NCBI RefSeq assembly: GCF_020829495.1
Contig: NZ_JAIVFQ010000007.1
Coordinates: 1 to 64,000 of the forward strand
From: Nostoc favosum CHAB5714
Lineage (GTDB): Bacteria; Cyanobacteriota; Cyanobacteriia; Cyanobacteriales; Nostocaceae
Reading direction: 5' to 3'
Length of the DNA: 64,000 nucleotides
Shown here: positions 1-64,000 of the stretch, piece by piece
How the letters are laid out: every line of letters starts with the position of its first letter
Position numbering within the stretch: position 1 is the first letter of the stretch
Made by a program: the position numbers and the translations under genes
Notes under the pieces: model-generated
Told to the model about the DNA's origin: nothing
The model's database searches: none
Seen by the model: only the letters and a program-made list of their open reading frames with translations

Positions 1-126
<126 letters not shown>

Positions 127-304
127 GAACTGGAAAGCTTTAAAAGCTCAATACATTTAGCTGCTCTTTTTTAACTTCAGCTTAGTTATCTTTATTTGAT
201 TGACGCAAACTACTTGCTGTCTAATTGCTTTCAAACTATAATATTTTCAAGGTTCGGTCTCCTGAAAGCGTCGCTATGAAACGCTTCGCTTCCGGCACTT
301 ATTC

Positions 305-333
305 AATATAACGAACCTCCTTGATTGTGTCAA
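305..333 (-). promoter_or_regulatory. rrn operon promoter (-35 TTGACA, 17-nt spacer, -10 TATATT)
   Basis: On the minus strand a perfect -35 box TTGACA (328-333) is followed after exactly 17 nt by TATATT (305-310), about 180 nt upstream of the 16S 5' end. That fits a strong sigma70-type (SigA) rRNA promoter with a long leader. The leader (127-300) contains a short palindromic repeat (GAAGCGAAGCGTTTC, then GACGCTTTC) like the small dispersed repeats elsewhere in the window. The diverging gene on the other side is glyQ. Confidence 0.8.
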
Positions 334-446
334 CTATTTTTTCCAAAATTATTTTGGACGGCTTTTGAGTCCCCTGAAACTGCCCACAGTGCCCGGTTCT
401 AGGCAACAATGGTTTATGCACTGTGCCAACTAAGGATGGGGGAAGC

Positions 447-1346
447 GTGAATTTTCAGTCGGTAATAGCTTTATTGCATCAGTTTTGGGGCGATCGCGGT
501 TGTCTCATTGCCCAGCCTTATGACATTGAGAAGGGGGCTGGTACTAAGAATCCGCAGACATTTTTAAGAGCATTGGGGCCGGAACCGTGGGCTGTTGCCT
601 ACGTTGAACCATGTCGTCGTCCGACGGATGGACGGTACGGCGAAAACCCCAATCGCTTCCAACACTATTATCAGTACCAAGTTTTGATCAAGCCATCGCC
701 AGATAATATTCAGGAGATTTATCTAGATTCGTTAAGGGCTTTGGGTATTCGTCCTGAAGACCACGATATTCGATTTGTAGAGGATAACTGGGAAGATGCA
801 ACGGTGGGAGCTTGGGGCACTGGGTGGGAAGTATGGTTAGATGGAATGGAAATTACTCAATTTACCTACTTCCAACAGTGTGGGGGAATTGATTGCCGTC
901 CGGTGTCGATTGAGATTACATACGGGTTAGAGCGATTGACAATGTATCTCCAGCAAGTAGAGGCAATTACAAAGATTCATTGGACGGACAACATTACTTA
1001 TGGTGATGTTTACCTTCAGGGAGAGATTGAGCAGTGTACATACAACTTTGAAGCGTCCAATCCTGAGTTGCTACTGACACTATTTAATTTGTATGAGCAG
1101 GAAGCTACCCAATTGACGGAGCGAGGATTGGTCTTGCCTAGCTTAGATTATGTAATGAAGTGTTCGCACACGTTCAATCTGCTGGATGCTAGAGGTGTGA
1201 TTTCGGTGACGGAGAGAACTCGCTATATTGCCAGGATTCGGCATTTGGCTAGGAAAGTAGCTCATTTATATGTTGAGCAAAGAGAGAAGTTGGGTTTTCC
1301 GTTGCTTAAAGATAGTGTGAGTTCAACAAAAAACCCAATATCCTAA
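447..1346 (+). CDS. glyQ: Glycyl-tRNA synthetase, alpha subunit
   Basis: This is the alpha chain of the bacterial alpha2-beta2 glycyl-tRNA synthetase, which charges tRNA-Gly; the beta subunit (glyS) is not in the window. The reading frame is open from a GTG at 423, but the family begins at NFQS, so I place the start at GTG 447, preceded by GGGGGAA. That gives 299 residues, the normal length. Class II synthetase features are visible: the motif 2 region around [20 protein letters not shown] and the closing [10 protein letters not shown] segment. It is transcribed away from the rRNA promoter. In cyanobacteria glyQ and glyS are commonly unlinked. Confidence 0.96.
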
Positions 1347-1449
1347 AGGGTGCGGCTACTCGAAGTAAGTACAGCTTTGTGTAAAATCGTGAGGTTTTTA
1401 AACGCAGAGGAATGCTGAGGAAAGCGCAGAGGTACGCAGAGTTTTTTTA

Positions 1450-1588
1450 TAGGACTTACGCACGGGTAACGGAAAACGAACCACAGAGGGCGCAGAGAAG
1501 CCAGTGCGTTGGGCGGGTTCCCCGACTTGAAGCAACTGGGCGCGTCACGGAGGAATGAGACTTTGAGAAGGTTTTTGCGTAAGTCCTA
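1450..1588. repeat. Miniature inverted-repeat element, ends TAGGACTTACGCA
   Basis: Perfect 13-bp terminal inverted repeats (TAGGACTTACGCA at 1450-1462, its complement at 1576-1588) flank a 139-bp sequence without coding capacity; TTTA occurs on both sides as a possible short target duplication. It carries an inner segment (CGTTGGGCGGGTTCCCCGAC and flanks, about 1495-1540) that recurs at about 46475-46512. The element at 59247-59440 has the same ends. Confidence 0.75.
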
Positions 1589-1821
1589 TTTAGAGACTTC
1601 GCTACGAACTTGCAAAATTTTGTCCTAAGTACAGCTTTGTGTAAAATCGTAACGTTTTTAAACGCAGAGTCTTGCCAAATTTAATTCGCTACAACTTTGT
1701 TTTCTGTTTATCCATGCTGTGCTGAGGTTTAAGCTAGGTATATCTTTATGATGCGGCTTTTGCTAAAAGACAAAAATACGGTTAAATATTGAGTCTAGAA
1801 CATTAAAGCTACAAGGATAAG

Positions 1822-1844
1822 GCCCGCCTGTGCGGGCTTTTTTT
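1822..1844 (+). terminator. Rho-independent terminator
   Basis: GCCCGC-CTGT-GCGGGC hairpin followed directly by seven T. It is nearly 500 bp downstream of glyQ, with repeats between them, so it may instead end an unrecognised small transcript starting after about 1650. Confidence 0.8.
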
Positions 1845-2080
1845 GTATAAACTTGATGGACTATATTTCACCACAAGGATAAAAATTTTTCACTGTTGCT
1901 GATTAAAGAGATGAAAAACTCACGCATAGGCGCTCCAAGCGCAGATAATAAGAGTTTGGAATATTTTATTTTTGAATTTCATAGCCAAATTCAGCAATGC
2001 CGATTTTTCTCTATTGCTGCCCTAGCTATTTTTAAGTCAGCTGCAAATTCGGGTTGTCAGGTGTTTTTACAAAAAATCTT

Positions 2081-4435
2081 ATGATTCAAACCAGTGGTGT
2101 AATTATTTGTCTTGGCTACATTTTTGGGTTGCTGTTTACAGCAGTTCCTGGGGGTGGTGTGTGGATTTTGGTTCTGGGGATAGTGGGAGCAATTCTTTTT
2201 AGAAGACGCACTACTTCACGGCAACTTGCTCAGAAAACAGAAAATGCTGGAAGCAAAAATAAGGCAGTGCCTAACACTTGGCAAACTACTCCCCATCCTC
2301 GAATATGGATAGCTGCTGGCTTGGTAGGATTATTGGCAACTCTATATTTTCAATGGCGAGTGCCGCAACCAGGTGCAAAAGATATTAGTCAGTTCGTTCC
2401 GCCTGGAAATAGCAGTAATCAAGAACAACTTGTAATTGTTCGTGGCGAAGTGGCGAGTAATCCCCGCTTGACTCGCAGTCAGCGTGGACAATTTTGGCTG
2501 GAAGCGACTCAGTTAGATGAAGTCAAAAATGACAAAGGTTCAGCAGGTGTGCCAAAAGGGGTTACAGGTAAATTGTATGTGACGGTGCCTATACTTCAGG
2601 TGACTGGGTTATACCCTAGTCAACAAATTGCTGTGACAGGGATTTTGTACAAACCAAAGGCGGCTTCCAATCCTGGTGGTTTCGATTTTCAGAAGTTTCT
2701 CAAGCAAGAAGGAACGTTTGCTGGTTTGATTGGGAGACAAATAAATGTTTTGGATCAGGAACGGAAATGGGGATGGTGGCAAATTCGGGAGCGAATTGTG
2801 CGATCGCAAGTTCGTTGGTTGGGTATCCCTGAAGGGCCTCTTGTCAGTGCAATGGTTTTAGGCAGCAAAGCTGTTGATTTACCCTACGATATCCGCGACT
2901 TATTTGTACAAGCAGGATTAGCTCATGCTTTAGCAGCTTCCGGGTTCCAAACTTCTTTGATTTTGAGTGTGATCTTACAATTAACGAGGCGGGCAAGAAA
3001 AGGAACGCAATTTACCCTTGGCTGTTTGGCTTTAATCATTTTTCTGAGTTTAACAGGTTTTCAACCTGCGGTTCTCAGAGCCGTAATTATGGGTTTTGCG
3101 GCATTAGTCGGTTTGCTATTAAAAAGAAAAGTAAAACAGTTCGGCTCATTACTATTAGCAGCAACTCTGTTATTAGTGTTTAATCCTCTATGGATTTGGG
3201 ATTTAGGTTTTCAATTGAGTTTTTTAGCAACATTGGGATTAGTTGTAACAGTACCCGCATTAGTCAATCGACTAGGATGGCTACCGCCTGCGATCGCTGC
3301 TTTGATTGCCGTTCCCCTAGCTGCCACTATTTGGACTTTACCTGTGCAACTTTTTGTCTTTGGGGTTGTACCATCTTATAGTTTGTTGCTGAATGTTATT
3401 AGTACTCCATTAATTTCGATCATTAGTATAGGTGGAATCATCAGTGCTTTAGTGGGTTTAATTTGGACTCAGGCAGGAAGCTTTTTAGCTGCGGTATTGC
3501 ATTACCCGACTGATTGGCTAATTAAACTAGTGGAATTTTTTAGCAAGCTGCCAGGGAATTCTGTTGCTGTAGGCAGCATATCTACTTGGCAACTTTTGGC
3601 GATTTATACACTGATTATATTGGTTTGGCTAGTGCCTTGGTGGCAGAGGCGGTGGTGGTTTGCTAATGTGATTGCCATTGGTTTAGTATTCATTCCCCTT
3701 TGGCATTCTACAAATACATTATTTAGAATAACAGTATTAGAATCTGGTACGGAACCAATTATAGTTGTTCAAGATAGAGGGACAGTAACTGTAATTAATA
3801 GTGGCGATGAAGGGACAGGACGTTTTACCATTTTACCGTTTTTACAACAACAGGGTGTAAATCAAATTAATTGGGCGATCGCAACTGATTTCCAAGGCAA
3901 TGAAAGTAATGCTTGGTTGGAATTACTGCAACGTTTACCAATCAAAAAATTTTATGAATATTCCCCCAAGCCAGAAAATTCAATTGCAACTCAGGCAATC
4001 CAACAAGAATTACAAAAGCATCAAGGATCTTACCAACCGTTAGCAGTTGGCCAAGCTGTGAAAACGGGTTCAATAGTGGTGCAATTAATCAACGATCAAT
4101 TACCTATTTTACAATTGCAAATTTTAGATCAGAATTGGTTATTAGTAGGTAATATCAAGTCTAAAGAGGTACAGCAACTAGTTAAGAGTGGGAGTTTACC
4201 TCGTCCACAAGTGTTATGGTGTGCGCCTCAGTCATTAAAAGATTTAGTGATTGCTCTGCAACCACAAGTAGCGATCGCTTCTTCTGCCAACTTTGATCTA
4301 AAAGCGTTATCGGAAGTGAACCAAAGTCAAACAAAATTATTTTTTACAGGACGAGATGGGGCTATTCAATGGACACCTAATGGTCAGTTTGAGGCATTTA
4401 TTGAAGCAACAGAGAATAAGTCTTCTGTCTTATAA
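2081..4435 (+). CDS. comEC: ComEC/Rec2-type DNA uptake channel protein
   Basis: ComEC forms the inner-membrane channel through which single-stranded DNA enters in natural transformation. The frame opens at TTG 2054, but ATG 2081 (MIQTSG) gives the usual hydrophobic N-terminus and a 784-residue protein. Order: N-terminal membrane hairpin with a DUF4131-like soluble segment (about 90-230), the polytopic competence domain (about 250-540) containing HALAASGFQ from H282, where the common family motif reads H-x(5)-SG-x-H, and a C-terminal metallo-beta-lactamase-like domain from about 547. In that last domain the position expected for the metal-binding HxHxDH motif reads ATDFQGNES (601-609), so metal ligands appear lost. 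Single gene, no obvious operon partner. Confidence 0.9.
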   Translation: MIQTSGVIICLGYIFGLLFTAVPGGGVWILVLGIVGAILFRRRTTSRQLAQKTENAGSKNKAVPNTWQTTPHPRIWIAAGLVGLLATLYFQWRVPQPGAKDISQFVPPGNSSNQEQLVIVRGEVASNPRLTRSQRGQFWLEATQLDEVKNDKGSAGVPKGVTGKLYVTVPILQVTGLYPSQQIAVTGILYKPKAASNPGGFDFQKFLKQEGTFAGLIGRQINVLDQERKWGWWQIRERIVRSQVRWLGIPEGPLVSAMVLGSKAVDLPYDIRDLFVQAGLAHALAASGFQTSLILSVILQLTRRARKGTQFTLGCLALIIFLSLTGFQPAVLRAVIMGFAALVGLLLKRKVKQFGSLLLAATLLLVFNPLWIWDLGFQLSFLATLGLVVTVPALVNRLGWLPPAIAALIAVPLAATIWTLPVQLFVFGVVPSYSLLLNVISTPLISIISIGGIISALVGLIWTQAGSFLAAVLHYPTDWLIKLVEFFSKLPGNSVAVGSISTWQLLAIYTLIILVWLVPWWQRRWWFANVIAIGLVFIPLWHSTNTLFRITVLESGTEPIIVVQDRGTVTVINSGDEGTGRFTILPFLQQQGVNQINWAIATDFQGNESNAWLELLQRLPIKKFYEYSPKPENSIATQAIQQELQKHQGSYQPLAVGQAVKTGSIVVQLINDQLPILQLQILDQNWLLVGNIKSKEVQQLVKSGSLPRPQVLWCAPQSLKDLVIALQPQVAIASSANFDLKALSEVNQSQTKLFFTGRDGAIQWTPNGQFEAFIEATENKSSVL

Positions 4436-4759
4436 AAACTCAAAACCAAGTAAATTTAAAAACATGATATTTATTTTTAAGCAAAACTAACTAAAGATAG
4501 ATGTATAGCCATTCGCAAGCAAGTAACCTCTCAAAAGGTCTAAGAAAGGTCTATTTACTGAGCAGGTGCTAACCCTATGCTTGGGGTAAGTAAGTGGTTA
4601 TGAAGAATTCAAGGTTTGTAGTAATGGCTGAAACTCTTACTAGGAGACAATCTAGTTACTTTTACATTGCGTAACATAGTTTGATTTATTCTTGCCCACT
4701 TACTTAATTTTTGTATTTTCATACGTGCTGACACGGATTACCACAGGAAGATATAGAAA
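4436..4759. other. Intergenic region upstream of the amylase-family gene
   Basis: AT-rich 324 bp with no gene. It contains one partial copy of the GTTTGTAGTAA repeat family (about 4613-4626), seen complete at 8699-8764 and 33141-33196. It presumably includes the promoter of the downstream hydrolase; no convincing -35/-10 pair was chosen. Confidence 0.5.
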
Positions 4760-6424
4760 ATGGGAAGTTTAATTGAATTTACGTTGTTTGCTCCTCGTAA
4801 TGAAGGAGCAGCTTTAATTGGGTCTTTTTCTGAGTGGAAAGAAATCCCAATGGTAAAAAGTGAAGATGGTTATTTCCGCACTCAAGTAAAACTGGAAGAT
4901 GGAATTTATCAATATAAATTTCGCGTTCAAAGCAAAAGCCCGAATTTTGCACTTGATGAATGGGTAGACGTTATTGATCCTAAAGCAACAGATGTTAATG
5001 AAACAGAAAAATCCAGCATAGTGCGGATTAGAAATGGGAAACGAATTATTGATACTTATGTTTGGCAAAACGACAAAAAAGCGTTGCCTGAAAATAGTGA
5101 ATTAGTCATATATGAAATGCACGTTGCAGATTTTACTGGTGATGAGGTTGATCTTGACAAAAGAGGTAAATATTTAGGAGTAATTGCTAAGTTAGATTAT
5201 CTGCTTAAATTGGGAGTTAATGCAATTGAATTAATGCCAGTTAATGAGTACCCTGGTAACTATAGCTGGGGTTATAAAGTGCGCCACTTCTTCGCTACAG
5301 AATCTAGTTACGGTTCAACAGAAGATTTAAAGCGATTAATAGATGAGTGTCATGCTAGAGGCATTCGCGTTTTTATGGATGGAATTTATAACCACACAGA
5401 TGAAGAATGCCCGTTAATGCTAATTGACCGAAATTACTGGTATTACGAACACATGCATTATCCCGAAGATCCAGATAATTACTGGGGGCCAGAGTTGAAC
5501 TATGATAATTATGATGAAAAATTAGATGTTAAACCTGGATGGAAATACGTCGGGGATGTAGTGCAATTTTGGATTCAGGAGTATCACATTGATGGAATTC
5601 GCTTTGATGCAGTGCGCCAATTGGCTAACTTTGAATTTTTAGACTGGCTGGCGAAGCAAGGAAAAAACCATGCTGCACCCAAGCAGTTTTACAATATTGC
5701 TGAACATATTCCTGATACAAACACTGTAGTCAGGCCAGATGGGCCATTAGATGCTTGTTGGCATGAGAGTTTTCGGTACTTTATAGTTCCATATATTTGT
5801 GGAGAAACATTTGAGTTAAAACAACTAAAGCAAATTTTAGATCCTAGACAGCAGGGTTATGCAACTGCTACCAATGTGATAAATTATTTGGCAACCCACG
5901 ATCGCGAACGTCTATTGCGAGAATTAGGCGATCGCGGTATCTTTGACACGGAGGCATTTAAGCGAGCGAAGTTAGCAGCCGTTCTCTTAATGACAGCGCT
6001 GGGTATACCAATGCTGTGGATGGGAGAAGAGTTTGGCGAATATCAGCAAAAAAGCGAAGATGTAACTAAGCCACAGAAAATCAATTGGTCTTTGTTATCA
6101 GGCGACCAGAATCATAATTTATTTGAGTATTATCAAAAACTCATTGCTCTACGCAAGCAGAATCTAGCCTTGCAAAGTGACAATATCGAATTTTTCCACG
6201 AAAATTCCGATGATAAAGTGCTGGCTTATACCCGATGGAATGAGCAGAATTCTCGTGTGGTTGTCGTGGTAAATTTCTCCGACCAGAATCTAACTAGATA
6301 TCAAATTCCAAACTTCCCAACTGTTGAGTGTTGGCAAGATTGCTTCGATAATCGTGAAGTTGAAGCTAGAGAAGATGGTTTAGTTACTGATTTGCCAAGC
6401 TATACAGCCAAGATATTTGTTTAG
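4760..6424 (+). CDS. Alpha-amylase family (GH13) glycoside hydrolase with N-terminal CBM48-like domain
   Basis: Predicted alpha-glucan enzyme of 554 residues. Residues 1-110 look like a CBM48/early-set module (LFAPRNEGAALIGSFSEW). The catalytic barrel starts at about 115. GH13 signatures are complete: region I FMDGIYNH (D207, H212), region II GIRFDAV with the nucleophile D283, region III IAEH with the acid/base E315, and region IV ATHDRE with D381. The layout resembles branching-enzyme/maltooligosyl-trehalose-hydrolase-like proteins, but substrate and bond specificity cannot be read from the sequence. The start ATG follows AGGAAG. It precedes rpsO in the same direction with a 146-bp gap. Confidence 0.85.
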   Translation: MGSLIEFTLFAPRNEGAALIGSFSEWKEIPMVKSEDGYFRTQVKLEDGIYQYKFRVQSKSPNFALDEWVDVIDPKATDVNETEKSSIVRIRNGKRIIDTYVWQNDKKALPENSELVIYEMHVADFTGDEVDLDKRGKYLGVIAKLDYLLKLGVNAIELMPVNEYPGNYSWGYKVRHFFATESSYGSTEDLKRLIDECHARGIRVFMDGIYNHTDEECPLMLIDRNYWYYEHMHYPEDPDNYWGPELNYDNYDEKLDVKPGWKYVGDVVQFWIQEYHIDGIRFDAVRQLANFEFLDWLAKQGKNHAAPKQFYNIAEHIPDTNTVVRPDGPLDACWHESFRYFIVPYICGETFELKQLKQILDPRQQGYATATNVINYLATHDRERLLRELGDRGIFDTEAFKRAKLAAVLLMTALGIPMLWMGEEFGEYQQKSEDVTKPQKINWSLLSGDQNHNLFEYYQKLIALRKQNLALQSDNIEFFHENSDDKVLAYTRWNEQNSRVVVVVNFSDQNLTRYQIPNFPTVECWQDCFDNREVEAREDGLVTDLPSYTAKIFV

Positions 6425-6440
6425 CAGTTGTAGTCTGTCT

Positions 6441-6485
6441 GGCTCCTGATTTACTTAGTCTCCTATAGTGCAAGACATAGGAGCC
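6441..6485 (+). promoter_or_regulatory. Possible alternative-hairpin leader upstream of rpsO
   Basis: The 3' arm ATAGGAGCC (6477-6485) can pair either with CTCCTAT (6460-6466) or, as AGGAGCC, with GGCTCCT (6441-6447), giving two mutually exclusive hairpins about 90-130 nt before the rpsO start. No U-tract follows. S15 represses its own translation by binding its leader in several bacteria, so a regulatory leader is possible; the pairing is seen, the role is inference. Confidence 0.35.
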
Positions 6486-6570
6486 AAGATGATTCCACAT
6501 CCACCTTGATGGCTGTGATATTATGGGAGACTGCTACATACATTTAGAAAAACTAGAAATTGAATCGATC

Positions 6571-6840
6571 ATGGCTCTGACGCAACTGCGGAAACAAGAA
6601 ATAATTTCCAACTACCAAGTTCACGAAACCGACACTGGGTCGGCCGATGTCCAAGTTGCCATGCTAACTGAGCGCATTAACCGCCTCAGCGAACATCTCC
6701 AGGCAAATAAAAAAGACCATTCTTCCCGGCGGGGACTGTTGAAGCTAATTGGTCAGCGCAAGCGTCTTCTAGCTTATATATCTCAGGAAAGCCGGGAAAA
6801 GTATCAAGCTTTGATCGCTCGTCTCGGTATTCGTGGATAG
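6571..6840 (+). CDS. rpsO: 30S ribosomal protein S15
   Basis: Binds 16S rRNA early in assembly of the small-subunit platform. The frame is open from ATG 6523, but the family starts [12 protein letters not shown], so ATG 6571 is the start and the protein is 89 residues, the standard length. The conserved segments [33 protein letters not shown] and GQRKRLLAY are all present. The PAM68-like gene begins 12 bp downstream, suggesting co-transcription. Confidence 0.97.
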
Positions 6841-6852
6841 GGATTACCGCTT

Positions 6853-7323
6853 ATGTCTGCTGAAGAATCTGAACGGAGTCGCTTGCCCTTTGAACCAAAC
6901 AAAAAGCGCCAAAAACCCGCAAAAACTCAAAGTAAACCAGCAGCACAGCCACAAGAATCTGGCAAACAGGCTGATAGAAAACGGTCTTACACCAAACAAG
7001 AGATGGCTATTCCCCAAGTAGTCAGCCAGAGGATGATCCGCCGGGTAGCTGGGTTCTGTGGTGTACCAACAGCTTTGGGCATTAGCGTCCTAGTTGTTAG
7101 CTATCTGCTTGCTATCTACTCTAAGATCCAACTACCTCCCATCGCCGTGTTATTGGTGAACATGGGATTATTTGGTTTGGGGGTTTTAGGGATAACTTAT
7201 GGCGTTCTTTCTGCCTCTTGGGATGAAGAAAGAGTCGGAAGTTTGCTGGGTTTGGGTGAGTTCAACACCAATTGGGGACGAATGGTGGCAGTTTGGCGCG
7301 AAACTCGCCAAAAAAACTCATAA
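6853..7323 (+). CDS. PAM68-family photosystem II assembly protein
   Basis: 156-residue membrane protein of the PAM68 (DUF3464) family, which helps early PSII assembly in cyanobacteria and chloroplasts. A hydrophilic, Lys/Gln-rich N-terminal third (1-55) precedes the conserved MAIPQVVSQRMIRRVAGFCG stretch. Two membrane segments follow (about 72-93 and 98-120), then the conserved C-terminal WDEERVGSLLGLGEFNTNW. It lies 12 bp after rpsO, a linkage I recall as common in cyanobacteria. Confidence 0.88.
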   Translation: MSAEESERSRLPFEPNKKRQKPAKTQSKPAAQPQESGKQADRKRSYTKQEMAIPQVVSQRMIRRVAGFCGVPTALGISVLVVSYLLAIYSKIQLPPIAVLLVNMGLFGLGVLGITYGVLSASWDEERVGSLLGLGEFNTNWGRMVAVWRETRQKNS

Positions 7324-7595
7324 TGATCAGCGCTCAGGTATTAGATAACTGTGGTATTGGGTAAATGAAGAAGTGCATGTTGAAGTTGAAATTTTATAAC
7401 TTCAACATTGCTAATTAAAATTATGTAATCTTTTTTATACCCCATATCCAGTTATTTAGCAGTAAAGCTACTGACTGAGCGCTATATTTTGTAAATAAAT
7501 TTTATTTTTAACTCTTTGTAATTAGGCTAATAAGCAACAATAAAGTTAGTCCATTTACAGACAATTTAACTCAATTAATAATCAGGAAGTTTCAC

Positions 7596-8654
7596 ATGAT
7601 TATAGTAATGAAAAGTGGTTCCCCAGAGGCGGAAATAAACCGCATTGATGAGGAACTAACTAGCTGGGGGCTAACTCCAGAAAAAATTGTTGGTCAACAC
7701 AAAGTAGTTATTGGTTTAGTAGGTGAAACTGCCAGCTTAGATCCACTACAAATTCAGGAACTTAGCCCTTGGATTGAGCAGGTGTTGCGGGTAGAGCAGC
7801 CTTACAAACGAGCCAGCCGTCAGTACCGCCACGGCGAAGCTTCGGAAGTGGTGGTTAATACTCCTAATGGAGCGGTGGTATTTGGTGAACACCAGCCTTT
7901 AGTAGTCGTTGCCGGCCCTTGCTCCGTAGAAAATGAAGAAATGATTGTGGAGACTGCAAGGCGCGTCAAGACGGCTGGAGCTACATTTTTGCGCGGCGGG
8001 GCATACAAACCTCGGACTTCACCTTACGCCTTCCAAGGACACGGCGAGAGTGCTTTGGATTTGTTGGCGAGGGCACGGGAAGTCAGCGGACTAGGTATTA
8101 TTACAGAAGTGATGGATGCTGCTGACCTGGATAAAATTGCGGAAATTGCTGATGTAATCCAGGTGGGGGCAAGGAATATGCAGAATTTCTCCTTGCTCAA
8201 AAAAGTGGGAGCGCAGCCGAAACCAATTCTGTTGAAGCGGGGAATGGCGGCTACTATTGAAGATTGGTTGATGGCAGCCGAGTATATTCTGGCATCTGGC
8301 AATCCCAATGTAATTTTGTGTGAAAGGGGAATACGCACCTTTGACCGTCAGTATACGCGAAATACGCTGGATTTATCAGTAGTGCCTGTGTTGCGAAAGC
8401 TGACTCACCTGCCAATTATGATTGACCCCAGCCACGGCGTAGGTTGGTCTGAGTTTGTGCCTTCAATGGCAATGGCTGCGATCGCAGCTGGCACAGATTC
8501 CCTGATGATAGAGGTTCACCCCAACCCTGCCAAAGCCTTATCCGACGGGCCCCAATCTCTCACACCAGACCGTTTCGATAACTTGATGCAAGAATTAGCA
8601 GTAATTGGTAAGGCGGTGGGACGTTGGCAGCAACCAGCAGTGGCTCTAGCTTAA
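7596..8654 (+). CDS. aroF: 3-deoxy-7-phosphoheptulonate (DAHP) synthase, type I-beta with ferredoxin-like N-domain
   Basis: First enzyme of the shikimate pathway: phosphoenolpyruvate plus erythrose-4-phosphate to DAHP. Residues 1-75 form the ferredoxin-like regulatory domain (MIIVMKSGSPEAEINRI) that confers feedback control in type I-beta enzymes. The barrel follows, with VVAGPCSVE, GGAYKPRTSPYAFQG, LKRGMAATIEDW and IDPSHGVGW, all typical metal/PEP-binding segments. Length of 352 residues is normal. The start follows AGGAAGTTTCAC. Monocistronic by position, with a 272-bp AT-rich upstream gap; no riboswitch was recognised. Confidence 0.94.
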   Translation: MIIVMKSGSPEAEINRIDEELTSWGLTPEKIVGQHKVVIGLVGETASLDPLQIQELSPWIEQVLRVEQPYKRASRQYRHGEASEVVVNTPNGAVVFGEHQPLVVVAGPCSVENEEMIVETARRVKTAGATFLRGGAYKPRTSPYAFQGHGESALDLLARAREVSGLGIITEVMDAADLDKIAEIADVIQVGARNMQNFSLLKKVGAQPKPILLKRGMAATIEDWLMAAEYILASGNPNVILCERGIRTFDRQYTRNTLDLSVVPVLRKLTHLPIMIDPSHGVGWSEFVPSMAMAAIAAGTDSLMIEVHPNPAKALSDGPQSLTPDRFDNLMQELAVIGKAVGRWQQPAVALA

Positions 8655-8698
8655 AATTTAGTTGCAACTTCATGATCAGCTAACTCAGCAGAACTCCA

Positions 8699-8764
8699 AG
8701 TTTGTAGTAAGGACTTTAGTCCAGATAGACCTTACTATGAGCGATGAATCGCTTACTACAAACT
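8699..8764. repeat. Short inverted-repeat element, ends AGTTTGTAGTAAG
   Basis: Perfect 13-bp ends (8699-8711 and 8752-8764) enclose smaller palindromes (AAGGACTTTAGTCC). A related copy with one mismatch in the ends is at 33141-33196. Confidence 0.75.
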
Positions 8765-8794
8765 AGGATTCTATTTTATGTTTAATTATACCTC

Positions 8795-9029
8795 AATACG
8801 CTTGGGTTAATGATTTTTGGTTTTGGTATTGATTTTAGGTATGTAGAGACTACCAATTGCAACGTCTCTACAAAAGACCTCTTGCAAAAGTCCCTAACAA
8901 CCCACCCCCAACCCCTCCCCAAAGCATCGGGGAGGGGAGCGTTTGCTTTACTCAAATGCGGGGTGGGGTTCTTTATTTTTGATTTATGCAAGAGGTCTAA
9001 AGGATTTTGGGCTTAACTGAACTGTATTG
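8795..9029. repeat. Miniature element of the CAATACGGTTCGGTTAA-end family
   Basis: Ends CAATACGCTTGGGTTAA (8795-8811) and TTAACTGAACTGTATTG (9013-9029) are imperfect inverted repeats. The sequence TATACCT precedes the left end and recurs four bases beyond the right end. Same family as the elements at 13170, 18213, 32700 and 46399. Carries the nested element 8875-8998. Confidence 0.75.
8875..8998. repeat. Nested miniature element, ends AGACCTCTTGCA
   Basis: Perfect 12-bp inverted ends (8875-8886, 8987-8998) around a GC-rich palindromic core (CCCCAACCCCTCCCC... and its complement). It sits inside the 8795-9029 element. The same ends and core occur, interrupted, at about 32665-33128. Confidence 0.75.
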
Positions 9030-9043
9030 AACGTATACCTATA

Positions 9044-9080
9044 AATAAAGCCGTCCTACTAATGATAGGAAGGCTTTATT
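9044..9080. terminator. Bidirectional terminator hairpin between convergent genes
   Basis: AATAAAGCC-TCCTA pairs with TAGGA-GGCTTTATT; A-rich on one side and T-rich on the other, so it can serve both aroF (plus) and the protease gene (minus). Confidence 0.65.
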
Positions 9081-9162
9081 TTGAGCTTTCTTTCTTTTCT
9101 TGAATTTAGTCAGAAGCTGATATTACTACTCAAAAATCACTCAAAACGGTTCACCACAGCGA

Positions 9163-10425
9163 TTACTGTACTTGCGTGGGGAAAGCACCAGGTTGCACAG
9201 CTATGTTAAGACTTTGCCCATTGCGACGTAATTCCATACGTAAATCGCCCCCGACTTGGCTATTTTCTACTGCCTTTTGGACACTGCTAGCATCTGTGAC
9301 TGCTTGTCCGCCAAGCTTTTGGATCACATCCCCAGCACGTATCCCTGCTTTAGCAGCTGGTGAATTTGGGACAACTTTCACAACTAATACACCTTTATCT
9401 TCATTCACACTCAAACCGCTATTGGGGTCTGAGTTGATATTTTGTTTTAGCTGAGGCGTTAACCCTACCATCTGAATTCCCAGATAAGGATGTTCTACTT
9501 TGCCTGTAGCTATTAGTTGATTGGAAATACGTTGTGCTGTGTTGATAGGAATAGCAAAGCCTAATCCTTGTGCCCCTTGGATAATTGCTGTATTCATGGC
9601 AATCACCTCGCCACGGGAATTTAGCAGGGGGCCGCCGGAGTTACCGGGATTAATCGCTGCGTCAGTTTGAATATACTCTACTCGCCTATCGGGAGCGCCG
9701 ATTTGATTGCTACTGCGTCCGGTGGCACTGATGATTCCAGTAGTTACTGTATTATCTAGTCCAAGGGGGTTGCCGATCGCGATCGCCCATTCTCCCGGTT
9801 GCAGTTGATCTGAGTTACCCAAAGCTACTGAAGGTAGATTCTCTGCCTGAACCTTGATAACAGCAACATCGGTTAATTCATCTTTTCCTAACACCTTACC
9901 TTGCAAGGTGCGCCCATCCTTGAGTGTCACTGTCACTGTATCAGCACCATCTACCACATGGGCATTAGTGAGAATCCGACCATCGGCACTAATGATAAAA
10001 CCTGAACCAGTACCCCGTTCTACCCTTTCTCTTGATTGTGGCAGTTGGGAACCAAAAAAGCGGCGAAAAAACGGATCGTTAAATTCATCTGGTATCTGAG
10101 TTCTTACCGTTCGGGAAGAGTTAATCCGCACTACTGCTGGCCCGACCTTTTGCACCACCCGTGTTACAAAGTTAGGATCTGTGGCAGCTGGTAATGGAGG
10201 AGCAGCATTTACTCGACTAACTGCCAAATTAGATGCACTCTCAGACACCTGCCGAGAATGTCCAGCCATATAGCCGCCTGCTAATGTCATACCTGATCCT
10301 AGAAGCACCAGCGATAGAGAGGCGGCAGCCTTTTTCCAGGGCGCTCGATTACGGTATTTGGCTTCAGCAGTGTTATGTGAAATGCTATTTGATGGGTGTT
10401 CTCTGTCACGAGATTCGTTTTGCAT
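9163..10425 (-). CDS. Membrane-anchored HtrA/Deg-type serine protease with one PDZ domain
   Basis: Envelope quality-control protease of the HtrA/HhoA/HhoB group. An N-terminal membrane anchor (about 32-53) is followed by a linker, then the trypsin-like domain with the complete triad H156 (TNAHVVDG), D186 (TDVAVIKV) and S263 (GNSGGPLL). A single PDZ domain (about 310-410, LGIQMVGL to [10 protein letters not shown]) ends the protein. Length 420 is typical. Which of the three cyanobacterial paralogues it is cannot be decided from the sequence alone. Confidence 0.92.
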
Positions 10426-10603
10426 TGCTGTCTGGAAGGATATTTAGATGTATTACTAATGTAGATATGATTTGTGACAGTTTTGTTGCAAAGGTATTGC
10501 GTTGTTGTGAAAGCTTTAGCATTTTACTGAACCGTATTGGAATATAGTCATTCGTAGAGGCGCACAGCACTGCGTGTTCTATACTATGCCTGAAGGAATA
10601 AAA

Positions 10604-11524
10604 ATGGCACAGGGGAAAATCTTACTTAAACCTGGCACTTTATGGACAAGTGTTAAAGAACGAACTGAACATGCTTTGCAATGCGGGGCGCTACTGTCGA
10701 TTCCGACAGAATTTGAATTTGTTGAACAGGAAGGCGTGCGGTTTTTAGTGCGGATTTTGTCTAACCTGAATCGCAAAAAAGCAGCTAAGGAGAAACAGGA
10801 AAAACAATCTGCTACTTTTGGTGAAGAGTTTAATCCTTTTTTGCCCTACGAAGAGGATTTATTTGTGGCGGATATTTCTGAGACTCATGTATGTATTTTA
10901 AATAAATTCAATGTTGTTGATTATCACTTGCTAATCATCACCCGTGCCTTCGAGGAACAGGAAAGCTTACTCACCCTGGAAGATTTTACAGCTATGTGGG
11001 CATGTTTGGCTGATTTTGATGGTTTAGCATTTTACAACAGTGGCAAAACCGCAGGTGCTAGTCAGCGACATAAACATTTGCAATTAGTGCCGCTACCACT
11101 TGCACCTTCGGGGCCGCAGATACCTATTGAACCTCTGCTAACAGCTGCACAATTTCAGGAATCGATACCTTCTGCTGCATCCGCTACGCCAACGGTAGGC
11201 TTTCCCAACGCAATCCCAAAACTTCCTTTTGTACACGCTTTCGCACCATTAAATCCCCATTGGGTGCGATCGCCATTCGCAGGAGCACAAGCAACTTTGG
11301 AAGTTTATCATACATTGCTACATTCTGTGGGATCTGGTGCTTACAATCTGCTAGCGACACGAGAATGGATGTTGATCGTACCGCGATCGCAGGAGCATTT
11401 CCAATCTATCTCTGTGAATTCATTAGGATTCGCTGGTGCTTTACTAGTGCGGAATCCAGCAGAAATGGAGATTCTCAAAGCCCAAGGCCCGATGACCATC
11501 CTCAAGAGTGTTGCTGTATGCTAA
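10604..11524 (+). CDS. ATP adenylyltransferase / Ap4A phosphorylase (HIT superfamily)
   Basis: Cleaves diadenosine tetraphosphate with phosphate to ADP and ATP, controlling dinucleotide alarmone levels. The frame opens at GTG 10574, but ATG 10604 follows AAGGA and gives 306 residues. The catalytic HIT-like motif is GASQRHKHLQLVPLPL (H156-K-H158-L-Q160). Around residues 193-207 the DNA reads like one of the small dispersed repeats of this genome (CGCTACGCCAACGGTAGGC, 11184-11215), adding an in-frame low-similarity insert SAASATPTVGFPNA before the conserved KLPFVHAF. Divergent from the HtrA gene. Confidence 0.85.
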   Translation: MAQGKILLKPGTLWTSVKERTEHALQCGALLSIPTEFEFVEQEGVRFLVRILSNLNRKKAAKEKQEKQSATFGEEFNPFLPYEEDLFVADISETHVCILNKFNVVDYHLLIITRAFEEQESLLTLEDFTAMWACLADFDGLAFYNSGKTAGASQRHKHLQLVPLPLAPSGPQIPIEPLLTAAQFQESIPSAASATPTVGFPNAIPKLPFVHAFAPLNPHWVRSPFAGAQATLEVYHTLLHSVGSGAYNLLATREWMLIVPRSQEHFQSISVNSLGFAGALLVRNPAEMEILKAQGPMTILKSVAVC

Positions 11525-11936
11525 TCTGGCGTTGCATATTTTAATCAATATGGCTTCGGCATCGGATCAGAATGTATAAAAGCATAACAATGTAAAAAGC
11601 TAATCTGCGTAACCGTTTGAGCAACGTCGAATGTGTAGTTAACTACAACCAACTGTCTGGGCATGTGCAAAACATTTATAGGACGGGCAGCCAAATCATG
11701 AGTATCGCTAAAGTTGCTTAGATTTGCCTAAGTACAGATGAAAAAGGTTCTGTGGGCTAGAAAGAATAGAAAAAGTAATAACTCAGTACTCATAACTCAG
11801 CACTGGCTCAACGCCCCGCTACTGCCAACAGCACTTAGCACTTCTGAATGCGGTTATGATCAAAGAGGCTAGGAAAATAACTTTTTAGCCAAGATACCTC
11901 TTGGATTGTAAGCTACTTTTTTTAATCACTTTTCTA
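11525..11936. other. Intergenic region, no gene recognised
   Basis: 412 bp, AT-rich, with short stretches resembling dispersed repeats (ATAACTCAGTACTCATAACTC and CGCCCCGCTACTGCC around 11780-11830). No open frame with a ribosome site was found. Confidence 0.5.
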
Positions 11937-12110
11937 ATGGAAATTACTGAATTCTTAGAATTTTCAATTGGACGATGGCGATCGCACCATAGCGATCATT
12001 ATCTAGCATTCGCTTACCTTGAGCAAGTGCTTTCTAAGACTGACATTGAGCCTCAATCCGTCCATGAGTCGGCGGTGGTAGTAGAAATCTGTTTGGATAA
12101 ATCTAGATAA
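11937..12110 (+). pseudogene. Fragment of a CpcS/CpeS-type phycobiliprotein lyase (N-terminal end only)
   Basis: From ATG 11937 the 57-residue product MEITEFLEFSIGRWRS... HHSDHYLAFAYLEQ resembles the opening of CpcS/CpeS-family bilin lyases, which start with an (I/D)-x-E-F-(L/F)-E-x-S-x-G-x-W-x-S segment and then HHLAF. The family is about 170-200 residues; here a stop follows VVEICLDKSR and no continuation was found in any frame. It is therefore likely a decayed remnant. Family assignment is from remembered sequence features. Confidence 0.5.
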
Positions 12111-12218
12111 AGGTATGGATATTGAAACCCACGAGCAAATATGGGGGTCAACCTCTGGCCCTTTGCGGTTTGAAAAACGGGAAAGTTTTGCTGATGATTT
12201 ATGTGCGGTGAGCGCTTT

Positions 12219-12557
12219 ATGTCAATTCAGCTTGAATCTATTAAATCTAAAATGTTACCTCCACAAGCTGAAAAAAAAATGCGCTGCTGGATTCGCAGTC
12301 GCCACTTGATTTGTTCGGGCAACTTTTTTATTTTCGAGACATTAGAATATACGACCATTGAAAGATTCTCTCAATGTGTCGCTTCTTTAGGAGGAACAGT
12401 AATATGCGTTGAACCGATTAATAAAATTTGGATGGGCGATCATCGCCAAGTAATTTTATATCAGGCAAAAGCTAGTTTACATACGCCTCATCATACTTTG
12501 AAACAATACTGGATAAAAGCCGGTAGTGCATACACTAAATTTGATGAGCGTGTTTGA
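12219..12557 (+). CDS. Hypothetical protein with weak resemblance to CpcD-like linker domains
   Basis: 112 residues from ATG 12219 (MSIQLESIKSKMLPPQ). The frame is also open from 12201. The middle segment FFIFETLEYTTIERFSQC and VASLGGTVICVEPI follow the spacing of the small CpcD phycobilisome-linker fold (beta strand, helix, x-LGG-x-I-x-x-I-x-P). The C-terminal 40 residues are not part of that fold. Its neighbour is a phycobiliprotein-lyase fragment, which makes a phycobilisome-related origin more plausible but not proven. No clear ribosome site. May be a decaying gene. Confidence 0.4.
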   Translation: MSIQLESIKSKMLPPQAEKKMRCWIRSRHLICSGNFFIFETLEYTTIERFSQCVASLGGTVICVEPINKIWMGDHRQVILYQAKASLHTPHHTLKQYWIKAGSAYTKFDERV

Positions 12558-12881
12558 GAGTTACTATCCTGCGGAAATATTTCTGACAGGCGTTTACACT
12601 ACAATTCAAAATTAAGTTTTGAATTTTAAATACTCCCCAAGGGGGTTGACGGCTAATTGTTAATGTCTAATTGCTAATTTTTTATGATGATTAGCTGTTA
12701 GTTATTAATAGTTAGCCGTCTAAGTTTGTTAGAGAATATAACTAAAAAGCTCTCCACAACTTGATAAATTAATGGTGGCTGTAAACAACAAACGCTTTAG
12801 TACAAGTTAAAAACGTAGCGATGGCGTGCAATAATTCTAGAAAGTGCGTAGACGGGTAGCAGCTTGTCGCCAAACATCGTC
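12558..12881. other. Intergenic region with an imperfect palindrome
   Basis: GACGGCTAATTGTTAAT (from about 12648) and ATTAATAGTTAGCCGTC (to about 12720) form an imperfect 17-bp inverted repeat around an AT-rich loop. The rest holds a dispersed-repeat stretch (about 12815-12870). No gene is seen on the plus strand. Confidence 0.5.
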
Positions 12882-13109
12882 TCAAAGTTTCACCAACTCC
12901 AAATCGCGTTCTGCTCGTTGGATGGCTCCTTATTTTAACTGTTCTCTAAGATTGATTAAGGCTTTCTGAGTAATATAATATTGCACAGCTTCGTTAATGA
13001 ATCGACTGCGATCGCGTAGGGTTTCCTCTGGAGAATCGCCTTTTTCAATGACTTGATCAATTAGTTCAATTGTCTCATCTGGTAAGGTGATGTTAATCCG
13101 GCGATGCAT
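12882..13109 (-). pseudogene. Ribbon-helix-helix antitoxin-type gene with an in-frame stop; toxin partner missing
   Basis: From ATG 13109 the product MHRRINITLPDETIELIDQV is a ribbon-helix-helix (CopG/Arc) DNA-binding domain as in type II antitoxins, with NEAVQYY as second helix. Translation stops at TAA 12930-12932 after 59 residues, but the same frame continues GAIQRAERDLELVKL to a TGA at 12882. That continuation matches the C-terminal toxin-binding tail I know from this family (LKEGAIxRAERDLEL), so one nonsense mutation has probably removed the tail. The following minus-strand DNA has no MazF, RelE or PIN frame. The 59-residue DNA-binding part could still be made. Confidence 0.55.
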
Positions 13110-13169
13110 AATTTTTCGCTCTGTTTTGCATGGCAATTTTATTGTATATATCTAAAGTGTGTGTAGTTA

Positions 13170-13304
13170 CAATCCGGTTCGGATAAGATCCCCCCGCCTG
13201 TGGCGACCCCCTTAAAAAGGGGGTAAACCGACGAAGTTAGCCCCCCTTTTTAAGGGGGGTTGGGGGGATCTTCGCAGGGTAAACAAGCTAACCGAACCGT
13301 ATTG
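13170..13304. repeat. Miniature element, CAATACGGTTCGG-end family, with 10-bp target duplication
   Basis: Ends CAATCCGGTTCGGATAA and CTAACCGAACCGTATTG; the 10 bases TGTGTAGTTA lie immediately before (13160-13169) and after (13305-13314) the element, a perfect direct repeat. The interior is the common CCCCCTTAAAAAGGGGG-type palindromic filler. Confidence 0.85.
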
Positions 13305-13386
13305 TGTGTAGTTATGCAAAAAAAAGCGTAGTTTACCGCCGTAGGCATCGGCTGCAATAATTAGGAAAAACACCATCGCTTGGCTT

Positions 13387-16300
13387 TCACTTAATATCAT
13401 CGCAGAGACGCTTATCGCTCTCATTCAAATTTGGGTTATTCTGCAAATAATCATGCAGCCAATTGCAACCCCGCACCAGCAATTGGTCTAAGTTATTCAC
13501 AGGCCACAACCGCGCTGTGTTGTCATCAGATGCCGTAGCGATGGTTTTGCCGTCCGGGCTAAAACTCACATTAAAGACACAGCTTTGATGCCTTTTGAAT
13601 TCGGCGAGCAATTGCCCGTTGAGCGTCCATAACCGCGCTGTGTTGTCAGCTGATGCTGTGGCGATGGTTTTAGCGTCCGGGCTGAAACTCACACCCCTGA
13701 CACTGCCTTGATGCCCCTTGAATTCGGTGAGTAGTTGCCCATTGAGCGTCCACAACCGCGCTGTGTTGTCAGCTGATGCTGTGGCGATGGTTTTAGCGTC
13801 CGGGCTGAAACTCACACCCCAGACATAGCCTTGATGCCCTTTGAATTCGGTGAGCAGTTGCCCATTGAGCGTCCACAACCGCGCTGTGTTGTCAGCTGAT
13901 GCCGTGGCGATAGTTTTGCCATCTGGGCTAAAACTCACACCCCTAACATAGCCTTGATGCCCTTTGAATTCGGTGAGCAGTTGCCCGTTGAGAGTCCACA
14001 ACCGCGCTGTGTTGTCATCTGATGCCGTGGCGATAGTTTTACCGTCCGGGCTGAAACTCACACCCCTGACACTGCCTTGATGCCCTTTGAATTTGGTAAG
14101 CAGTTGCCCATTGAGCGTCCACAACCGCGCTGTGTTATCAGCTGATGCCGTGGCAATAGTTTTGCCGTCCGGGCTGAAACTCACACCCCTGACACTGCCT
14201 TGATGCCCTTTGAATTTGATAAGCAGTCGCCCGTTGAGCGTCCACAACCGCGCTGTGTTATCAGCTGATGCCGTGGCGATAGTTTTGCCGTCCGGGCTGA
14301 AACTCACACCCCTAACATAGCCTTGATGCCCTTTGAATTTGGTGAGCAGTCGCCCGTTGAGCGTCCACAACCGCGCTGTGTTATCAGCTGATGCCGTGGC
14401 GATGGTTTTGCCGTCCGGGCTGAAACTTACACTTAAGACACTGCCTTGATGCCCTTTGAATTCGGTGAGCAGTTGCCCGTTGAGCGTCCACAACCGCGCT
14501 GTGTTATCAGATGATGCCGTGGCAATAGTTTTGCCGTCCGGGCTAAAACTCACACCCCCGACATAACCTTGATGCCCTTTGAATTTGGTGAGCAGTTGCC
14601 CGTTGAGCGTCCACAACCGTGCTGTGTTGTCATCTGATGCCGTGGCGATGGTTTTGCCGTCCGGGCTGAAACTCACACTTAAGACACTGCCTTGATGCCC
14701 TTTGAATTCGGTGAGCAGTTGCCCGTTGAGCGTCCACAACCGCGCTGTGTTATCAGATGATGCCGTGGCGATAGTTTTGCCGTCCGGGCTGAAACTAACA
14801 CCCCTGACACTGCCTTGATGCCCTTTGAATTTGGTGAGCAGTTGCCCGTTGAGCGTCCACAACCGCGCTGTGTTATCATCTGATGCCGTGGCGATGGTTT
14901 TGCCGTCCGGGCTGAAACTCACACCCCTGACACTGCCTTGATGCCCTTTGAATTCGGTGAGCAGTTGCCCGTTGAGAGTCCACAACTGCGCTGTGTTGTT
15001 AGCTGATGCCGTAGCGATGGTTTTGCCGTCCGGACTGAAATTAACACTTAAGACACTGCCTTGATGCCCTTGGAATCGGTTAAGTTCTTTGATTTTATCG
15101 AGAATAGTATCCAAAGCAAAAATAGGGCTGATAGCTGGATATTTTTCTAAAGGGCGACCATCTTTTACGAAAGTTTTTAACTCTTTCCCACTCTGCATTG
15201 CCGCCACCAATGATTCTAACTCGGCATACTCAAACTGTTTTAAGGCATTAACACCTGCTCGTTCTAATTCCGTTCCCTTTTGTGATTCTTTTTGTGCTGT
15301 CTGTGCTGCGCGTGTATCTCTATATGCTTTTGTAAGTGCTGCTTGTACTTGACTCAAAATAGTTTGAGCCTGTTTAGCTTTAAATTCTGCTTCTTGTTGT
15401 TGTCTATTTGCCTGTTGTACTTTCTTTTCAGCAATTTTGACTTGTTTGTTAGCTGTTTGGATTTTTTCCTCTGCTTGCAAGCGTTGTTCTCGCTCTCTTG
15501 CTAGTTCTGCTAATATTTCATTGCCCTGTTGTTGGCGAATGAACGCCACGAGATAATCATGCACCAGTTGATAACGGTCAGCTGGCGATTCTGGTAACAG
15601 CAATACTAACCTTGATGCCACAAAAATCTCTAACACCAAATCTAGTTTATCGGCTTCTACTGCCAAATCTGCGACTAACTCAGCACGAGTCTTCAGGGGA
15701 CGAGTACCATTTTCATCTGTAAGTAAATATAAAACCAGTCGAGCAACCTGTTCATTCTCCGCGCCACAATCTTGGATGACTTCTTCTAAAAACCGCTCAA
15801 CCAGTTTTTCTTTTGTACCAAACTGACGATAACTATCTAAACTTGTAATTTTCTCAGTTTGCAATTGCGTCCCCACAATTTGTAGCTCAATTGGGCGTAC
15901 CTCCCCCAACTCCCCTGCTAAATCTTGCACTAATTGATCAATTAGCTCAGGCTCAAGGTAAAATTGAGAACGTTCTGTTAAACTCTGCACCACAGCCTTA
16001 GCATCGACTGGCGAAAAGTTACCCAAGTAATAGCGAATATTTTTATCGAGAATATTATTATTAATTGCACTTAAATTAAATAAACGTTCTAATTCTAATA
16101 AATAATGTAAATAATCTTCCCGCAAAGACAAAATTACCTTGACAAAAGGAATATCTAGACAAACTCGCAAAAACTCATAAAACACTCGTCGTTGACTTTG
16201 GTCTAGATAAACAAAGAAAAACTCTTCAAACTGGTCAAACATTAAAACCGTCAACAAATTCCGGTCAGCATTTCTCCGTAATTGTTCTAAAATAGCTGCT

Positions 16301-18024
16301 GAAGAATCAAGATTAGCAAATAATTGATTACTTCTTACTTCCTCAAAAGCCTTAGCCAAACACCGCCCCAACATTCCTACCCAATCTGTATAAACTCGCA
16401 ACAAAATAGGTAAAGCATCTCGCTCACCAATTGCTTGCTGTTGCAATGCCGGGATTAACCCACCTTGCAAAATCGAACTTTTCCCCACTCCTGACTGACC
16501 ATGAATTACAGTCAATTTATGCTCAGTCCCGCCAATTCTTTCTCGCAAACGTTTAACATCTTGTCCCCGACCAGAAGCAGCAATTTCTTGAGCAATGGTT
16601 TCAGGATTTTCCACTTGCAACTGTGCAGAATTAATTGCCTGTCGCTGTGGGTTGAGATAAGATGCACCAACAAAAGCGCGGAAACCATACTGCTGTTCGA
16701 TTTGTAGTTGCTTTTGTTTAATCTGAAAAGCTTTGAGATATTCGCTTTGTTGAAAGTAGAGTAAGCGTAACCTTTCTAATATAGATATATATAATTGTGG
16801 GTTGTACTGATGATTACTTTCATCTTTCGCAGCTTCTAAATTAGTAATTGCTGCTTTAACTTCACCTAAACCCTGTTGTGATTTTGCTAAAATAAACCGA
16901 TATAAAGCAAATTGATATGGTTGTAAATTAGGTATCGCAGCTAATATTTGCAATGCTTGTCCTGCGTGTTTATGAGCTTCATCCCACTGTGACTGCTCTA
17001 AGGCTACCTCTGCCAAAAATCCATAATCTTGAGCCAACTGCAACGATGCTCCATAATTTTGATGTAGCGGCAGAGATTTTTCAACAAGGCTTTGCAACTC
17101 TGACCATTCCTGTAAACGTTGTAACACTTCACTCAGTTTAATAATATGTTTTGCAACTAAATCTGAACGTTGTGCTTGTTCAAAAATATCAATAGCTTGC
17201 TGAAAGTAAATTCTAGACTCTTGCCAATAGCGTTGATTTTCTGTCTGATTTTTTTCAGATTTGCGGTTATAAGCTGAAGCAATATTAACGAGTAATATAC
17301 CTTGTCGTTCTAAATAATTACTTTGTCGCCAGAACTCTAAACTTTGTTGATAATGCGCTAAAGCAGAATCTATCTGGTCATGTAGATAATCATTGAAGCC
17401 AAGCACAAAATCTAAACTTGCTTGAAGTGCTGCTTCTAATACTTCTCCTCGATTTTGCAAATCTTGACGGGCGGTTTCTAGTTCCCGGCACATTTGGGGA
17501 TTGGGCGTTATATCACCTGCAAAAATTTCATCACTTTTTTGCTGAAGGAAATTGACTAACTCATCGGTAGGGTTTTCAAAATCAATGATAGTTGCCCAAT
17601 TCTCTAAATCAGTTGCTAATCGAATAAATTTTTGCAGAACTGAATCATTAACCCACAACAATATCGGAAACGGGAAGTTTTTTCTAAACTCCTCCCGTAC
17701 TTGGTTAGCTGAAGTCAGAACTGTATCAATATCTTTAACCGACTCCAAACCAAAAACCATTAATGCTGGTGGCTGTTCATCTAAGAGTTGTTCGCGTATA
17801 TTTGTGTAAAGCGTTTTGACTGATGCAGGTAAAGTAATTTTGCTAACGTGTACAGGAGATAATTGGTGCAGGCGTTCTACCATGCGTTGACGTAAATCAA
17901 CATAGTTACAGCGTAGCAAAATCAGCGAAAATCCCCCCTGAGAAAGGGTAATTGTTCGCACCAGAGTTTGCAATGAATGCTCATTATCAGGGGCTAAATT
18001 CTCTGGCTCTTGCTGATTACTCAT
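13387..18024 (-). CDS. STAND-type NTPase with TPR-like region and 13 near-identical WD40 repeats
   Basis: A 1545-residue signalling/NLR-like protein of unknown ligand. Order: a conserved N-terminal domain (1-190); a helical TPR-like region (about 195-470); a nSTAND1-type ATPase with Walker A GQSGVGKS (509-516) and Walker B LTVLMFDQFEEFF (D597); a winged-helix/arm region (about 690-830); a long Gln/Ala/Lys coiled coil (about 835-920); a short linker; then 13 WD40 repeats of exactly 41 residues (984-1516) and a 29-residue tail. The repeats differ at only a few positions and are near-identical in DNA (13476-15075). The nearest upstream gene on the same strand is an AAA ATPase (18906-20210), a partnership I recall in other cyanobacteria. 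STAND proteins are ATP-switched oligomerising sensors; antiviral or developmental roles are inference. Confidence 0.85.
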   Translation of the reverse strand: MSNQQEPENLAPDNEHSLQTLVRTITLSQGGFSLILLRCNYVDLRQRMVERLHQLSPVHVSKITLPASVKTLYTNIREQLLDEQPPALMVFGLESVKDIDTVLTSANQVREEFRKNFPFPILLWVNDSVLQKFIRLATDLENWATIIDFENPTDELVNFLQQKSDEIFAGDITPNPQMCRELETARQDLQNRGEVLEAALQASLDFVLGFNDYLHDQIDSALAHYQQSLEFWRQSNYLERQGILLVNIASAYNRKSEKNQTENQRYWQESRIYFQQAIDIFEQAQRSDLVAKHIIKLSEVLQRLQEWSELQSLVEKSLPLHQNYGASLQLAQDYGFLAEVALEQSQWDEAHKHAGQALQILAAIPNLQPYQFALYRFILAKSQQGLGEVKAAITNLEAAKDESNHQYNPQLYISILERLRLLYFQQSEYLKAFQIKQKQLQIEQQYGFRAFVGASYLNPQRQAINSAQLQVENPETIAQEIAASGRGQDVKRLRERIGGTEHKLTVIHGQSGVGKSSILQGGLIPALQQQAIGERDALPILLRVYTDWVGMLGRCLAKAFEEVRSNQLFANLDSSAAILEQLRRNADRNLLTVLMFDQFEEFFFVYLDQSQRRVFYEFLRVCLDIPFVKVILSLREDYLHYLLELERLFNLSAINNNILDKNIRYYLGNFSPVDAKAVVQSLTERSQFYLEPELIDQLVQDLAGELGEVRPIELQIVGTQLQTEKITSLDSYRQFGTKEKLVERFLEEVIQDCGAENEQVARLVLYLLTDENGTRPLKTRAELVADLAVEADKLDLVLEIFVASRLVLLLPESPADRYQLVHDYLVAFIRQQQGNEILAELAREREQRLQAEEKIQTANKQVKIAEKKVQQANRQQQEAEFKAKQAQTILSQVQAALTKAYRDTRAAQTAQKESQKGTELERAGVNALKQFEYAELESLVAAMQSGKELKTFVKDGRPLEKYPAISPIFALDTILDKIKELNRFQGHQGSVLSVNFSPDGKTIATASANNTAQLWTLNGQLLTEFKGHQGSVRGVSFSPDGKTIATASDDNTARLWTLNGQLLTKFKGHQGSVRGVSFSPDGKTIATASSDNTARLWTLNGQLLTEFKGHQGSVLSVSFSPDGKTIATASDDNTARLWTLNGQLLTKFKGHQGYVGGVSFSPDGKTIATASSDNTARLWTLNGQLLTEFKGHQGSVLSVSFSPDGKTIATASADNTARLWTLNGRLLTKFKGHQGYVRGVSFSPDGKTIATASADNTARLWTLNGRLLIKFKGHQGSVRGVSFSPDGKTIATASADNTARLWTLNGQLLTKFKGHQGSVRGVSFSPDGKTIATASDDNTARLWTLNGQLLTEFKGHQGYVRGVSFSPDGKTIATASADNTARLWTLNGQLLTEFKGHQGYVWGVSFSPDAKTIATASADNTARLWTLNGQLLTEFKGHQGSVRGVSFSPDAKTIATASADNTARLWTLNGQLLAEFKRHQSCVFNVSFSPDGKTIATASDDNTARLWPVNNLDQLLVRGCNWLHDYLQNNPNLNESDKRLCDDIK
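13476..15075 (-). repeat. 13 tandem 123-bp units encoding WD40 blades
   Basis: Each unit encodes F-K-G-H-Q-G-S/Y-V-x-x-V-S-F-S-P-D and ends T-L-N-G-Q-L-L-T-E/K. Length is exactly 13 x 41 codons. Only the first and last units are noticeably diverged. The high DNA identity implies recent amplification or gene conversion. Confidence 0.9.
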
Positions 18025-18181
18025 AACATAAATAATTTATTTTATACTACAATCCGCTTGGGTTAAGTAGCGTAGTAGGTTGGGTTGAGGAACGAAACCC
18101 AACATGAATAAGGCTAACGCACCATCAACAATTGAAGGTGCATTACGCTAACGCGATAACACACCCTACTGAAATGGTTCC

Positions 18182-18575
18182 CGTTACAACCCAGACCGCT
18201 CCCGTTATAATCCAATACGCTTGGGTTAAGGCTAAAACTCTTTGTCAAAGTCAATTTTTTTACGAACCACAGAGACGCTGAGGGCACTGAGAGAAGAAAT
18301 AAATGCTTAACTGAACTGTATTGCGTTACAACCCAGACCGCTCCCGTTACAACCCAGACCGCTCCCGTTACAACCCAGACCGCTCCCGTTACAACCCAGA
18401 CCGCTCCCGTTACAACCCAGACCGCTCCCGTTACAACCCAGACCGCTCCCGTTACAATCCAGACCGCTCCCGTTACAATCCAGACCGCTCCCGTTACAAT
18501 CCAGACCGCTCCCGTTACAATCCAGACCGCTCCCGTTACAACCCAGACCGCTCCCGTTACAACCCAGACCGCTCC
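18182..18575. repeat. 21-bp tandem repeat array, about 13 copies, interrupted by a miniature element
   Basis: The unit is CGTTACAACCCAGACCGCTC plus C. One copy and a half lie left of the insertion (18182-18212) and 12 copies right of it (18324-18575). Copies 7-10 of the right block carry CAATCC instead of CAACCC, so variants are clustered. No spacers, so it is not a CRISPR array. Confidence 0.92.
18213..18323. repeat. Miniature element inserted into the 21-bp array
   Basis: Ends CAATACGCTTGGGTTAA (18213-18229) and TTAACTGAACTGTATTG (18307-18323). The flanks CGTTATAATC and CGTTACAACC are the same ten positions of the array unit, so removing the element and one flank restores the array phase. 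The interior is closely similar to the 46399-46553 element. Confidence 0.85.
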
Positions 18576-18632
18576 CGTTACGATTTTAATCAAGTCTAGG
18601 CGATTGGGCGTTGCATAAAATAGGAATGATTC

Positions 18633-18894
18633 TTGTGGGGTGGGCATCCTACCCATAGGTGTCAACTTAAGCTAAAATGCGTGTCCCACATACGTTTTAC
18701 CCCCCTTAATCCCCCCGATATATTGGGGGGAAAAGAAATGTAGTTCCCTCCCCTTTATAAGGGGAGGGTTAGGGTGGGGTGACGAGGATAGTCATGGTAA
18801 GTGAGTAGTTTTCAAGGGTTTTACGTTAAGTTGACACCAATGCATCCTACCCCGCCCGGAAATACAAAGGACGGGCAAGATACCCATCCCACAA
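18633..18894. repeat. Outer inverted-repeat element, TTGTGGGGTGGGCATCCT ends
   Basis: TTGTGGGGTGGGCATCCT (18633-18650) and AAGATACCCATCCCACAA (18877-18894) are imperfect inverted repeats; the outer element is interrupted by the element at 18655-18841. Confidence 0.6.
18655..18841. repeat. Nested miniature element with 11-bp target duplication
   Basis: Inverted ends ATAGGTGTCAACTTAA (18655-18670) and TTAAGTTGACACCAAT (18826-18841), one mismatch in 16. GCATCCTACCC flanks it on both sides (18644-18654, 18842-18852) as a perfect 11-bp direct repeat. Confidence 0.8.
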
Positions 18895-18905
18895 AACCAG
18901 CAGAT

Positions 18906-20210
18906 TCATAACCTAAATTCCTTGGCTTCAGCCAAAATCGGATTGATATCAAACCAAGAACCATCCTCATCCCGGTATTCAAATACAAACATACTGCGGA
19001 GCAAAAGTTCATATCTTTCATGACCTCTCAAGTTTTTCTCTTGCGTCACCTCACGCAGTAATTCCCATTCATCGGGCGTAATTGCTAAAGTTAGCTCATT
19101 GCGGCGTTGTTTAATCACCCTATCCACACACTCCCGCGACAAAGGTGGGTCTTCTTGCTGAAGACAGCGAAACAACAGCATCAACAAGTTACGCAAATGA
19201 CCACCGCTAACTTGGCAAAGTCGCTCTAAAGTATCAGGACTATCAAAAACCTCGGTAATTAAATGCTGGCTTTGTTCCCAATTGACACTAGGAAAAGCCC
19301 TCGCCATAATCATCTGTTGCAGCAGGGTGATTCCTTGTGAAAATTGTGAACCATCTTGTAGTTGCACAGGAATCATCGGCAAAACCTTGGGGTCTGCGCC
19401 AAAGCGATTTGTTAACCTTCCTAAAGCGTTGGAAAAAATCAACACTAACGGAATTGTATAAACAACATGACAATTTAGCTGGTTTAACTGTTCACCCCGT
19501 TCAACAAAGAGATATTCTGGCTGGTAATGACCGGAAGGCTTCAAAGAATTATCAACTCGGTCAAGATTATCTACAATTACCACCAGTCCTTTTTTACCTT
19601 GCTGCTTCAGTTTTTCTATAGCAGGCTTGAGCAATTCTTTGTTAATTGATTCTAAAATGCCATTGGTGCGCGGTTCTAAATATTGTCGTAACTGACCGCG
19701 AAGTTTAGGACTATCTTTAGTTTTGGCGGTAATCTTGGCAATACCTACAGACAACTCAGCCTCAACCCCAATGTCTAACGGCGTTTGCAAAAACTCTGAA
19801 ATTTCCGTAAATAGATTTTTAAAGTATCCTGGTTTGAGATTAATTTTGATTGCTTCTAGACTTTGACTCACCTCACGAGCTACTGCCAGTAAAATATCTG
19901 TAACATCAATATCAGCCATATCTAGGCTTTGGCTAGACTCGAAATAAACCACATGAAATCCCTGCTGCTCTAACTCTGCCTTTAGCCGCAGTAACTCAGT
20001 GGATTTGCCACAGCCGATATGTCCGGTAAATAATTGGCAAGTAGGTTGCTCAGGTGCAAGGCGGGTGATAGTTCGCCCAAGTTCTTCAATAATCTTGGCA
20101 CCACGCACTTTAGAGAAATCAATATAATATTGTCTATCCTCCGGTTTGCTCACAACCAGAGTCTTACTGGGGTTGCAAGCTTGAAAAAACCTGACTAAAT
20201 CTAGTTTCAT
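18906..20210 (-). CDS. AAA-type P-loop ATPase, probable partner of the STAND-WD40 protein
   Basis: 434 residues from ATG 20210 (a GTG one codon earlier is also possible). N-terminal YYIDFSKVRGAKIIEELGRT precedes Walker A GHIGCGKST (63-71); Walker B is LVVIVDNLDRV with D214, followed by a sensor-like stretch and a helical lid with SGGHLRNLLMLLFRCLQQ (about 345-362), the pattern of AAA/ORC-like ATPases. C-terminal residues (about 385-430) look winged-helix-like. No membrane segment. It is upstream of and co-directional with the 1545-residue STAND-WD40 gene, separated by a repeat-filled gap, so co-transcription may be impaired here. Function is unknown; a regulatory or loader ATPase for the STAND protein is inference. 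Confidence 0.75.
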   Translation of the reverse strand: MKLDLVRFFQACNPSKTLVVSKPEDRQYYIDFSKVRGAKIIEELGRTITRLAPEQPTCQLFTGHIGCGKSTELLRLKAELEQQGFHVVYFESSQSLDMADIDVTDILLAVAREVSQSLEAIKINLKPGYFKNLFTEISEFLQTPLDIGVEAELSVGIAKITAKTKDSPKLRGQLRQYLEPRTNGILESINKELLKPAIEKLKQQGKKGLVVIVDNLDRVDNSLKPSGHYQPEYLFVERGEQLNQLNCHVVYTIPLVLIFSNALGRLTNRFGADPKVLPMIPVQLQDGSQFSQGITLLQQMIMARAFPSVNWEQSQHLITEVFDSPDTLERLCQVSGGHLRNLLMLLFRCLQQEDPPLSRECVDRVIKQRRNELTLAITPDEWELLREVTQEKNLRGHERYELLLRSMFVFEYRDEDGSWFDINPILAEAKEFRL

Positions 20211-20712
20211 CACAAATCACCCGAAATTAGGCTGACACTCTTGCCCATTTCAGTGATTATACAGACGATAAAGCCGCTATTTCGGAAAGACCTTCTTCAA
20301 ATTGACTGATTATTTATGTCTGCTCAATTAACCAGAATTAAGAGGAACCCAACCCCGCTCTTCGAGCTACGGTGTACACACAAGTCGAAAAATTCTCTAC
20401 CCACATTTTTATCAGAGTGAAACTGTCACACTTACCGACATCCCGCCCAGAACTGAAGTTCAGCGGCTCATAGCTGAAGTCCACTAAGCGTGGACTGAAT
20501 TAATCATTTAGTCCACGCTTAGTGGACTTTAGCTATGAGACTCGGAATTCATTCCGAGGCGGGATAGAAACGCAGTGCCAGATTTATTAATAAAGATATG
20601 GCTGCGGCAAGACTTGTGTGTACACCGTAGGCAAGCGAGGAGGGGAGCAAAAACGTAGCTTTGGCTCTTTGCTTTAAAATCAATGAAAAGATGTCCACCC
20701 CACAATAAATTC
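20211..20712. other. Intergenic region occupied by a nested inverted-repeat element
   Basis: 502 bp. Most of it is the element at 20369-20628 with its internal long hairpin; the remaining bases show no gene. Confidence 0.65.
20369..20628. repeat. Element with perfect 18-bp inverted ends and an internal 29-bp hairpin
   Basis: ACGGTGTACACACAAGTC (20369-20386) and its exact complement (20611-20628). Inside, 20468-20496 and 20510-20538 form a long near-perfect hairpin whose core is AGTCCACTAAGCGTGGACT, a separate repeat probably inserted later. Confidence 0.8.
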
Positions 20713-22068
20713 CTACAATTCCAACTTTTCACCGCGAATCGAATAATCCAACAACTCCATCGGGTGAATAACTGAAATCTTTTTACCTTGCAACTGCAAA
20801 TGCTTCGTAATTTGCAAAGTACACCCCGGATTAGCAGAAGCAATTAACTCAGCACCAGTATTCAATAAATTCTGCACTTTTTGCCGACCCAATTCTTCAG
20901 AAACTTCTGGTTGCAGCATATTATAAACCCCAGCACTGCCACAACATAAAGCCGCATCTATTGGTTCTCTCAACTTCACACCTGGAATTTGCCGCAATAT
21001 CTGACGCGGTTGGACGCTAATCTTTTGTCCATGCAATAAATGACAAGCATCTTGATAAACTAAATTCAAAGGTTTATCAGTCAGTGGCGATAGTTTCGCT
21101 GTTAAGCCAACAGTTGCCAAAAACTCTTGAGCATCTTTCACCTTAGCTGCAAAATCCTTTGCTTTTTCCCGATATTCTGGGTCACTTTCTAAAATGTGAC
21201 CGTATTCCTTCAAAGTATGACCGCAACCAGCAGCATTGATAATCACGAAATCTACATCCGTATTGGCAAAACTATCAATCATCTGCCTTGCTAAAGCTTT
21301 CGCCTGTTCTGTTTGTCCTTGGTGTTCGGGAAGCGCTGCACAACAACCTTGAGATTTGGGAATCACCACTTCACAACCATTCGCTGTTAAAACCCGCACG
21401 GTTGCTTCATTCACTGGGGAGAAAAACAGCCGTTGCACGCAACCCAAAATCATCCCAACTCGGTAGCGCTTTTCACCTTGGGCGCGAATAACAGTAGGCA
21501 AATTATCCTGAAAAGATTTGAGAGTAATTTCTGGCAGAATAGATTCCATTGCTGCCAAACGGGGCGATATTTTATTGAGTAAACCCGTAGCGCGAAAGAA
21601 TTTTGCAAACCCCAACTTTTGATAAACCAACAACGGAACTAATAAAATCCGTAAAAGGTTGGGATAAGGAAACAAAGAAAATATCAGTTGACGAAAAAAT
21701 TTATCTGGCAAACTGCGAGGATAATTTCGTTCAACTTGATGACGAGTTGCAGAAATTAACTTGTCATACTGCACACCAGAAGGACAAGTACTTACACAAG
21801 CAAGACACCCTAAACAAGAATCAAAATGTTCTACCGTTGCCGTATTGAGAGCAATTTCACCCTGATTAATTGCATCCATTAAATAGATGCGTCCTCTAGG
21901 AGAATCCATCTCCTTACCCAGCACCCGGTAACTGGGACAAGTCGAGAGACAAAATCCACAATGTACACAACTATCAATCAACTTTGGGTCAGGCGGATGA
22001 TTAACATCAAACCCCTTCAAATTCTTTAAACTAGCCGTATTATTAACAGAATTTTCTGAAACTTGCAT
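20713..22068 (-). CDS. glcF: Glycolate dehydrogenase iron-sulfur subunit
   Basis: 451 residues, (Fe-S)-binding subunit passing electrons from glycolate oxidation in photorespiration. Two 4Fe-4S motifs near the N-terminus: CVHCGFCLSTCP and CLGCLACVSTCP. Two CCG domains follow (CCAALPEHQGQ with AAGCGHTLKEYG, and DACHLLHGQ with ALCCGSAGVYNMLQP). Start ATG 22068 follows GGAAGAAAT. The 5' neighbour on the same strand is glcE, 63 bp upstream, so the two form an operon. Heterodisulfide-reductase-like proteins share the domains, but the pairing with GlcE fixes the assignment. Confidence 0.9.
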   Translation of the reverse strand: MQVSENSVNNTASLKNLKGFDVNHPPDPKLIDSCVHCGFCLSTCPSYRVLGKEMDSPRGRIYLMDAINQGEIALNTATVEHFDSCLGCLACVSTCPSGVQYDKLISATRHQVERNYPRSLPDKFFRQLIFSLFPYPNLLRILLVPLLVYQKLGFAKFFRATGLLNKISPRLAAMESILPEITLKSFQDNLPTVIRAQGEKRYRVGMILGCVQRLFFSPVNEATVRVLTANGCEVVIPKSQGCCAALPEHQGQTEQAKALARQMIDSFANTDVDFVIINAAGCGHTLKEYGHILESDPEYREKAKDFAAKVKDAQEFLATVGLTAKLSPLTDKPLNLVYQDACHLLHGQKISVQPRQILRQIPGVKLREPIDAALCCGSAGVYNMLQPEVSEELGRQKVQNLLNTGAELIASANPGCTLQITKHLQLQGKKISVIHPMELLDYSIRGEKLEL

Positions 22069-22131
22069 ATTTCTTCCTTTCTCCTCTCTATCTCAGCGTT
22101 CTCTGTGTCTCTGCGGTTCGTTTTCTTAAAA

Positions 22132-23490
22132 CTAAATTCCACCGACAAACCGCCCAGGACTTAAAATATTCTTACTATCAAACTGTTCCTTAATACGGCG
22201 CATCAACGGCAAGGCATTGCCCGTATAACCCCAAACATCTATTTCTTCTTTAACCGCCACTGGTGCTGATAGAATTGTTAAAAAACCACTATTAGCTTGA
22301 GTGCGTAGGCGCAGCCCGCCGTAGGCATCGCTTCCACAAGAGCGTAGCTCATCGCGCACTTTCAAAACTTGATTTTTATTTTCTAATTGTAACAAACCCA
22401 AACCACTACTTATATGAATTAAACCCAACTCCACCTGATTCAAAATCTCCACGGCAGCAGTAGGTAACACTCCTATTTTGCAAGTAATTACAGATTCTGT
22501 GCCAGTAGTATGTATACGTTCTTGCAATCTCTGCCATAGATTAGCCTCATCACCCTCGGCAAAAACTGCCCCATCTAAACCTAACTTTTGCCCAACTTCC
22601 AAAACTCGGTTTGACTGTTCCTTAACACTCTCACTAATACTTTGAAAACGGGCAATTAATCCCAGTCCTTGGCCCAAACCTAAGCTGGACACCAGTTTAG
22701 TTGATAGCAAATCAGCCTGAACTGGTGTTAATGCCGAACCTCGAAGGATATCAGCCGCTTGAGATACAGCCTCAGCTTTACCCGTTAGTACCACCGTTCC
22801 CGATGCCTCTGGTAGCGGATACACGCGGAAAGTTAGTTGACTAATAAAGCCTAATGTGCCATAAGACCCAGTAAACAACTTCATCAAGTCATATCCGGCA
22901 ACATTTTTAACTACTCTCCCTCCAGCTTTAGCGACTTGTCCATCAGCACGCACAAAGGTAATGCCAAGTAGCTGGTCGCGCACACTACCATAACGTTGCC
23001 GCAGCGAACCTGTATCACCTGTGGCAACAATACCGCCAATGGTTGCTGACTCTGGTGCTGTGGGGTCAAGGGCGAGAAATTGCCGCGATTTTGCCAAAAG
23101 TGCTTGCAGATCAGAGAATTTCATCCCAGCTTCTACTGTGACAGTCAAATCACCAACAGCGTGTTCAATGAGTTGGTTAATGCGTTCTGTACTAACTACA
23201 ATATCAACGCCCTTAGCTAAACCGCCCCAGCTAAGTTTACTGCCACTACCACAGGGGAGAACACGCCAGTTGTTAGTGTGAGCTGTAGCGATGACTGCGG
23301 CTAACTGTTGTTGAGTGCGGGGATAGACGATACAACTGGGAGAATTTCCAGAAGTTATAGCCTGTTGGATACGTTTTTGCTGACCGAGTTCGATATTTTC
23401 CCACAAGCAAACAGCATTTTCTTCGCCGACGATAGATGCAAAATCAGAAGCGCAGACGGCTTGCGGCCTGTCGTTAGACATTGCTTTCAT
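22132..23490 (-). CDS. glcE: Glycolate dehydrogenase FAD-binding subunit (GlcE type; called GlcD2 in some cyanobacterial work)
   Basis: FAD-binding PCMH-type subunit acting with GlcF and a separate GlcD. The FAD-domain signatures RVLPCGSGSKLSWGG, APESATIGGIVATGDTGSLR, RYGSVRDQLLGI and GGRVVKNVAGYDLMKLFTGS are intact, as is the closing LMRRIKEQFDSKNILSPGRF. The frame opens at 23541; ATG 23490 or 23481 are the likely starts, with no strong ribosome site, and the DNA at the start (ATGTCTAACGACAGGCC) is itself a dispersed repeat. A second dispersed repeat (GTGCGTAGGCGCAGCCCGCC and flanks, about 22305-22362) adds an in-frame insert ELRSCGSDAYGGLRL near the C-terminus. Confidence 0.85.
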   Translation of the reverse strand: MKAMSNDRPQAVCASDFASIVGEENAVCLWENIELGQQKRIQQAITSGNSPSCIVYPRTQQQLAAVIATAHTNNWRVLPCGSGSKLSWGGLAKGVDIVVSTERINQLIEHAVGDLTVTVEAGMKFSDLQALLAKSRQFLALDPTAPESATIGGIVATGDTGSLRQRYGSVRDQLLGITFVRADGQVAKAGGRVVKNVAGYDLMKLFTGSYGTLGFISQLTFRVYPLPEASGTVVLTGKAEAVSQAADILRGSALTPVQADLLSTKLVSSLGLGQGLGLIARFQSISESVKEQSNRVLEVGQKLGLDGAVFAEGDEANLWQRLQERIHTTGTESVITCKIGVLPTAAVEILNQVELGLIHISSGLGLLQLENKNQVLKVRDELRSCGSDAYGGLRLRTQANSGFLTILSAPVAVKEEIDVWGYTGNALPLMRRIKEQFDSKNILSPGRFVGGI

Positions 23491-23852
23491 TGAGTTTATT
23501 TTTTTACGCCCTACATCTAATTTACTGGCTAACCTGACCAAAAAAGCGCATTGCTACTAATATACGGTGGCTTTAGCAATGCCTACGGTGGTCACTGAGC
23601 GTAGCCGTTCGCGCAGCGTCTCGTAGAGAAGTGCGAACTGCGCCAACGCTAGCTTGTAATCAGCGCCAAATAAAAGCAGGTTTGTTCTTCAAGCGATCGC
23701 TACTCTTTTACAATAAACTTCTTGGAGTAGTTTGTAACTCTAAGGTTTATAACTAATGAGCTACCGATATTAATAATCTAATAAATTATTAGAAATAAAT
23801 TTGTGATGCTCTTGTATTAACAGCGATCGCGCTTTGGTTGGGTAAGGTATTA

Positions 23853-24046
23853 GAGGATGTCTGAAAAGTTTTTTCGTATACACCTAACCTTTGGAGATCC
23901 CCCTAAATCCACGCCACTTGCTTCACTTGGGGAGACCCCAAGACCGCAGTGGCTCCCCGATAAATTGGGGGACTTTAAGACTCTTATTCCCCCTTTTGGG
24001 GGGTTAGGGAGGATCAACAAATATTTGATACTTCTCAGACATCCTC
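23853..24046. repeat. Miniature element, ends GAGGATGTCTGA, TTA target duplication
   Basis: GAGGATGTCTGA (23853-23864) and TCAGACATCCTC (24035-24046) are perfect inverted repeats; TTA lies on both sides (23850-23852, 24047-24049). The inner part contains the CCCCCTAAATCC/GGGGGGTTAGGGAGGATC palindromic filler. Confidence 0.75.
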
Positions 24047-24258
24047 TTAAAGATCCGACTTAATCACCCAATTCCTAATACCTTTTTGGAATGTTTTAAC
24101 TGCTTCCAGAGAATGTGAAGAGAAAGTAGTAAATGAGTGAAATTTACTCATCTACTACAGGTAGAGTTAGGAGACAATTTGTATATATACAAAATTTTCT
24201 CTGGGAAAATCAGAAATTACAGCGAAGTTATTTAAATAGACTACAGAGGTTTTAACTC

Positions 24259-24405
24259 ATCCCCCGGCTTCAAGCCGGGGGATTTCGAGTCATTAGTCAT
24301 TAGTCATTAGTCATTAGCACCAATGACTAATGACTAATAACTAATGACTAAATCGGCGGGCGGCTATCCCGGACACCCCTTGAAGGGATGGGATTCCCGC
24401 CGATT
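24259..24405. repeat. Palindrome-STRR-palindrome block, possibly ends of an IS200/IS605-like element
   Basis: A perfect palindrome ATCCCCCGGCTT-C-AAGCCGGGGGAT (24259-24283), four TCATTAG heptamers (24290-24317), further CTAATGA-type heptamers, then a hairpin AATCGGCGGG (24351-24360) / CCCGCCGATT (24396-24405) with an inner TATCCC/GGGATG pairing. Hairpins of this sort mark the ends of IS200/IS605 and derived palindrome-associated elements; no transposase is present. Confidence 0.5.
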
Positions 24406-24571
24406 TTCGTTGAGAGAAGCCGATGCGTAGTCTATTCATTGGAATATAGCTAGAAAATTTTAAATTTTGATAATCAATTTATATTGCTCTGATTAACTTT
24501 AAAAAGAAAGGTAGCAGATGGATAAAAATTACCCCTCTGCTACAAGTAAGCGGAGGTATAAACTTGATTAT

Positions 24572-25138
24572 TTAATTGGCATGAACCAATTCTTGAGGTG
24601 CTGCGGCGTCATATTCTACAGCTTTAACAAATTCCTTGAGAACGTCTTTGAGTCTTTGCTCAATTTCCTCATCTAACAGGACACTGTTATCAGCTTGTCG
24701 TTGAACTTGTTTATCTACTGCATAAACAGTAGCTAGGATATGCCGCGCTCCTAATTCAGATAACACAGGTTTCAGGGCATATTCAATTGCCAATAAATGA
24801 GCGATCGTTCCACCCAGAGCAATTGGTAACACGGGTTTACCTGTCAATGATTTTTGTGGTAGCAAATCTAGAAATGTTTTTAGCACTCCTGTGTAAGCAG
24901 CTTTGTAGATTGGGGTGGCAATAATCACACCATCTGCCTTTGCTAATAAAGCTTTTGGCTGTTCTAAAGCTTGGCTCTCGTAACGTCCAAAAACTAAATC
25001 TTCAGCAGGCAAATCCCGAACTGAAATAATGTCTACATGCAAGCCTTCTTGTTGTAAAAGCTTGGCAGTGTATTCGACAAAACCGTAAGTTCTAGATGGA
25101 TGGGTTGGACTACCAGCGATCGCTAAAATATTTGTCAT
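24572..25138 (-). CDS. ssuE: NADPH-dependent FMN reductase of alkanesulfonate assimilation
   Basis: 188-residue flavodoxin-fold reductase that supplies FMNH2 to SsuD for release of sulfite from alkanesulfonates. N-terminal FMN-binding loop AGSPTHPSRT, then ATPIYKAAYTGVLKTFLDLL and LALGG-type strand (PIALGGTIAHLL), as in SsuE. Its ATG overlaps the stop of the upstream carbonic-anhydrase-like gene by 4 bp (25135-25138), so translation is coupled. Third gene of the ssuD operon. Confidence 0.88.
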   Translation of the reverse strand: MTNILAIAGSPTHPSRTYGFVEYTAKLLQQEGLHVDIISVRDLPAEDLVFGRYESQALEQPKALLAKADGVIIATPIYKAAYTGVLKTFLDLLPQKSLTGKPVLPIALGGTIAHLLAIEYALKPVLSELGARHILATVYAVDKQVQRQADNSVLLDEEIEQRLKDVLKEFVKAVEYDAAAPQELVHAN

Positions 25139-25773
25139 TCAATTAAACTCCCAATTTCTAAAATGGGTTCAGTATGTTTTGTGGTTTTGGTCTTCATAGC
25201 TGATGCTGTGTTGACCTGATCACTCAGACGTTTGTAGGGACGGCGCAAACTCATACTCTCTACTTCCCAGATGTAGCCATGAATAACTACATCCTGGGGA
25301 ATTAAAGCAGAATTACGCAGCAATTCCACCTGCTGTGTGCAGATTTCATCCACATCGGTAAACGTTTTGATCCATTTGGAAAAAACGCCTTTTGGTAGCT
25401 TCAACTCTGGCAAAGCAGGATCGACACTAACTTGATCCACGTCAATACCTTGATTTCGCAATACCTCACTGAGAAAGTCTCCTGATGCTGTCATCATGCC
25501 ACATTCGGTATGATTAATAACGATGATTTCTTTGGTGCCAAAAAACTGTGTAGTTAACATTGCTGACCGGATAGCATCATCCGTCACTAAGCCCCCAGCA
25601 TTACGGAAAATATGAGCATCTCCTTCACCAATTCCTAATGCTTTTTCCACAGGTAAACGTTCATCCATGCACGCCAGCACCCACAAGCGTTTATTGTTAG
25701 GTATCCCCAACTGACGACGCAATGCCCACGCTTCTTTTTCTGAGATTTTTTGGTCAACTTGTTGGTGCAACAT
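25135..25773 (-). CDS. Beta-carbonic-anhydrase-family protein within the ssu operon
   Basis: 212 residues with the beta-CA zinc site C35-x-D37-x-R39 (ACMDERL), H88 and C91 (INHTEC). The family is short-form, like the beta-CA subgroup that includes carbonyl sulfide hydrolase. It lies between ssuD and ssuE and overlaps ssuE by 4 bp, so it is clearly part of a sulfur-acquisition operon. It may hydrate CO2, or act on a small sulfur compound such as COS or CS2; the family contains both activities, and the sequence alone does not decide. Confidence 0.8.
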   Translation of the reverse strand: MLHQQVDQKISEKEAWALRRQLGIPNNKRLWVLACMDERLPVEKALGIGEGDAHIFRNAGGLVTDDAIRSAMLTTQFFGTKEIIVINHTECGMMTASGDFLSEVLRNQGIDVDQVSVDPALPELKLPKGVFSKWIKTFTDVDEICTQQVELLRNSALIPQDVVIHGYIWEVESMSLRRPYKRLSDQVNTASAMKTKTTKHTEPILEIGSLIE

Positions 25774-25800
25774 GGCTGGTAATCTTCTAGTTCTTAATTA

Positions 25801-26961
25801 CTAGGATATGGACGTTGCTCTTTCCTGATGCTGTTGCTTAGGGAAATCTTCATTTGCCACAATCTCGCCAAATGGACTTAAGACATGTTGCTTTTCTACT
25901 GCTGGCAAATTCTCTAAGGGCAAATGGGGAAATAGAAGTTCTGCAACTCGATAAGCTTCCTCTAGGTGGGGATAGCCAGAAAGAATAAAAGACTCAATAC
26001 CCAAAGAAGCATATTCCAACATCCTGGCAGCTACGGTTTGAGGATCGCCGACTAAGGCCGTTCCCGCACCACCCCGTACCAAACCAACTCCCGCCCACAG
26101 GTTCGGGCTTATCTCTAATGCCTCACGATTACCGTGGTGTAATTGAGTCATCCGGCGTTGTCCTTCTGAATCCATCCGAGCATAAGCTTTTTGGGCTTTA
26201 GCGATCGCCTCATCATCTACATACTTAATCAATTGATTCGCCGCATCCCAAGCTTCACCCTCAGTTTCCCGCACAATCACATGTAGGCGAATCCCAAACC
26301 GCAAAGTTCGGCCTTCTGATAAAGCAAGTCTGCGAACTGATGCAATCTTCTCGGCTACTTGCGCCGGTGGTTCGCCCCAAGTTAGATAGACATCTACATG
26401 CTTGGCAGCAATTTTTTGAGCAATAGGAGAGGAACCGCCAAACCACAAGGGCGGATATGGCTTCTGAACAGGTGGAAACAGCAGCTTACCATCTTGGATA
26501 TTAAGATAGTCGCCTTGGAGATTAGCTTGTTCACCACTAGCTATCGCTCGCCATACTGTCAAAAATTCATCTGTTAATTCATAGCGCTGATCGTGATCCA
26601 AATGCAAGCCATCTCCCGCTAACTCCACAGGATCGCCTCCTGTCACCACATTAATCAGCAACCGTCCTCCAGAGAGGCGATCAAAAGTCGCCGCCATCCG
26701 TGCTGCTACCCCAGGTGATACCAAGCCGGGACGAATCGCTACCAAAAAACGCATCTGTCGCGTCAGTGATAGTAGTGTTGACGCTACAATCCAAGCATCT
26801 TCGCAAGATCGGCCCGTAGGCAACAATGCCCCTGTATAACCAAGGTCATCCACCGCTTGGGCAATCTGCCGCAGATAAGGAAAGCTTACTGCCCGTCCAC
26901 CTGTAGCAGTTGCAAGGTAACGTCCGTCGCCGTGGGTTGGGATGAACCATAGTAGCTGCAT
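25801..26961 (-). CDS. ssuD: FMNH2-dependent alkanesulfonate monooxygenase
   Basis: Bacterial-luciferase-like flavin monooxygenase that cleaves the C-S bond of alkanesulfonates with FMNH2 and O2, giving aldehyde and sulfite. 386 residues, standard length. Typical segments: [67 protein letters not shown] and [12 protein letters not shown]. First gene of the operon ssuD - beta-CA-like - ssuE (27-bp gap to the next). No ssuABC transporter gene is in the window. Confidence 0.93.
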
Positions 26962-27421
26962 GAGTTCTGTCCTTTTAAACTACGGCAATTCGATATAAAT
27001 ACCGCCCTTTGTTTATAGTTTTCAGAGTATCACATATTCTACTTAACCAAGCAAGAAGTTTTTCTGAAAACTCCGGTATCTTTATCAGACCAATGTATAT
27101 TAAGCCGTGTTCGATCAGCTGGCGATCGCAAAAATTTGGTATTGGGCATTGAAAAGAGGCTCCAGGGGCGGGGTGCTGCTCTTGTTGAGGCGAAAGAGCA
27201 GCACCTTGCCGTCTTTTTTCTGTCTCTAGAAAGAATACAGCAATGACAGGTTTGTGTATATAACTTTACTTATCAGGAGTAATTCAGGGCGTAGACGCGT
27301 TGGCAAAGCCTCTCATAGAGAAGCGGTTTGTCGAGACATCGCTGATTATAGTTATTAATGTAGGGAATTCCGTACTAGAGTTGATTGCCCAGTGAACCGG
27401 AAAATAGAAAATAATAGATAT
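26962..27421. other. Divergent intergenic region ssuD / msrB
   Basis: 460 bp. A strong hairpin GGTGCTGCTCTT (27172-27183) / AAGAGCAGCACC (27194-27205), followed after TTGCCG by TCTTTTTTC, looks like a plus-strand terminator with no matching gene. A dispersed repeat (about 27288-27343, CGTTGGCAAAGCCTCTC) lies before msrB. Promoters for both genes must be here but were not resolved. Confidence 0.5.
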
Positions 27422-27916
27422 ATGGACAAACGATATTTTTTACAGGCTAGTGCGGTAATAGTCGGCACAGCATTGTTATCAAGGTATATCAAATGGGGGC
27501 CAGAAGAGATGACAACTTCTAAAAGTGGATTTGAAATTACTAAACCTGAAGAGGAATGGCGCACGATTTTAACGCCAGAACAGTTTAATGTGTTGCGTAA
27601 ACATGGGACTGAACGCCCTCACACCAGCGCATTGGATAAGGAATACGACAATGGTACTTATTATTGTGCTGCGTGTGAACAGCCACTGTTTACCTCTGAA
27701 ACCAAATTTAACAGTGGTACTGGCTGGCCTAGCTTCTTTAACCCGATTGAAGGTGCGATCGCTACTACTGTAGATAGGTCGTTGTTTATGACCAGAACTG
27801 AAGTACATTGTAGTCGCTGTGGTGGTCATCTGGGTCATGTTTTTGATGACGGCCCTGCACCCACAGGCAAGCGCTACTGCATGAACGGTGTTTCGTTAAA
27901 GTTTACGCCTGCCTAA
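27422..27916 (+). CDS. msrB: Peptide-methionine (R)-S-oxide reductase with N-terminal export-type signal
   Basis: Repairs methionine-R-sulfoxide in oxidised proteins. Start ATG 27422 (a GTG frame opens at 27392) gives 164 residues. Residues 1-26, [20 protein letters not shown], look like a signal or Tat-like leader (KR-x-F-L-Q). The MsrB domain (about 42-163) is complete: zinc ligands C82, C85, C130, C133 and catalytic C153 (RYCMNG). The leader suggests a periplasmic or lumenal location, unlike the usual cytosolic MsrB. Confidence 0.9.
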
Positions 27917-28085
27917 TTAAGTTGCAATCGCACGCACTAACCTAAATTATTAGATTTTGAGGCTTGACCAAGGGTGAATAAATTTTTGACAATAACTTCT
28001 CCTATTCAATGCTAGTAGGCTAAGTATTGTCAATTTAAAGAAATGCGACTCTTGGTCTTAGCTAGAGCTATTTACCTAAATCGTC

Positions 28086-28175
28086 CTATTTATTGGGGTC
28101 GTTTTTCTCCTTTTTGTCTTTGGGATCTTTTTTAGGTTTTTTAACTTCTTTATTACTTTTTCTTTCTTTCGACAT
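28086..28175 (-). CDS. Candidate 29-residue lysine-rich small protein
   Basis: ATG 28175 opens MSKERKSNKEVKKPKKDPKD and ends KNDPNK: 12 Lys plus one Arg in 29 residues, highly basic, no hydrophobic stretch. GGAG lies 7 nt before the ATG (TTGGAGAACGCTG), an unusually good ribosome site for such a short frame. It could be a nucleic-acid-binding peptide. Composition bias from a poly-purine tract could also produce such a frame by chance; conservation is untested. Confidence 0.45.
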   Translation of the reverse strand: MSKERKSNKEVKKPKKDPKDKKEKNDPNK

Positions 28176-28345
28176 CAGCGTTCTCCAACTAGGTTAATCA
28201 GTCAAAGCTTCCATATTCTGCCGTCAGTAAATCAGAAGATGATTTACCTGATATTTTTTTAAGGCAAAAAAGAAAGTATCAAACATAAATGCCACTAACT
28301 ACCATGATACGGTGTTGTTTGATTATCGGGGTTAATCCAAAATTT

Positions 28346-28373
28346 AAAATCCAAAATCCAAAATCCAAAATCC
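28346..28373. repeat. STRR: four AAAATCC heptamers
   Basis: Four exact tandem copies of a 7-bp unit, of the short tandemly repeated repetitive type known from heterocystous cyanobacteria. Other four-copy heptamer arrays are at 24290, 34856 and 51807. Confidence 0.85.
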
Positions 28374-28378
28374 TTTGA

Positions 28379-28996
28379 CTATTGTTCCAACAATTTCATC
28401 CGCTGCCACCAACGATTTAGCGGATAATACACCACAGGTGCCCACAGACTACTAAGAATGGCAGAGGCTAAGGCGACACGCTGGTAATATGTCCAAATAT
28501 CTGTTACCTTGCGCTCATTTCCCATCAAAGTTAATTGCAACCCAAAAATAGTTTCTGCCAAAACTGCCATAACAAAGACAATTACAGCAATCGAAATAAA
28601 ATCTTCTTCGATAAAACGCTGCTTCTGGAGCAGACCAGTTAAAATTCCCACTATACCTAAACTAAGAGCATGAGTAGGGTTAGGTGATGTCATTGAATCT
28701 TGAAGTAGCCCCAGAACTATACCTGCCAATGCTCCGGCAAACACCGTGCGCTTCACACTCCAAGCTACTACCCAAATTAACAGCCAGTTAGGGGCAATTC
28801 CCAATAATTCCATACCCGGCAGGCGGGTTGGCAATAATAATAAACATAACAGTACAGAACTAGCCGTTACTATCCAACTCAACAACTGACGTACACCGGG
28901 ATGCCAACGAGAAAGTGGCTGGATTCGGAATTTCGATTTTCGCTCTGACGATTTTGGCTTTTTCTGCCTGCTACCACCAAATGCAGGAATCTTCAT
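28379..28996 (-). CDS. mreD: Rod shape-determining protein MreD
   Basis: 205-residue polytopic membrane protein of the elongasome. A basic N-terminus (1-35) is followed by about five membrane segments from about 40 to 190 with the MreD-like LLGIAPNWLLIWVVAWS and GALAGIVLGLLQDSMTSP. It is the last gene of mreB-mreC-mreD, with 25 bp after mreC. Confidence 0.88.
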   Translation of the reverse strand: MKIPAFGGSRQKKPKSSERKSKFRIQPLSRWHPGVRQLLSWIVTASSVLLCLLLLPTRLPGMELLGIAPNWLLIWVVAWSVKRTVFAGALAGIVLGLLQDSMTSPNPTHALSLGIVGILTGLLQKQRFIEEDFISIAVIVFVMAVLAETIFGLQLTLMGNERKVTDIWTYYQRVALASAILSSLWAPVVYYPLNRWWQRMKLLEQ

Positions 28997-29021
28997 TTTT
29001 CTATGGATTTTTTTGAAGAAT

Positions 29022-29807
29022 TTACTTAGACTTTTGGGTTTCCGACTCTTGGTTTTCTAGCTTTGGATAAACAGCTACCCAATCGAGAGAGCGAATTGGC
29101 GGAAAAAGCTCAATTTTCGCTACTGATGCGGGAAGTTTTTTTAAATCCAGCGACTTGATTCGTCCTACCGCCAAACCAGATGGAAATTTCTGACTATAAG
29201 TAGATGTGGAAACTAAATCTCCTACCTTGACATTTGGGACTTTTTCGTAAAATTCCAGCACAGCTTCTGCTGAAGAATCTCCTCGCAAAACGCCTTTAGC
29301 TGCTGTGCGGCTAACTGATACACCCACTTGACTCTTGAGATCACTGATTAACAATACGCGGCTAGTATTGGGAGTTACACTTTCCACCAAACCCACCAAT
29401 CCGCCTTCTGCCTTGACTATGAAGCCTTCCTGAATCCCTGCATTCGCACCGCGATTCAGGGTAACTTGTTGCCACCACTGGTCAGCACTACGTCCTACTA
29501 CCCGTGCTGGAATTGGCCGTGATGCCAATGGCTCTTTTTCCACATAGCCTAATAAATCTTGTAGCTTTGTCTTTTGACTTTCCAAATCTACTATACGGGT
29601 TTGCAATTCTAATATCCGAGCATCTCTGAGACGTTCTTCTGGAGTTGGCCCTGACTGCAACATCTCTAACGGACGGGTAATTGCCTGGTATGTCTCAAGC
29701 ACCAGTACACCTTGAGTTTGTCGCAATATCCAAGCACTACCAACTACTAGAGCTATCAACCCGATTTGTAACCCTTTATGATCCCACCAACGCCGTATCG
29801 TAACCAT
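29022..29807 (-). CDS. mreC: Rod shape-determining protein MreC
   Basis: Periplasmic scaffold of the cell-wall elongation complex. The frame opens at TTG 29831, but ATG 29807 follows AAAGG and yields MVTIRRWWDHKGLQ, 261 residues. One membrane segment (about 14-32), a coiled coil (about 58-85, with LELQTRIVDLESQKTKLQDL), then the beta-rich MreC core with QVTLNRGANAGIQEGFIVK, LVGLVESV, LISDLKSQVGVSVSR and GDLVSTS. Middle gene of the mre operon. Confidence 0.9.
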   Translation of the reverse strand: MVTIRRWWDHKGLQIGLIALVVGSAWILRQTQGVLVLETYQAITRPLEMLQSGPTPEERLRDARILELQTRIVDLESQKTKLQDLLGYVEKEPLASRPIPARVVGRSADQWWQQVTLNRGANAGIQEGFIVKAEGGLVGLVESVTPNTSRVLLISDLKSQVGVSVSRTAAKGVLRGDSSAEAVLEFYEKVPNVKVGDLVSTSTYSQKFPSGLAVGRIKSLDLKKLPASVAKIELFPPIRSLDWVAVYPKLENQESETQKSK

Positions 29808-29904
29808 ATATACCTTTATATACTTAAACAATTAAGTTCTACTTGGATTCTATTTATATAAAACCCAAATAGAACTCAGATAGAACTCAAATCTGATATT
29901 TTTG

Positions 29905-30948
29905 CTACATATTGCGAGAGCTTTCGGTGACAACTCGTTCCAACTGTTTAAAGTTTTCTAACACACGACCTGTTCCCAGCACCACACAGCAGAGAGGATC
30001 GGCGGCAATGTGGGTCACAATCCCCGTTTCATGGCTAATTAAGGTATCTATGCCTTTGAGCAAAGCACCACCACCAGCTAACATAATACCTCTGTCAATA
30101 ATGTCTGCCGCCAGTTCTGGAGGTGTACGTTCTAGTGTCCGCTTCACAGCTTCTATAATTACTGATAGCGGTTCCAACATACTTTCACGGATTTCTGGGC
30201 CTTTAATTGTTACAGTTCGCGGAAGACCAGAAAGCAGGTGTAAGCCTCGGACTTCCATAATGGCGTCATTATCATCATTAGTAGGATAGGCAGAACCAAT
30301 CCGAATCTTGATGTCCTCGGCAGTACGTTCACCAATGACTAAGTTATGAACTTTTTTAATATACTGAATGATCGATTCAGTCAGTTCATCCCCAGCAATG
30401 CGTACTGATTCGCTGATCACTGTACCCTGAAGACTCAGCACCGCAACTTCTGTTGTACCACCACCAATATCAATGATCATGTTGCCAGTGGGTTCAGCAA
30501 CAGGTAGTCCTGCACCAATGGCAGCAGCTACAGGTTCATCGATTAAATAAACTTTTCTTGCTCCTGCTTGATGAGCTGCATCCATTACAGCTCGCCTTTC
30601 TACGCCTGTGACACCACTGGGAATACCAATGACAATCCTGGGTAAAATCAAAGACCTACCTTCATTTACACGCCCAATAAAGCTTTTCAGCATCAGCTCG
30701 GCGATATCAAAGTCAGCAATTACACCATCCCGCAAAGGGCGGAGGGCAATCACATTTCCAGGTGTACGACCGAGCATTTTTTTGGCTTCTTCTCCTACTG
30801 CCAGTGCTACCTTTTCGTTGACATCGATAGCAACTACAGAAGGCTCTTGCAGTACAATACCTTTACCAGATACATAAACTAGGGTGTTAGCGGTACCGAG
30901 GTCGATACCCATATCCCATGATGTGCGAAAGTTCCTAAAAATACCCAC
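29905..30948 (-). CDS. mreB: Rod shape-determining actin-like ATPase MreB
   Basis: 347-residue bacterial actin organising lateral wall synthesis. Phosphate 1 motif MGIDLGTANTLVYV, connect/phosphate 2 region NMIIDIGGGTTEVAVLSL, and adenosine motif IMLAGGGALLKGID are complete. The start is GTG 30948 (GIFRNFRTSWD), with an ATG 12 codons later as an alternative. First gene of mreBCD, with a 97-bp gap to mreC. Confidence 0.95.
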   Translation of the reverse strand: MGIFRNFRTSWDMGIDLGTANTLVYVSGKGIVLQEPSVVAIDVNEKVALAVGEEAKKMLGRTPGNVIALRPLRDGVIADFDIAELMLKSFIGRVNEGRSLILPRIVIGIPSGVTGVERRAVMDAAHQAGARKVYLIDEPVAAAIGAGLPVAEPTGNMIIDIGGGTTEVAVLSLQGTVISESVRIAGDELTESIIQYIKKVHNLVIGERTAEDIKIRIGSAYPTNDDNDAIMEVRGLHLLSGLPRTVTIKGPEIRESMLEPLSVIIEAVKRTLERTPPELAADIIDRGIMLAGGGALLKGIDTLISHETGIVTHIAADPLCCVVLGTGRVLENFKQLERVVTESSRNM

Positions 30949-31275
30949 GCGTCTCTAAGCCCCCTATGTGCGATACTTCTTGACTACAACGGTAAGAGTT
31001 GATTCGATTATGTTTATATCCTGAGTTCAATAAACTAGACTATATTTTTATATGATTCCCAGGAATATTTACTATGTCTCACGTCTCTATTTATTGATAT
31101 TTTATGGTTAGCTTAAGTATATTCGTATACTTTTATGTGTTTCTCCAAGTAATATGTATACTTTTTCAAGTCAACTATATTGTTAACTGTTTAACACATT
31201 ATTTTCAAGTGTTTCACAATTCGCTATGATGAAAGTCTAAATTACTAAGTACGCATGTACTAAAAGGTAACGCAC
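30949..31275. other. Divergent AT-rich region mreB / ssb
   Basis: 327 bp of strongly AT-rich sequence with the promoters of mreB and ssb; no gene or repeat recognised. Confidence 0.5.
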
Positions 31276-31638
31276 ATGAGTATCAATATTGTCACTCTTG
31301 TTGGTCGTGTAGGTAGCGACCCTGATATAAAATATTTTGAATCTGGTAGTGTTAAGTGTAGATTGACACTAGCTGTAAAAAGACGATCGCGCAACAGCGA
31401 TGAACCCGACTGGTTCACGCTGGAATTATGGGATAAGACGGCTGAGGTAGCAGGTAATTATGTGCGTAAGGGAAGCCTAATTGGCATAAAAGGTTCCTTA
31501 AAGTTTGACACATGGAGCGATCGCCAAACGGGAGCAAACCGTTCTACACCCATTATTAGAGTAGATCAACTGGATTTATTAGGCTCTAAGCGCGATGGAG
31601 AAGGCGGTACAGGAGATATGTCTTCAGAGCATTTTTAA
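31276..31638 (+). CDS. ssb: Single-stranded DNA-binding protein, short form
   Basis: 120 residues with the OB fold (INIVTLVGRVGSDPDIKYFE, WFTLELWDKTAEVAGNYVRKG, LIGIKGSLKFDTW). AAAGG lies 8 nt before the ATG. The C-terminus is short and ends MSSEHF, without the Gly/Pro-rich linker and the acidic DDDIPF tip that recruits partner proteins. Short Ssb forms without a full tail occur in cyanobacteria, so this may be an accessory or natural variant. Confidence 0.92.
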   Translation: MSINIVTLVGRVGSDPDIKYFESGSVKCRLTLAVKRRSRNSDEPDWFTLELWDKTAEVAGNYVRKGSLIGIKGSLKFDTWSDRQTGANRSTPIIRVDQLDLLGSKRDGEGGTGDMSSEHF

Positions 31639-31704
31639 TTAGGCATTGAACATTAATTATTAGTCCTTTGCCCTCACAAATGACAAAGGACTAATGACTA
31701 ATGA

Positions 31705-32451
31705 CTAATAACTAATTTGCAATGTCACGGATGCTTCTACTTGCTGTTCACCACCAACGATAGGGGTGGAAGCATCGGCGTTGGCTAACTTTGAAGCCTC
31801 AGCCCTTAAAAACATTGGTGGTGGAGGCGCACTGGCATTATTAACTTGAATGCTCACCACTTCTTTGGATTTGAAACCCAAGGCACTGAAAACAGCATCA
31901 GCTTGCTGCTGGGCATCTTGGGTAGCTTCTTTTAATGCTTGTTTTTGAGCAGCCGCGATCGCTTCATCATTAGCAACAAAACTAATACCATTAATTTGTG
32001 TCGCACCCGCTTTCACTGCATTATCCAATAATGTACCAGCTTTTTCGGTAGGAATCCTAAAACTTACGGTGTTATTGGCAGCATAGCCTGTAATTCGCTG
32101 CACATTATTGGTGTAGCTGTAAACTGGATTAAGCTGGATACCAGTAGTTTGTAATTTTTCGACATTTTGGCTTTTGAGAAACGCAACTACAGCCGATGAC
32201 CTCCGGGCGGCTTCTTGCTGTACCTCCTGGGCTGTTTTCCCCTGAATCTCCACTCCTAAACTTACTTGCGCCAGGGTTGTAGGAATTGTTTCAACTCCAC
32301 GACCACTGACACTAAGGGTTCGCCACAATTTCTCTTTTTCTTGTGCCAAGGTAGGCAGTGTAAAATTTAAACATAATAGCAAAGATAAAGGCAGTATTTT
32401 CCACAACTTAGTATTGGGAAACTGAGAACCAGATAAAGCGGCTCTAGTCAT
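31705..32451 (-). CDS. SIMPL-domain (DUF541) secreted protein
   Basis: 248 residues from ATG 32451, which follows GGAGGAG (the frame itself opens at 32478). A signal peptide (about 20-37, ending PTLAQ) precedes a SIMPL domain with LSVSGRGVETIPTTLAQVSL, GKTAQEVQQEAA, TGIQLNPVYSY and the tail ASVTLQISY. Members are periplasmic or outer-membrane proteins of unclear function. The stop codon lies in a CTAATGA-type heptamer stretch (31691-31714). Confidence 0.82.
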   Translation of the reverse strand: MTRAALSGSQFPNTKLWKILPLSLLLCLNFTLPTLAQEKEKLWRTLSVSGRGVETIPTTLAQVSLGVEIQGKTAQEVQQEAARRSSAVVAFLKSQNVEKLQTTGIQLNPVYSYTNNVQRITGYAANNTVSFRIPTEKAGTLLDNAVKAGATQINGISFVANDEAIAAAQKQALKEATQDAQQQADAVFSALGFKSKEVVSIQVNNASAPPPPMFLRAEASKLANADASTPIVGGEQQVEASVTLQISY

Positions 32452-32699
32452 AAGATTTGCACTCCTCCAAGTATCCACAGATGTTTTTAATCAACGTATG
32501 TAGCAATCTTCTGGTGGCTGTTGAGAGTCAACAGTAACCACAAGTTTTTCACAACTCAAGTGCGATCGCTAGATACGATTTCTATGTTCTTACTTTGACA
32601 CTGCCATAGTCAAAAGCTGAAATGGTTACATTTTTGGAAACTAAAAAAATTACACTAGTAATTTAGGCCTCTTGCAAAAGTTCCTAATACCCCACCCCC

Positions 32700-33051
32700 C
32701 AATACGGTTCGGTTTAGGTGCATAGTCCTTAAAGATCCCCCTTAGTCCCCCTTAAAAAGCAGGGCTGTTTCATTCCATTTCAAACAGGATTTGTCAAGAT
32801 GGTTAGTGGGAAAAATGGTAAGTGAGGGTGACGATGAGATGAACATTTAAGCACTTAAAGATCAGTAAAATAGTTCATATTATCGGCACGCTAGGAACAA
32901 AATAACCAATTTTTAATTGCTAGAACCCTTGATTTTTAAAGCTCTTTCGGGAATGAAACAGCCCTGCCCTTAAAAAGGGGGAAATAGAGCCATTATGAGC
33001 AAGCCTTTTTAAGGGGGGTTGGGGGGATCAAGTCTTATCCGAACCGTATTG
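32700..33051. repeat. Second-level element, CAATACGGTTCGG ends, 10-bp target duplication
   Basis: Ends CAATACGGTTCGG (32700) and CCGAACCGTATTG (33051). CCCCACCCCC before and CCCCACTCCC after match at 9 of 10 positions. Carries the third-level insertion. Confidence 0.8.
32760..32966. repeat. Third-level element, ends CAGGGCTGTTTCATTCC, 11-bp target duplication
   Basis: Perfect 17-bp inverted ends (32760-32776, 32950-32966) and perfect 11-bp direct repeats CCCTTAAAAAG (32749-32759, 32967-32977). 207 bp, no coding capacity. Long target duplications of 10-12 bp are typical of IS4-type transposases, so mobilisation by such an enzyme is inferred. Confidence 0.88.
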
Positions 33052-33140
33052 CCCCACTCCCAACCCCTCCCCGCTTGCGGGGAGGGGAGACAAAGCGTAG
33101 CTTTGGCGGGGTGGGGTCTTTTGTCAAGCTCGTTTTGAGG

Positions 33141-33196
33141 GTTTGTAGTAAGCACTTTAGTGCTTAGAAAATAAGGACTGAAGTCCTTACTACGAA
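33141..33196. repeat. Short inverted-repeat element, GTTTGTAGTAAG ends
   Basis: GTTTGTAGTAAG (33141-33152) and CTTACTACGAAC (33185-33196), one mismatch, with internal small palindromes; relative of 8699-8764. Confidence 0.7.
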
Positions 33197-33371
33197 CTTG
33201 CTTACCAATAAATTGAATATCTGTAGTCTCGGTTTGGGAAGTTTTCTGGCAATGCTTGATTGAGTTGACAAATGGCACAAATGAAGTTCTGGAAGCTGCA
33301 AATAGCGTCTCTATAGATATACGTTTTTCAGAAACGCGTCAAAATCAAAGAGAAGGATTTTCAGAGAACCC

Positions 33372-34850
33372 ATGCATTTGTTAGATCCAATCAGCTTCTC
33401 TTTTCCTCTGCTGGCCAGCGCAACACAAGCCGCAGACAGTTCAATGGTAGTAGCAGCAGTGTTACTAAGCTTAGTAGTGGTTTATCTCGCCAGCAAAGTT
33501 GGTGGAGAGTTATCAAACCAAGTGGGTTTACCGCCTGTCTTAGGCGAACTCGTAGGTGGTGTGGTAGTTGGCATCTCTGTTTTTCACCTTTTAGTATTTC
33601 CAGAAGGCGGCACAGACAGTTCTAACTCTTTGATCATGTCCTTCCTTAAAATCACTGCTGGTTTAACGCCTGAAGCTACTCCAGCCGTGTTTGCAGCGCA
33701 GTCAGAGGTCATTTCGGTTTTGGCAGAATTGGGTGTGATTATCCTACTGTTTGAAATCGGCTTGGAATCGAACTTAAAAGACTTAATGGCAGTTGGTATC
33801 CAAGCCACTGTCGTAGCAGTAGTGGGGGTAGTAGTACCCTTTGCAGCTGGTACTGTCGGGCTGATGACTTTGTTTGGTATTGCTGCTATACCCGCAATTT
33901 TTGCAGGGGCGGCTTTGACTGCCACTAGTATTGGGATTACTTCCAAAGTGCTGTCAGAGTTGGGGCGACTCAATTCTAAAGAAGGGCAGATTATTTTGGG
34001 TGCTGCCGTAATTGACGACGTTTTGGGAATCATCGTTTTAGCGGTAGTTGCCAGCCTAGCTAAAGATGGCGTGGTGGATGTAAGCAAAGTCATTTATTTG
34101 ATTATCAGCGCCACTGGTTTTATCTTGGGAGCAATCTTACTAGGCAATGTTTTCAACAAGTCCTTTGTAGCGATCGCTGATAGACTCAAAACACGCGGTG
34201 GACTGGTAATACCAGCATTCATCTTCGCTTTTGCTATGGCATACCTTGCGGCCGTCATCCACTTAGAAGCAATTCTAGGAGCTTTTGCGGCGGGTTTAGT
34301 TCTAGAAGAGACAGAGAAGCGCAAAGAACTGCAAAGGCAAGTCTGTCCGATTGCCGATATGTTAGTGCCAATTTTCTTTGTGACTGTTGGGGCAAAAACC
34401 GATTTGGGAGTTTTAAACCCAGCAATTCCCGATAATCGGGAAGGTCTAATTATGGCAACTTTCCTGATCACAGTAGCCATTCTCGGTAAAGTAATCACAG
34501 GCTTAAGCGTGTTTGGTCAACCGGAAATCAACCGTTTAGCCATCGGTGTGGGGATGATTCCCAGAGGGGAAGTTGGATTAGTGTTTGCTGGTGTCGGCGC
34601 AGCCAGTGGCGCTCTCTCGAAACCATTAGGGGCAGCAATCATCATGATGGTTATCTTGACAACCTTTTTAGCTCCTCCTTTGTTACGATTTGTATTTCCA
34701 GATCCAAAAACTGTGGATTCAGGCTCAGACCAACTGATTTTAGATGGTTCCTCTGGAACTTCGTTGGTAATTGAACCACCTCAGTCAAGAGTGCCAGCAT
34801 CAAATGACAGTGGCAATTTGGAAGTAACTCCAGAATCTAGCGATCGCTAA
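33372..34850 (+). CDS. CPA2-family Na+/H+ (or K+/H+) antiporter
   Basis: 492-residue cation/proton exchanger with about 11-13 membrane segments (about 22-460). Family segments: LGELVGGVVVGIS, VLAELGVIILLFEIGLES, AALTATSIGITSKVL, GAAVIDDVLGIIVLAVV and IPRGEVGLVFAGVG. The paired Asp in IDD is the ion-binding motif of electrogenic NapA/NhaS3-like members. The C-terminal 45 residues are hydrophilic. It resembles NhaS3-type thylakoid antiporters, but the transported ion is inference. Monocistronic; repeat nest upstream. Confidence 0.88.
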   Translation: MHLLDPISFSFPLLASATQAADSSMVVAAVLLSLVVVYLASKVGGELSNQVGLPPVLGELVGGVVVGISVFHLLVFPEGGTDSSNSLIMSFLKITAGLTPEATPAVFAAQSEVISVLAELGVIILLFEIGLESNLKDLMAVGIQATVVAVVGVVVPFAAGTVGLMTLFGIAAIPAIFAGAALTATSIGITSKVLSELGRLNSKEGQIILGAAVIDDVLGIIVLAVVASLAKDGVVDVSKVIYLIISATGFILGAILLGNVFNKSFVAIADRLKTRGGLVIPAFIFAFAMAYLAAVIHLEAILGAFAAGLVLEETEKRKELQRQVCPIADMLVPIFFVTVGAKTDLGVLNPAIPDNREGLIMATFLITVAILGKVITGLSVFGQPEINRLAIGVGMIPRGEVGLVFAGVGAASGALSKPLGAAIIMMVILTTFLAPPLLRFVFPDPKTVDSGSDQLILDGSSGTSLVIEPPQSRVPASNDSGNLEVTPESSDR

Positions 34851-35434
34851 TCTTTGGGAATGGGGAATGGGGAATGGGGAATGGGAAGAAACTTGTTCAA
34901 TAACTCTCCCTCATCTCCCTCATCCCCCTCATCTCCCAATTATGCAGTGGAAACTTCTCTCCTTAAATTTCCGTCCCGTGTGATTGTAGAATAATCCTCT
35001 GTTTATAATTTCTACCAGCATTCGGAATGTTATTTATTTCCAATCTCCCTTGGCTTGTAAGCCTTTATTTGAATATTTTCCAAGTAATTGGGGAGCAACA
35101 CCCATAAATTTTGCTAGATCATCTGACAGGAATGGGAACTATCTATTTAGTACATTGATGGCGAAAAACAAAAAACAGTTATCAGTGAACGGTTATCAGT
35201 TATTAGTTTTCTAGCTTCCTTGGAAGTCAAAGTTTCTACCTCTAAAGGTGGAAAACTTCACATGGGGATTTAGTCCCAATATGAAACCTGATAACTGATT
35301 TAAGCACGTTTTTATACCAGCTTAAAAAATCAAAAAAGGCATCAGAGGTCAAGTTTAGGTGGTGACGGTGTGATGATTTACCAATGAGTTGAGATATTGA
35401 CGGCTCCCATGAACCTGAATTAGGAGAAACGACT
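34851..35434. other. Upstream region of amiC1, with STRR heptamers
   Basis: 584 bp. Four GGGAATG heptamers at 34856-34883 follow the antiporter stop. The last about 50 bp (35385-35434, TTGACGGCTCCCATGAA... TTAGGAGAAACGACT) are duplicated before amiC2 (37590-37637). Confidence 0.65.
34856..34883. repeat. STRR: four GGGAATG heptamers
   Basis: Four exact tandem 7-bp copies directly after the antiporter gene. Confidence 0.85.
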
Positions 35435-37321
35435 GTGAAATTACACTGGTTACTACCCAGCACTATTGGAACTATCTTCATGCTATCGTCGCCGGCAATG
35501 GCCGCGAGACTTGAATCTTGGCGCTTTGATGCCAATCAAAATAGGTTGGAAATTAATACTCTGGGAGCAGTTCAGCCCCAAGCACAACTAATTTTCAACC
35601 CGACTCGGCTGGTAATTGATTTGCCAGGAACTATATTTGGGCGTCCGCAGCTAACCCAACAGGTGGGCGGTGGAATTCGCTCGATCCGGGTTGGGCAGTT
35701 TGATACAGAAACAACCCGTATAGTTGTCGAACTGACTCCTGGCTATACTTTAGACCCCAAACGAGTGCAATTTGTTGGTACAACTGGCGATCGCTGGACG
35801 GTGCAATTACCTAGACCAGAAGTGGATAGAGTAGCCTCATCTCCCACTTTATCTCCCAGAAGTGCCTACACTGTTGTTACCCCAGACTCTGAACCTCAAC
35901 CTAGTATTTCAAGGGTTGCCACTACTACACGAGGGGCGACTCAAATTGAGAGCTTACAAGTAACAGGCGATGGGTTGTTCATTCGCACCAGTGGTGGTAA
36001 TCCTCCGATTCAGGTAATTCGGAGCCGCGATCGCGCTACCATCTTCATGGACATCTCTGATGCATCTTTATCACCACGTCTGACGCAACAGAATAATATC
36101 CCCGTTAACAAACATGGTATTAGCCGCGTCGAATTCACCCGGCTACAAACCCAACCTCCTGCCGTTCGCCTGACTTTACGGGTAGACAAAAATAGCCCCG
36201 ACTGGGGAGCAAGTAATAGTAACGGTGCTGGATTAGTAGTTCTTCCAAGTCCTGTTGTCAGATTGCCTGGAAATAATAATTCTGACAATCAGTCACAACC
36301 ACCCTCCTTTCCCAGCAGACCATCTGCTAACAACTCCCCAGCAACAATAGAGTCTGTACAACTGGCTGATAATGGCACACAACTGCTAATTAGAGGCGAC
36401 CAAACTTTATCTGCCACAGGAACCTGGGATAGATCCTCAGGTCTGTTCCGTGTCACAATTACCAATGCCAAGTTAGCTCCCAGAGTCACAGGCCCTACTT
36501 TTGTTGCCAATAGCCCCATTCTCCGGGTACGTTTGCAACCCCAAGAACCTAACACAGTCGTTGTTTTAGTTCAACCAGCAGCCGGAGTGCAACTTGGGCA
36601 ACCCAGACAAATTGGTGACCAGCTTTTGGTACCAATACAAGGCTCTCGGCGAATTGTCGCCCTCCCCGGAAGACCCCCCTTTGCTTTACCTGGACTACCA
36701 CCGCCAAACCGGGGGCCATTCCCAGACCCAAACAATCCCAATCCCCAGCCCCTAATACAACCACAGCGCCCCCTTACCAATGGACGAGTAGTAGTCCTCA
36801 TTGACCCAGGACATGGCGGTAAAGACCCTGGAGCAGTAGGTCTTGGGGGATTACGCGAAAAGGATATTATTTTGTCTATTGGCAAAAGAATAGCTCAGGT
36901 TTTGCAGCAAAATGGCGTACAAGTAGTTATGACGCGGGATTCTGACTATTTCGTTACCCTTCCGGGACGAGTGCAATTAGCAGAGCGAGCGAATGCTGAT
37001 GTCTTTGTTAGCATTCATGCTAATGCAGTTGGGCCAGGTCGTTCGGATGTCAGTGGCTTAGAAACGTATTATTACGGCAGTGGTTTGGGTCTAGCTCGCA
37101 CTGTCCATAACAGTATTCTTCAAAATGTAAATGTCAGAGATAGGGGAGTGCGGCGAGCCAGATTTTTTGTCCTCAGAAAAAGTTCCATGCCTTCTATTCT
37201 CGTAGAAACAGGTTATTTGACTGGTCGAGATGATAACGCTAAACTCAGAACCTCAGCTTATCAAAATCAAATGGCAGATGCGATCGCTCGTGGCATCCTT
37301 CAGTATCTAAAGAGACAATAA
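35435..37321 (+). CDS. amiC1: N-acetylmuramoyl-L-alanine amidase with AMIN domains (first of tandem pair)
   Basis: Peptidoglycan amidase of 628 residues; in Nostoc AmiC-type enzymes drill septal nanopores needed for cell-cell communication. GTG start after TTAGGAGAAACGACT. Signal peptide 1-23 (SSPAMAA), two clear AMIN domains (about 24-128 and 168-265) and a third similar segment (about 300-400), a Pro-rich linker (about 408-445), then amidase_3 (about 449-625). Zinc/catalytic residues are visible in DPGHGG, LREKD, SIHAN and LVETGYL. Tandem duplicate of the next gene, including the upstream 50 bp. Confidence 0.92.
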   Translation: MKLHWLLPSTIGTIFMLSSPAMAARLESWRFDANQNRLEINTLGAVQPQAQLIFNPTRLVIDLPGTIFGRPQLTQQVGGGIRSIRVGQFDTETTRIVVELTPGYTLDPKRVQFVGTTGDRWTVQLPRPEVDRVASSPTLSPRSAYTVVTPDSEPQPSISRVATTTRGATQIESLQVTGDGLFIRTSGGNPPIQVIRSRDRATIFMDISDASLSPRLTQQNNIPVNKHGISRVEFTRLQTQPPAVRLTLRVDKNSPDWGASNSNGAGLVVLPSPVVRLPGNNNSDNQSQPPSFPSRPSANNSPATIESVQLADNGTQLLIRGDQTLSATGTWDRSSGLFRVTITNAKLAPRVTGPTFVANSPILRVRLQPQEPNTVVVLVQPAAGVQLGQPRQIGDQLLVPIQGSRRIVALPGRPPFALPGLPPPNRGPFPDPNNPNPQPLIQPQRPLTNGRVVVLIDPGHGGKDPGAVGLGGLREKDIILSIGKRIAQVLQQNGVQVVMTRDSDYFVTLPGRVQLAERANADVFVSIHANAVGPGRSDVSGLETYYYGSGLGLARTVHNSILQNVNVRDRGVRRARFFVLRKSSMPSILVETGYLTGRDDNAKLRTSAYQNQMADAIARGILQYLKRQ

Positions 37322-37637
37322 GTAATTTAGTCGAAATTATTGAGTAAATATATCTAATCTTTACCATTTTTATCCAAATTTAGTAGTAAAACAATTTAAG
37401 TATTCTTGCGGCGCGACAGGAGTAGCTTCTTTGTTATTGCCATCTGATGCTTTCCCAGTCAAATTTATATGGACTAATGGATGGCATGGCAAAATCAGAG
37501 GAGCATGCTATATTTTACGCCATTAGCTGTGTCTTAATAGCAGCGCAAAACTCAAGTGTGCGCGGTGACGGTGTGAGGATTTGCCAATATGTTGAGATGT
37601 TGACGGCTCCCATGAATCTGAATTAGGAGAAACGACT
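37322..37637. other. Intergenic region amiC1-amiC2
   Basis: 316 bp; its last about 48 bp are a near copy of the DNA preceding amiC1. Nothing else recognised. Confidence 0.55.
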
Positions 37638-39557
37638 GTGAAATTACACTGGTTACTATCCAGTACTATTGGAACTATCTTCATGCTGTCGTCGCCGGCA
37701 ATGGCCGCGAGACTTGAATCTTGGCGTTTTGATACCAACCAAAATCGTCTGGAAATTAATACTTTGGGGGATGTGCAACCCCAAGCACAATTAATTTTTA
37801 ACCCCACTCGTTTAGTAATTGATTTGCCAGGAACCACATTTGGGCGTCCGCAGTTAACCCAACAGGTGGGCGGAGGAATTCGTGCTATCCGTGTTGGGCA
37901 GTTTGACGAACAAACAACGCGCATAGTCGTGGAATTGACTCCTGGTTATACTCTTGACCCCAAGGGAGTACAATTTGTTGGCAGAACTGGCGAATCCCCT
38001 GCGGGGACACTTCGTGAACGCTGGATGGTGCAATTACCTACGCCAGTAGCTGAAAATGTACCATCAAATACTGGGTGGCAACAAGAACAAGCTATAGCAA
38101 CAGAGACTTCACCGAGAACATCTCCACCAGTGTTCCCCCCAAGAAATATTTACAACGTGGTGACGGCAAGCCCTGTCAATCCGCCTAAAAACGGAATGCT
38201 TGCCGCCAGAGTTACTCAAATTGAGAACTTACAAGTCACAGGCGATGGTTTTTTCATCCGTACCAATGGTGGTAATCCTCAGATTCAGGTAAATCGTAGC
38301 AACGATCAAAGGGTAATTAACATCGATATTGCTGGCGCCACTTTATCACCAAATCTAGGGCAGCGCGATTTACCGATTAATCGCTATGGTGTCAGCCGCA
38401 TTCAGTTTAGCCAACTACAAACAAGCCCATCTGTTGTTCGCATGACTTTAGAGGTGGATGAAAATAGTCAAAATTGGCGAACAACCACTAGCAGTGTTGG
38501 TGGTTTTGTAGTTCTGCCCAGTCGTGGCGTTGCCCAATTGCCTGGAGGTAATAGTCCACCCCCTATACCATCTACTAACACCTCACCTGCTACAATTCAG
38601 TCTGTGCAATTGGCTGGTAATGGTACACAACTACTGATTAGAGGCGACCAAGCTTTATCTGCTACAGGAGGCTGGGATAGAACTTCTGGTCTGTTCCGCA
38701 TCACCATCAACAATGCTCGGTTAGCTCCCAAGGTTACAGGCCCGACTTTTGATGCTAATAGTCCTATCCTGCGAGTCCGCCTGCAACCACAAGAATCGAA
38801 TACTGTCGTCGTCTTGGTTCAACCAGCAGCCGGAGTGCAAATTGGGGAACTCAATCAAGTTGGCGACCAGCTTTTGGCTTTAGAATTACAACGCTCTGGT
38901 AGCGTCACACCCCCTATTACTTTACCTCCTCTGCTATCGCCAAACCAAAGTCAATTCCCAAACCCCACAGATAATCCCCGTCCTATCTCCCAGCCACAGC
39001 CGCGCCCCTCCCTCAAGAGAGGGAAATTACTAGTAGTGATTGACCCAGGACATGGTGGAAAAGACTCAGGTGCCCCAGGTCTGGGCGGACTTTTAGAAAA
39101 GGATGTAATACTGCCTATTGGTAAAAGGGTAGCAGCAATTTTAGAGCAAAATGGTGTACAAGCGGTGCTAACGCGGGATGCTGACTTTTTCGTAGAACTT
39201 CAGGGACGGGTAGAAATTGCCGAGCGAGTTAATGCGACTGCCTTTGTCAGCATTCACGCTAATTCGGTTGATAATCGTCCTAATGTCAATGGGTTAGAAG
39301 TATATTATTATGATAGTGGTTATGCTTTAGCTGAAGTAGTTCGCAATTCCATTCTCCAAAACATCCCTACCATTAAAGACCGAGGAACCCGCAAAGCTAG
39401 ATTCTACGTTCTCAGGAAAAGCTCTATGCCCTCGATTTTAGTGGAAACAGGCTATATGAGTGGTTACGAAGATAACCCTAGATTGGGAACACCAGAGTAT
39501 CAAAATCAGATGGCAGAAGCGATCGCTCAAGGCATCCTAAAATACTTACAGCGCTAA
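37638..39557 (+). CDS. amiC2: N-acetylmuramoyl-L-alanine amidase with AMIN domains (second of tandem pair)
   Basis: 639-residue paralogue of the preceding gene: same signal peptide, AMIN domains, Pro-rich linker (about 425-458) and C-terminal amidase_3 with DPGHGGKDSGAPG, LLEKD, SIHAN and LVETGYM. First 130 residues are nearly identical to amiC1; the linker and middle differ more. In N. punctiforme and Anabaena the second gene (amiC2) is the one tied to septal nanopores and filament communication, which I transfer here by position. GTG start after the same TTAGGAGAAACGACT leader. Followed by murI. Confidence 0.92.
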   Translation: MKLHWLLSSTIGTIFMLSSPAMAARLESWRFDTNQNRLEINTLGDVQPQAQLIFNPTRLVIDLPGTTFGRPQLTQQVGGGIRAIRVGQFDEQTTRIVVELTPGYTLDPKGVQFVGRTGESPAGTLRERWMVQLPTPVAENVPSNTGWQQEQAIATETSPRTSPPVFPPRNIYNVVTASPVNPPKNGMLAARVTQIENLQVTGDGFFIRTNGGNPQIQVNRSNDQRVINIDIAGATLSPNLGQRDLPINRYGVSRIQFSQLQTSPSVVRMTLEVDENSQNWRTTTSSVGGFVVLPSRGVAQLPGGNSPPPIPSTNTSPATIQSVQLAGNGTQLLIRGDQALSATGGWDRTSGLFRITINNARLAPKVTGPTFDANSPILRVRLQPQESNTVVVLVQPAAGVQIGELNQVGDQLLALELQRSGSVTPPITLPPLLSPNQSQFPNPTDNPRPISQPQPRPSLKRGKLLVVIDPGHGGKDSGAPGLGGLLEKDVILPIGKRVAAILEQNGVQAVLTRDADFFVELQGRVEIAERVNATAFVSIHANSVDNRPNVNGLEVYYYDSGYALAEVVRNSILQNIPTIKDRGTRKARFYVLRKSSMPSILVETGYMSGYEDNPRLGTPEYQNQMAEAIAQGILKYLQR

Positions 39558-39689
39558 TTGATATAGTACAAATTACTCATTAAAAGGTGGTATTTAGACT
39601 TTTTTGGCATCCAGAATTTAGTGGTCAAATTGTAGATTGTCTGCTAAATTCTGTATTTTAAATCCCAAAACCTAAATTAATATCTGCCT

Positions 39690-40556
39690 GTGTATTCATC
39701 TTCGATCTTTGAAGCGAATCTTGACAATTTTTCTGATCAAGAACCCCAACGTGCCCCAATTGGCATCTTTGACAGTGGTGTAGGTGGACTGACGGTACTG
39801 CGACAACTATATCGGCAACTCTCCAATGAATCAATTATTTACTTTGGGGATACAGCTCGACTTCCTTACGGTATTCGTTCACAAGCAGAAATTTTACAAT
39901 TTACGCGCGAAATTCTTACCTGGCTACAACAGCAACAGGTAAAAATGGTAATTATGGCTTGCAACACCAGTTCTGCCCTGGCCCTTGAAACTGTGCGTCA
40001 AGAATTCAACATACCCATTTTAGGAGTAATTCTACCAGGTGCAAAAGCTGCCGTGCAGCAAGGAAAGCGGATTGGTGTAATTGCCACTCCAGCTACGGCT
40101 AAAAGTAATGCTTATAAGCACGCCATACTCGAAATTGCCCCTGATGTCCAAGTCTGGCAAGTTGGATGTCCAGAGTTTGTGCCACTCATCGAGCAAAACC
40201 GCATTCATGACCCCTACACTGCGGAAGTAGCACGAGCTTACCTAGAGCCTTTATTAGAGCAGGAAATTGACACCTTAGTTCACGGCTGTACCCATTATCC
40301 CCACCTTACACCAGTATTGCGATCGCTCCTCCCCTCTCATGTCCAACTGGTTGACCCAGCTGTTCATGTTGTGGCAGCTTGTGCCCAAGAGCTAGACTTA
40401 CTAGGCTTAAAAAATACCCACCTACCACTGCCAACTCGCTTCGCCGTTAGCGGTTGTCCGAAACAGTTTTCCCAGTCAGGAGTGCAGTGGCTAGGCTATA
40501 CCCCAATGGTTGAAGAGGTTTGCTTCACTGATACCGCTATTTCCCAACTCCAATAA
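39690..40556 (+). CDS. murI: Glutamate racemase
   Basis: Makes D-glutamate for peptidoglycan. 288 residues from GTG 39690; the family core begins at APIGIFDSGVGGLTV. Both catalytic cysteines are present: MACNTSSALA and VHGCTHYPHL, with the substrate-binding GDTARLPYG. Lies 132 bp after amiC2; the amiC-murI neighbourhood groups wall-synthesis functions. Confidence 0.95.
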   Translation: MYSSSIFEANLDNFSDQEPQRAPIGIFDSGVGGLTVLRQLYRQLSNESIIYFGDTARLPYGIRSQAEILQFTREILTWLQQQQVKMVIMACNTSSALALETVRQEFNIPILGVILPGAKAAVQQGKRIGVIATPATAKSNAYKHAILEIAPDVQVWQVGCPEFVPLIEQNRIHDPYTAEVARAYLEPLLEQEIDTLVHGCTHYPHLTPVLRSLLPSHVQLVDPAVHVVAACAQELDLLGLKNTHLPLPTRFAVSGCPKQFSQSGVQWLGYTPMVEEVCFTDTAISQLQ

Positions 40557-40608
40557 AGCTAATTTGTCCTTAGTCATTGGTCATTGGTCATTTGCCAATG
40601 CCCAATGC

Positions 40609-40785
40609 CTATTGACTATTGACTGCTTCAGTCACCTTTGCCCTTACTGATATCTCCTGCTTGTGTTTTCCTTCGGTAGATGAAGGGAAACTTGTCGGAA
40701 CAGTCTTTGTACCCGTTCGCTTCGCTAGTGCTAATAACAGGTAGACTGTGAACAAATATCCAGACGCTAAAATAAAAATCATCAT
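40609..40785 (-). CDS. Small predicted single-span membrane protein
   Basis: 58 residues from ATG 40785 (MMIFILASGYLFTVYLLLALA), which is preceded by GGAAG; the frame also opens at 40806. One membrane segment (1-21) and a basic/polar tail. The bases encoding LALAKRTG match a dispersed repeat (GCGAAGCGAACGGG). No family is recognised and it could be a chance frame. Confidence 0.4.
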   Translation of the reverse strand: MMIFILASGYLFTVYLLLALAKRTGTKTVPTSFPSSTEGKHKQEISVRAKVTEAVNSQ

Positions 40786-40806
40786 AGGTATACTTCCGTA
40801 AATCAT

Positions 40807-41754
40807 TGTTCTACTAGCACTTTTCTAAACGAATATAAAATTCCATAAAATTAGTAGAACCTCAGCCAAGCAAGTACTTTCTTGATGGCTGTAGTTTCCT
40901 ATGGTAAAATTACCTATAGAGATAAAATTCTCTATAGACAAATAATTTATTGTCTAATCCTACTTCTTGCAGACCATAGATCCCACAGCAGTTAGATTGC
41001 CTTTTAGCAATCTAAAACTATGATTCTTTGCGGTCTACTTGATCTGCTTTATTTTTGCTCACATTGCTGTGAAAGGAGCAATGCTTGCGCTCAACGTGCG
41101 CTGAAGACGTGTAGCGGCTTCCCATAGGGATATCGCATAGCTCCAAACCAGGAGTTTCGCGGATCGTAGGAAAAATAAAAGGAATTATTTCCTTAATTTT
41201 AAGCTACGACTAATTATTTTAGACTTACATCACCGAGCCAGTAAAATCAACTACTAGGTGACTTACTTTTGGGGTGTAAATATCTGAAAAATTTAAAATT
41301 CCTATATTTTAGCGTAACACAACGACCTGAAATTTTGAGCTTACTCGACTACTAAATTTCAAATTTTTTGAATAGCTACACTCCAGTCCTGAAGAAATTT
41401 AGTCTGACTCGCTGGCGACTTATTTAAATCACATCTATTATGTCAATAGGCAATATTGCTTAAATTATCCTTGGAACTGTGGCGGGAAACGTGTACCGGG
41501 AAACTACTTAATATAATTTTAGCTGATATTCATTGTCATATACTTATAACTCAGGTTTTAAAGTAACTTAAAACATGAGTTACCAAAAATTAAGTATAAT
41601 TGCTTATTGACAAACACATCGGTAACCTTAATTATCTCCGATAGACTCATGAAAATGGGATTACCTTATGAAAACTTTGCGCCGGCACAGGGTTATCTTA
41701 AAATGAGTGTAGGATATGTAAACTTTCGTAACCTAAGTCAGAGTCCGCCCATCC
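40807..41754. other. Long intergenic region before sds, nothing recognised
   Basis: About 950 bp, AT-rich, with a short palindrome (GGTAAAATTACC, about 40903) and a dispersed repeat (about 41090-41160). A 69-codon frame at 41607-41816 overlaps the sds start and is rejected. Its length suggests unseen regulatory or structural RNA. Confidence 0.45.
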
Positions 41755-42726
41755 ATGACCCCAGCCACCTCCCTGTTTACCCCTGTGGAAGCAGACCTGC
41801 GACTACTAGCAGATAACCTAAAACAGCTAGTTGGAAATCGCCACCCCATTCTGTTTGCAGCAGCCGAACATTTATTCGGTGCTGGGGGAAAGCGTATCAG
41901 ACCAGCAATTGTCCTGCTAATATCGCGGGCAACAATGTTAGATCAAGAGATTACACCGCGTCATCGCCGCCTAGCTGAGATTACAGAAATGATTCACACA
42001 GCTAGCTTGGTACATGACGATGTGGTTGATGAATCAGACGTGCGGCGAGGCGTTCCTACCGTTCATAGTTTGTTCGGTAATCGCATTGCCATATTAGCAG
42101 GAGATTTTCTTTTTGCCCAATCGTCCTGGTATTTAGCAAACTTGGACAATTTGGAGGTAGTGAAACTCCTCTCAGAAGTCATTATGGATTTGGCTACTGG
42201 GGAGATCCAGCAGGGATTGAATCGTTTTGATGCTGGTATTTCTATTGAGACTTACCTCCAGAAGAGTTATTACAAAACAGCTTCGTTAATCGCCAACAGT
42301 TCTAAAGCTGCTGGGTTACTCAGTGAAGTCTCGCAAGAAACTGTTGAGCATCTATATAGCTACGGTCGTCATTTTGGTATAGCATTTCAAATTGTTGACG
42401 ACATTCTAGATTTCACCAGTACAACAGATACCTTGGGTAAACCAGTGGGGTCGGATCTTAAAAGTGGTAATCTGACTGCACCTGTTTTATTTGCTTTAGC
42501 CCAAAAACCATCCTTAGAAGTGCTGATTGAGCGAGAGTTTGCTCAAGAAGGGGATTTAGAGCAAGCACTAGCACTAATTCAAGATAGTCAAGGCATACAG
42601 CAGGCGCGAGAGTTAGCTGCTCACCATGCTAAGTTAGCAATTGAACATCTTGAAGTTCTCCCACTCTCAGAATCCCACCAGGCATTGATTAACATAGCTG
42701 AGTACACACTGAGCCGCCTTTATTAA
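41755..42726 (+). CDS. sds: Solanesyl diphosphate synthase-type polyprenyl synthetase
   Basis: Trans-prenyltransferase, 323 residues, that makes the long isoprenoid tail of plastoquinone. First Asp-rich motif LVHDDVVDESDVRRG and second VDDILDFTST are intact, along with GGKRIRPA and the KTASLIANSS helix. The small/Ala residues around the first motif (MIHTASLVHDD) suit a long-chain product; exact chain length is inferred. Ends with a bidirectional terminator at 42985-43022. Confidence 0.9.
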   Translation: MTPATSLFTPVEADLRLLADNLKQLVGNRHPILFAAAEHLFGAGGKRIRPAIVLLISRATMLDQEITPRHRRLAEITEMIHTASLVHDDVVDESDVRRGVPTVHSLFGNRIAILAGDFLFAQSSWYLANLDNLEVVKLLSEVIMDLATGEIQQGLNRFDAGISIETYLQKSYYKTASLIANSSKAAGLLSEVSQETVEHLYSYGRHFGIAFQIVDDILDFTSTTDTLGKPVGSDLKSGNLTAPVLFALAQKPSLEVLIEREFAQEGDLEQALALIQDSQGIQQARELAAHHAKLAIEHLEVLPLSESHQALINIAEYTLSRLY

Positions 42727-42984
42727 ATCATTTACCAGTTAATCGGTACAAAATGGGACTTTAGACCCCAAGCGAAGCCTTCCACCTGTTCTTAGGTGGG
42801 GAAATTTTGCTTAATGGTCAGCTAAATTTGGAAAAATGTTCACTGAAAACTGTTTGTTAACCAATTTTAGATTAAGTAGGAAATTAAGGCGATCGCTTGC
42901 TTCCTTAAAGAACTAGAAGGTTAGTAACTAGCATTAATTTATTTTCATCAAAAACTTTTTCAAACAAATTTGAGATTTAAAATT

Positions 42985-43028
42985 TTGGATGTGGGATTGT
43001 ATCTAAAAAATCCCACATCCAAGTTTTT
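42985..43028. terminator. Bidirectional terminator between convergent genes
   Basis: TTGGATGTGGGATT (42985-42998) pairs perfectly with AATCCCACATCCAA (43009-43022), followed by GTTTTTTC on plus and preceded by AAAATTTT on the other side. Serves sds (plus) and the 43030 gene (minus). Confidence 0.85.
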
Positions 43029-43029
43029 T

Positions 43030-43503
43030 CTATGCAATATCAGGGGGTATCTGTTTAGGCGATCGCTGTTGTCGTAGCTGTTTCTGCATGAGTTTCTCTA
43101 GGTCAGTTCGTCTAACTTCAACGGTATGAGTGGTCTTACCCGGCGTCTCCAAAAAAATGATGCTATCTACGGGTTCTAATGCCACCAATTGGAACAAAAT
43201 ATGGGTGACAGGGATAATTTTAGCTAGCATTTGAGGGTCAAGCCCAGCAGGGGAAATTAGAGAGACATCCTGTATGGTAGGGAAAGCGTAAACAACGCGC
43301 TTTTCCAATCCTGGATTAGTAAGATTGCTCAATGTAGTTAAAACCCAGCTTGACTCTGAATTTTGGAGAATATAGTACTGGGAGTGACGTAATTTTTGAG
43401 CGATCGCTCTAAGGGCAGGAGCAATTGCTGCAATAAGATGTGGTGTCATACCATCGCGGGGTGCATTGTCAATCAGCAATTGAATTTGTGCTTCTAAATC
43501 CAT
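43030..43503 (-). CDS. Conserved cyanobacterial hypothetical protein
   Basis: 157 residues from ATG 43503 (MDLEAQIQLLIDNAPRDG); the frame opens earlier at 43542. Soluble, mixed alpha/beta, with AAIAPALRAIAQKLRHSQYYIL and the strand-rich IIFLETPGKTTHTVEV; no membrane segment or recognisable catalytic motif. I have the impression of this gene next to sds and hetZ in other Nostocales, but no function is known to me. Divergent from hetZ with a 204-bp shared upstream region. Confidence 0.75.
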   Translation of the reverse strand: MDLEAQIQLLIDNAPRDGMTPHLIAAIAPALRAIAQKLRHSQYYILQNSESSWVLTTLSNLTNPGLEKRVVYAFPTIQDVSLISPAGLDPQMLAKIIPVTHILFQLVALEPVDSIIFLETPGKTTHTVEVRRTDLEKLMQKQLRQQRSPKQIPPDIA

Positions 43504-43707
43504 AATGACTTGTATATGGCTTTTGGGTAATGGCAATAACATCTATCAAAGTGTGAACAATCCCATCAAAGTTGGGAATAATAAAATCATCCACATTCTC
43601 AATGTAGGATTGGTCTGCGTTTAGCTTATACGTAAAATCAAAAAAGCCAATACCCACAGTCGTACAGGTTGTATTTAAATACTTAGGGTCTTTTGAAAAC
43701 TGAGACT

Positions 43708-44913
43708 ATGAATTCAGCCGCAACCGCAACTATTCCATCTGTAAATATTCTGGGAGAAAATTCTAAAGGCGTGGAGGTGATCTTTCAACTCCTGTCCAGG
43801 GAGTTTCAACAATCAACCAAAGCTTCGGAACAGAATTGCCACGATGTAGCAAGACGTATTACCACCGAAGTATATCGGATTTGCCATGAAAGCAAACGTA
43901 TCCAAGCTTCTGGGTCTGTAGAAAGCTCGGCGATGACCCTGGCTCGGCATCGGCTACAACAGTGTCTCAGGTACTATCAGTTGGGTTCAAATCGGGGCAG
44001 GGTAGAATTACACAGTACTCTGAGTGCAATTATTTATCGATACATTAATCCGCCTCAGAAGCAATTGAGTTATCAAGGGCGACTGACTATAATTGAAGAT
44101 TTCTTACAGAGTTTTTATCTGGAGGCATTAAACGCTTTCCGCCGAGAAAATCAACTCGGTGCTACTTATCGCCCTCAGACGCTTCTAGAATTGTCCGAGT
44201 ACATGGCATTTACCGAGCGCTACGGCAAGCGACGCATTCCCTTACCAGGCCGTCAGCAGCAGCTAATTATCTTGCGGGCGCAAACTTTTTCTCAACAGCA
44301 GCCCCCAGAAACTAGCGTAGATATAGAACAAGCCGCAGAAGGCAGCAATAGTGAAGCCGATGGTTGTTGGGAAGAACCAGCAGTGCATCAATTACGCTCC
44401 ACAATGGCAACGCAAGCCGAACCTGAACCCGAAGAAGATACTTTGCGTTCCGTTGTGGTTACAGAATTAATGAATTATCTCGAAGAACGGCAACAATCTG
44501 ACTGTGCTGATTACTTTTCCCTCCGCCTCCAGGATTTATCAGCACAAGAAATTGAGTCGATTTTAGGTTTAACCCCTCGTCAGAGAGATTACTTACAGCA
44601 GCGCTTCAAGTATCATTTGATTCGGTTTGCCTTGTTACATCGTTGGGAATTAGTTCACGAGTGGCTGGAAGCTTCTTTACATACCAATTTGGGCTTAACT
44701 CCTCAGCAATGGCAAGTATACACAGCACAACTGGACAATAAGCAACGATCTTTACTAGAGTTGAAGCAACAAGGACAAGCCGATGAAAAAATCGCAAAAA
44801 CTTTAGGGCTGTCAATGGCACAACTTCAAAAACGATGGTTTAAGATTCTTGAGCAAGCTTGGGAAATTCGTAACTCATTAGTGTCCGGATCAGGTGCATC
44901 TACTCATGAATAG
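43708..44913 (+). CDS. hetZ: Heterocyst differentiation regulator HetZ
   Basis: HetZ acts early in heterocyst commitment, downstream of or parallel to HetR. ATG 43708 (MNSAATATIPS) gives 401 residues, the length I know for Anabaena HetZ; the frame opens 15 bp earlier at TTG. The conserved blocks SAMTLARHRLQQCLRYYQLG, SAIIYRYINPPQKQ, LLELSEYMAFTERYGKRRIP and PGRQQQLIILRAQTFSQQQP are present, and the C-terminal part has an HTH-like stretch (ESILGLTPRQRDYLQQRF). A GTATTTAAATAC palindrome lies at 43671-43682 in the upstream region. Overlaps patU by 8 bp. Confidence 0.93.
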   Translation: MNSAATATIPSVNILGENSKGVEVIFQLLSREFQQSTKASEQNCHDVARRITTEVYRICHESKRIQASGSVESSAMTLARHRLQQCLRYYQLGSNRGRVELHSTLSAIIYRYINPPQKQLSYQGRLTIIEDFLQSFYLEALNAFRRENQLGATYRPQTLLELSEYMAFTERYGKRRIPLPGRQQQLIILRAQTFSQQQPPETSVDIEQAAEGSNSEADGCWEEPAVHQLRSTMATQAEPEPEEDTLRSVVVTELMNYLEERQQSDCADYFSLRLQDLSAQEIESILGLTPRQRDYLQQRFKYHLIRFALLHRWELVHEWLEASLHTNLGLTPQQWQVYTAQLDNKQRSLLELKQQGQADEKIAKTLGLSMAQLQKRWFKILEQAWEIRNSLVSGSGASTHE

Positions 44914-45880
44914 TGACTCAGAATCCTTACAATCTCAGTGTCTCGGTTGGTTATTGACAGATGATGTCAAAAATAACGACCAATCTGTAGAATGTGAGGA
45001 AAATGACGGGGTAAAAAACCTCCACAATGAAGCCACTGCTTCAAAAAGCAGTGAGCCAAAATTGGGAGGAACGCCCCAGACCTTTCAATTGGGAGAAATT
45101 CCTACTGTGCTAGATCGTTTCCAAGCTGTCCTTAAGCATCGCTTACAAATCCAAGCCCAAGACCACCCACCTTTATTTCCTTGGGAAACACAATTAATCG
45201 AATATCCCGATTGTGTTGATGAGCCGTCAATGACGCTCGTTCCTACCTGGGGGTGGATGGTACAACAGTCGAAACTGAACCTGCCGCTTCCCTTGCCGGA
45301 AAGAGTTTTTCAGCAATTGCTGGAACAATGTCAGGCATTGGTGACATCTTCAGTACCTCTGGGAGCAAAATTAGTTCAAGTGGTGGAGAACTTTTTTCCC
45401 AACGAGTCTCAAGCACTAAACGATATCGCGGGATTGGTGCTAAGAAGCACCTATCGTTCTGTAAGTACTCTGGATACAATGCCCAATATTCAGAGCGATT
45501 ATTCAGATTTACAACCGCGTCAACAAATGGCTTTGTCATTGCTGGCGGCTAAACAACTGCTGGAAAATCTGACTCTACCACTTTCAGCAGCTAGTCCAGT
45601 GGTAGAAAGACAATGGCTAACCACTGTCGGTAATTTGAACATTAGAGTAGAGTATCAGTTTGTAGGTATTACGAAGTTACTTGTTCAGGCTGAGTTACCC
45701 GTTAAAGGAACTTTGACACTTCGCAAAAGTGGAACTTTAGCAATGGCAACATCTTCGACTCCCGGATACTTAAGTGTAGAGTTAGGTTGCGAACAACTTA
45801 ACCCAACTTATACTCTGGAAGTTGAGTTTCCAGAAATAGACGAACAGCCGCTTTTGTTTGTGATTAATCCGACTGTGTAA
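44906..45880 (+). CDS. patU: Heterocyst pattern protein PatU, unsplit
   Basis: 324 residues from ATG 44906, overlapping the hetZ stop by 8 bp, so the two are translationally coupled. PatU works with HetZ to set heterocyst spacing. The variable N-terminus (1-60) precedes the conserved region (IPTVLDRFQAVLKHRLQ, PLFPWETQL, WGWMVQQSKLNLPLPLPE). In Anabaena PCC 7120 the locus is split into patU5 and patU3; here it is one continuous frame, as reported for N. punctiforme. Confidence 0.9.
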   Translation: MNSDSESLQSQCLGWLLTDDVKNNDQSVECEENDGVKNLHNEATASKSSEPKLGGTPQTFQLGEIPTVLDRFQAVLKHRLQIQAQDHPPLFPWETQLIEYPDCVDEPSMTLVPTWGWMVQQSKLNLPLPLPERVFQQLLEQCQALVTSSVPLGAKLVQVVENFFPNESQALNDIAGLVLRSTYRSVSTLDTMPNIQSDYSDLQPRQQMALSLLAAKQLLENLTLPLSAASPVVERQWLTTVGNLNIRVEYQFVGITKLLVQAELPVKGTLTLRKSGTLAMATSSTPGYLSVELGCEQLNPTYTLEVEFPEIDEQPLLFVINPTV

Positions 45881-46273
45881 CCTTAATTGCCACCGCTAGT
45901 ACGTAATGCCGAATATCTTAAGGTAACTATTGCCTAGCTGTTGCCTTGGGGCTTTTTCTGTCTCTAGATACTACTAGCAACAGGGTGCTTACTTATACGT
46001 AAAGTGTGGTTACAGTTAACCAGTGGGTGTAGAGTCAGCCTCCACCCCATAATTGATTTTTTGTAGGTACTCGTCAGTCTACTGGGTTATTAGTAAAGCC
46101 TGGGGAACGAGTTAGTTTGTTGTGTTGTGCTGATTTCGCCTTTATTTTACCAAGCCACCAATTTTTCACAACGAATTTATTCGGTTGTGTTGCTTTTTTT
46201 ATACAAAATTATGTTCACGCTTGGCGTTACAGTTCGCGGTAACGTTATATCATCGCTTGATTACTTATTAAAC

Positions 46274-46347
46274 CCCAAGAACCCCACCCCCAACCCCCTC
46301 CCCGCAAGCGAGGAGGGGAGACAAAGTGTAGCTTTGGCGGGGTGAGG
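46274..46347. repeat. GC-rich palindromic repeat (CCCCTCCCCGCAAGCGAGG core)
   Basis: One of several copies in the window of AACCCCACCCCCAACCCC... GGCGGGGTGAGG; others at about 8898-8970, 33052-33120, 57320-57362, 60676-60720 and 61086-61128. Confidence 0.75.
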
Positions 46348-46398
46348 TGCAATAATTGTAGGAATCATAACTAATTTTCCGAACTCGATATTACATAG

Positions 46399-46553
46399 CA
46401 ATGCGCTTGGGTTAAGGCTAAAACTTTATCAAAGTCAATTTTTTTAACAAACCGCAGAGGCGCAGAGAAGCCAGTTCGTTGGGCGGGTTCCCCGACTTGA
46501 AGCAACTGGCGCGACGCAGAGAGAATAAAGAAATCCTTAACTCAAGGCTATTG
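46399..46553. repeat. Miniature element, CAATGCGCTTGGGTTAAGG ends, with a small nested insertion
   Basis: Ends CAATGCGCTTGGGTTAAGG and CCTTAACTCAAGGCTATTG. Apart from an internal about 45-bp insertion (CCAGTTCGTTGGGCGGGTTC to CAACTGGCGC), it matches the 18213-18323 element closely. The same insertion is inside the 1450-1588 element. Confidence 0.75.
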
Positions 46554-46787
46554 CGTTATGTACTTCTAAGGGAAAGTAAGCTACCCATAGCTGTTCTTTT
46601 GGCGCATAGTCTCTGTCACAAGAAGGGAAGCAAAGATTGATAACAGGGTTTTTAAACTCCTGCGAGGACTTTAATTTGTAAAATACGCGCTAAACGTTCA
46701 TAGATGCGTGAAGGCAGGATAAGAAAGCTTCTTCTAAGGGGAATACTTTAAAGTAGGGCGAACAGTTTCGTCCTCAGCATTGTTTCC

Positions 46788-49118
46788 GTGGAATTTTCAC
46801 TTAGACTCGAAATGCTTAACTTATCCAGGATGAATCGGTTTTGGCGTGTAGGTAATTTCTGGCGGCAAAATCCGCAGCGATCGCCTTTGATAGAGGTGGA
46901 AGATTCAATTTCCTTGCGGGTGCTGGTGCTAGCGTTGGTTGTTTTGGGAATTGTGGCGACGGATATCGCTGCCGAAACTTCATTCAGTTTTTGGGCGTTA
47001 CCCTTGAGTGTATTAGGTGCGATTTGGAGTTACTATCGTCGCCGCGATCGCAATGTTGCAGTTAAGTTTTGTATCGCCATCGGAATGTTAGTGGCACTGG
47101 GTGCTTTCTTTGGCCGATTAGTGGGAGAGTTGAATGATACACGGTTGGGTTTGGCAGAGTTATTAATTCAACTCCAGGTGTTGCATAGCTTTGATACACC
47201 ACGCCGGAAAAATTTGGGCTATTCGATTGTTATAGGACTGATTTTATTGGGTGTGGCGGCAACGTTAAGTCAGACTTTAGCATTTGCACCTGTGTTGCTG
47301 TTATTTTTAGCGATCGCTCTCCCAACTTTAGTATTAGATTATCGCTCACGCTTGGGTTTGCAGCCATTAAAAATAAAAAATGAAAAATTAAATCAGAAGA
47401 ATTCCTCAACTCTTAATTTTAAATTTTTAATTCTGAATTTTTTCCTAATTGTCGGTCTGGGACTGGCAATTTTTGCTGTTTTACCCAGATTTCCTGGCTA
47501 TCAATTACGCAATTTTCCTGTAAGTTCTGCGATTCCAGTAAAAGGTAATTTCACCGGACGTAGTATCATTAATCCCGGTTATGTCCGCCAAGGTAAAGGC
47601 GATAATCAAGGCACTGGTACGGGACAAAATCAAACTGGTCAACCAGGTAAGGTAGATAATAACTTTTATTACGGTTTTAATAGCCAAATTAACCAAAATC
47701 TGCGGGGCGAGATGAAACCGAAAGTTGTGATGCGGGTGCGATCGCAAGCTGAGGGTTTTTGGCGAGTTCTAGGATTTGACCGTTATACGGGTAAGGGATG
47801 GGAAGTTTCCCGTAATGAAGATGTTACAACCATCAAGCGATCGCCTTGGTCTTACCAAATTTTCCTGAACCGACCTCTGATTACTGCTAAAACCCAAGAG
47901 ATAGTACAAACTTATACAGTGGTGGCGGATTTGCCTAACCTAATTCCGGCGATGGCTTATCCCAAAGAGATTTACTTTCCCACACCAATGATCGCGGTTG
48001 ATACAGAAAATGGATTGCGATCGCCTGTGGAATTATCAGAAGGACTCACTTACACAGTAATTTCTGAAGTACCATACCGCGATCGCACTAAATTAGCTGA
48101 AGCCTCTACTAAATATCCACAGGATATTAAAAAGTATTATCTACAAATTCCTCCCGAAATTGCCGAAAAAGTCCGGCAACGTACCGAAGAAATTCTTGCT
48201 AACTACAATCAAGAACGAGTTGCAAAGTCTTCTAAAAGTCTAGATTCACCCTATGAAAAAGCTCTCTACTTAGCTCAATATTTAAAGCAACGCTACTCTC
48301 TTCCCCAAAATCCCTTAGATTTGCCTTATTTGGCAGAAAAAGATGACTTAGTAGAAGCTTTTTTATTCAAATATAAAGGCGGTTATCCAGACCACTTCTC
48401 AACAGTTCTCACGGTAATGCTACGTTCCATTGGTATCCCAGCCCGGTTGGTAGCAGGGTTTAGTGCAGGAGAATTCAATCCATTTACAGGGCTATATGTT
48501 GTCCGTAATACTGACGCTTATGCGATGACGGAAGTATATTTTCCTAAATATGGCTGGTTTGCCTTTGACCCCATTCCCAATCATCCGCTCATACCTCCAT
48601 CAGTGGAAGATACTCAGACTTTTAGTGTGTTGCGTCAGTTGTGGCATTGGGTTGCTGGGTGGTTGCCTTCTCCAGTGACGGGTTTGTTGAATAATGTATT
48701 TGAGACAATATTTAAGTGGGTGATTAGAGCGATCGCTTGGTTTTTAGCTTTATTCTCTCAAGGTTGGTTTGGCGTATTGACTGGCTTAATCTTGGCAACT
48801 ACAGCAGCTTTCTTTGGTTGGCTGGGTTGGGGACAATGGCGAGAGTGGCGCAATCGTCGATGGTTAAAGAAATTGCCAGCAATGGAGAGCCTTTATCAAC
48901 AAATGCTGCAATGGACAACCCAAAAAGGTTTAGGTAAGCATCCAGCACAAACACCTTTAGAGTATGCCAGAGTCTCATATCAGCATCATGCCCCGGCAGC
49001 TGCTGAGGTTATAGATGAGATTAGCCAAGCCTATGTTAGTTGGCGTTATGGTGGTCATAGTCCTAACTTGCAGCGACTGCGAGAAAGATGGCAAGAACTG
49101 AAAAAGACTACTAAGTAA
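46788..49118 (+). CDS. DUF3488/DUF4129-type transglutaminase-fold membrane protein, catalytic residues replaced
   Basis: 776 residues from GTG 46788 (ATG 46812 or 46830 are alternatives; the last follows CCAGG). N-terminal five to six membrane segments (about 40-240, DUF3488/TgpA-like), a periplasmic part, the transglutaminase core (about 460-610), another membrane segment (about 665-690) and a cytoplasmic DUF4129-like tail (about 700-776). At the expected catalytic Cys of the G-Y-C-E-H motif the protein has GYPDHFSTVL (P534), and the catalytic His of DAHAW is Tyr (DAYAMTEVYF, Y578); only D594 (FAFDPIP) remains. Likely a structural or binding pseudoenzyme of the cell envelope. Confidence 0.85.
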   Translation: MEFSLRLEMLNLSRMNRFWRVGNFWRQNPQRSPLIEVEDSISLRVLVLALVVLGIVATDIAAETSFSFWALPLSVLGAIWSYYRRRDRNVAVKFCIAIGMLVALGAFFGRLVGELNDTRLGLAELLIQLQVLHSFDTPRRKNLGYSIVIGLILLGVAATLSQTLAFAPVLLLFLAIALPTLVLDYRSRLGLQPLKIKNEKLNQKNSSTLNFKFLILNFFLIVGLGLAIFAVLPRFPGYQLRNFPVSSAIPVKGNFTGRSIINPGYVRQGKGDNQGTGTGQNQTGQPGKVDNNFYYGFNSQINQNLRGEMKPKVVMRVRSQAEGFWRVLGFDRYTGKGWEVSRNEDVTTIKRSPWSYQIFLNRPLITAKTQEIVQTYTVVADLPNLIPAMAYPKEIYFPTPMIAVDTENGLRSPVELSEGLTYTVISEVPYRDRTKLAEASTKYPQDIKKYYLQIPPEIAEKVRQRTEEILANYNQERVAKSSKSLDSPYEKALYLAQYLKQRYSLPQNPLDLPYLAEKDDLVEAFLFKYKGGYPDHFSTVLTVMLRSIGIPARLVAGFSAGEFNPFTGLYVVRNTDAYAMTEVYFPKYGWFAFDPIPNHPLIPPSVEDTQTFSVLRQLWHWVAGWLPSPVTGLLNNVFETIFKWVIRAIAWFLALFSQGWFGVLTGLILATTAAFFGWLGWGQWREWRNRRWLKKLPAMESLYQQMLQWTTQKGLGKHPAQTPLEYARVSYQHHAPAAAEVIDEISQAYVSWRYGGHSPNLQRLRERWQELKKTTK

Positions 49119-49153
49119 TTCAAAACTTCGCATAAATTACTCATAAAACGCGA

Positions 49154-49275
49154 TGTGCAACTTAATTTTTGACCTCTCTCCAAACCTCTCTCCTGCAAGG
49201 AGAGAGGCTTTGAATTCTCCCCCTTCCCTCGTAGGGAAGGGGGCTGGGGGGTTAGGTTCGAGTAAAAGTTGCACA
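49154..49275. repeat. Element with TGTGCAACTT inverted ends and two inner hairpins
   Basis: TGTGCAACTT (49154-49163) and AAGTTGCACA (49266-49275). Inside are CTCTCTCCTGCAAGGAGAGAG and CCCCTTCCCTCGTAGGGAAGGGG hairpins, placed between two convergent genes. Confidence 0.7.
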
Positions 49276-49280
49276 CAGCG

Positions 49281-49631
49281 TCATAAAGGTAGATAGAGTA
49301 CAACTCCCTTCCATTCTGCTTGCTTACTAAAATCAACAAGCAGTAGCAATTCATCAATCGCTTGTCTGATGGGCATCCGGTCATTAACTACAAATAATCC
49401 TGACACCAGCTTTCCCGTTATCAATCGCTCGTAAGCAAAGTTTGGCATTGTTGCACGGTCATGGGTTAAAACAATGCGCTCATTTGTTGCTGCCCAATCT
49501 AGAATCGCTAAATCGTCTACTTCCCGTAAACCAACATCTTGAACCCGAAGTAAATCAAGATTGGGTTGACGCAGAAATAGCCCTCGAACGATATCGCCAT
49601 TAAAGTTTTCATCGCTTAACAAGCTCAACAT
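49281..49631 (-). CDS. DUF5615 PIN-like toxin
   Basis: 116 residues from ATG 49631 (MLSLLSDENFNGDIVRGLF); the frame opens 6 bp earlier. PIN-like/Mut7-C-type ribonuclease fold: acidic D in LSDENF, DDLAILDWA, and THDRATMP as the conserved second acidic cluster. Directly follows the DUF433 gene with a gap of 8 bp to the ATG. Together they make a type II toxin-antitoxin module; RNase activity is inferred from the fold. Confidence 0.82.
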   Translation of the reverse strand: MLSLLSDENFNGDIVRGLFLRQPNLDLLRVQDVGLREVDDLAILDWAATNERIVLTHDRATMPNFAYERLITGKLVSGLFVVNDRMPIRQAIDELLLLVDFSKQAEWKGVVLYLPL

Positions 49632-49639
49632 AACCACTT

Positions 49640-49969
49640 TTAAGATTGTTGTTGAGCCAATAACCGAGAACGAATCAGACTCAAATCAGGTTGAACACTG
49701 GACAAACGTTGCTGTACAGATTCAGCTAACTGTTCTCTGTGATTAAGGTAGGATTTTATAGCGTTTTGATGCCGAAGATAGTAACCAATGGTGCTGTAAA
49801 CATCTGACAATGATAGGGTCGAGTACCTTTGGACAATAGACTCAGGGGACGCGCCATCCTGAAAAGCTCGGATTACGACCTCTAGTAAAACTCTTGAATT
49901 GCCAACTCGAATTGCTCCAGTTTCATCTTCTCGAAGAGGAGGTGTCTCACGCTCTAAAACCAGGCTCAT
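49640..49969 (-). CDS. DUF433-type antitoxin
   Basis: 109 residues. The DUF433 core (IRVGNSRVLLEVVIRAFQDG, then SPESIVQRYSTLSLSDVYSTIGYYL) is a small winged-helix DNA-binding fold, and the C-terminal helix (QQRLSSVQPDLSLIRSRLLA) probably contacts the toxin. It is upstream of the DUF5615 toxin on the minus strand, the usual antitoxin-first order, so the pair is probably autoregulated. Confidence 0.82.
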   Translation of the reverse strand: MSLVLERETPPLREDETGAIRVGNSRVLLEVVIRAFQDGASPESIVQRYSTLSLSDVYSTIGYYLRHQNAIKSYLNHREQLAESVQQRLSSVQPDLSLIRSRLLAQQQS

Positions 49970-50093
49970 GCGCTAATTTCCCTGACTGACTGGATGTAAT
50001 AGTAACTTAATTCAGGTGCGATCGCTTCCACTTCAATCAAAACAGGCGATCGCAATTAGTGAAATACAATATAATTTAAGCGAATTTACCAAA

Positions 50094-50774
50094 TTAGCTA
50101 TTATTTTGGATTTCGTCTAACTTGGCACGCACTGCCTGGATATCCTGCCACATCAACCATTTCGGCGCACCTCTTTCTTTAGAAGGGTTACGCAGCAAGT
50201 AGGAAGGATGAAAAATTGGCATACATAAACGCCCTTCCCACTCTAACCACTCTCCGCGAATTTTCGTAATCCCTCGCTTATCGCCAGTGATGCCTTTGAC
50301 AGCAGTTGCACCTGTTAACAGGATTATTTTGGGGTCAACTAAACGAATTTGTTCTAGTAAGTAGGGTAAACAAGCGGCCACTTCTACAGGTGTAGGAACT
50401 CTATTATCTGGTGGGCGGCATTTGTTGATATTGGCAATATATACATCATGCTCAGTACTCAGATTTACAGATGCTAGGATTTTCTCTAACAACTGCCCCG
50501 ATCTGCCTACAAATGGTAAACCGGTTTCGTCCTCATTTTGACCAGGCGCTTCCCCAATAACCATAATTGGGGCTTTGAGATTACCGCGTCCGACAACAGC
50601 ATGAGTCCGAATGTCTCCCAATGCACAGCGATGGCAGCGATTGCAATGTTGTGCCAACTCCGTCATGGCAGAATAAGTTCCCGGAGCGATCGCAATTTTA
50701 GCGTCTGTGGGAATCAGTTCTCGTTGGTTAAGGGTTGAGTCGTCGAAGAGGCTGAGTTGGGTTTCGCTGCTCAT
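50094..50774 (-). CDS. Family 4 uracil-DNA glycosylase (4Fe-4S)
   Basis: 226 residues. Removes uracil from DNA. Motif 1 is MVIGEAPGQNEDETGLPFVG; cysteines for the Fe-S cluster are in HCNRCHRCALG and NKCRPPDNR with the third region CLPYL; motif 2 is the HPSYLLRNP loop. An N-terminal 35-residue extension (SLFDD) could carry a PCNA/beta-clamp-type contact. Length fits bacterial/archaeal UDGa-type enzymes. Confidence 0.9.
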   Translation of the reverse strand: MSSETQLSLFDDSTLNQRELIPTDAKIAIAPGTYSAMTELAQHCNRCHRCALGDIRTHAVVGRGNLKAPIMVIGEAPGQNEDETGLPFVGRSGQLLEKILASVNLSTEHDVYIANINKCRPPDNRVPTPVEVAACLPYLLEQIRLVDPKIILLTGATAVKGITGDKRGITKIRGEWLEWEGRLCMPIFHPSYLLRNPSKERGAPKWLMWQDIQAVRAKLDEIQNNS

Positions 50775-50966
50775 GAAAATTAGGATTTTGGCATCAGCAC
50801 CATCTGTCTTATCTGAGTTAAATACTGCTTTGGTTGGAGATTTATCAGAATAAATAGACTTTTGCTGAATACTTAATTATTTATACAAATCTTATTGTAT
50901 CAGTTAATTTGAGACAAAATTCAGTCATCATAAAAGCAGTACCGTCCTAAAATGCTGGGGGAAACC

Positions 50967-51665
50967 ATGTCACATACCCCGCTTTTCGCCGATCGCACCC
51001 ATGCGGGTGAGGAATTAGCGCGAGTGATTCATGATGTTTTGACTCAGCAAACTATTGATTCTGGGGTTAAGCCTGTACCAATTGTTTATGCTTTGCCAAG
51101 AGGAGGTGTACCAGTAGCAGCACCAATAGCACGTCTTTTGGATTGTCCGTTGACAATTGTTGTGGCGAAAAAGATTAGCCATCCAGAAAACCCAGAGTTA
51201 GCAATTGGTGCAGTGACTACTTTTGGAAATGTTCTTTGGACTGATCAAAAGCTATTTCGCCTTAAACATGATGCACGGTGGCGGGAAGTAGCTTTAAATA
51301 AAGCGATAAACCTTGCTAAGTCTCTTGAGGCTCTATTAATTCCTGCTTGTGGGCAGGTGAATGCAGAGAATGCTACGCTCATCTTAGTTGATGATGGCAT
51401 TGCTACAGGTATGACAATAGCGGTAGCAGCAACTGCTCTCAAAACACTTTCTCCAGCAGCAGTTTGGCTATGTACTCCAGTAGCGCCACAAACATTGCTA
51501 CCTTGGTTAGAACAGTGGGGCGATCGCACCATTGTCTTGGAAACACCGGAACCCTTTCGGAGTGTGAGTAATTTTTATGCCCAATTTCCCCAAGTAGATA
51601 CATTAGAAGTTCTCGCATATCTCCAGCAACAAAAGACAATGGGAGAAATTGACCTATGCGAGTAA
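50967..51665 (+). CDS. Phosphoribosyltransferase-family protein
   Basis: 232 residues from ATG 50967, which follows GGGGGAAACC (frame opens at 50952). Type I PRTase PRPP loop ATLILVDDGIATGMTIA (about 139-155) and the earlier YALPRGGVPVAAPIA segment fit the predicted PRTase family often near erythromycin-esterase-like genes. The substrate base is unknown. Divergent from the UDG gene. Confidence 0.85.
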   Translation: MSHTPLFADRTHAGEELARVIHDVLTQQTIDSGVKPVPIVYALPRGGVPVAAPIARLLDCPLTIVVAKKISHPENPELAIGAVTTFGNVLWTDQKLFRLKHDARWREVALNKAINLAKSLEALLIPACGQVNAENATLILVDDGIATGMTIAVAATALKTLSPAAVWLCTPVAPQTLLPWLEQWGDRTIVLETPEPFRSVSNFYAQFPQVDTLEVLAYLQQQKTMGEIDLCE

Positions 51666-51806
51666 TTTTAAATTATTAACTAATTATTAACTCTTAATTA
51701 TTCCTTTCCCTCTCTTGCTTTTTAACGATTTTTGGGCGTTTTTCTCAAGAGAGCTAATGGCATCAGCAAGTTTTGTGACTCTTGTCTTTATCCCCATTAC
51801 AAAACT

Positions 51807-51834
51807 GAATTACGAATTACGAATTACGAATTAC
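51807..51834. repeat. STRR: four GAATTAC heptamers, supplying a gene's stop codon
   Basis: Four exact 7-bp copies and a partial fifth. The TAA stop of the TPR gene (51831-51833, minus) lies in the fourth copy. Confidence 0.85.
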
Positions 51835-52931
51835 GAATTATTTGAAGATGTTCCTTGCTGGTATTGCATAGCTTTGGCATAATCACCCAAGGCGTAGCAA
51901 GCAGCTTTCAGACGATCAAGAGCTTCTTCTTCACTGCGCCGATCTTTGATACTTCTAGCTAACAGCAAACGTTCTTCATAATACTTAATTGCTTTGTTAT
52001 AGTCACCCAAAGCTTCACAAGCAACTCCTAAATTACCTAAAGACTGTTCCTCGCTACGCTTGTCTTTAATTTCTCTAGCTAATTGCAGGCGTTCTTCATA
52101 ATACTTAATGGCTTTAGCATAATCACCTAAGGCATAACTTGCATTCCCTAGATTCTTTAGCACCTGAGAGGCACTGCGAACATGTTTTAACGAGCGTGCT
52201 AGTACTACACACTGCTCATAATAGGCGATCGCTTTTGGGTAATTGTCCAAAGCATACCAAGCATTACCCAAATTTTTGAGTACCTGTTCCTCGCCCCAGT
52301 TATCTTTAAGTTCCCGGACAATTTCTAGGCTTTGCTGCTGATACTCAATTGCCTGCGTAAAGTTTCCCGAAGCTTTATACACTAATCCCAAATTATTCAG
52401 TGCTGCTACTTGACTACGTTTGTCTTGCAGCTGTTGCGTTATTTTTAAACACTTTTCCAAAAATTCAATAGCCTTGTTATGGTCATTTAGATGACGGTAT
52501 GCATTTCCTACGTGGGAAAGTGCTTGCATCTGCAATGCTAAATCTGAGTTATTATTCAGCAAAGACAGACACTGTTGGGAGTAGGAGATAGCACCTTTGT
52601 AGTCTCCAGCGCTGTAAGTTACCAATCCTAAAAAAGAAAGTGCCTGTGCCTGTTTTTGCAAATCCCCAACTGCCTGAAACAGCCCCAAGCATTGTTGTAA
52701 GGACTTCAACGCTGCTATTAATTCACCAGCTTGCTGCTGTTGAATTCCTTGCCTTAGTAGCTTGGATGCTTCCGATATGTCGTCACTTTCCTGTATAGGT
52801 AGTATTTCTGCTTGTGAACCAGAGTCAAATTCATGGGTAATTGTATTACGCTTCACTGATTTTAAGTATGTTATGGGTAATTGCACGGAAACTGTATTTT
52901 TCGATCTGTTATTCCATTCGCTTTTAGACAT
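51831..52931 (-). CDS. Tetratricopeptide-repeat protein (40-residue LGN/Rapsyn-type repeats)
   Basis: 366 residues, start ATG after AGGAAAGGGCTG. A 50-residue polar N-terminus precedes about seven 40-residue TPR units (about 55-350), e.g. ALNNLGLVYKASGNFTQAIE, VLKNLGNAWYALDNYPKAIA, SLGNLGVACEALGDYNKAIK. No catalytic domain. Such proteins are scaffolds; partners unknown. The C-terminal codons and stop are in an STRR heptamer array (51807-51834). Confidence 0.85.
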   Translation of the reverse strand: MSKSEWNNRSKNTVSVQLPITYLKSVKRNTITHEFDSGSQAEILPIQESDDISEASKLLRQGIQQQQAGELIAALKSLQQCLGLFQAVGDLQKQAQALSFLGLVTYSAGDYKGAISYSQQCLSLLNNNSDLALQMQALSHVGNAYRHLNDHNKAIEFLEKCLKITQQLQDKRSQVAALNNLGLVYKASGNFTQAIEYQQQSLEIVRELKDNWGEEQVLKNLGNAWYALDNYPKAIAYYEQCVVLARSLKHVRSASQVLKNLGNASYALGDYAKAIKYYEERLQLAREIKDKRSEEQSLGNLGVACEALGDYNKAIKYYEERLLLARSIKDRRSEEEALDRLKAACYALGDYAKAMQYQQGTSSNNS

Positions 52932-53070
52932 CAGCCCTTTCCTGTTCAGTCTGGTGCTGAATCTAGTGTTCCCAAAACCACGAGGTATCTTTCATCAGGT
53001 TGGTTTAGCACAGCGTAGGTTAGGCGTGATACCATTTCACTTTAATAATGAAATGATACAAATACGCTGG

Positions 53071-53099
53071 TAGGGGCATGGCATTGCCATGCCCCTACG
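53071..53099. repeat. Perfect 14-bp-stem hairpin element
   Basis: GTAGGGGCATGGCA, one T, TGCCATGCCCCTAC. It directly follows the truncated NADAR gene on the minus strand and may mark the breakpoint. Confidence 0.8.
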
Positions 53100-53105
53100 A
53101 GAAAT

Positions 53106-53351
53106 CTAGTCGTCTTTAACTTGTTCCCAATCTTGCCGTAGGGGACGGGTTCTCTCACACCCCATTTTTGCCGCATCTTTAGGTGTTTTAACTAAACGAA
53201 TTTGTTCTACATGAGGTGTACCCACAAACTTTTGCGCTTGAAAGTAGTGTTCGCTAGTTGACCAATAGAATCCATCTAATTCAAAGCCGTGGGGCGAAAA
53301 GTTAGAGAAACAGCCATATTCTTCACGAGTGCTATAAAAGTAGATTGTCAT
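53106..53351 (-). pseudogene. 3'-truncated NADAR-family (YbiA-type) N-glycosidase
   Basis: 81 residues from ATG 53351 (MTIYFYSTREEYGCFSNFSPHG). NADAR proteins remove ADP-ribose-type or riboflavin-pathway intermediates and are about 150-180 residues; here the N-terminal half with SEHYFQAQKF and DAAKMG is present and then a stop follows DWEQVKDD, after which the DNA becomes the hairpin repeat at 53071-53099. Thus the C-terminal half is missing. NADAR genes also occur in anti-phage contexts, but this copy is likely inactive. Confidence 0.7.
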
Positions 53352-53565
53352 AGATGTCACACAGAATTAAATTCTGAATTCTGGCGACTGACGCATGTAT
53401 TCTGTTTTATTAATAATAAATCCCCCCCTTCCTCCTGAAAATGCGGGGCTATGTCCGCTATTTCTGAGAGTACTTGGGAGGATATTCAAGAAATAAATGT
53501 CAGTAATCTACAATTATTAATTATTGGCTCAATTTAAACGCACCTACTAAAAGTTAGGTGTTGAT

Positions 53566-54408
53566 TCAACCAACAGCTACAGATATATTTGCCACAGAGC
53601 CATTATTTAGGATAGGCTGGCGGGTTTTTAAGTCAAATTTGAAGCCATGTGGCAAAATATGAAGCTTTGCTCCGCAAATCGCCAAAGACTCATCCTTCAA
53701 AATTTCGTCCATATTGTTGTATGTAGCCTCTGATTCATCAACAATCGTAACCGCACCTTCACCAATAATTTCAATTTGGTTATCTGTCACAACCATAGCG
53801 GTATTCTCGTCAATACCGAATCCCAAAACAGCAGGCTGTAGTATCAAAGCTGAAATTAAGCGTCCCAAGCGTCCGCGTTGGGAAAAATGCTGGTCAATTA
53901 CCACTCCTGGTAGAAAACCAAGACCGGGGCCCATTTCAACAGTTTCAATCCGAGGATGTGTTTCTGAGTCGCCTTCTACAATCATTACGTCTGGCATCAC
54001 GGCAGCTCCGGCACTTGTGCCTGCGATAACTACACCTTCAGAGAACCGTTGATGAATCGCCGTATCTATTTCGGTGCCCTTGAGAATGCTAGTTATGCGA
54101 GCTTGATCTCCCCCAGTAAAAAATACTCCAGTTGCTTTATGAATTGCTTCCAATGCAGTAGATGAAGATGCATCTTCGCGGGTTTCTGTATCAATAATGC
54201 GAGCATTTTCGGCTCCCAGTCGCTCAAATACTCTAATATAATTTTCTCCCACTTCTCTTGGTAATTCTGTCGCCGCCGTCATAATTACAATATACGCCTT
54301 CGTACCCCCAGCGCGTCGCACAAAGTCCCGCAGAATTTGGCAATCTCCTTCCTTGTCTTCGGCTCCCCCTATAATTACCAACTGCCGTTTGGGATTACTT
54401 TCTACCAT
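53566..54408 (-). CDS. cphB: Cyanophycinase
   Basis: Serine exopeptidase (family S51) that releases beta-Asp-Arg dipeptides from cyanophycin, the nitrogen store. 280 residues, a normal length. Core: QLVIIGGAEDKEGD, GVFFTGGDQARI, the nucleophile in VIAGTSAGAAVM, and HFSQRGRLGRL with GFGIDENTAMVV. Start ATG is preceded by GGGGGC. A cyanophycin synthetase-like gene lies divergently 890 bp away, making a small cyanophycin locus; the usual cphB-cphA1 operon order is not present here. Confidence 0.93.
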   Translation of the reverse strand: MVESNPKRQLVIIGGAEDKEGDCQILRDFVRRAGGTKAYIVIMTAATELPREVGENYIRVFERLGAENARIIDTETREDASSSTALEAIHKATGVFFTGGDQARITSILKGTEIDTAIHQRFSEGVVIAGTSAGAAVMPDVMIVEGDSETHPRIETVEMGPGLGFLPGVVIDQHFSQRGRLGRLISALILQPAVLGFGIDENTAMVVTDNQIEIIGEGAVTIVDESEATYNNMDEILKDESLAICGAKLHILPHGFKFDLKTRQPILNNGSVANISVAVG

Positions 54409-54776
54409 GATGCCCCCTGATTTGAGTTAATAAATTTTACTAAACCATGACAATTCCAACTATCAAATCATCCCTTTGGTAGATCACTTGATAGAAGGTA
54501 GTATTACAATTTGCGTAGACGCATTCGCAAAGCGTTTCCAAGAGTTGCGACTTGTCGTTAGACATCGCAGCGAAACCAAAAGATTTTTCCAAAAAATTAC
54601 ATAAAAAATAACTATCCTTATTAACGTTTGTTGACTTAATAAAACCCACAGCACCAACTGCCTCTAGAGTGATTTTCTAGAGGCATTGCTAATTGCCGAT
54701 TGAAAATTTCTCGGGCAATTATTAAATAATTGGTATTAACTCTCGCTGGGTGCAATTAGATATCTGATGGTAAGTC
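54409..54776. other. Intergenic region after the small protein gene; dispersed repeat and hairpin
   Basis: 368 bp. A dispersed repeat of the TGTCGTTAGACATCGC type (about 54505-54575) and a hairpin TGCCTCTAGA/TCTAGAGGCA (about 54659-54685). A 69-codon minus-strand frame (54440-54649) is mostly repeat and is rejected. Confidence 0.5.
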
Positions 54777-54980
54777 CTAATGAATGCGACTTCTGTAAAG
54801 CAAGTTAGTTAAGAAAAAACGTGCTTGTTCTAGTGGGAGATGCCTGGGTTTGCCTTGGTAGACAATTTGATACTCATTCATGTCTGGGCCATCACCATGC
54901 CCAGAGATCAGCTTTTGGTGAAAAGCTTCTTCAGCAAGTTCTCGAATTTCGTCTCTTAGAGCAGCTTGTGTGCTATTCAT
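54777..54980 (-). CDS. Small hypothetical protein
   Basis: 67 residues (MNSTQAALRDEIRELAEEAF... then DMNEYQIVYQGKPRHLPLEQ). Acidic/basic, no membrane segment, probably two helices and a short sheet; I recognise no family. Lies between cphB and the cphA2-like gene, in a region of normal codon use. Real gene status is likely but not proven. Confidence 0.55.
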   Translation of the reverse strand: MNSTQAALRDEIRELAEEAFHQKLISGHGDGPDMNEYQIVYQGKPRHLPLEQARFFLTNLLYRSRIH

Positions 54981-55296
54981 ACTTTGCTGTCTTTTGAATA
55001 CCGCATATTTATTTATACAAGTTATTGCCTGGGTGTTGCACCTTTCAAAGGTTATATATTTGACTATTCATGAGGATGAATTGACTGTACTTTTTTCTTT
55101 ACTGAGGTTGGGGGGTTTAATTATGCCTTGAGATAGTTGAAAATGCTTACTAATAGGTTTAATCTGGGTTCTGATTAGATCAATGGCTTTGCCATCACTC
55201 TCCACAATTAATGTGAATCAATTTACAATCAATAAGTCTGAGTAACCAGAACTCAGCATCTAAATTTCAGGGTGTTTAGCCAAAGGTTCGTAATCA
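54981..55296. other. Upstream region of the cyanophycin synthetase gene
   Basis: 316 bp, AT-rich, no gene or repeat recognised. Probable promoter region for both the 54777 gene (minus) and the synthetase (plus); no clean NtcA box (GTA-N8-TAC) was found on reading. Confidence 0.45.
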
Positions 55297-57207
55297 ATGG
55301 TTCTACAAAAAAGCAGTGATTTAGTCCGCATTAATGCTAGAAGAACGGATGTATTCGATATTTTCAACTTCAAGCATTATATTGGGCCCAACCCCTATTT
55401 AGATATAGGAGCGCTAGTATTTGACTTTGCTCTAGTTGACTCTAGAGAGCCTTTGCCCATTGAAGATTATATTGCAAAGATTGGCGATCGCTATCCCCAC
55501 CTGGGTAGCCAAAGCTACGAATCTTATGCTCATCTATTTGCTCAAGTTGTGTCCGAAGTCGGAAAACTGGACATGGATTTGCACCTTAACCGTTGGAGTG
55601 TCAAGCCATATCCAGGTTTCGTGCGGATTAGCGTCCAATCACTACATGAACGCACTACTAGAGAGGTAGCTTATTTTGTTTGGGATTGGTTTGAAGCTAT
55701 TACCCAAGATGAAGACTTTACCTTTGACGAACAATTGGTGAGGCTGCAAAATAAATTCCGCGCCTCTGTCTATGGTGGCCCCACGGTTTACGCCCTATTG
55801 CGAACAGCCTACGAAAAAGGTATTCCCGCCTTTTATTTGTGGGAAGAAGGATTAATGCAATACGGTTTGGGAAAAAAACATGTCCGGGGGGTAGCAACAA
55901 CATTTAACTGTGATAGCCATCTAGATTCGGAGTTTACCACCCGTAAAGATGACTGCAAGGCATTCTTAAAAACGTTGGGTTTTCCAGTCCCTGAAGGCGA
56001 TATCGTCTTTACTGAAAAGGAAGCCTTGGCGGCAGCAAGACAAATTGGTTACCCAGTGGCAGTTAAGCCAGTGGTAGGCCACAAAGGAATTGGCGTTACG
56101 GCTGACATACAAGACTCAAAAGAACTTGCAGCTGCTTATAATAGGGCACTGGCAGCGATTCCCGAAGATCAACTAACTCGGATAATTGTTGAGAAAAGTA
56201 TTTCCGGCTCAGATTTTCGCTTGTTGTGTGTCAATGGCAGATTTGTCGCCGCCACAGAACGCCGTCCAGCATCGGTTGTTGGTGATGGCTATTTAACGCT
56301 TGCAGAATTAATCCGCCTAGAGAACCGGAAACCTGCACGTTTAGACACGCCTACCTCGCCGATGAGTAAAATCCAGATAGATGACGCGATGGAACTCTAC
56401 CTAGAGGAACAGCGCTTATCATTGGACAGTGTTATTGAGAAGGGACGCACTGTTTACCTGCGTAAAGTCGCCAATCTTTCAGCCGGAGGTATGAGCATTG
56501 ATGCAACCCAGACAGTTCATGATGACAATATTATCTTGGCGCAAGATATTGCCCAACACTTCCAGTTGACTTGCCTTGGTATTGATGTCATTACGAAAAG
56601 TCTCTCAGAATCTTGGAAATCCAGTAACTTTGCTATCTTGGAAATCAACGCTGCACCAGGTGTTTTAATGCATCTTAAACCTTCTGTTGGTGAAAGCGTT
56701 GATGTGCCTTCTCATATCTTAGAAACCTTTTTTGAGTCGGGTACAGATTCTAGGATACCAATTATTACCTTTAATAAAATCTCAGTTGAAGAACTGCAAG
56801 CAACAATTGACCATATCCTTTTGCAACATCCCCACTGGACAATAGGCGCTGTTTGTCGTGATGCAGTTTTTGTGAATCGCTCCAAAAAAGTATTAAGCAA
56901 AAATTACAACAGCAACGTCCAAACTTTGCTGCGTCATCCAAAACTTGATTTGCTGATTGCCGAGTATGCCGAAGACATCCTAGATGAAGAGGGGATGTTT
57001 TACCGCAGTAGTAATATGGTCGTTTTGGATAATCCTACCGAAACTGAGATGATGTTAGTGCGGGATGTATTCGATGGTTCGACTGTGGTGATTAGAAAAG
57101 GCAACGACATTTCTATCCGTCGCAAAGGGTTGATTGAAGATTATACTTTGGGTGAAGATGAACCATTTACGCGGGTTTATTTGAAAGAGACTGGAGCAAT
57201 TTTGTGA
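55297..57207 (+). CDS. cphA2: Cyanophycin synthetase, CphA2 type (short form without Mur-ligase P-loop)
   Basis: 636 residues. N-terminal domain (1-160) and ATP-grasp domain (about 215-480: YPVAVKPVVGHKGIGVTA, IIVEKSISGSDFRLLCV, GGMSIDATQTVHDDN, ILEINAAPG) follow CphA1. After residue 486 (RIPIITFNKISVEEL) CphA1 would carry GTNGKTT, the Mur-ligase P-loop; it is absent and only a remnant C-terminal domain (to 636) follows. CphA1 is about 870-900 residues. CphA2 proteins are reported to join beta-Asp-Arg dipeptides into cyanophycin and are known from nitrogen-fixing cyanobacteria. The nearby divergent cphB fits dipeptide recycling. Confidence 0.88.
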   Translation: MVLQKSSDLVRINARRTDVFDIFNFKHYIGPNPYLDIGALVFDFALVDSREPLPIEDYIAKIGDRYPHLGSQSYESYAHLFAQVVSEVGKLDMDLHLNRWSVKPYPGFVRISVQSLHERTTREVAYFVWDWFEAITQDEDFTFDEQLVRLQNKFRASVYGGPTVYALLRTAYEKGIPAFYLWEEGLMQYGLGKKHVRGVATTFNCDSHLDSEFTTRKDDCKAFLKTLGFPVPEGDIVFTEKEALAAARQIGYPVAVKPVVGHKGIGVTADIQDSKELAAAYNRALAAIPEDQLTRIIVEKSISGSDFRLLCVNGRFVAATERRPASVVGDGYLTLAELIRLENRKPARLDTPTSPMSKIQIDDAMELYLEEQRLSLDSVIEKGRTVYLRKVANLSAGGMSIDATQTVHDDNIILAQDIAQHFQLTCLGIDVITKSLSESWKSSNFAILEINAAPGVLMHLKPSVGESVDVPSHILETFFESGTDSRIPIITFNKISVEELQATIDHILLQHPHWTIGAVCRDAVFVNRSKKVLSKNYNSNVQTLLRHPKLDLLIAEYAEDILDEEGMFYRSSNMVVLDNPTETEMMLVRDVFDGSTVVIRKGNDISIRRKGLIEDYTLGEDEPFTRVYLKETGAIL

Positions 57208-57516
57208 GTTAAGTAAATAGGCACTCAACCCAATTTTTCTTAATCAAACGGGAAATCGGGGTATAGCAGTTTTAAATCATTCGTGAAAGGTTATAGCGGT
57301 TATTGGTTGAGTAGGTACAGAACCCCACCCCCAACCCCCTCCCCGCAAGCGAGGAGGGGGCTATGATGTACCTGATCTGATTAGGAAACGGTATATATCC
57401 CGGATAACTTTTACGAAGTGGGGGATGTGGACAGAGAGAATTTTCATAAATGAGATAGGATACTATATGAGTTGAGGGTAGCTGAAAGTTACTATTTATC
57501 CGAAATCATCGATTTT
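57208..57516. other. Convergent intergenic region with a GC-rich repeat
   Basis: 309 bp; a copy of the CCCCACCCCCAACCCCCTCC/GCAAGCGAGG repeat at about 57320-57362, nothing else. Confidence 0.6.
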
Positions 57517-59151
57517 CTAGAAGTTTAAAATATCTAATGATTCTTCTATTTCTAAATCTAATATTCTTTCTCGTGTATCTTTGAGTGCTTCTAGCTTACC
57601 TTCTTGACGATAGATATCTGCCGCTTTTTGAAAATCTTCAATTGCTGCTTGTTTCTCTGCTATTTCTAAACGGATATTGCCACGATTATAATAAGCATCT
57701 GCATAATTTGAATTAATCTGGATTGCTTGAGTATAATCTTCAATTGCTCCTTCAAAATCTCCTAAATCTGAACGAGCATTACCACGGTTGTAATAAGCAT
57801 CTGCATAATTTGGATTAATCTGTATTGCCTGAGTATAATCTTCAATCGCTCCTTCAAAATCTCCTAAATCTGAACGAGCATTACCACGTTTTTTATAAGC
57901 TATGGCATCTTTAGGATTAATTTTAATTACTTGGGGAAATCCCGGTTGAGAGCCTAATAAATAACGAGCAATCCCACGGTTTTTATAAGCATCAGCATAA
58001 TGGGGGTTAATTTTAATAGCCTGTGTATAATCTTCAATTGCTCCTTGGTTATCTCCTACATGAGAACGAGCTTCAGCCCGGTTTTTATAAGCTACGGCAA
58101 CATTAGGATTAATTCTGATAGCTTGGGTATAATCATTAATTGCTTCTTCTAATCTTCCTAGTTGAGACAGAGCTAAACCTCGTTTATTGTAAGATTTAGC
58201 ATCATGAAGATTTATCTGAATTGCCTGAGAATAATCTGCGATCGCAGCCTCATAATCTCCTATTTGATAATGGGCTAAACCTCGTTTATAATATAAATCA
58301 ACATCACTAGATTTAACTTGTAAGGCTTGATTATAGTTGGCGATCGCATTTGAATATTCTCCTTTCTCAAAACATTCATCACCTAATCTTACATAAAGTA
58401 TATTTAAGTCTTCATTACGATATTGTAAATAATTCTCTAATTCAGGTTGCTCAGAAGATTTAGTCAACTGATTATTAGTTTGCTTAGGTGGCGTTTCCTC
58501 TTTTGGAAGATATTTGTAAATTAATGTTTGTTGCCTAGAATTATTTATAGAAGATTGTAACTGTTCTAGATAACACCATAAACCACCACCATACAGTAAT
58601 TGTTCAATCCCAAATGAAATTTTACCAGTCTTCAACTTAATCATCCGGGTTGGGAGAAAGCCAGCCAAAAAAAGGTGATACTCAGATTGGGCTTCACTCA
58701 CATCTTCTTGAATCAAAATGCAAACTACAACTGCATTTTTTTCAACCTCTTCAGAACTAATTGACCATCTAACTCTATCAATACTACCGTGACGAGATTT
58801 AACCTCAATACCAATAGATGGGTCAGAAGTCAAGGTAAAATCTATATTGCCATCGCCGCCGAATCGCTTTTCATAATCGACTTCGGTAATAAAATCAGCT
58901 AAACGTTCTTTGACAACTTCCTCACCCAACTTTCCTTTAAGATAGCTAATGAAAACGTCACGGACTGGTAAAACACGCTTGTACTTCTCAGCCATCAACC
59001 AGCAAAATTCCCGTAATGCCCTTAACCTTTCTCCAGAGATTATAGTTAATTCACTATATTGACCTTCTGTTTCACAATGAAGCAGAGAACCAGATGTTAA
59101 CCTTTTAATAAAATCAGACTGTAGCGATCGCAGTAGTGTAATCCAGTCCAT
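57517..59151 (-). CDS. PD-(D/E)XK nuclease-like domain fused to TPR array
   Basis: 544 residues. N-terminal part (1-195) has a possible restriction-endonuclease-like core: helix KGKLGEEVVKERL (E77/E78), NIDFTLTSD with D104, GIEVKSRHG with E116-x-K118, and a following strand VVVCILIQED. The C-terminal half (about 250-530) has eight to nine 34-residue TPR units (KNRGIARYLLG, YNRGNARSDLGDFEGAIEDY), the last two nearly identical in DNA. No membrane segment. I do not recognise this fusion as a named family. The combination suggests a nuclease tethered to a partner through TPRs; defence is one possibility. Confidence 0.7.
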   Translation of the reverse strand: MDWITLLRSLQSDFIKRLTSGSLLHCETEGQYSELTIISGERLRALREFCWLMAEKYKRVLPVRDVFISYLKGKLGEEVVKERLADFITEVDYEKRFGGDGNIDFTLTSDPSIGIEVKSRHGSIDRVRWSISSEEVEKNAVVVCILIQEDVSEAQSEYHLFLAGFLPTRMIKLKTGKISFGIEQLLYGGGLWCYLEQLQSSINNSRQQTLIYKYLPKEETPPKQTNNQLTKSSEQPELENYLQYRNEDLNILYVRLGDECFEKGEYSNAIANYNQALQVKSSDVDLYYKRGLAHYQIGDYEAAIADYSQAIQINLHDAKSYNKRGLALSQLGRLEEAINDYTQAIRINPNVAVAYKNRAEARSHVGDNQGAIEDYTQAIKINPHYADAYKNRGIARYLLGSQPGFPQVIKINPKDAIAYKKRGNARSDLGDFEGAIEDYTQAIQINPNYADAYYNRGNARSDLGDFEGAIEDYTQAIQINSNYADAYYNRGNIRLEIAEKQAAIEDFQKAADIYRQEGKLEALKDTRERILDLEIEESLDILNF

Positions 59152-59587
59152 TTATATTTCTGCGAATCTTTTGATGAGATTATTCTATTAAAATATCCAG
59201 TTGGCGTAAACCTTTTAATTAGCTTGGGTGAGATTTCCAAAAATTGTAGGACTTACGCATTGACAAGAAATACCAAATATGGAGCAAGGTTAAAAACCAT
59301 ATCTTTCGTAAGGGCACAGCAAAAGCTTAGCCCCTACAGTATGGTCTATTTACGATCGCAGCATAATTAAGAAAAGCCTGAAAACTTCCTCAAGATAGGT
59401 AATGCACATCACGATGCATTTGTACAGTACGTAAGTCCTAAATTGTTTACTATTTTGCGATAATTCTTAATTTAACTTAATATGTTAAAATTGCCAGAGA
59501 ATGAGATTGGATTAAAGGGAGTGTATGAAGACATAGCACTCTGTCTCAGACATTGCTGTTTTTTACAGTCGAGTATGAGTGGTGATA
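59152..59587. other. Intergenic region with a miniature element
   Basis: 436 bp; contains the element at 59247-59440; the rest is AT-rich with no gene. Confidence 0.6.
59247..59440. repeat. Miniature element, TAGGACTTACG ends, AATTG target duplication
   Basis: 11-bp inverted ends (59247-59257, 59430-59440) and 5-bp direct repeats AATTG on both sides (59242-59246, 59441-59445). Same end sequence as the 1450-1588 element. Confidence 0.85.
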
Positions 59588-60505
59588 TTATTGATAGATT
59601 TGCCGGAGTTCTTCTAGAGTATTCACAGTTTTGATACTGGTGAGAATAGCCCTTAATATCTCTACGTTCTGTATCTGGACAATCTCTGGTAATATTGTTA
59701 ACCCTTCGTTGCCAAATTTTAGTTCCAAAGCAATTTCAAGACCTTGAAGTAACCCTTCCCTTATACCCCTTTTTTCTACGCTAGTAATATACGGCATTTT
59801 CTTTTCCTCCTCATATTGAGTCACTTCTTGCCAAAAACTGTTCTCTAATTCTTCAGGTAATCTCATCACCCAATCGATAAATCGAAACAGGTTGATGATA
59901 TCTTCGCGCTGATAACCTTTTTCGTAGAGTCGTTTCGTTAAATCAAGCTTCCAACGTTTACGCTCTTGGTCATTTTGGCGTGTTTCCTTTGCCTTTAAAT
60001 GAGCCATAACTACTGTAGCAAATGGGTTAGAACTTGCTTCTAATTCTGTCCATTGTTGGCTATATTCAAGTAATTTAACAATGGGAAACTTGAATTTGAC
60101 TTCGCAACCCCATAGTTCATCGCTAAATTGATTTGGTTTCCATGTGGGGCGATCGTCACCTAAGACGGCTAGACTAGCTATAGACCGATTGTAACGGTCA
60201 AACAGTCGGTAGTGGTAGACGTACATCCGTTGGGCAAAGTTGGTTTCTTCATTACTTTGGACTTCCAGATGGACTAATACCCACCTTTCTTCGCCATTGC
60301 GTCGCCAGACTTGAACGAGTTTATCAACGAATCTTTGCCCTAGTTCCGCATCTCGAACGACTTGCTGTAACTCTTTGTCCAAAAAAGTATAGCCGAGCTT
60401 CCAGTCTATTCCCTCAGCAGCTACAGGAAAGAAAAATTCAATGCACTCTTGAAAGTAGGTTTCTATAGCTTCTTTCCACGGACTGTCATATTCATCGTTG
60501 GACAT
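59588..60505 (-). CDS. Rpn/COG5464-type PD-(D/E)XK nuclease (cyanobacterial 'transposase' family)
   Basis: 305 residues. N-terminal PD-(D/E)XK core: FFFPVAAEGIDW, LDKELQQVV, and LVHLEVQSN as the (D/E)-x-Q form of the active site; HLE-VQSNEE and MYVYHYRLFDRY are typical. C-terminal helices (about 170-305) with KRLYEKGYQREDIINLFRF and the end EELRQIYQ. Members have spread widely in Nostoc-like genomes, often annotated as Rpn recombination-promoting nuclease or transposase. Stand-alone, no terminal inverted repeats seen. Confidence 0.82.
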   Translation of the reverse strand: MSNDEYDSPWKEAIETYFQECIEFFFPVAAEGIDWKLGYTFLDKELQQVVRDAELGQRFVDKLVQVWRRNGEERWVLVHLEVQSNEETNFAQRMYVYHYRLFDRYNRSIASLAVLGDDRPTWKPNQFSDELWGCEVKFKFPIVKLLEYSQQWTELEASSNPFATVVMAHLKAKETRQNDQERKRWKLDLTKRLYEKGYQREDIINLFRFIDWVMRLPEELENSFWQEVTQYEEEKKMPYITSVEKRGIREGLLQGLEIALELKFGNEGLTILPEIVQIQNVEILRAILTSIKTVNTLEELRQIYQ

Positions 60506-60629
60506 TGGCGTGATTTACATCAGTTTTGAAGGTGCAGCCATGTCTGATTATGCCAGAGTTTTGAGGAGTTTGGAGAGTGCGATCGCTGGGAATAATACAT
60601 GAAATATTAGCTAACCACCAACATCGCAA

Positions 60630-61088
60630 ATGGCCGAAAATCACAACCCCAACCCAAAGCCTCTCACCAACTCCAGTCCCCCCTCCTCGCTTGCGGGGAG
60701 GGGGTTAGGGGGTGGGGTTCCGGGATACCCTTGGCAAACCCCATACGAACTTTGGAAAAAACTTAAGCCATTAGCGCGACAGATGCGGTGTGAACCAACT
60801 CCAGCAGAAAAGCTACTTTGGCAGAAGTTGAGACACAAGCAACTTTTGGGTTTCAAGTTCCGCCGTCAGCAAACAATTGACCGTTTTATCGTCGATTTTT
60901 ACTGTAATGAAGCGCGGTTAGTGGTGGAAGTGGATGGCGAAATTCACGACTACACCCAAGAGGAAGATGCGATACGTCAAGAATTTTTGGAGAGTTTGGG
61001 GTTGCAGGTTGTGCGATTTAGAAATGAGGATGTTCTGGAGAGGATGGAGGGGGTGTTGCAGGATATTGCTACTTGGTTGCAGAGATAG
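60630..61088 (+). CDS. DUF559 endonuclease-like protein with a repeat-encoded N-terminal tail
   Basis: Vsr-like PD-(D/E)XK protein of 152 residues from ATG 60630. The conserved body (about 45-150) has PTPAEKLLWQKLRHKQLLGF, KFRRQQTIDRFIVDFYC (D89), VVEVDGEIHD (E100, D102, H106) and VVRFRNEDVLERME. Residues 15-31 (SSPPSSLAGRGLGGGVP) are translated from the GC-rich dispersed repeat at 60676-60720, so the original start may be later (e.g. at residue 52). An inverted copy of the same repeat directly follows the stop (61086-61128), so the gene is bracketed. Confidence 0.75.
   Translation: MAENHNPNPKPLTNSSPPSSLAGRGLGGGVPGYPWQTPYELWKKLKPLARQMRCEPTPAEKLLWQKLRHKQLLGFKFRRQQTIDRFIVDFYCNEARLVVEVDGEIHDYTQEEDAIRQEFLESLGLQVVRFRNEDVLERMEGVLQDIATWLQR
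60676..60720. repeat. GC-rich repeat, left inverted copy bracketing the DUF559 gene
   Basis: CCCCCTCCTCGCTTGCGGGG... to GGTGGGGTTC; nearly the exact complement of 61086-61128. Lies within the DUF559 reading frame. Confidence 0.8.
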
Positions 61089-61128
61089 AACCCCACCCCC
61101 AACCCCCTCCCCGCAAGCGAGGAGGGGG
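61086..61128. repeat. GC-rich repeat, right inverted copy bracketing the DUF559 gene
   Basis: GAACCCCACCCCCAACCCCC to GCGAGGAGGGGGC. It begins at the DUF559 stop codon and cuts into the PIN remnant that follows. Confidence 0.8.
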
Positions 61129-61137
61129 CTAATTATA

Positions 61138-61254
61138 TGGTTTTTGGTGGTGTGTGCGATCGCTTTGCGTCATCATTTGACCATCGTCTCACAAGACAGC
61201 GATTTTGAGCGGATGAGACAAGTGAGGGAGTTATTTTGCGAATCTTGGCTGTAA
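61138..61254 (+). pseudogene. C-terminal remnant of a PIN-domain (VapC-type) toxin
   Basis: The frame reads VCAIALRHHLTIVSQDSDFE, then RMRQVRELFCESWL and stop, the last strand-helix of a PIN toxin (AIALRHxLxLVSxDxDFE... ESW is the known pattern). The N-terminal three quarters are missing; the DNA directly upstream is the GC-rich repeat at 61086-61128. No antitoxin gene was found. Confidence 0.6.
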
Positions 61255-61465
61255 GTTGAATTTGATAACGGGCGTGCGATCGCTTTTGATGAGGAAGTCT
61301 GATCGCAGCTTTGAGATGGACAATCATTCAAATAGATTAAGCACAATACTTGATTAATACTGTTGGAATGGCAGTATTAATAGCTTTTAAAGTGTCCTAG
61401 TTAGCGGTGTAGACCTTATTAGGCACAAATGAATATCATTGCTCATGATACTACTCTGAAGAAAA

Positions 61466-61729
61466 ATGCCACCAATGCATCAGTATACTATAAAGGAAAT
61501 TTTGCTATTTACTCAAAGCTTACTGAAAGATGTTAACAAGACATTGGCAAGTAAAAATCAAGATGTCAAGACTGCTTTAGTAAAAGTTGACAATGCCTTA
61601 AATACTATTGAGGAAAAGAATTTGAAGGCTTTAATTGAGTACAAAGATAGCCTTGATAATCTGTTTAAACAAAGGGAACTACGAATTTTAGAAGATATAG
61701 ATGATTACGGCAAACTAGATAAATCTTAG
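61466..61729 (+). CDS. Small hypothetical, probably all-helical protein
   Basis: 87 residues from ATG 61466 (or ATG 61475), GAAGAAA before it. Sequence MHQYTIKEILLFTQSLLKDV, then NKTLASKNQDVKTALVKVDN is amphipathic helix and charged; no membrane segment or known motif. Convergent with the next minus-strand gene (21-bp gap), low GC like it, so the two may have arrived together. Confidence 0.5.
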   Translation: MPPMHQYTIKEILLFTQSLLKDVNKTLASKNQDVKTALVKVDNALNTIEEKNLKALIEYKDSLDNLFKQRELRILEDIDDYGKLDKS

Positions 61730-61749
61730 CCACATTAATAATATATTTT

Positions 61750-62583
61750 CTACTTGTTTGGAGAGTTAATTGCTTGATTTTGTTGGTGTGCTTTAATTTT
61801 GTTTATTAGTTCTTCGAGGTATTCACGAATAATTTTTCTAGACTCTTCTTTAGGAATTTCTTCAATTACTTTTTCATGATTGATAAGTTTATCTTTTATA
61901 TATTCCAGCGCACGTATTTGTTCTTGTTGATTCAGTGCATTTTCATCGATCCATTCTATCGGAAGATTTGTTGTATCGTGCCTAATGCCGCATATAAGCC
62001 AAGCTTTCAAGTATGCGTATAGATGTATAAATTTTTCGTCTGCTGAAGTTTCTATAGGTATTCCGATACGCTTAAGAGCTGTAAAAGTTATTGTATCGAG
62101 TAGGTTTACATTTATGCCATTTTTTTTTCTACTAGAAAGTAATCCATTTAAAGCTTGTTGTGAATTTTTAATTCTTTCTAAATTATCTCTAATTCTAGAT
62201 TTAAATTGTTTTGGATTTTCCTTTTTACGTAATAATGATTCATCAATTTTCTCAAAAGTTATTTCTTCAGACACTAAAGATATAAAATCCATTCTGTGTT
62301 TTTCCGCAAGTTGATTACTATCATATTGTTGCTTTAGTCTCTCTTTTTCTTCCTCTGTTTCGGTTTTAATTTGCCAATCTATAAAATAATTAAGCAAATT
62401 TACACCACCAGTAGTAAGACCTAAGAAAATACTTATGTACGTTAATATTGTCGAACTAGTAACTCTATTTGTTCTACCTATTTCATAACCAATATAAGCA
62501 ACTAAGCTAATAAAAATCAAAAAAACAATTAAGATATTAGGACGCTTAAGCATACCCTTAAACATATTTGCCAAAAGCTTCAT
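61750..62583 (-). CDS. Hypothetical membrane protein with two N-terminal spans and a helical cytoplasmic domain
   Basis: 277 residues, good ribosome site GAGGCAG. Two membrane segments (about 16-33 and 45-66: ILIVFLIFISLVAYIGYEIG and ILTYISIFLGLTTGGVNLL) and then about 200 mostly helical, charged residues (KTETEEEKERLKQQYDSNQL, KFIHLYAYLKAWLICGIRH, EESRKIIREYLEELINKIK). No recognised family or catalytic motif. Markedly AT-rich versus the window, consistent with acquisition. The IS1595-type gene is 120 bp upstream on the same strand. A two-span anchor with a helical body is common among defence effectors, but this is only an architecture-level hint. Confidence 0.7.
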   Translation of the reverse strand: MKLLANMFKGMLKRPNILIVFLIFISLVAYIGYEIGRTNRVTSSTILTYISIFLGLTTGGVNLLNYFIDWQIKTETEEEKERLKQQYDSNQLAEKHRMDFISLVSEEITFEKIDESLLRKKENPKQFKSRIRDNLERIKNSQQALNGLLSSRKKNGINVNLLDTITFTALKRIGIPIETSADEKFIHLYAYLKAWLICGIRHDTTNLPIEWIDENALNQQEQIRALEYIKDKLINHEKVIEEIPKEESRKIIREYLEELINKIKAHQQNQAINSPNK

Positions 62584-62703
62584 TCAACTGCCTCAAAAAA
62601 ATACTTACTAACCTTTTTTAAAAGAAATATCACGTTACTCTCAGCCCTTAGCTTTACAACAAGCTGACAGAACAAGAAAGAGTTAAAAAAGCCTCAGTAA
62701 TTC

Positions 62704-63078
62704 CTAAGACTTATCAGTTCCTACAATCCTCTGTAGGAGTCCCCGTTCCTCAGCCATCGCGTTACGAATACGCGCAATCATGTAACTGGCTGTATTCTTA
62801 TTAACCCCAATTTCCTTAGCAAGCTGACGCACACTAATACCCCCTGGTGAATTAAGCACAAGGTGAATCGCTACAAACCACTTTTGTAATTCTACATGAG
62901 TCTTGTGAAAAAGTGTACCGACTGTAACACTGTATGAAGTAAAGCATTCATTACAGTGATATCTACGCTCATTCTTGTATGCAGTAGCGTTGGTTGATTC
63001 GCAATATGGGCATTTTGGCTTTCCACCCCAGCGAATTTGCTCAAGTAGGGCAAGGCATTCTTCGTGATTTCGTGACAT
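62704..63078 (-). CDS. Stand-alone IS1595-type zinc-ribbon plus HTH protein (transposase N-terminal part)
   Basis: 124 residues from ATG 63078 (MSRNHEECLALLEQIRWGGK). Zinc ribbon CPYC (CESTNA) and CNEC (HCNECFTSYSVT), followed by TLFHKTHVELQKWF and an HTH segment (GGISVRQLAKEIGVNKNTAS). This is the N-terminal region of IS1595/ISXO2-type transposases; the DDE catalytic domain that should follow is absent, with no continuation in any frame. It is either a truncated relic or a repurposed DNA-binding protein. The start codon lies in a 38-bp palindrome (63074-63111). Confidence 0.75.
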   Translation of the reverse strand: MSRNHEECLALLEQIRWGGKPKCPYCESTNATAYKNERRYHCNECFTSYSVTVGTLFHKTHVELQKWFVAIHLVLNSPGGISVRQLAKEIGVNKNTASYMIARIRNAMAEERGLLQRIVGTDKS

Positions 63079-63111
63079 AGTTATTCTCAGAACTCTGAGA
63101 ATAACCATGTC
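63074..63111. promoter_or_regulatory. 18-bp-arm palindrome over the start codon of the zinc-ribbon gene
   Basis: GACATAGTTATTCTCAGA, AC, TCTGAGAATAACCATGTC: 18-bp arms with one mismatch and a 2-nt centre. The ATG of the zinc-ribbon gene is at 63076-63078. This looks like an operator for self-repression or a relic element end; which is undecided. Confidence 0.65.
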
Positions 63112-63217
63112 AAAAATTACTCTTTAATTTTTTAGAAATATGTATCAAGCGTTAAGGAAAAACCGAGGTAATATTGCGATCGCATAAATATATACTTATA
63201 ATTCACAGTATTTTGAG

Positions 63218-64000
63218 TTACCGTAAACCCTTGTGCTGCAACAGTGCATCCGCCCAAGCTGCATCTGCTTCTGACAACGCTGGTACGGGATCTTGACTGT
63301 AATCTATTACTAAGTCATAACTTGCGCGGTCATAAATCCCAGCTAATAAACTCTGCAAATCTACCAAAGGTTCACTATCATCAGTTCGCAAAGGTAATGG
63401 AAATGAAGGAATTACATCTTGCAAATTAAAGGCATATAAATCAGATTGGGGACGATTTTCTGCCCGACTTACCAAAATCCGATAATCATTTTGCGTACCA
63501 TCCCCAAAAACTAACATTGGTTCCCCAATACGTAATAAATCAATTTCCAGCAAATGTGTTGAACTTCCCAATACTCGCTGTCGCTTAATTTCGTATGCGT
63601 TCCGTCCTTCTCCTGTACGTTTATTTTTAGGTGATAAAATTTCAATTACTGTTACTACTTCTTTTGTTCCTACCTTTCGCACCTCTAAATATCTTTCCTT
63701 TACTATCTCAGGTACGGGAACAGTCACCGTTTTAGGTTGAACGGCAGGTGTAGCTACAGCTATATTCGGTATTTTAGGATTTATTGCTGTCTGTGAATTT
63801 TGTACTATTACATCAGGAATACCAACCAAGAGTTTATCATCACCAGTAGTTTGATAAATTCGTTCTTCAATGGCGACAAAATATTTAGGACGTAGTTGAG
63901 GAGATAGATAATCTGCGATCGCAACTATTAGTCTCCCATGTACTCCTGGCCATAATTCAGGATCTTCTAAATACGGATTCATCCCTGGAAATGGATAAGC
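63218..64000 (-). CDS. DUF4058 family protein (5' end outside the window)
   Basis: At least 261 residues; the frame is open to the right edge, and the six codons before the internal ATG 63982 read AYPFPG, matching the family start (PSPFPGMNPYLE), so the real start lies beyond the window. DUF4058 proteins are cyanobacterial and of unknown function; typical segments here are PELWPGVHGRLIVAIADYL, LVGIPDVIV, VTVIEILSPKNKRTGEGR and a C-terminal PLPLRTDDSEPLVDLQ. The IEILSPKNK stretch has a nuclease-like E-x-x-S-P-x-N-K flavour, but no activity is known. Confidence 0.88.
   Translation of the reverse strand, partial: AYPFPGMNPYLEDPELWPGVHGRLIVAIADYLSPQLRPKYFVAIEERIYQTTGDDKLLVGIPDVIVQNSQTAINPKIPNIAVATPAVQPKTVTVPVPEIVKERYLEVRKVGTKEVVTVIEILSPKNKRTGEGRNAYEIKRQRVLGSSTHLLEIDLLRIGEPMLVFGDGTQNDYRILVSRAENRPQSDLYAFNLQDVIPSFPLPLRTDDSEPLVDLQSLLAGIYDRASYDLVIDYSQDPVPALSEADAAWADALLQHKGLR

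What the first reader, a model, noticed from the sequence alone, without database searches (positions are those of the whole stretch)
13387..20210. AAA ATPase plus STAND-WD40 receptor-like pair
Two co-directional genes encode a P-loop AAA ATPase (Walker A at 63-71, D214) and a 1545-residue protein with TPR-like, STAND ATPase, coiled-coil and WD40 parts. This is the architecture of NLR-type sensors, several classes of which are now known to act in bacterial immunity. I know similar pairs in cyanobacteria but no defined ligand or output. The N-terminal domain (1-190) is not one I can name and may be the effector.
Basis: partly seen in the sequence, partly recalled or inferred. Interest (0 to 1): 0.75.

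Follow-up and report, generated by a model that had tools for sequence, protein, structure and literature searches.

The report
Paired ATPase and swappable-sensor NLR-like receptor
A cyanobacterial gene pair, found together again and again, joins a small ATPase to a large immune-receptor-like protein whose first domain appears to be a plug for that ATPase while its sensing end can be swapped; it looks like a two-part signalling relay that no paper we saw describes.

Summary
On the minus strand a 434-aa AAA-type ATPase (18906-20210) precedes a 1545-aa protein (13387-18024) with a nameless N-terminal domain (NTD, about 12-170), TPRs, nSTAND1 ATPase, linker and 13 very similar WD40 blades.

The pairing is conserved. 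Of 386 cyanobacterial genomes, 82 have ATPase and NTD, 3 only the ATPase, 4 only the NTD, 297 neither. Of 80 named ATPase loci, 61 have an NTD gene directly downstream. Of nine plasmids with an ATPase match, the seven closest are exactly the seven with the NTD, in equal copy number. ATPase and NTD co-diverge pair by pair (r 0.84; shuffles within genomes at most 0.56).

The NTD matches no known family. It occurs alone beside the ATPase, and in 161 loci the only two proteins with tandem NTDs follow two consecutive ATPase genes, one bearing a TIR domain. The sensor end differs (WD40 or CHASE2) between two syntenic, near-identical loci.

Best reading: a sensor-plus-helper, NLR-like relay. Immunity is plausible but unproven; no defence family was found among nine flanking genes. 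New variant of a known kind.

The parts
18906..20210 (-). AAA/KAP-type P-loop ATPase, 434 aa (proposed helper): Walker A 20001-20024, Walker B 19557-19583, SGGHLRNLL 19182-19208, C-terminal EYRDEDGSWFDINP 18939-18980; the end looks like a winged helix (inferred from the predicted helix and strand order)
   Evidence: AF2 model pLDDT 92.2, pTM 0.92; nearest solved folds TnsC Z 15.9, ORC/Cdc6 about 15, archaeal ATPase 2qen 14.9, NRC4 13.6, CED-4 13.5
13387..18024 (-). Partner protein, 1545 aa: NTD-TPR-nSTAND1-linker-WD40 (proposed sensor)
17515..17991 (-). NTD, residues about 12-170: five-stranded alpha/beta domain, proposed ATPase-docking adaptor
   Evidence: AF2 model of residues 1-472, pLDDT 90.4; conserved C39, N40, G92, L93, N107, R110, W124, D139; no Pfam family or PDB relative found
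16690..17499 (-). TPR superhelix, residues about 176-445
15442..16572 (-). nSTAND1 ATPase, residues 485-861; Walker A 16477-16500, Walker B 16219-16242
13387..15069 (-). WD40 array, 13 blades, and C-terminal tail; swappable sensor end
18025..18905 (.). Intergenic stretch with 21-bp tandem repeat at 18324-18581

Best explanation
A two-gene NLR-like relay. The large protein is the sensor: its C-terminal WD40 array (or, in relatives, CHASE2 or unnamed ends) meets a signal, the nSTAND1 ATPase switches and probably oligomerises, and the N-terminal domain, carried on a TPR arm, contacts and switches the separately encoded AAA/KAP-type ATPase. That ATPase looks like a bare nucleotide-binding, lid and winged-helix module, the core of an NLR without sensor or effector, and acts as the helper that forms the output assembly; in rare variants the output is a TIR domain fused to it. 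Shown here: the genes, domains, conserved pairing, co-divergence, doubled NTDs with doubled ATPases, TIR fusions, a sensor swap. Inferred: physical docking, direction of signalling, oligomerisation, output. A role in immunity or programmed cell death is somewhat more likely than not, and not shown.
For: Presence in the same 386 genomes: both 82, ATPase only 3, NTD only 4, neither 297. Same-strand NTD gene within 1.5 kb downstream at 61 of 80 named loci and for 106 of 115 ATPase frames in a second set that shares some genomes with the first (6 without, 2 fragments, 1 at an edge). Distance matrices of 106 pairs correlate at 0.84; 1000 shuffles within genomes mean 0.34, maximum 0.56; true partner best for 62 of 71, 25 expected. 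Plasmids: of nine ATPase records among 72,556, the seven with 55-74% identity are the seven NTD records, with the same number of places of each. Of 140 NTD proteins in 161 loci only 2 have tandem NTDs, both after two consecutive ATPase genes; a third such operon has two separate NTD genes. TIR on the second ATPase in all three, E 1.2e-31, 1.5e-33, 1.3e-30. Acidobacterial plasmid: ATPase-like frame followed by an NTD-like TPR frame. Sensor swap at a locus with both flanks conserved: L111, ATPase 98%, NTD 93%, TPR 85%, nSTAND1 85%, then CHASE2 for WD40. ATPase fold nearest TnsC, ORC/Cdc6, NRC4, CED-4.
Against: No complex was predicted or measured. 12 of 80 named ATPase loci with at least 600 bp downstream lack an NTD gene there, one has it inverted, one 3.6 kb away, 5 end at a contig edge. 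NTD genes without an ATPase neighbour exist, and the copy rule has exceptions (L251: one ATPase, two NTD genes; L119: an extra NTD gene). The two tandem-NTD operons may share one origin. Co-divergence of neighbours could reflect co-inheritance alone. Nostoc plasmid p057_J has a distant ATPase relative without NTD. No effector is recognisable on the window's pair. Eight of nine flanking genes have metabolic or general Pfam families, the ninth none, and in 9 of 34 relatives the pair keeps the same glcEF-like neighbours, unlike a typical mobile defence island.
Confidence: 0.5

Rival explanations
1. Same wiring, but for ordinary environmental or developmental sensing rather than immunity: the sensor reads a cell-state or outside cue and the ORC/TnsC-like ATPase acts on DNA or on a regulatory complex. 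(Not exclusive of the relay above; it concerns the purpose.)
For: CHASE2 in place of WD40 in L111; glcEF-like neighbours kept in 9 of 34 loci compared, besides the window; no defence family among nine flanking genes; ATPase fold best matched by DNA-handling TnsC and ORC; ATPase plus NTD-only pairs kept in L068 and L069.
Against: TIR-bearing variants, a conjugative plasmid copy beside NB-ARC, TIR and CHAT genes, sensor turnover and decayed copies in the window's own genome fit conflict systems better.
Confidence: 0.3
2. The NTD is the effector and the ATPase restrains or deploys it.
For: Conserved polar residues C39, N40, N107, R110 and the invariant D139 in the NTD; C39/N40 and G92/L93 lie just after predicted strands 1 and 3, where an active site could sit (inference); NTD-only partners beside the ATPase.
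Against: TIR outputs are added on the ATPase, and in those operons NTDs match ATPases in number; stand-alone NTD genes without a neighbouring ATPase occur (two inspected), unlike a toxin needing a restraint. No match to any enzyme family.
Confidence: 0.15
3. The ATPase is a dedicated chaperone that loads or resets the large STAND protein, like MoxR with vWA proteins, rather than a downstream helper.
For: AAA ATPase with a constant client domain and variable remainder; a distant relative of the ATPase is fused to a SAV_2336-type N-terminal region next to MoxR on Nostoc plasmid p057_J.
Against: NTD-only partners leave nothing large to load; TIR fusion to the ATPase implies output.
Confidence: 0.2
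4. Chance or passive neighbours with no shared function.
For: None beyond the usual caution that neighbours are co-inherited.
Against: Presence/absence, adjacency at several paralogous loci, plasmids, within-genome matching, and a weak case in a second phylum.
Confidence: 0.02

Closest known systems
WRAP/STAND proteins of Nostoc (Npun_R6612), coupled to a TIR-STAND gene
   Same: Cyanobacterial STAND ATPase with recently amplified WD40 blades, coupled to a second ATPase gene; proposed role in prokaryotic innate immunity (passages of PMC9218822, citing Dunin-Horkawicz 2014, which I did not read; passages of PMC6805158).
   Different: There the second STAND carries an N-terminal TIR. Here the second ATPase is a bare module, TIR is rare and C-terminal, and the partner has NTD and TPRs before the STAND. 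In Npun_R6612 a blade is at residues 670-710, too early for this layout (inference; its sequence was not examined).
nSTAND1 proteins of EACC1 and FGS/DGR conflict systems
   Same: Same STAND class at the centre, variable C-terminal sensors; KAP ATPases also occur in such systems (passages of PMC8195603; PMC10907252).
   Different: The passages seen describe EAD, TIR or peptidase N-termini and no dedicated AAA partner with this NTD.
MoxR-vWA ternary systems with VMAP or iSTAND (Kaur 2020)
   Same: ATPase plus constant module plus fast-changing parts, in multicellular bacteria (passages of PMC7159879); a distant relative of this ATPase is fused in a MoxR operon.
   Different: No MoxR or vWA family among the nine flanking genes scanned.
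Sensor-helper NLR pairs of plants (recalled, not tested)
   Same: Sensor with variable end acting through a separate helper ATPase.
   Different: No sequence relation claimed; the helper here lacks sensor repeats of its own.
TnsC, ORC/Cdc6, archaeal ATPase_2 and CED-4/NRC4 modules
   Same: Closest solved folds to the ATPase.
   Different: 8-17% identity in the rows listed; no transposition or replication family among the nine flanking genes.

Membership tests
STAND NTPases (nSTAND1), partner protein | nSTAND1 profile above its curated cut-off | tested here: met
   121.5 bits vs 27.1, residues 485-861
STAND NTPases (nSTAND1), partner protein | Intact Walker A and Walker B | tested here: met
   GQSGVGKS 509-516, MFDQFEEF 595-602
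NLR-type tripartite receptor | Central NTPase with C-terminal sensor repeats | tested here: met
   nSTAND1 then 13 WD40 stretches
NLR-type tripartite receptor | N-terminal effector or homotypic adaptor domain of a known class | tested here: inconclusive
   NTD matches no Pfam family and no PDB sequence at E below 0.2; behaves as a partner-linked domain
Antiviral STAND (Avs) and other catalogued defence proteins | Match to PADLOC models beyond generic repeats | tested here: inconclusive
   Partner hits only HEAT-ARM_XIII over the WD40s and a TPR model; ATPase hits candidate system PDC-S20 (2.4e-06, 25 bits) and mad8 (7.5e-04) over the P-loop domain; no cut-offs are given
Antiviral STAND (Avs) and other catalogued defence proteins | Protection against phage | not testable with these tools
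   needs an experiment
KAP NTPases (ATPase gene) | KAP profile above its cut-off | tested here: met
   27.5 vs 20 bits; one plasmid relative is annotated KAP family NTPase
KAP NTPases (ATPase gene) | Membrane segments inserted in the P-loop domain (recalled) | not tested
   no membrane prediction was run
MoxR-vWA ternary systems | MoxR ATPase and vWA gene alongside | tested here: not met
   nine flanking window genes scanned with Pfam: neither family
WRAP-STAND/TIR-STAND operon | STAND with highly similar WD40 blades | tested here: met
   13 blades, mean pairwise DNA identity 0.878
WRAP-STAND/TIR-STAND operon | Coupled STAND gene with N-terminal TIR | tested here: not met
   coupled ATPase has no TIR in the window; TIR is C-terminal in three relatives

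The most novel reading that the evidence does not exclude
Filamentous cyanobacteria run a modular sensor-helper network built like plant NLR pairs: each AAA helper is addressed by its own NTD plug, the plug is bolted to interchangeable sensors (WD40, CHASE2 and others), outputs such as TIR are bolted to the helper, and the plug-socket match keeps parallel circuits in one cell apart.
Probability: 0.35. Interest if true: 0.82.

Novelty: new variant of a known kind. Interest (0 to 1): 0.6.

Why it matters
It turns a vague NLR-like protein into a defined two-part system with a testable interface: an unnamed domain found in 86 of 386 cyanobacterial genomes that appears to address a dedicated ATPase. 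If the plug-socket reading is right, bacteria use insulated sensor-helper relays, the NTD is a new adaptor class, and TIR-bearing variants give an easy read-out. It would also give a class of unexplained cyanobacterial WD40-STAND receptors a downstream partner.

Tried and rejected
NTD as a known domain: no Pfam hit for it, only noise-level hits for its 60 relatives, none in PDB sequences below E 0.2. NTD as a degenerate copy of the ATPase, of nSTAND1 or of TIR: profile comparison found nothing. So my early idea 'inactive STAND' (notes 1 and 2) is dropped as unproven.

A phage origin: no ATPase match in 50,697 phage records at E 0.01. A natural fusion of ATPase and NTD: none in 161 loci. A split partner gene in L146 was an artefact of masked bases; L118 and L063 end beside transposase-like frames and L114 and L173 look frameshifted, read by eye from the frames, so they are not used as stand-alone NTDs. 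The long frame in L057 (674 aa) has only ATPase matches in Pfam. An EAD1-like tail after the TIR, suspected from memory, had no Pfam match and is not claimed.

Orphans: I picked ten genomes of one family because the lists showed NTD genes and ATPases apart. All ten hold a full-length partner gene without ATPase neighbour; nine hold an ATPase without NTD neighbour, and in the tenth (G195) that ATPase lies at a contig edge and cannot be judged (L088 and L090). Ten chosen genomes are not a rate. Divergence profiles match orphan to orphan best in 7 of 9 testable genomes, not in G099 and G129, and with lower r (0.58-0.64) than adjacent pairs.

Recent re-amplification of the blades is only modestly supported: window blades average 0.878 identity to each other and 0.79-0.84 to those of five relatives, but L052 blades are as like L113's (0.866) as each other (0.863; only 5 of L052's blades were caught by my motif).

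Literature: seven searches and passages of five papers showed no description of this pair; subscription papers, Dunin-Horkawicz 2014 among them, were not readable.
Full report
WHAT IS THERE. The window is the start of contig C219 of an 8.5-Mb genome whose closest named relatives in the search are Nostoc. On the minus strand lies a 434-aa ATPase (18906-20210) and, 881 bp further, a 1545-aa protein (13387-18024). The ATPase has intact Walker motifs and passes Pfam cut-offs for KAP_NTPase and AAA_22. The partner has a nameless N-terminal domain (NTD), TPRs, nSTAND1 with intact Walker motifs, a linker, and 13 WD40 blades.

STRUCTURE. The AF2 model of residues 1-472 (60-sequence alignment) has mean pLDDT 90.4: helix 12-27, then five strands alternating with helices to residue 169, then TPR helices. 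The ATPase model has pLDDT 92.2 and pTM 0.92; its nearest solved structures are TnsC (Z 15.9, rmsd 3.9, 286 aligned), Drosophila ORC/Cdc6 (15.0), an archaeal ATPase (2qen, 14.9), with NRC4 (13.6) and CED-4 (13.5) close behind. The top rows are within about one Z unit of one another and the match is to a common module, so it is an ORC/TnsC/STAND-type ATPase, not assignable more finely; the winged-helix end is inferred from predicted helices and strands. The fold of the NTD could not be named.

THE PAIR IS REAL. Searching the same 386 cyanobacterial genomes with the ATPase and with an NTD profile gave 85 and 86 positives at E 0.001; both 82, ATPase only 3, NTD only 4, neither 297. These genomes are related, so this is a pattern, not a p-value. 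In the order of the window's genome 259 of 388 genomes have the ATPase at E 1e-40 with the AAA-TIR protein as query. In a second set of stretches, mostly chosen by ATPase hits and sharing some genomes with the first, 106 of 115 ATPase frames have it, 6 do not, 2 are fragments, 1 is at an edge; two of the six are the first ATPases of two-ATPase operons. Median gap 75.5 bp; 10 of 106 have the 4-base overlap and 39 overlap or touch, but frames were started at the first possible codon, so overlaps are upper bounds.

PLASMIDS. Nine of 72,556 plasmid records hold an ATPase match and seven an NTD match. The seven NTD records are exactly the seven ATPase records with 55-74% identity, all cyanobacterial, with equal numbers of places (AP018277 2 and 2, CP151100 2 and 2, CP151102 2 and 2, the other four 1 and 1). 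The other two ATPase records are distant: Nostoc p057_J (23%), where the ATPase-like region ends a SAV_2336-type protein next to MoxR, and an Acidisarcina plasmid (27%, Acidobacteriota). In the latter an ATPase-like frame is followed, with a four-base overlap in my frames, by a frame with TPRs and a partial NTD match (E 4e-06 among the frames of four loci); the record's own annotation starts that gene 0.67 kb later, and the ATPase frame as I called it starts after the Walker A region, so this case is weak. On the conjugative Acaryochloris plasmid pMB06 the pair sits beside NB-ARC, TIR and CHAT genes.

CO-DIVERGENCE. For 106 pairs from 60 genomes the ATPase and NTD distance matrices correlate at r 0.84. 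Shuffling NTDs only among pairs of the same genome, which keeps species history, gives mean 0.34 and maximum 0.56 in 1000 shuffles. In the 25 genomes with several pairs the true partner has the best-matching divergence profile for 62 of 71, against 25 expected. This shows that the pairs travel and diverge as units; it does not by itself show contact.

THE NTD IS THE CONSTANT LINK TO THE ATPASE. Some loci reduce the partner to the NTD alone: 158 and 156 aa in L068 and L069, where the next genes are on the other strand; L098 and L138 also have an NTD of about 160 aa with no receptor gene in the next three frames. Among 140 NTD proteins in 161 loci just two carry tandem NTDs (L066, L225), and these are the only loci where two intact ATPase genes in a row precede one NTD gene (L162 also shows two ATPase frames, which look like pieces of one broken gene). 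A third two-ATPase operon (L246) has two separate NTD genes. Exceptions to one NTD per ATPase are L251 (one ATPase, two NTD genes) and L119 (an extra NTD gene upstream). In all three two-ATPase operons the second ATPase carries a C-terminal TIR domain (E 1.2e-31, 1.5e-33, 1.3e-30). TIR fusions are rare: in the capped list only two matches run through the TIR part (G024, G637). L066 and L225 may share one origin, so the rule rests on two or three events.

THE SENSOR END TURNS OVER. The window's pair sits downstream of glcF/glcE-like genes (Pfam: cysteine-rich/4Fe-4S and FAD-binding; the name glc is mine). The same neighbour is found in 9 of 34 loci compared (L051, L052, L055, L056, L111, L113, L114, L115, L125), but not in the equally close relatives L053, L054, L057 and L112. 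In L111 (Nostoc sp. CHAB 5824) genes on both flanks match, the ATPase is 98% identical, NTD 93%, TPR 85%, nSTAND1 85%, but the WD40 part is replaced by a CHASE2 domain (E 3.5e-66). In L051 the ATPase is 96% identical while the partner falls to NTD 75%, TPR 46%, nSTAND1 67%. Partners in L054, L060, L062 and L121 end without WD40 in stretches that Pfam does not name. Three further copies in the window's genome are decayed: C34 (ATPase truncated), C110 (ATPase start followed by what reads as a later fragment), C88:13869 (ATPase missing and NTD gene cut to 296 aa, where the relative G125 has both genes).

MECHANISM. Taken together: a variable sensor on a STAND switch, an NTD that goes with the ATPase and largely in the same number, and an ATPase that is a bare NLR-like core to which a TIR can be attached. 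The simplest reading is sensor to NTD to ATPase to output. Contact, direction and output in the window's own pair, which has no TIR, are inferred. Rivals are ordinary environmental signalling with the same wiring (0.3; not exclusive of the relay), chaperone action on the large protein (0.2) and NTD as effector (0.15).

IMMUNITY. For: TIR variants, a plasmid copy beside NB-ARC/TIR/CHAT genes, sensor turnover, decay. Against or neutral: kept neighbours in part of the relatives, no defence family among nine flanking genes (eight with metabolic or general families, one of them a trypsin/PDZ protease of the Deg kind by recall), CHASE2 as a sensor, only weak matches to catalogued defence models. I hold immunity or cell-death control somewhat more likely than not, unproven.

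NOVELTY. Recently amplified WD40-STAND proteins and coupled ATPase genes in cyanobacteria are in print (passages of PMC6805158 and PMC9218822), as are nSTAND1 and KAP ATPases in conflict systems (passages of PMC8195603, PMC7159879, PMC10907252). I found no description of this AAA-NTD pair in seven full-text searches, which do not cover most subscription journals. Hence: new variant of a known kind.

Noticed in passing
window 18324-18581: A 21-bp tandem repeat, 12.3 copies and 99% alike, between the two genes; all 12 exact matches of its 18-base core in the genome are here, so it is not a dispersed repeat with that core.
   Followed up: yes
L166, L174, L185, L187, L088, L090: ATPases of about 450 aa without NTD neighbour, with a gene resembling shikimate dehydrogenase (by eye) in the next two frames; related genomes hold a full-length partner gene alone elsewhere.
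   Followed up: partly
L020 8798-9301; L255 12714-13244; short frames: Stand-alone NTD genes recur in Nostoc and relatives; the two inspected have no ATPase beside them. A possible free competitor for the ATPase.
   Followed up: partly
L222 6207-9131: Nostoc plasmid p057_J: SAV_2336-type protein ending in a distant relative of this ATPase, next to MoxR; links the ATPase family to ternary conflict systems.
   Followed up: partly
L101: ATPase plus 163-aa NTD followed 359 bp on by a 2087-aa protein that reads like a Ser/Thr kinase at its start.
   Followed up: no
G000 contigs C34, C110, C88: Decayed copies of the pair in the window's own genome.
   Followed up: partly
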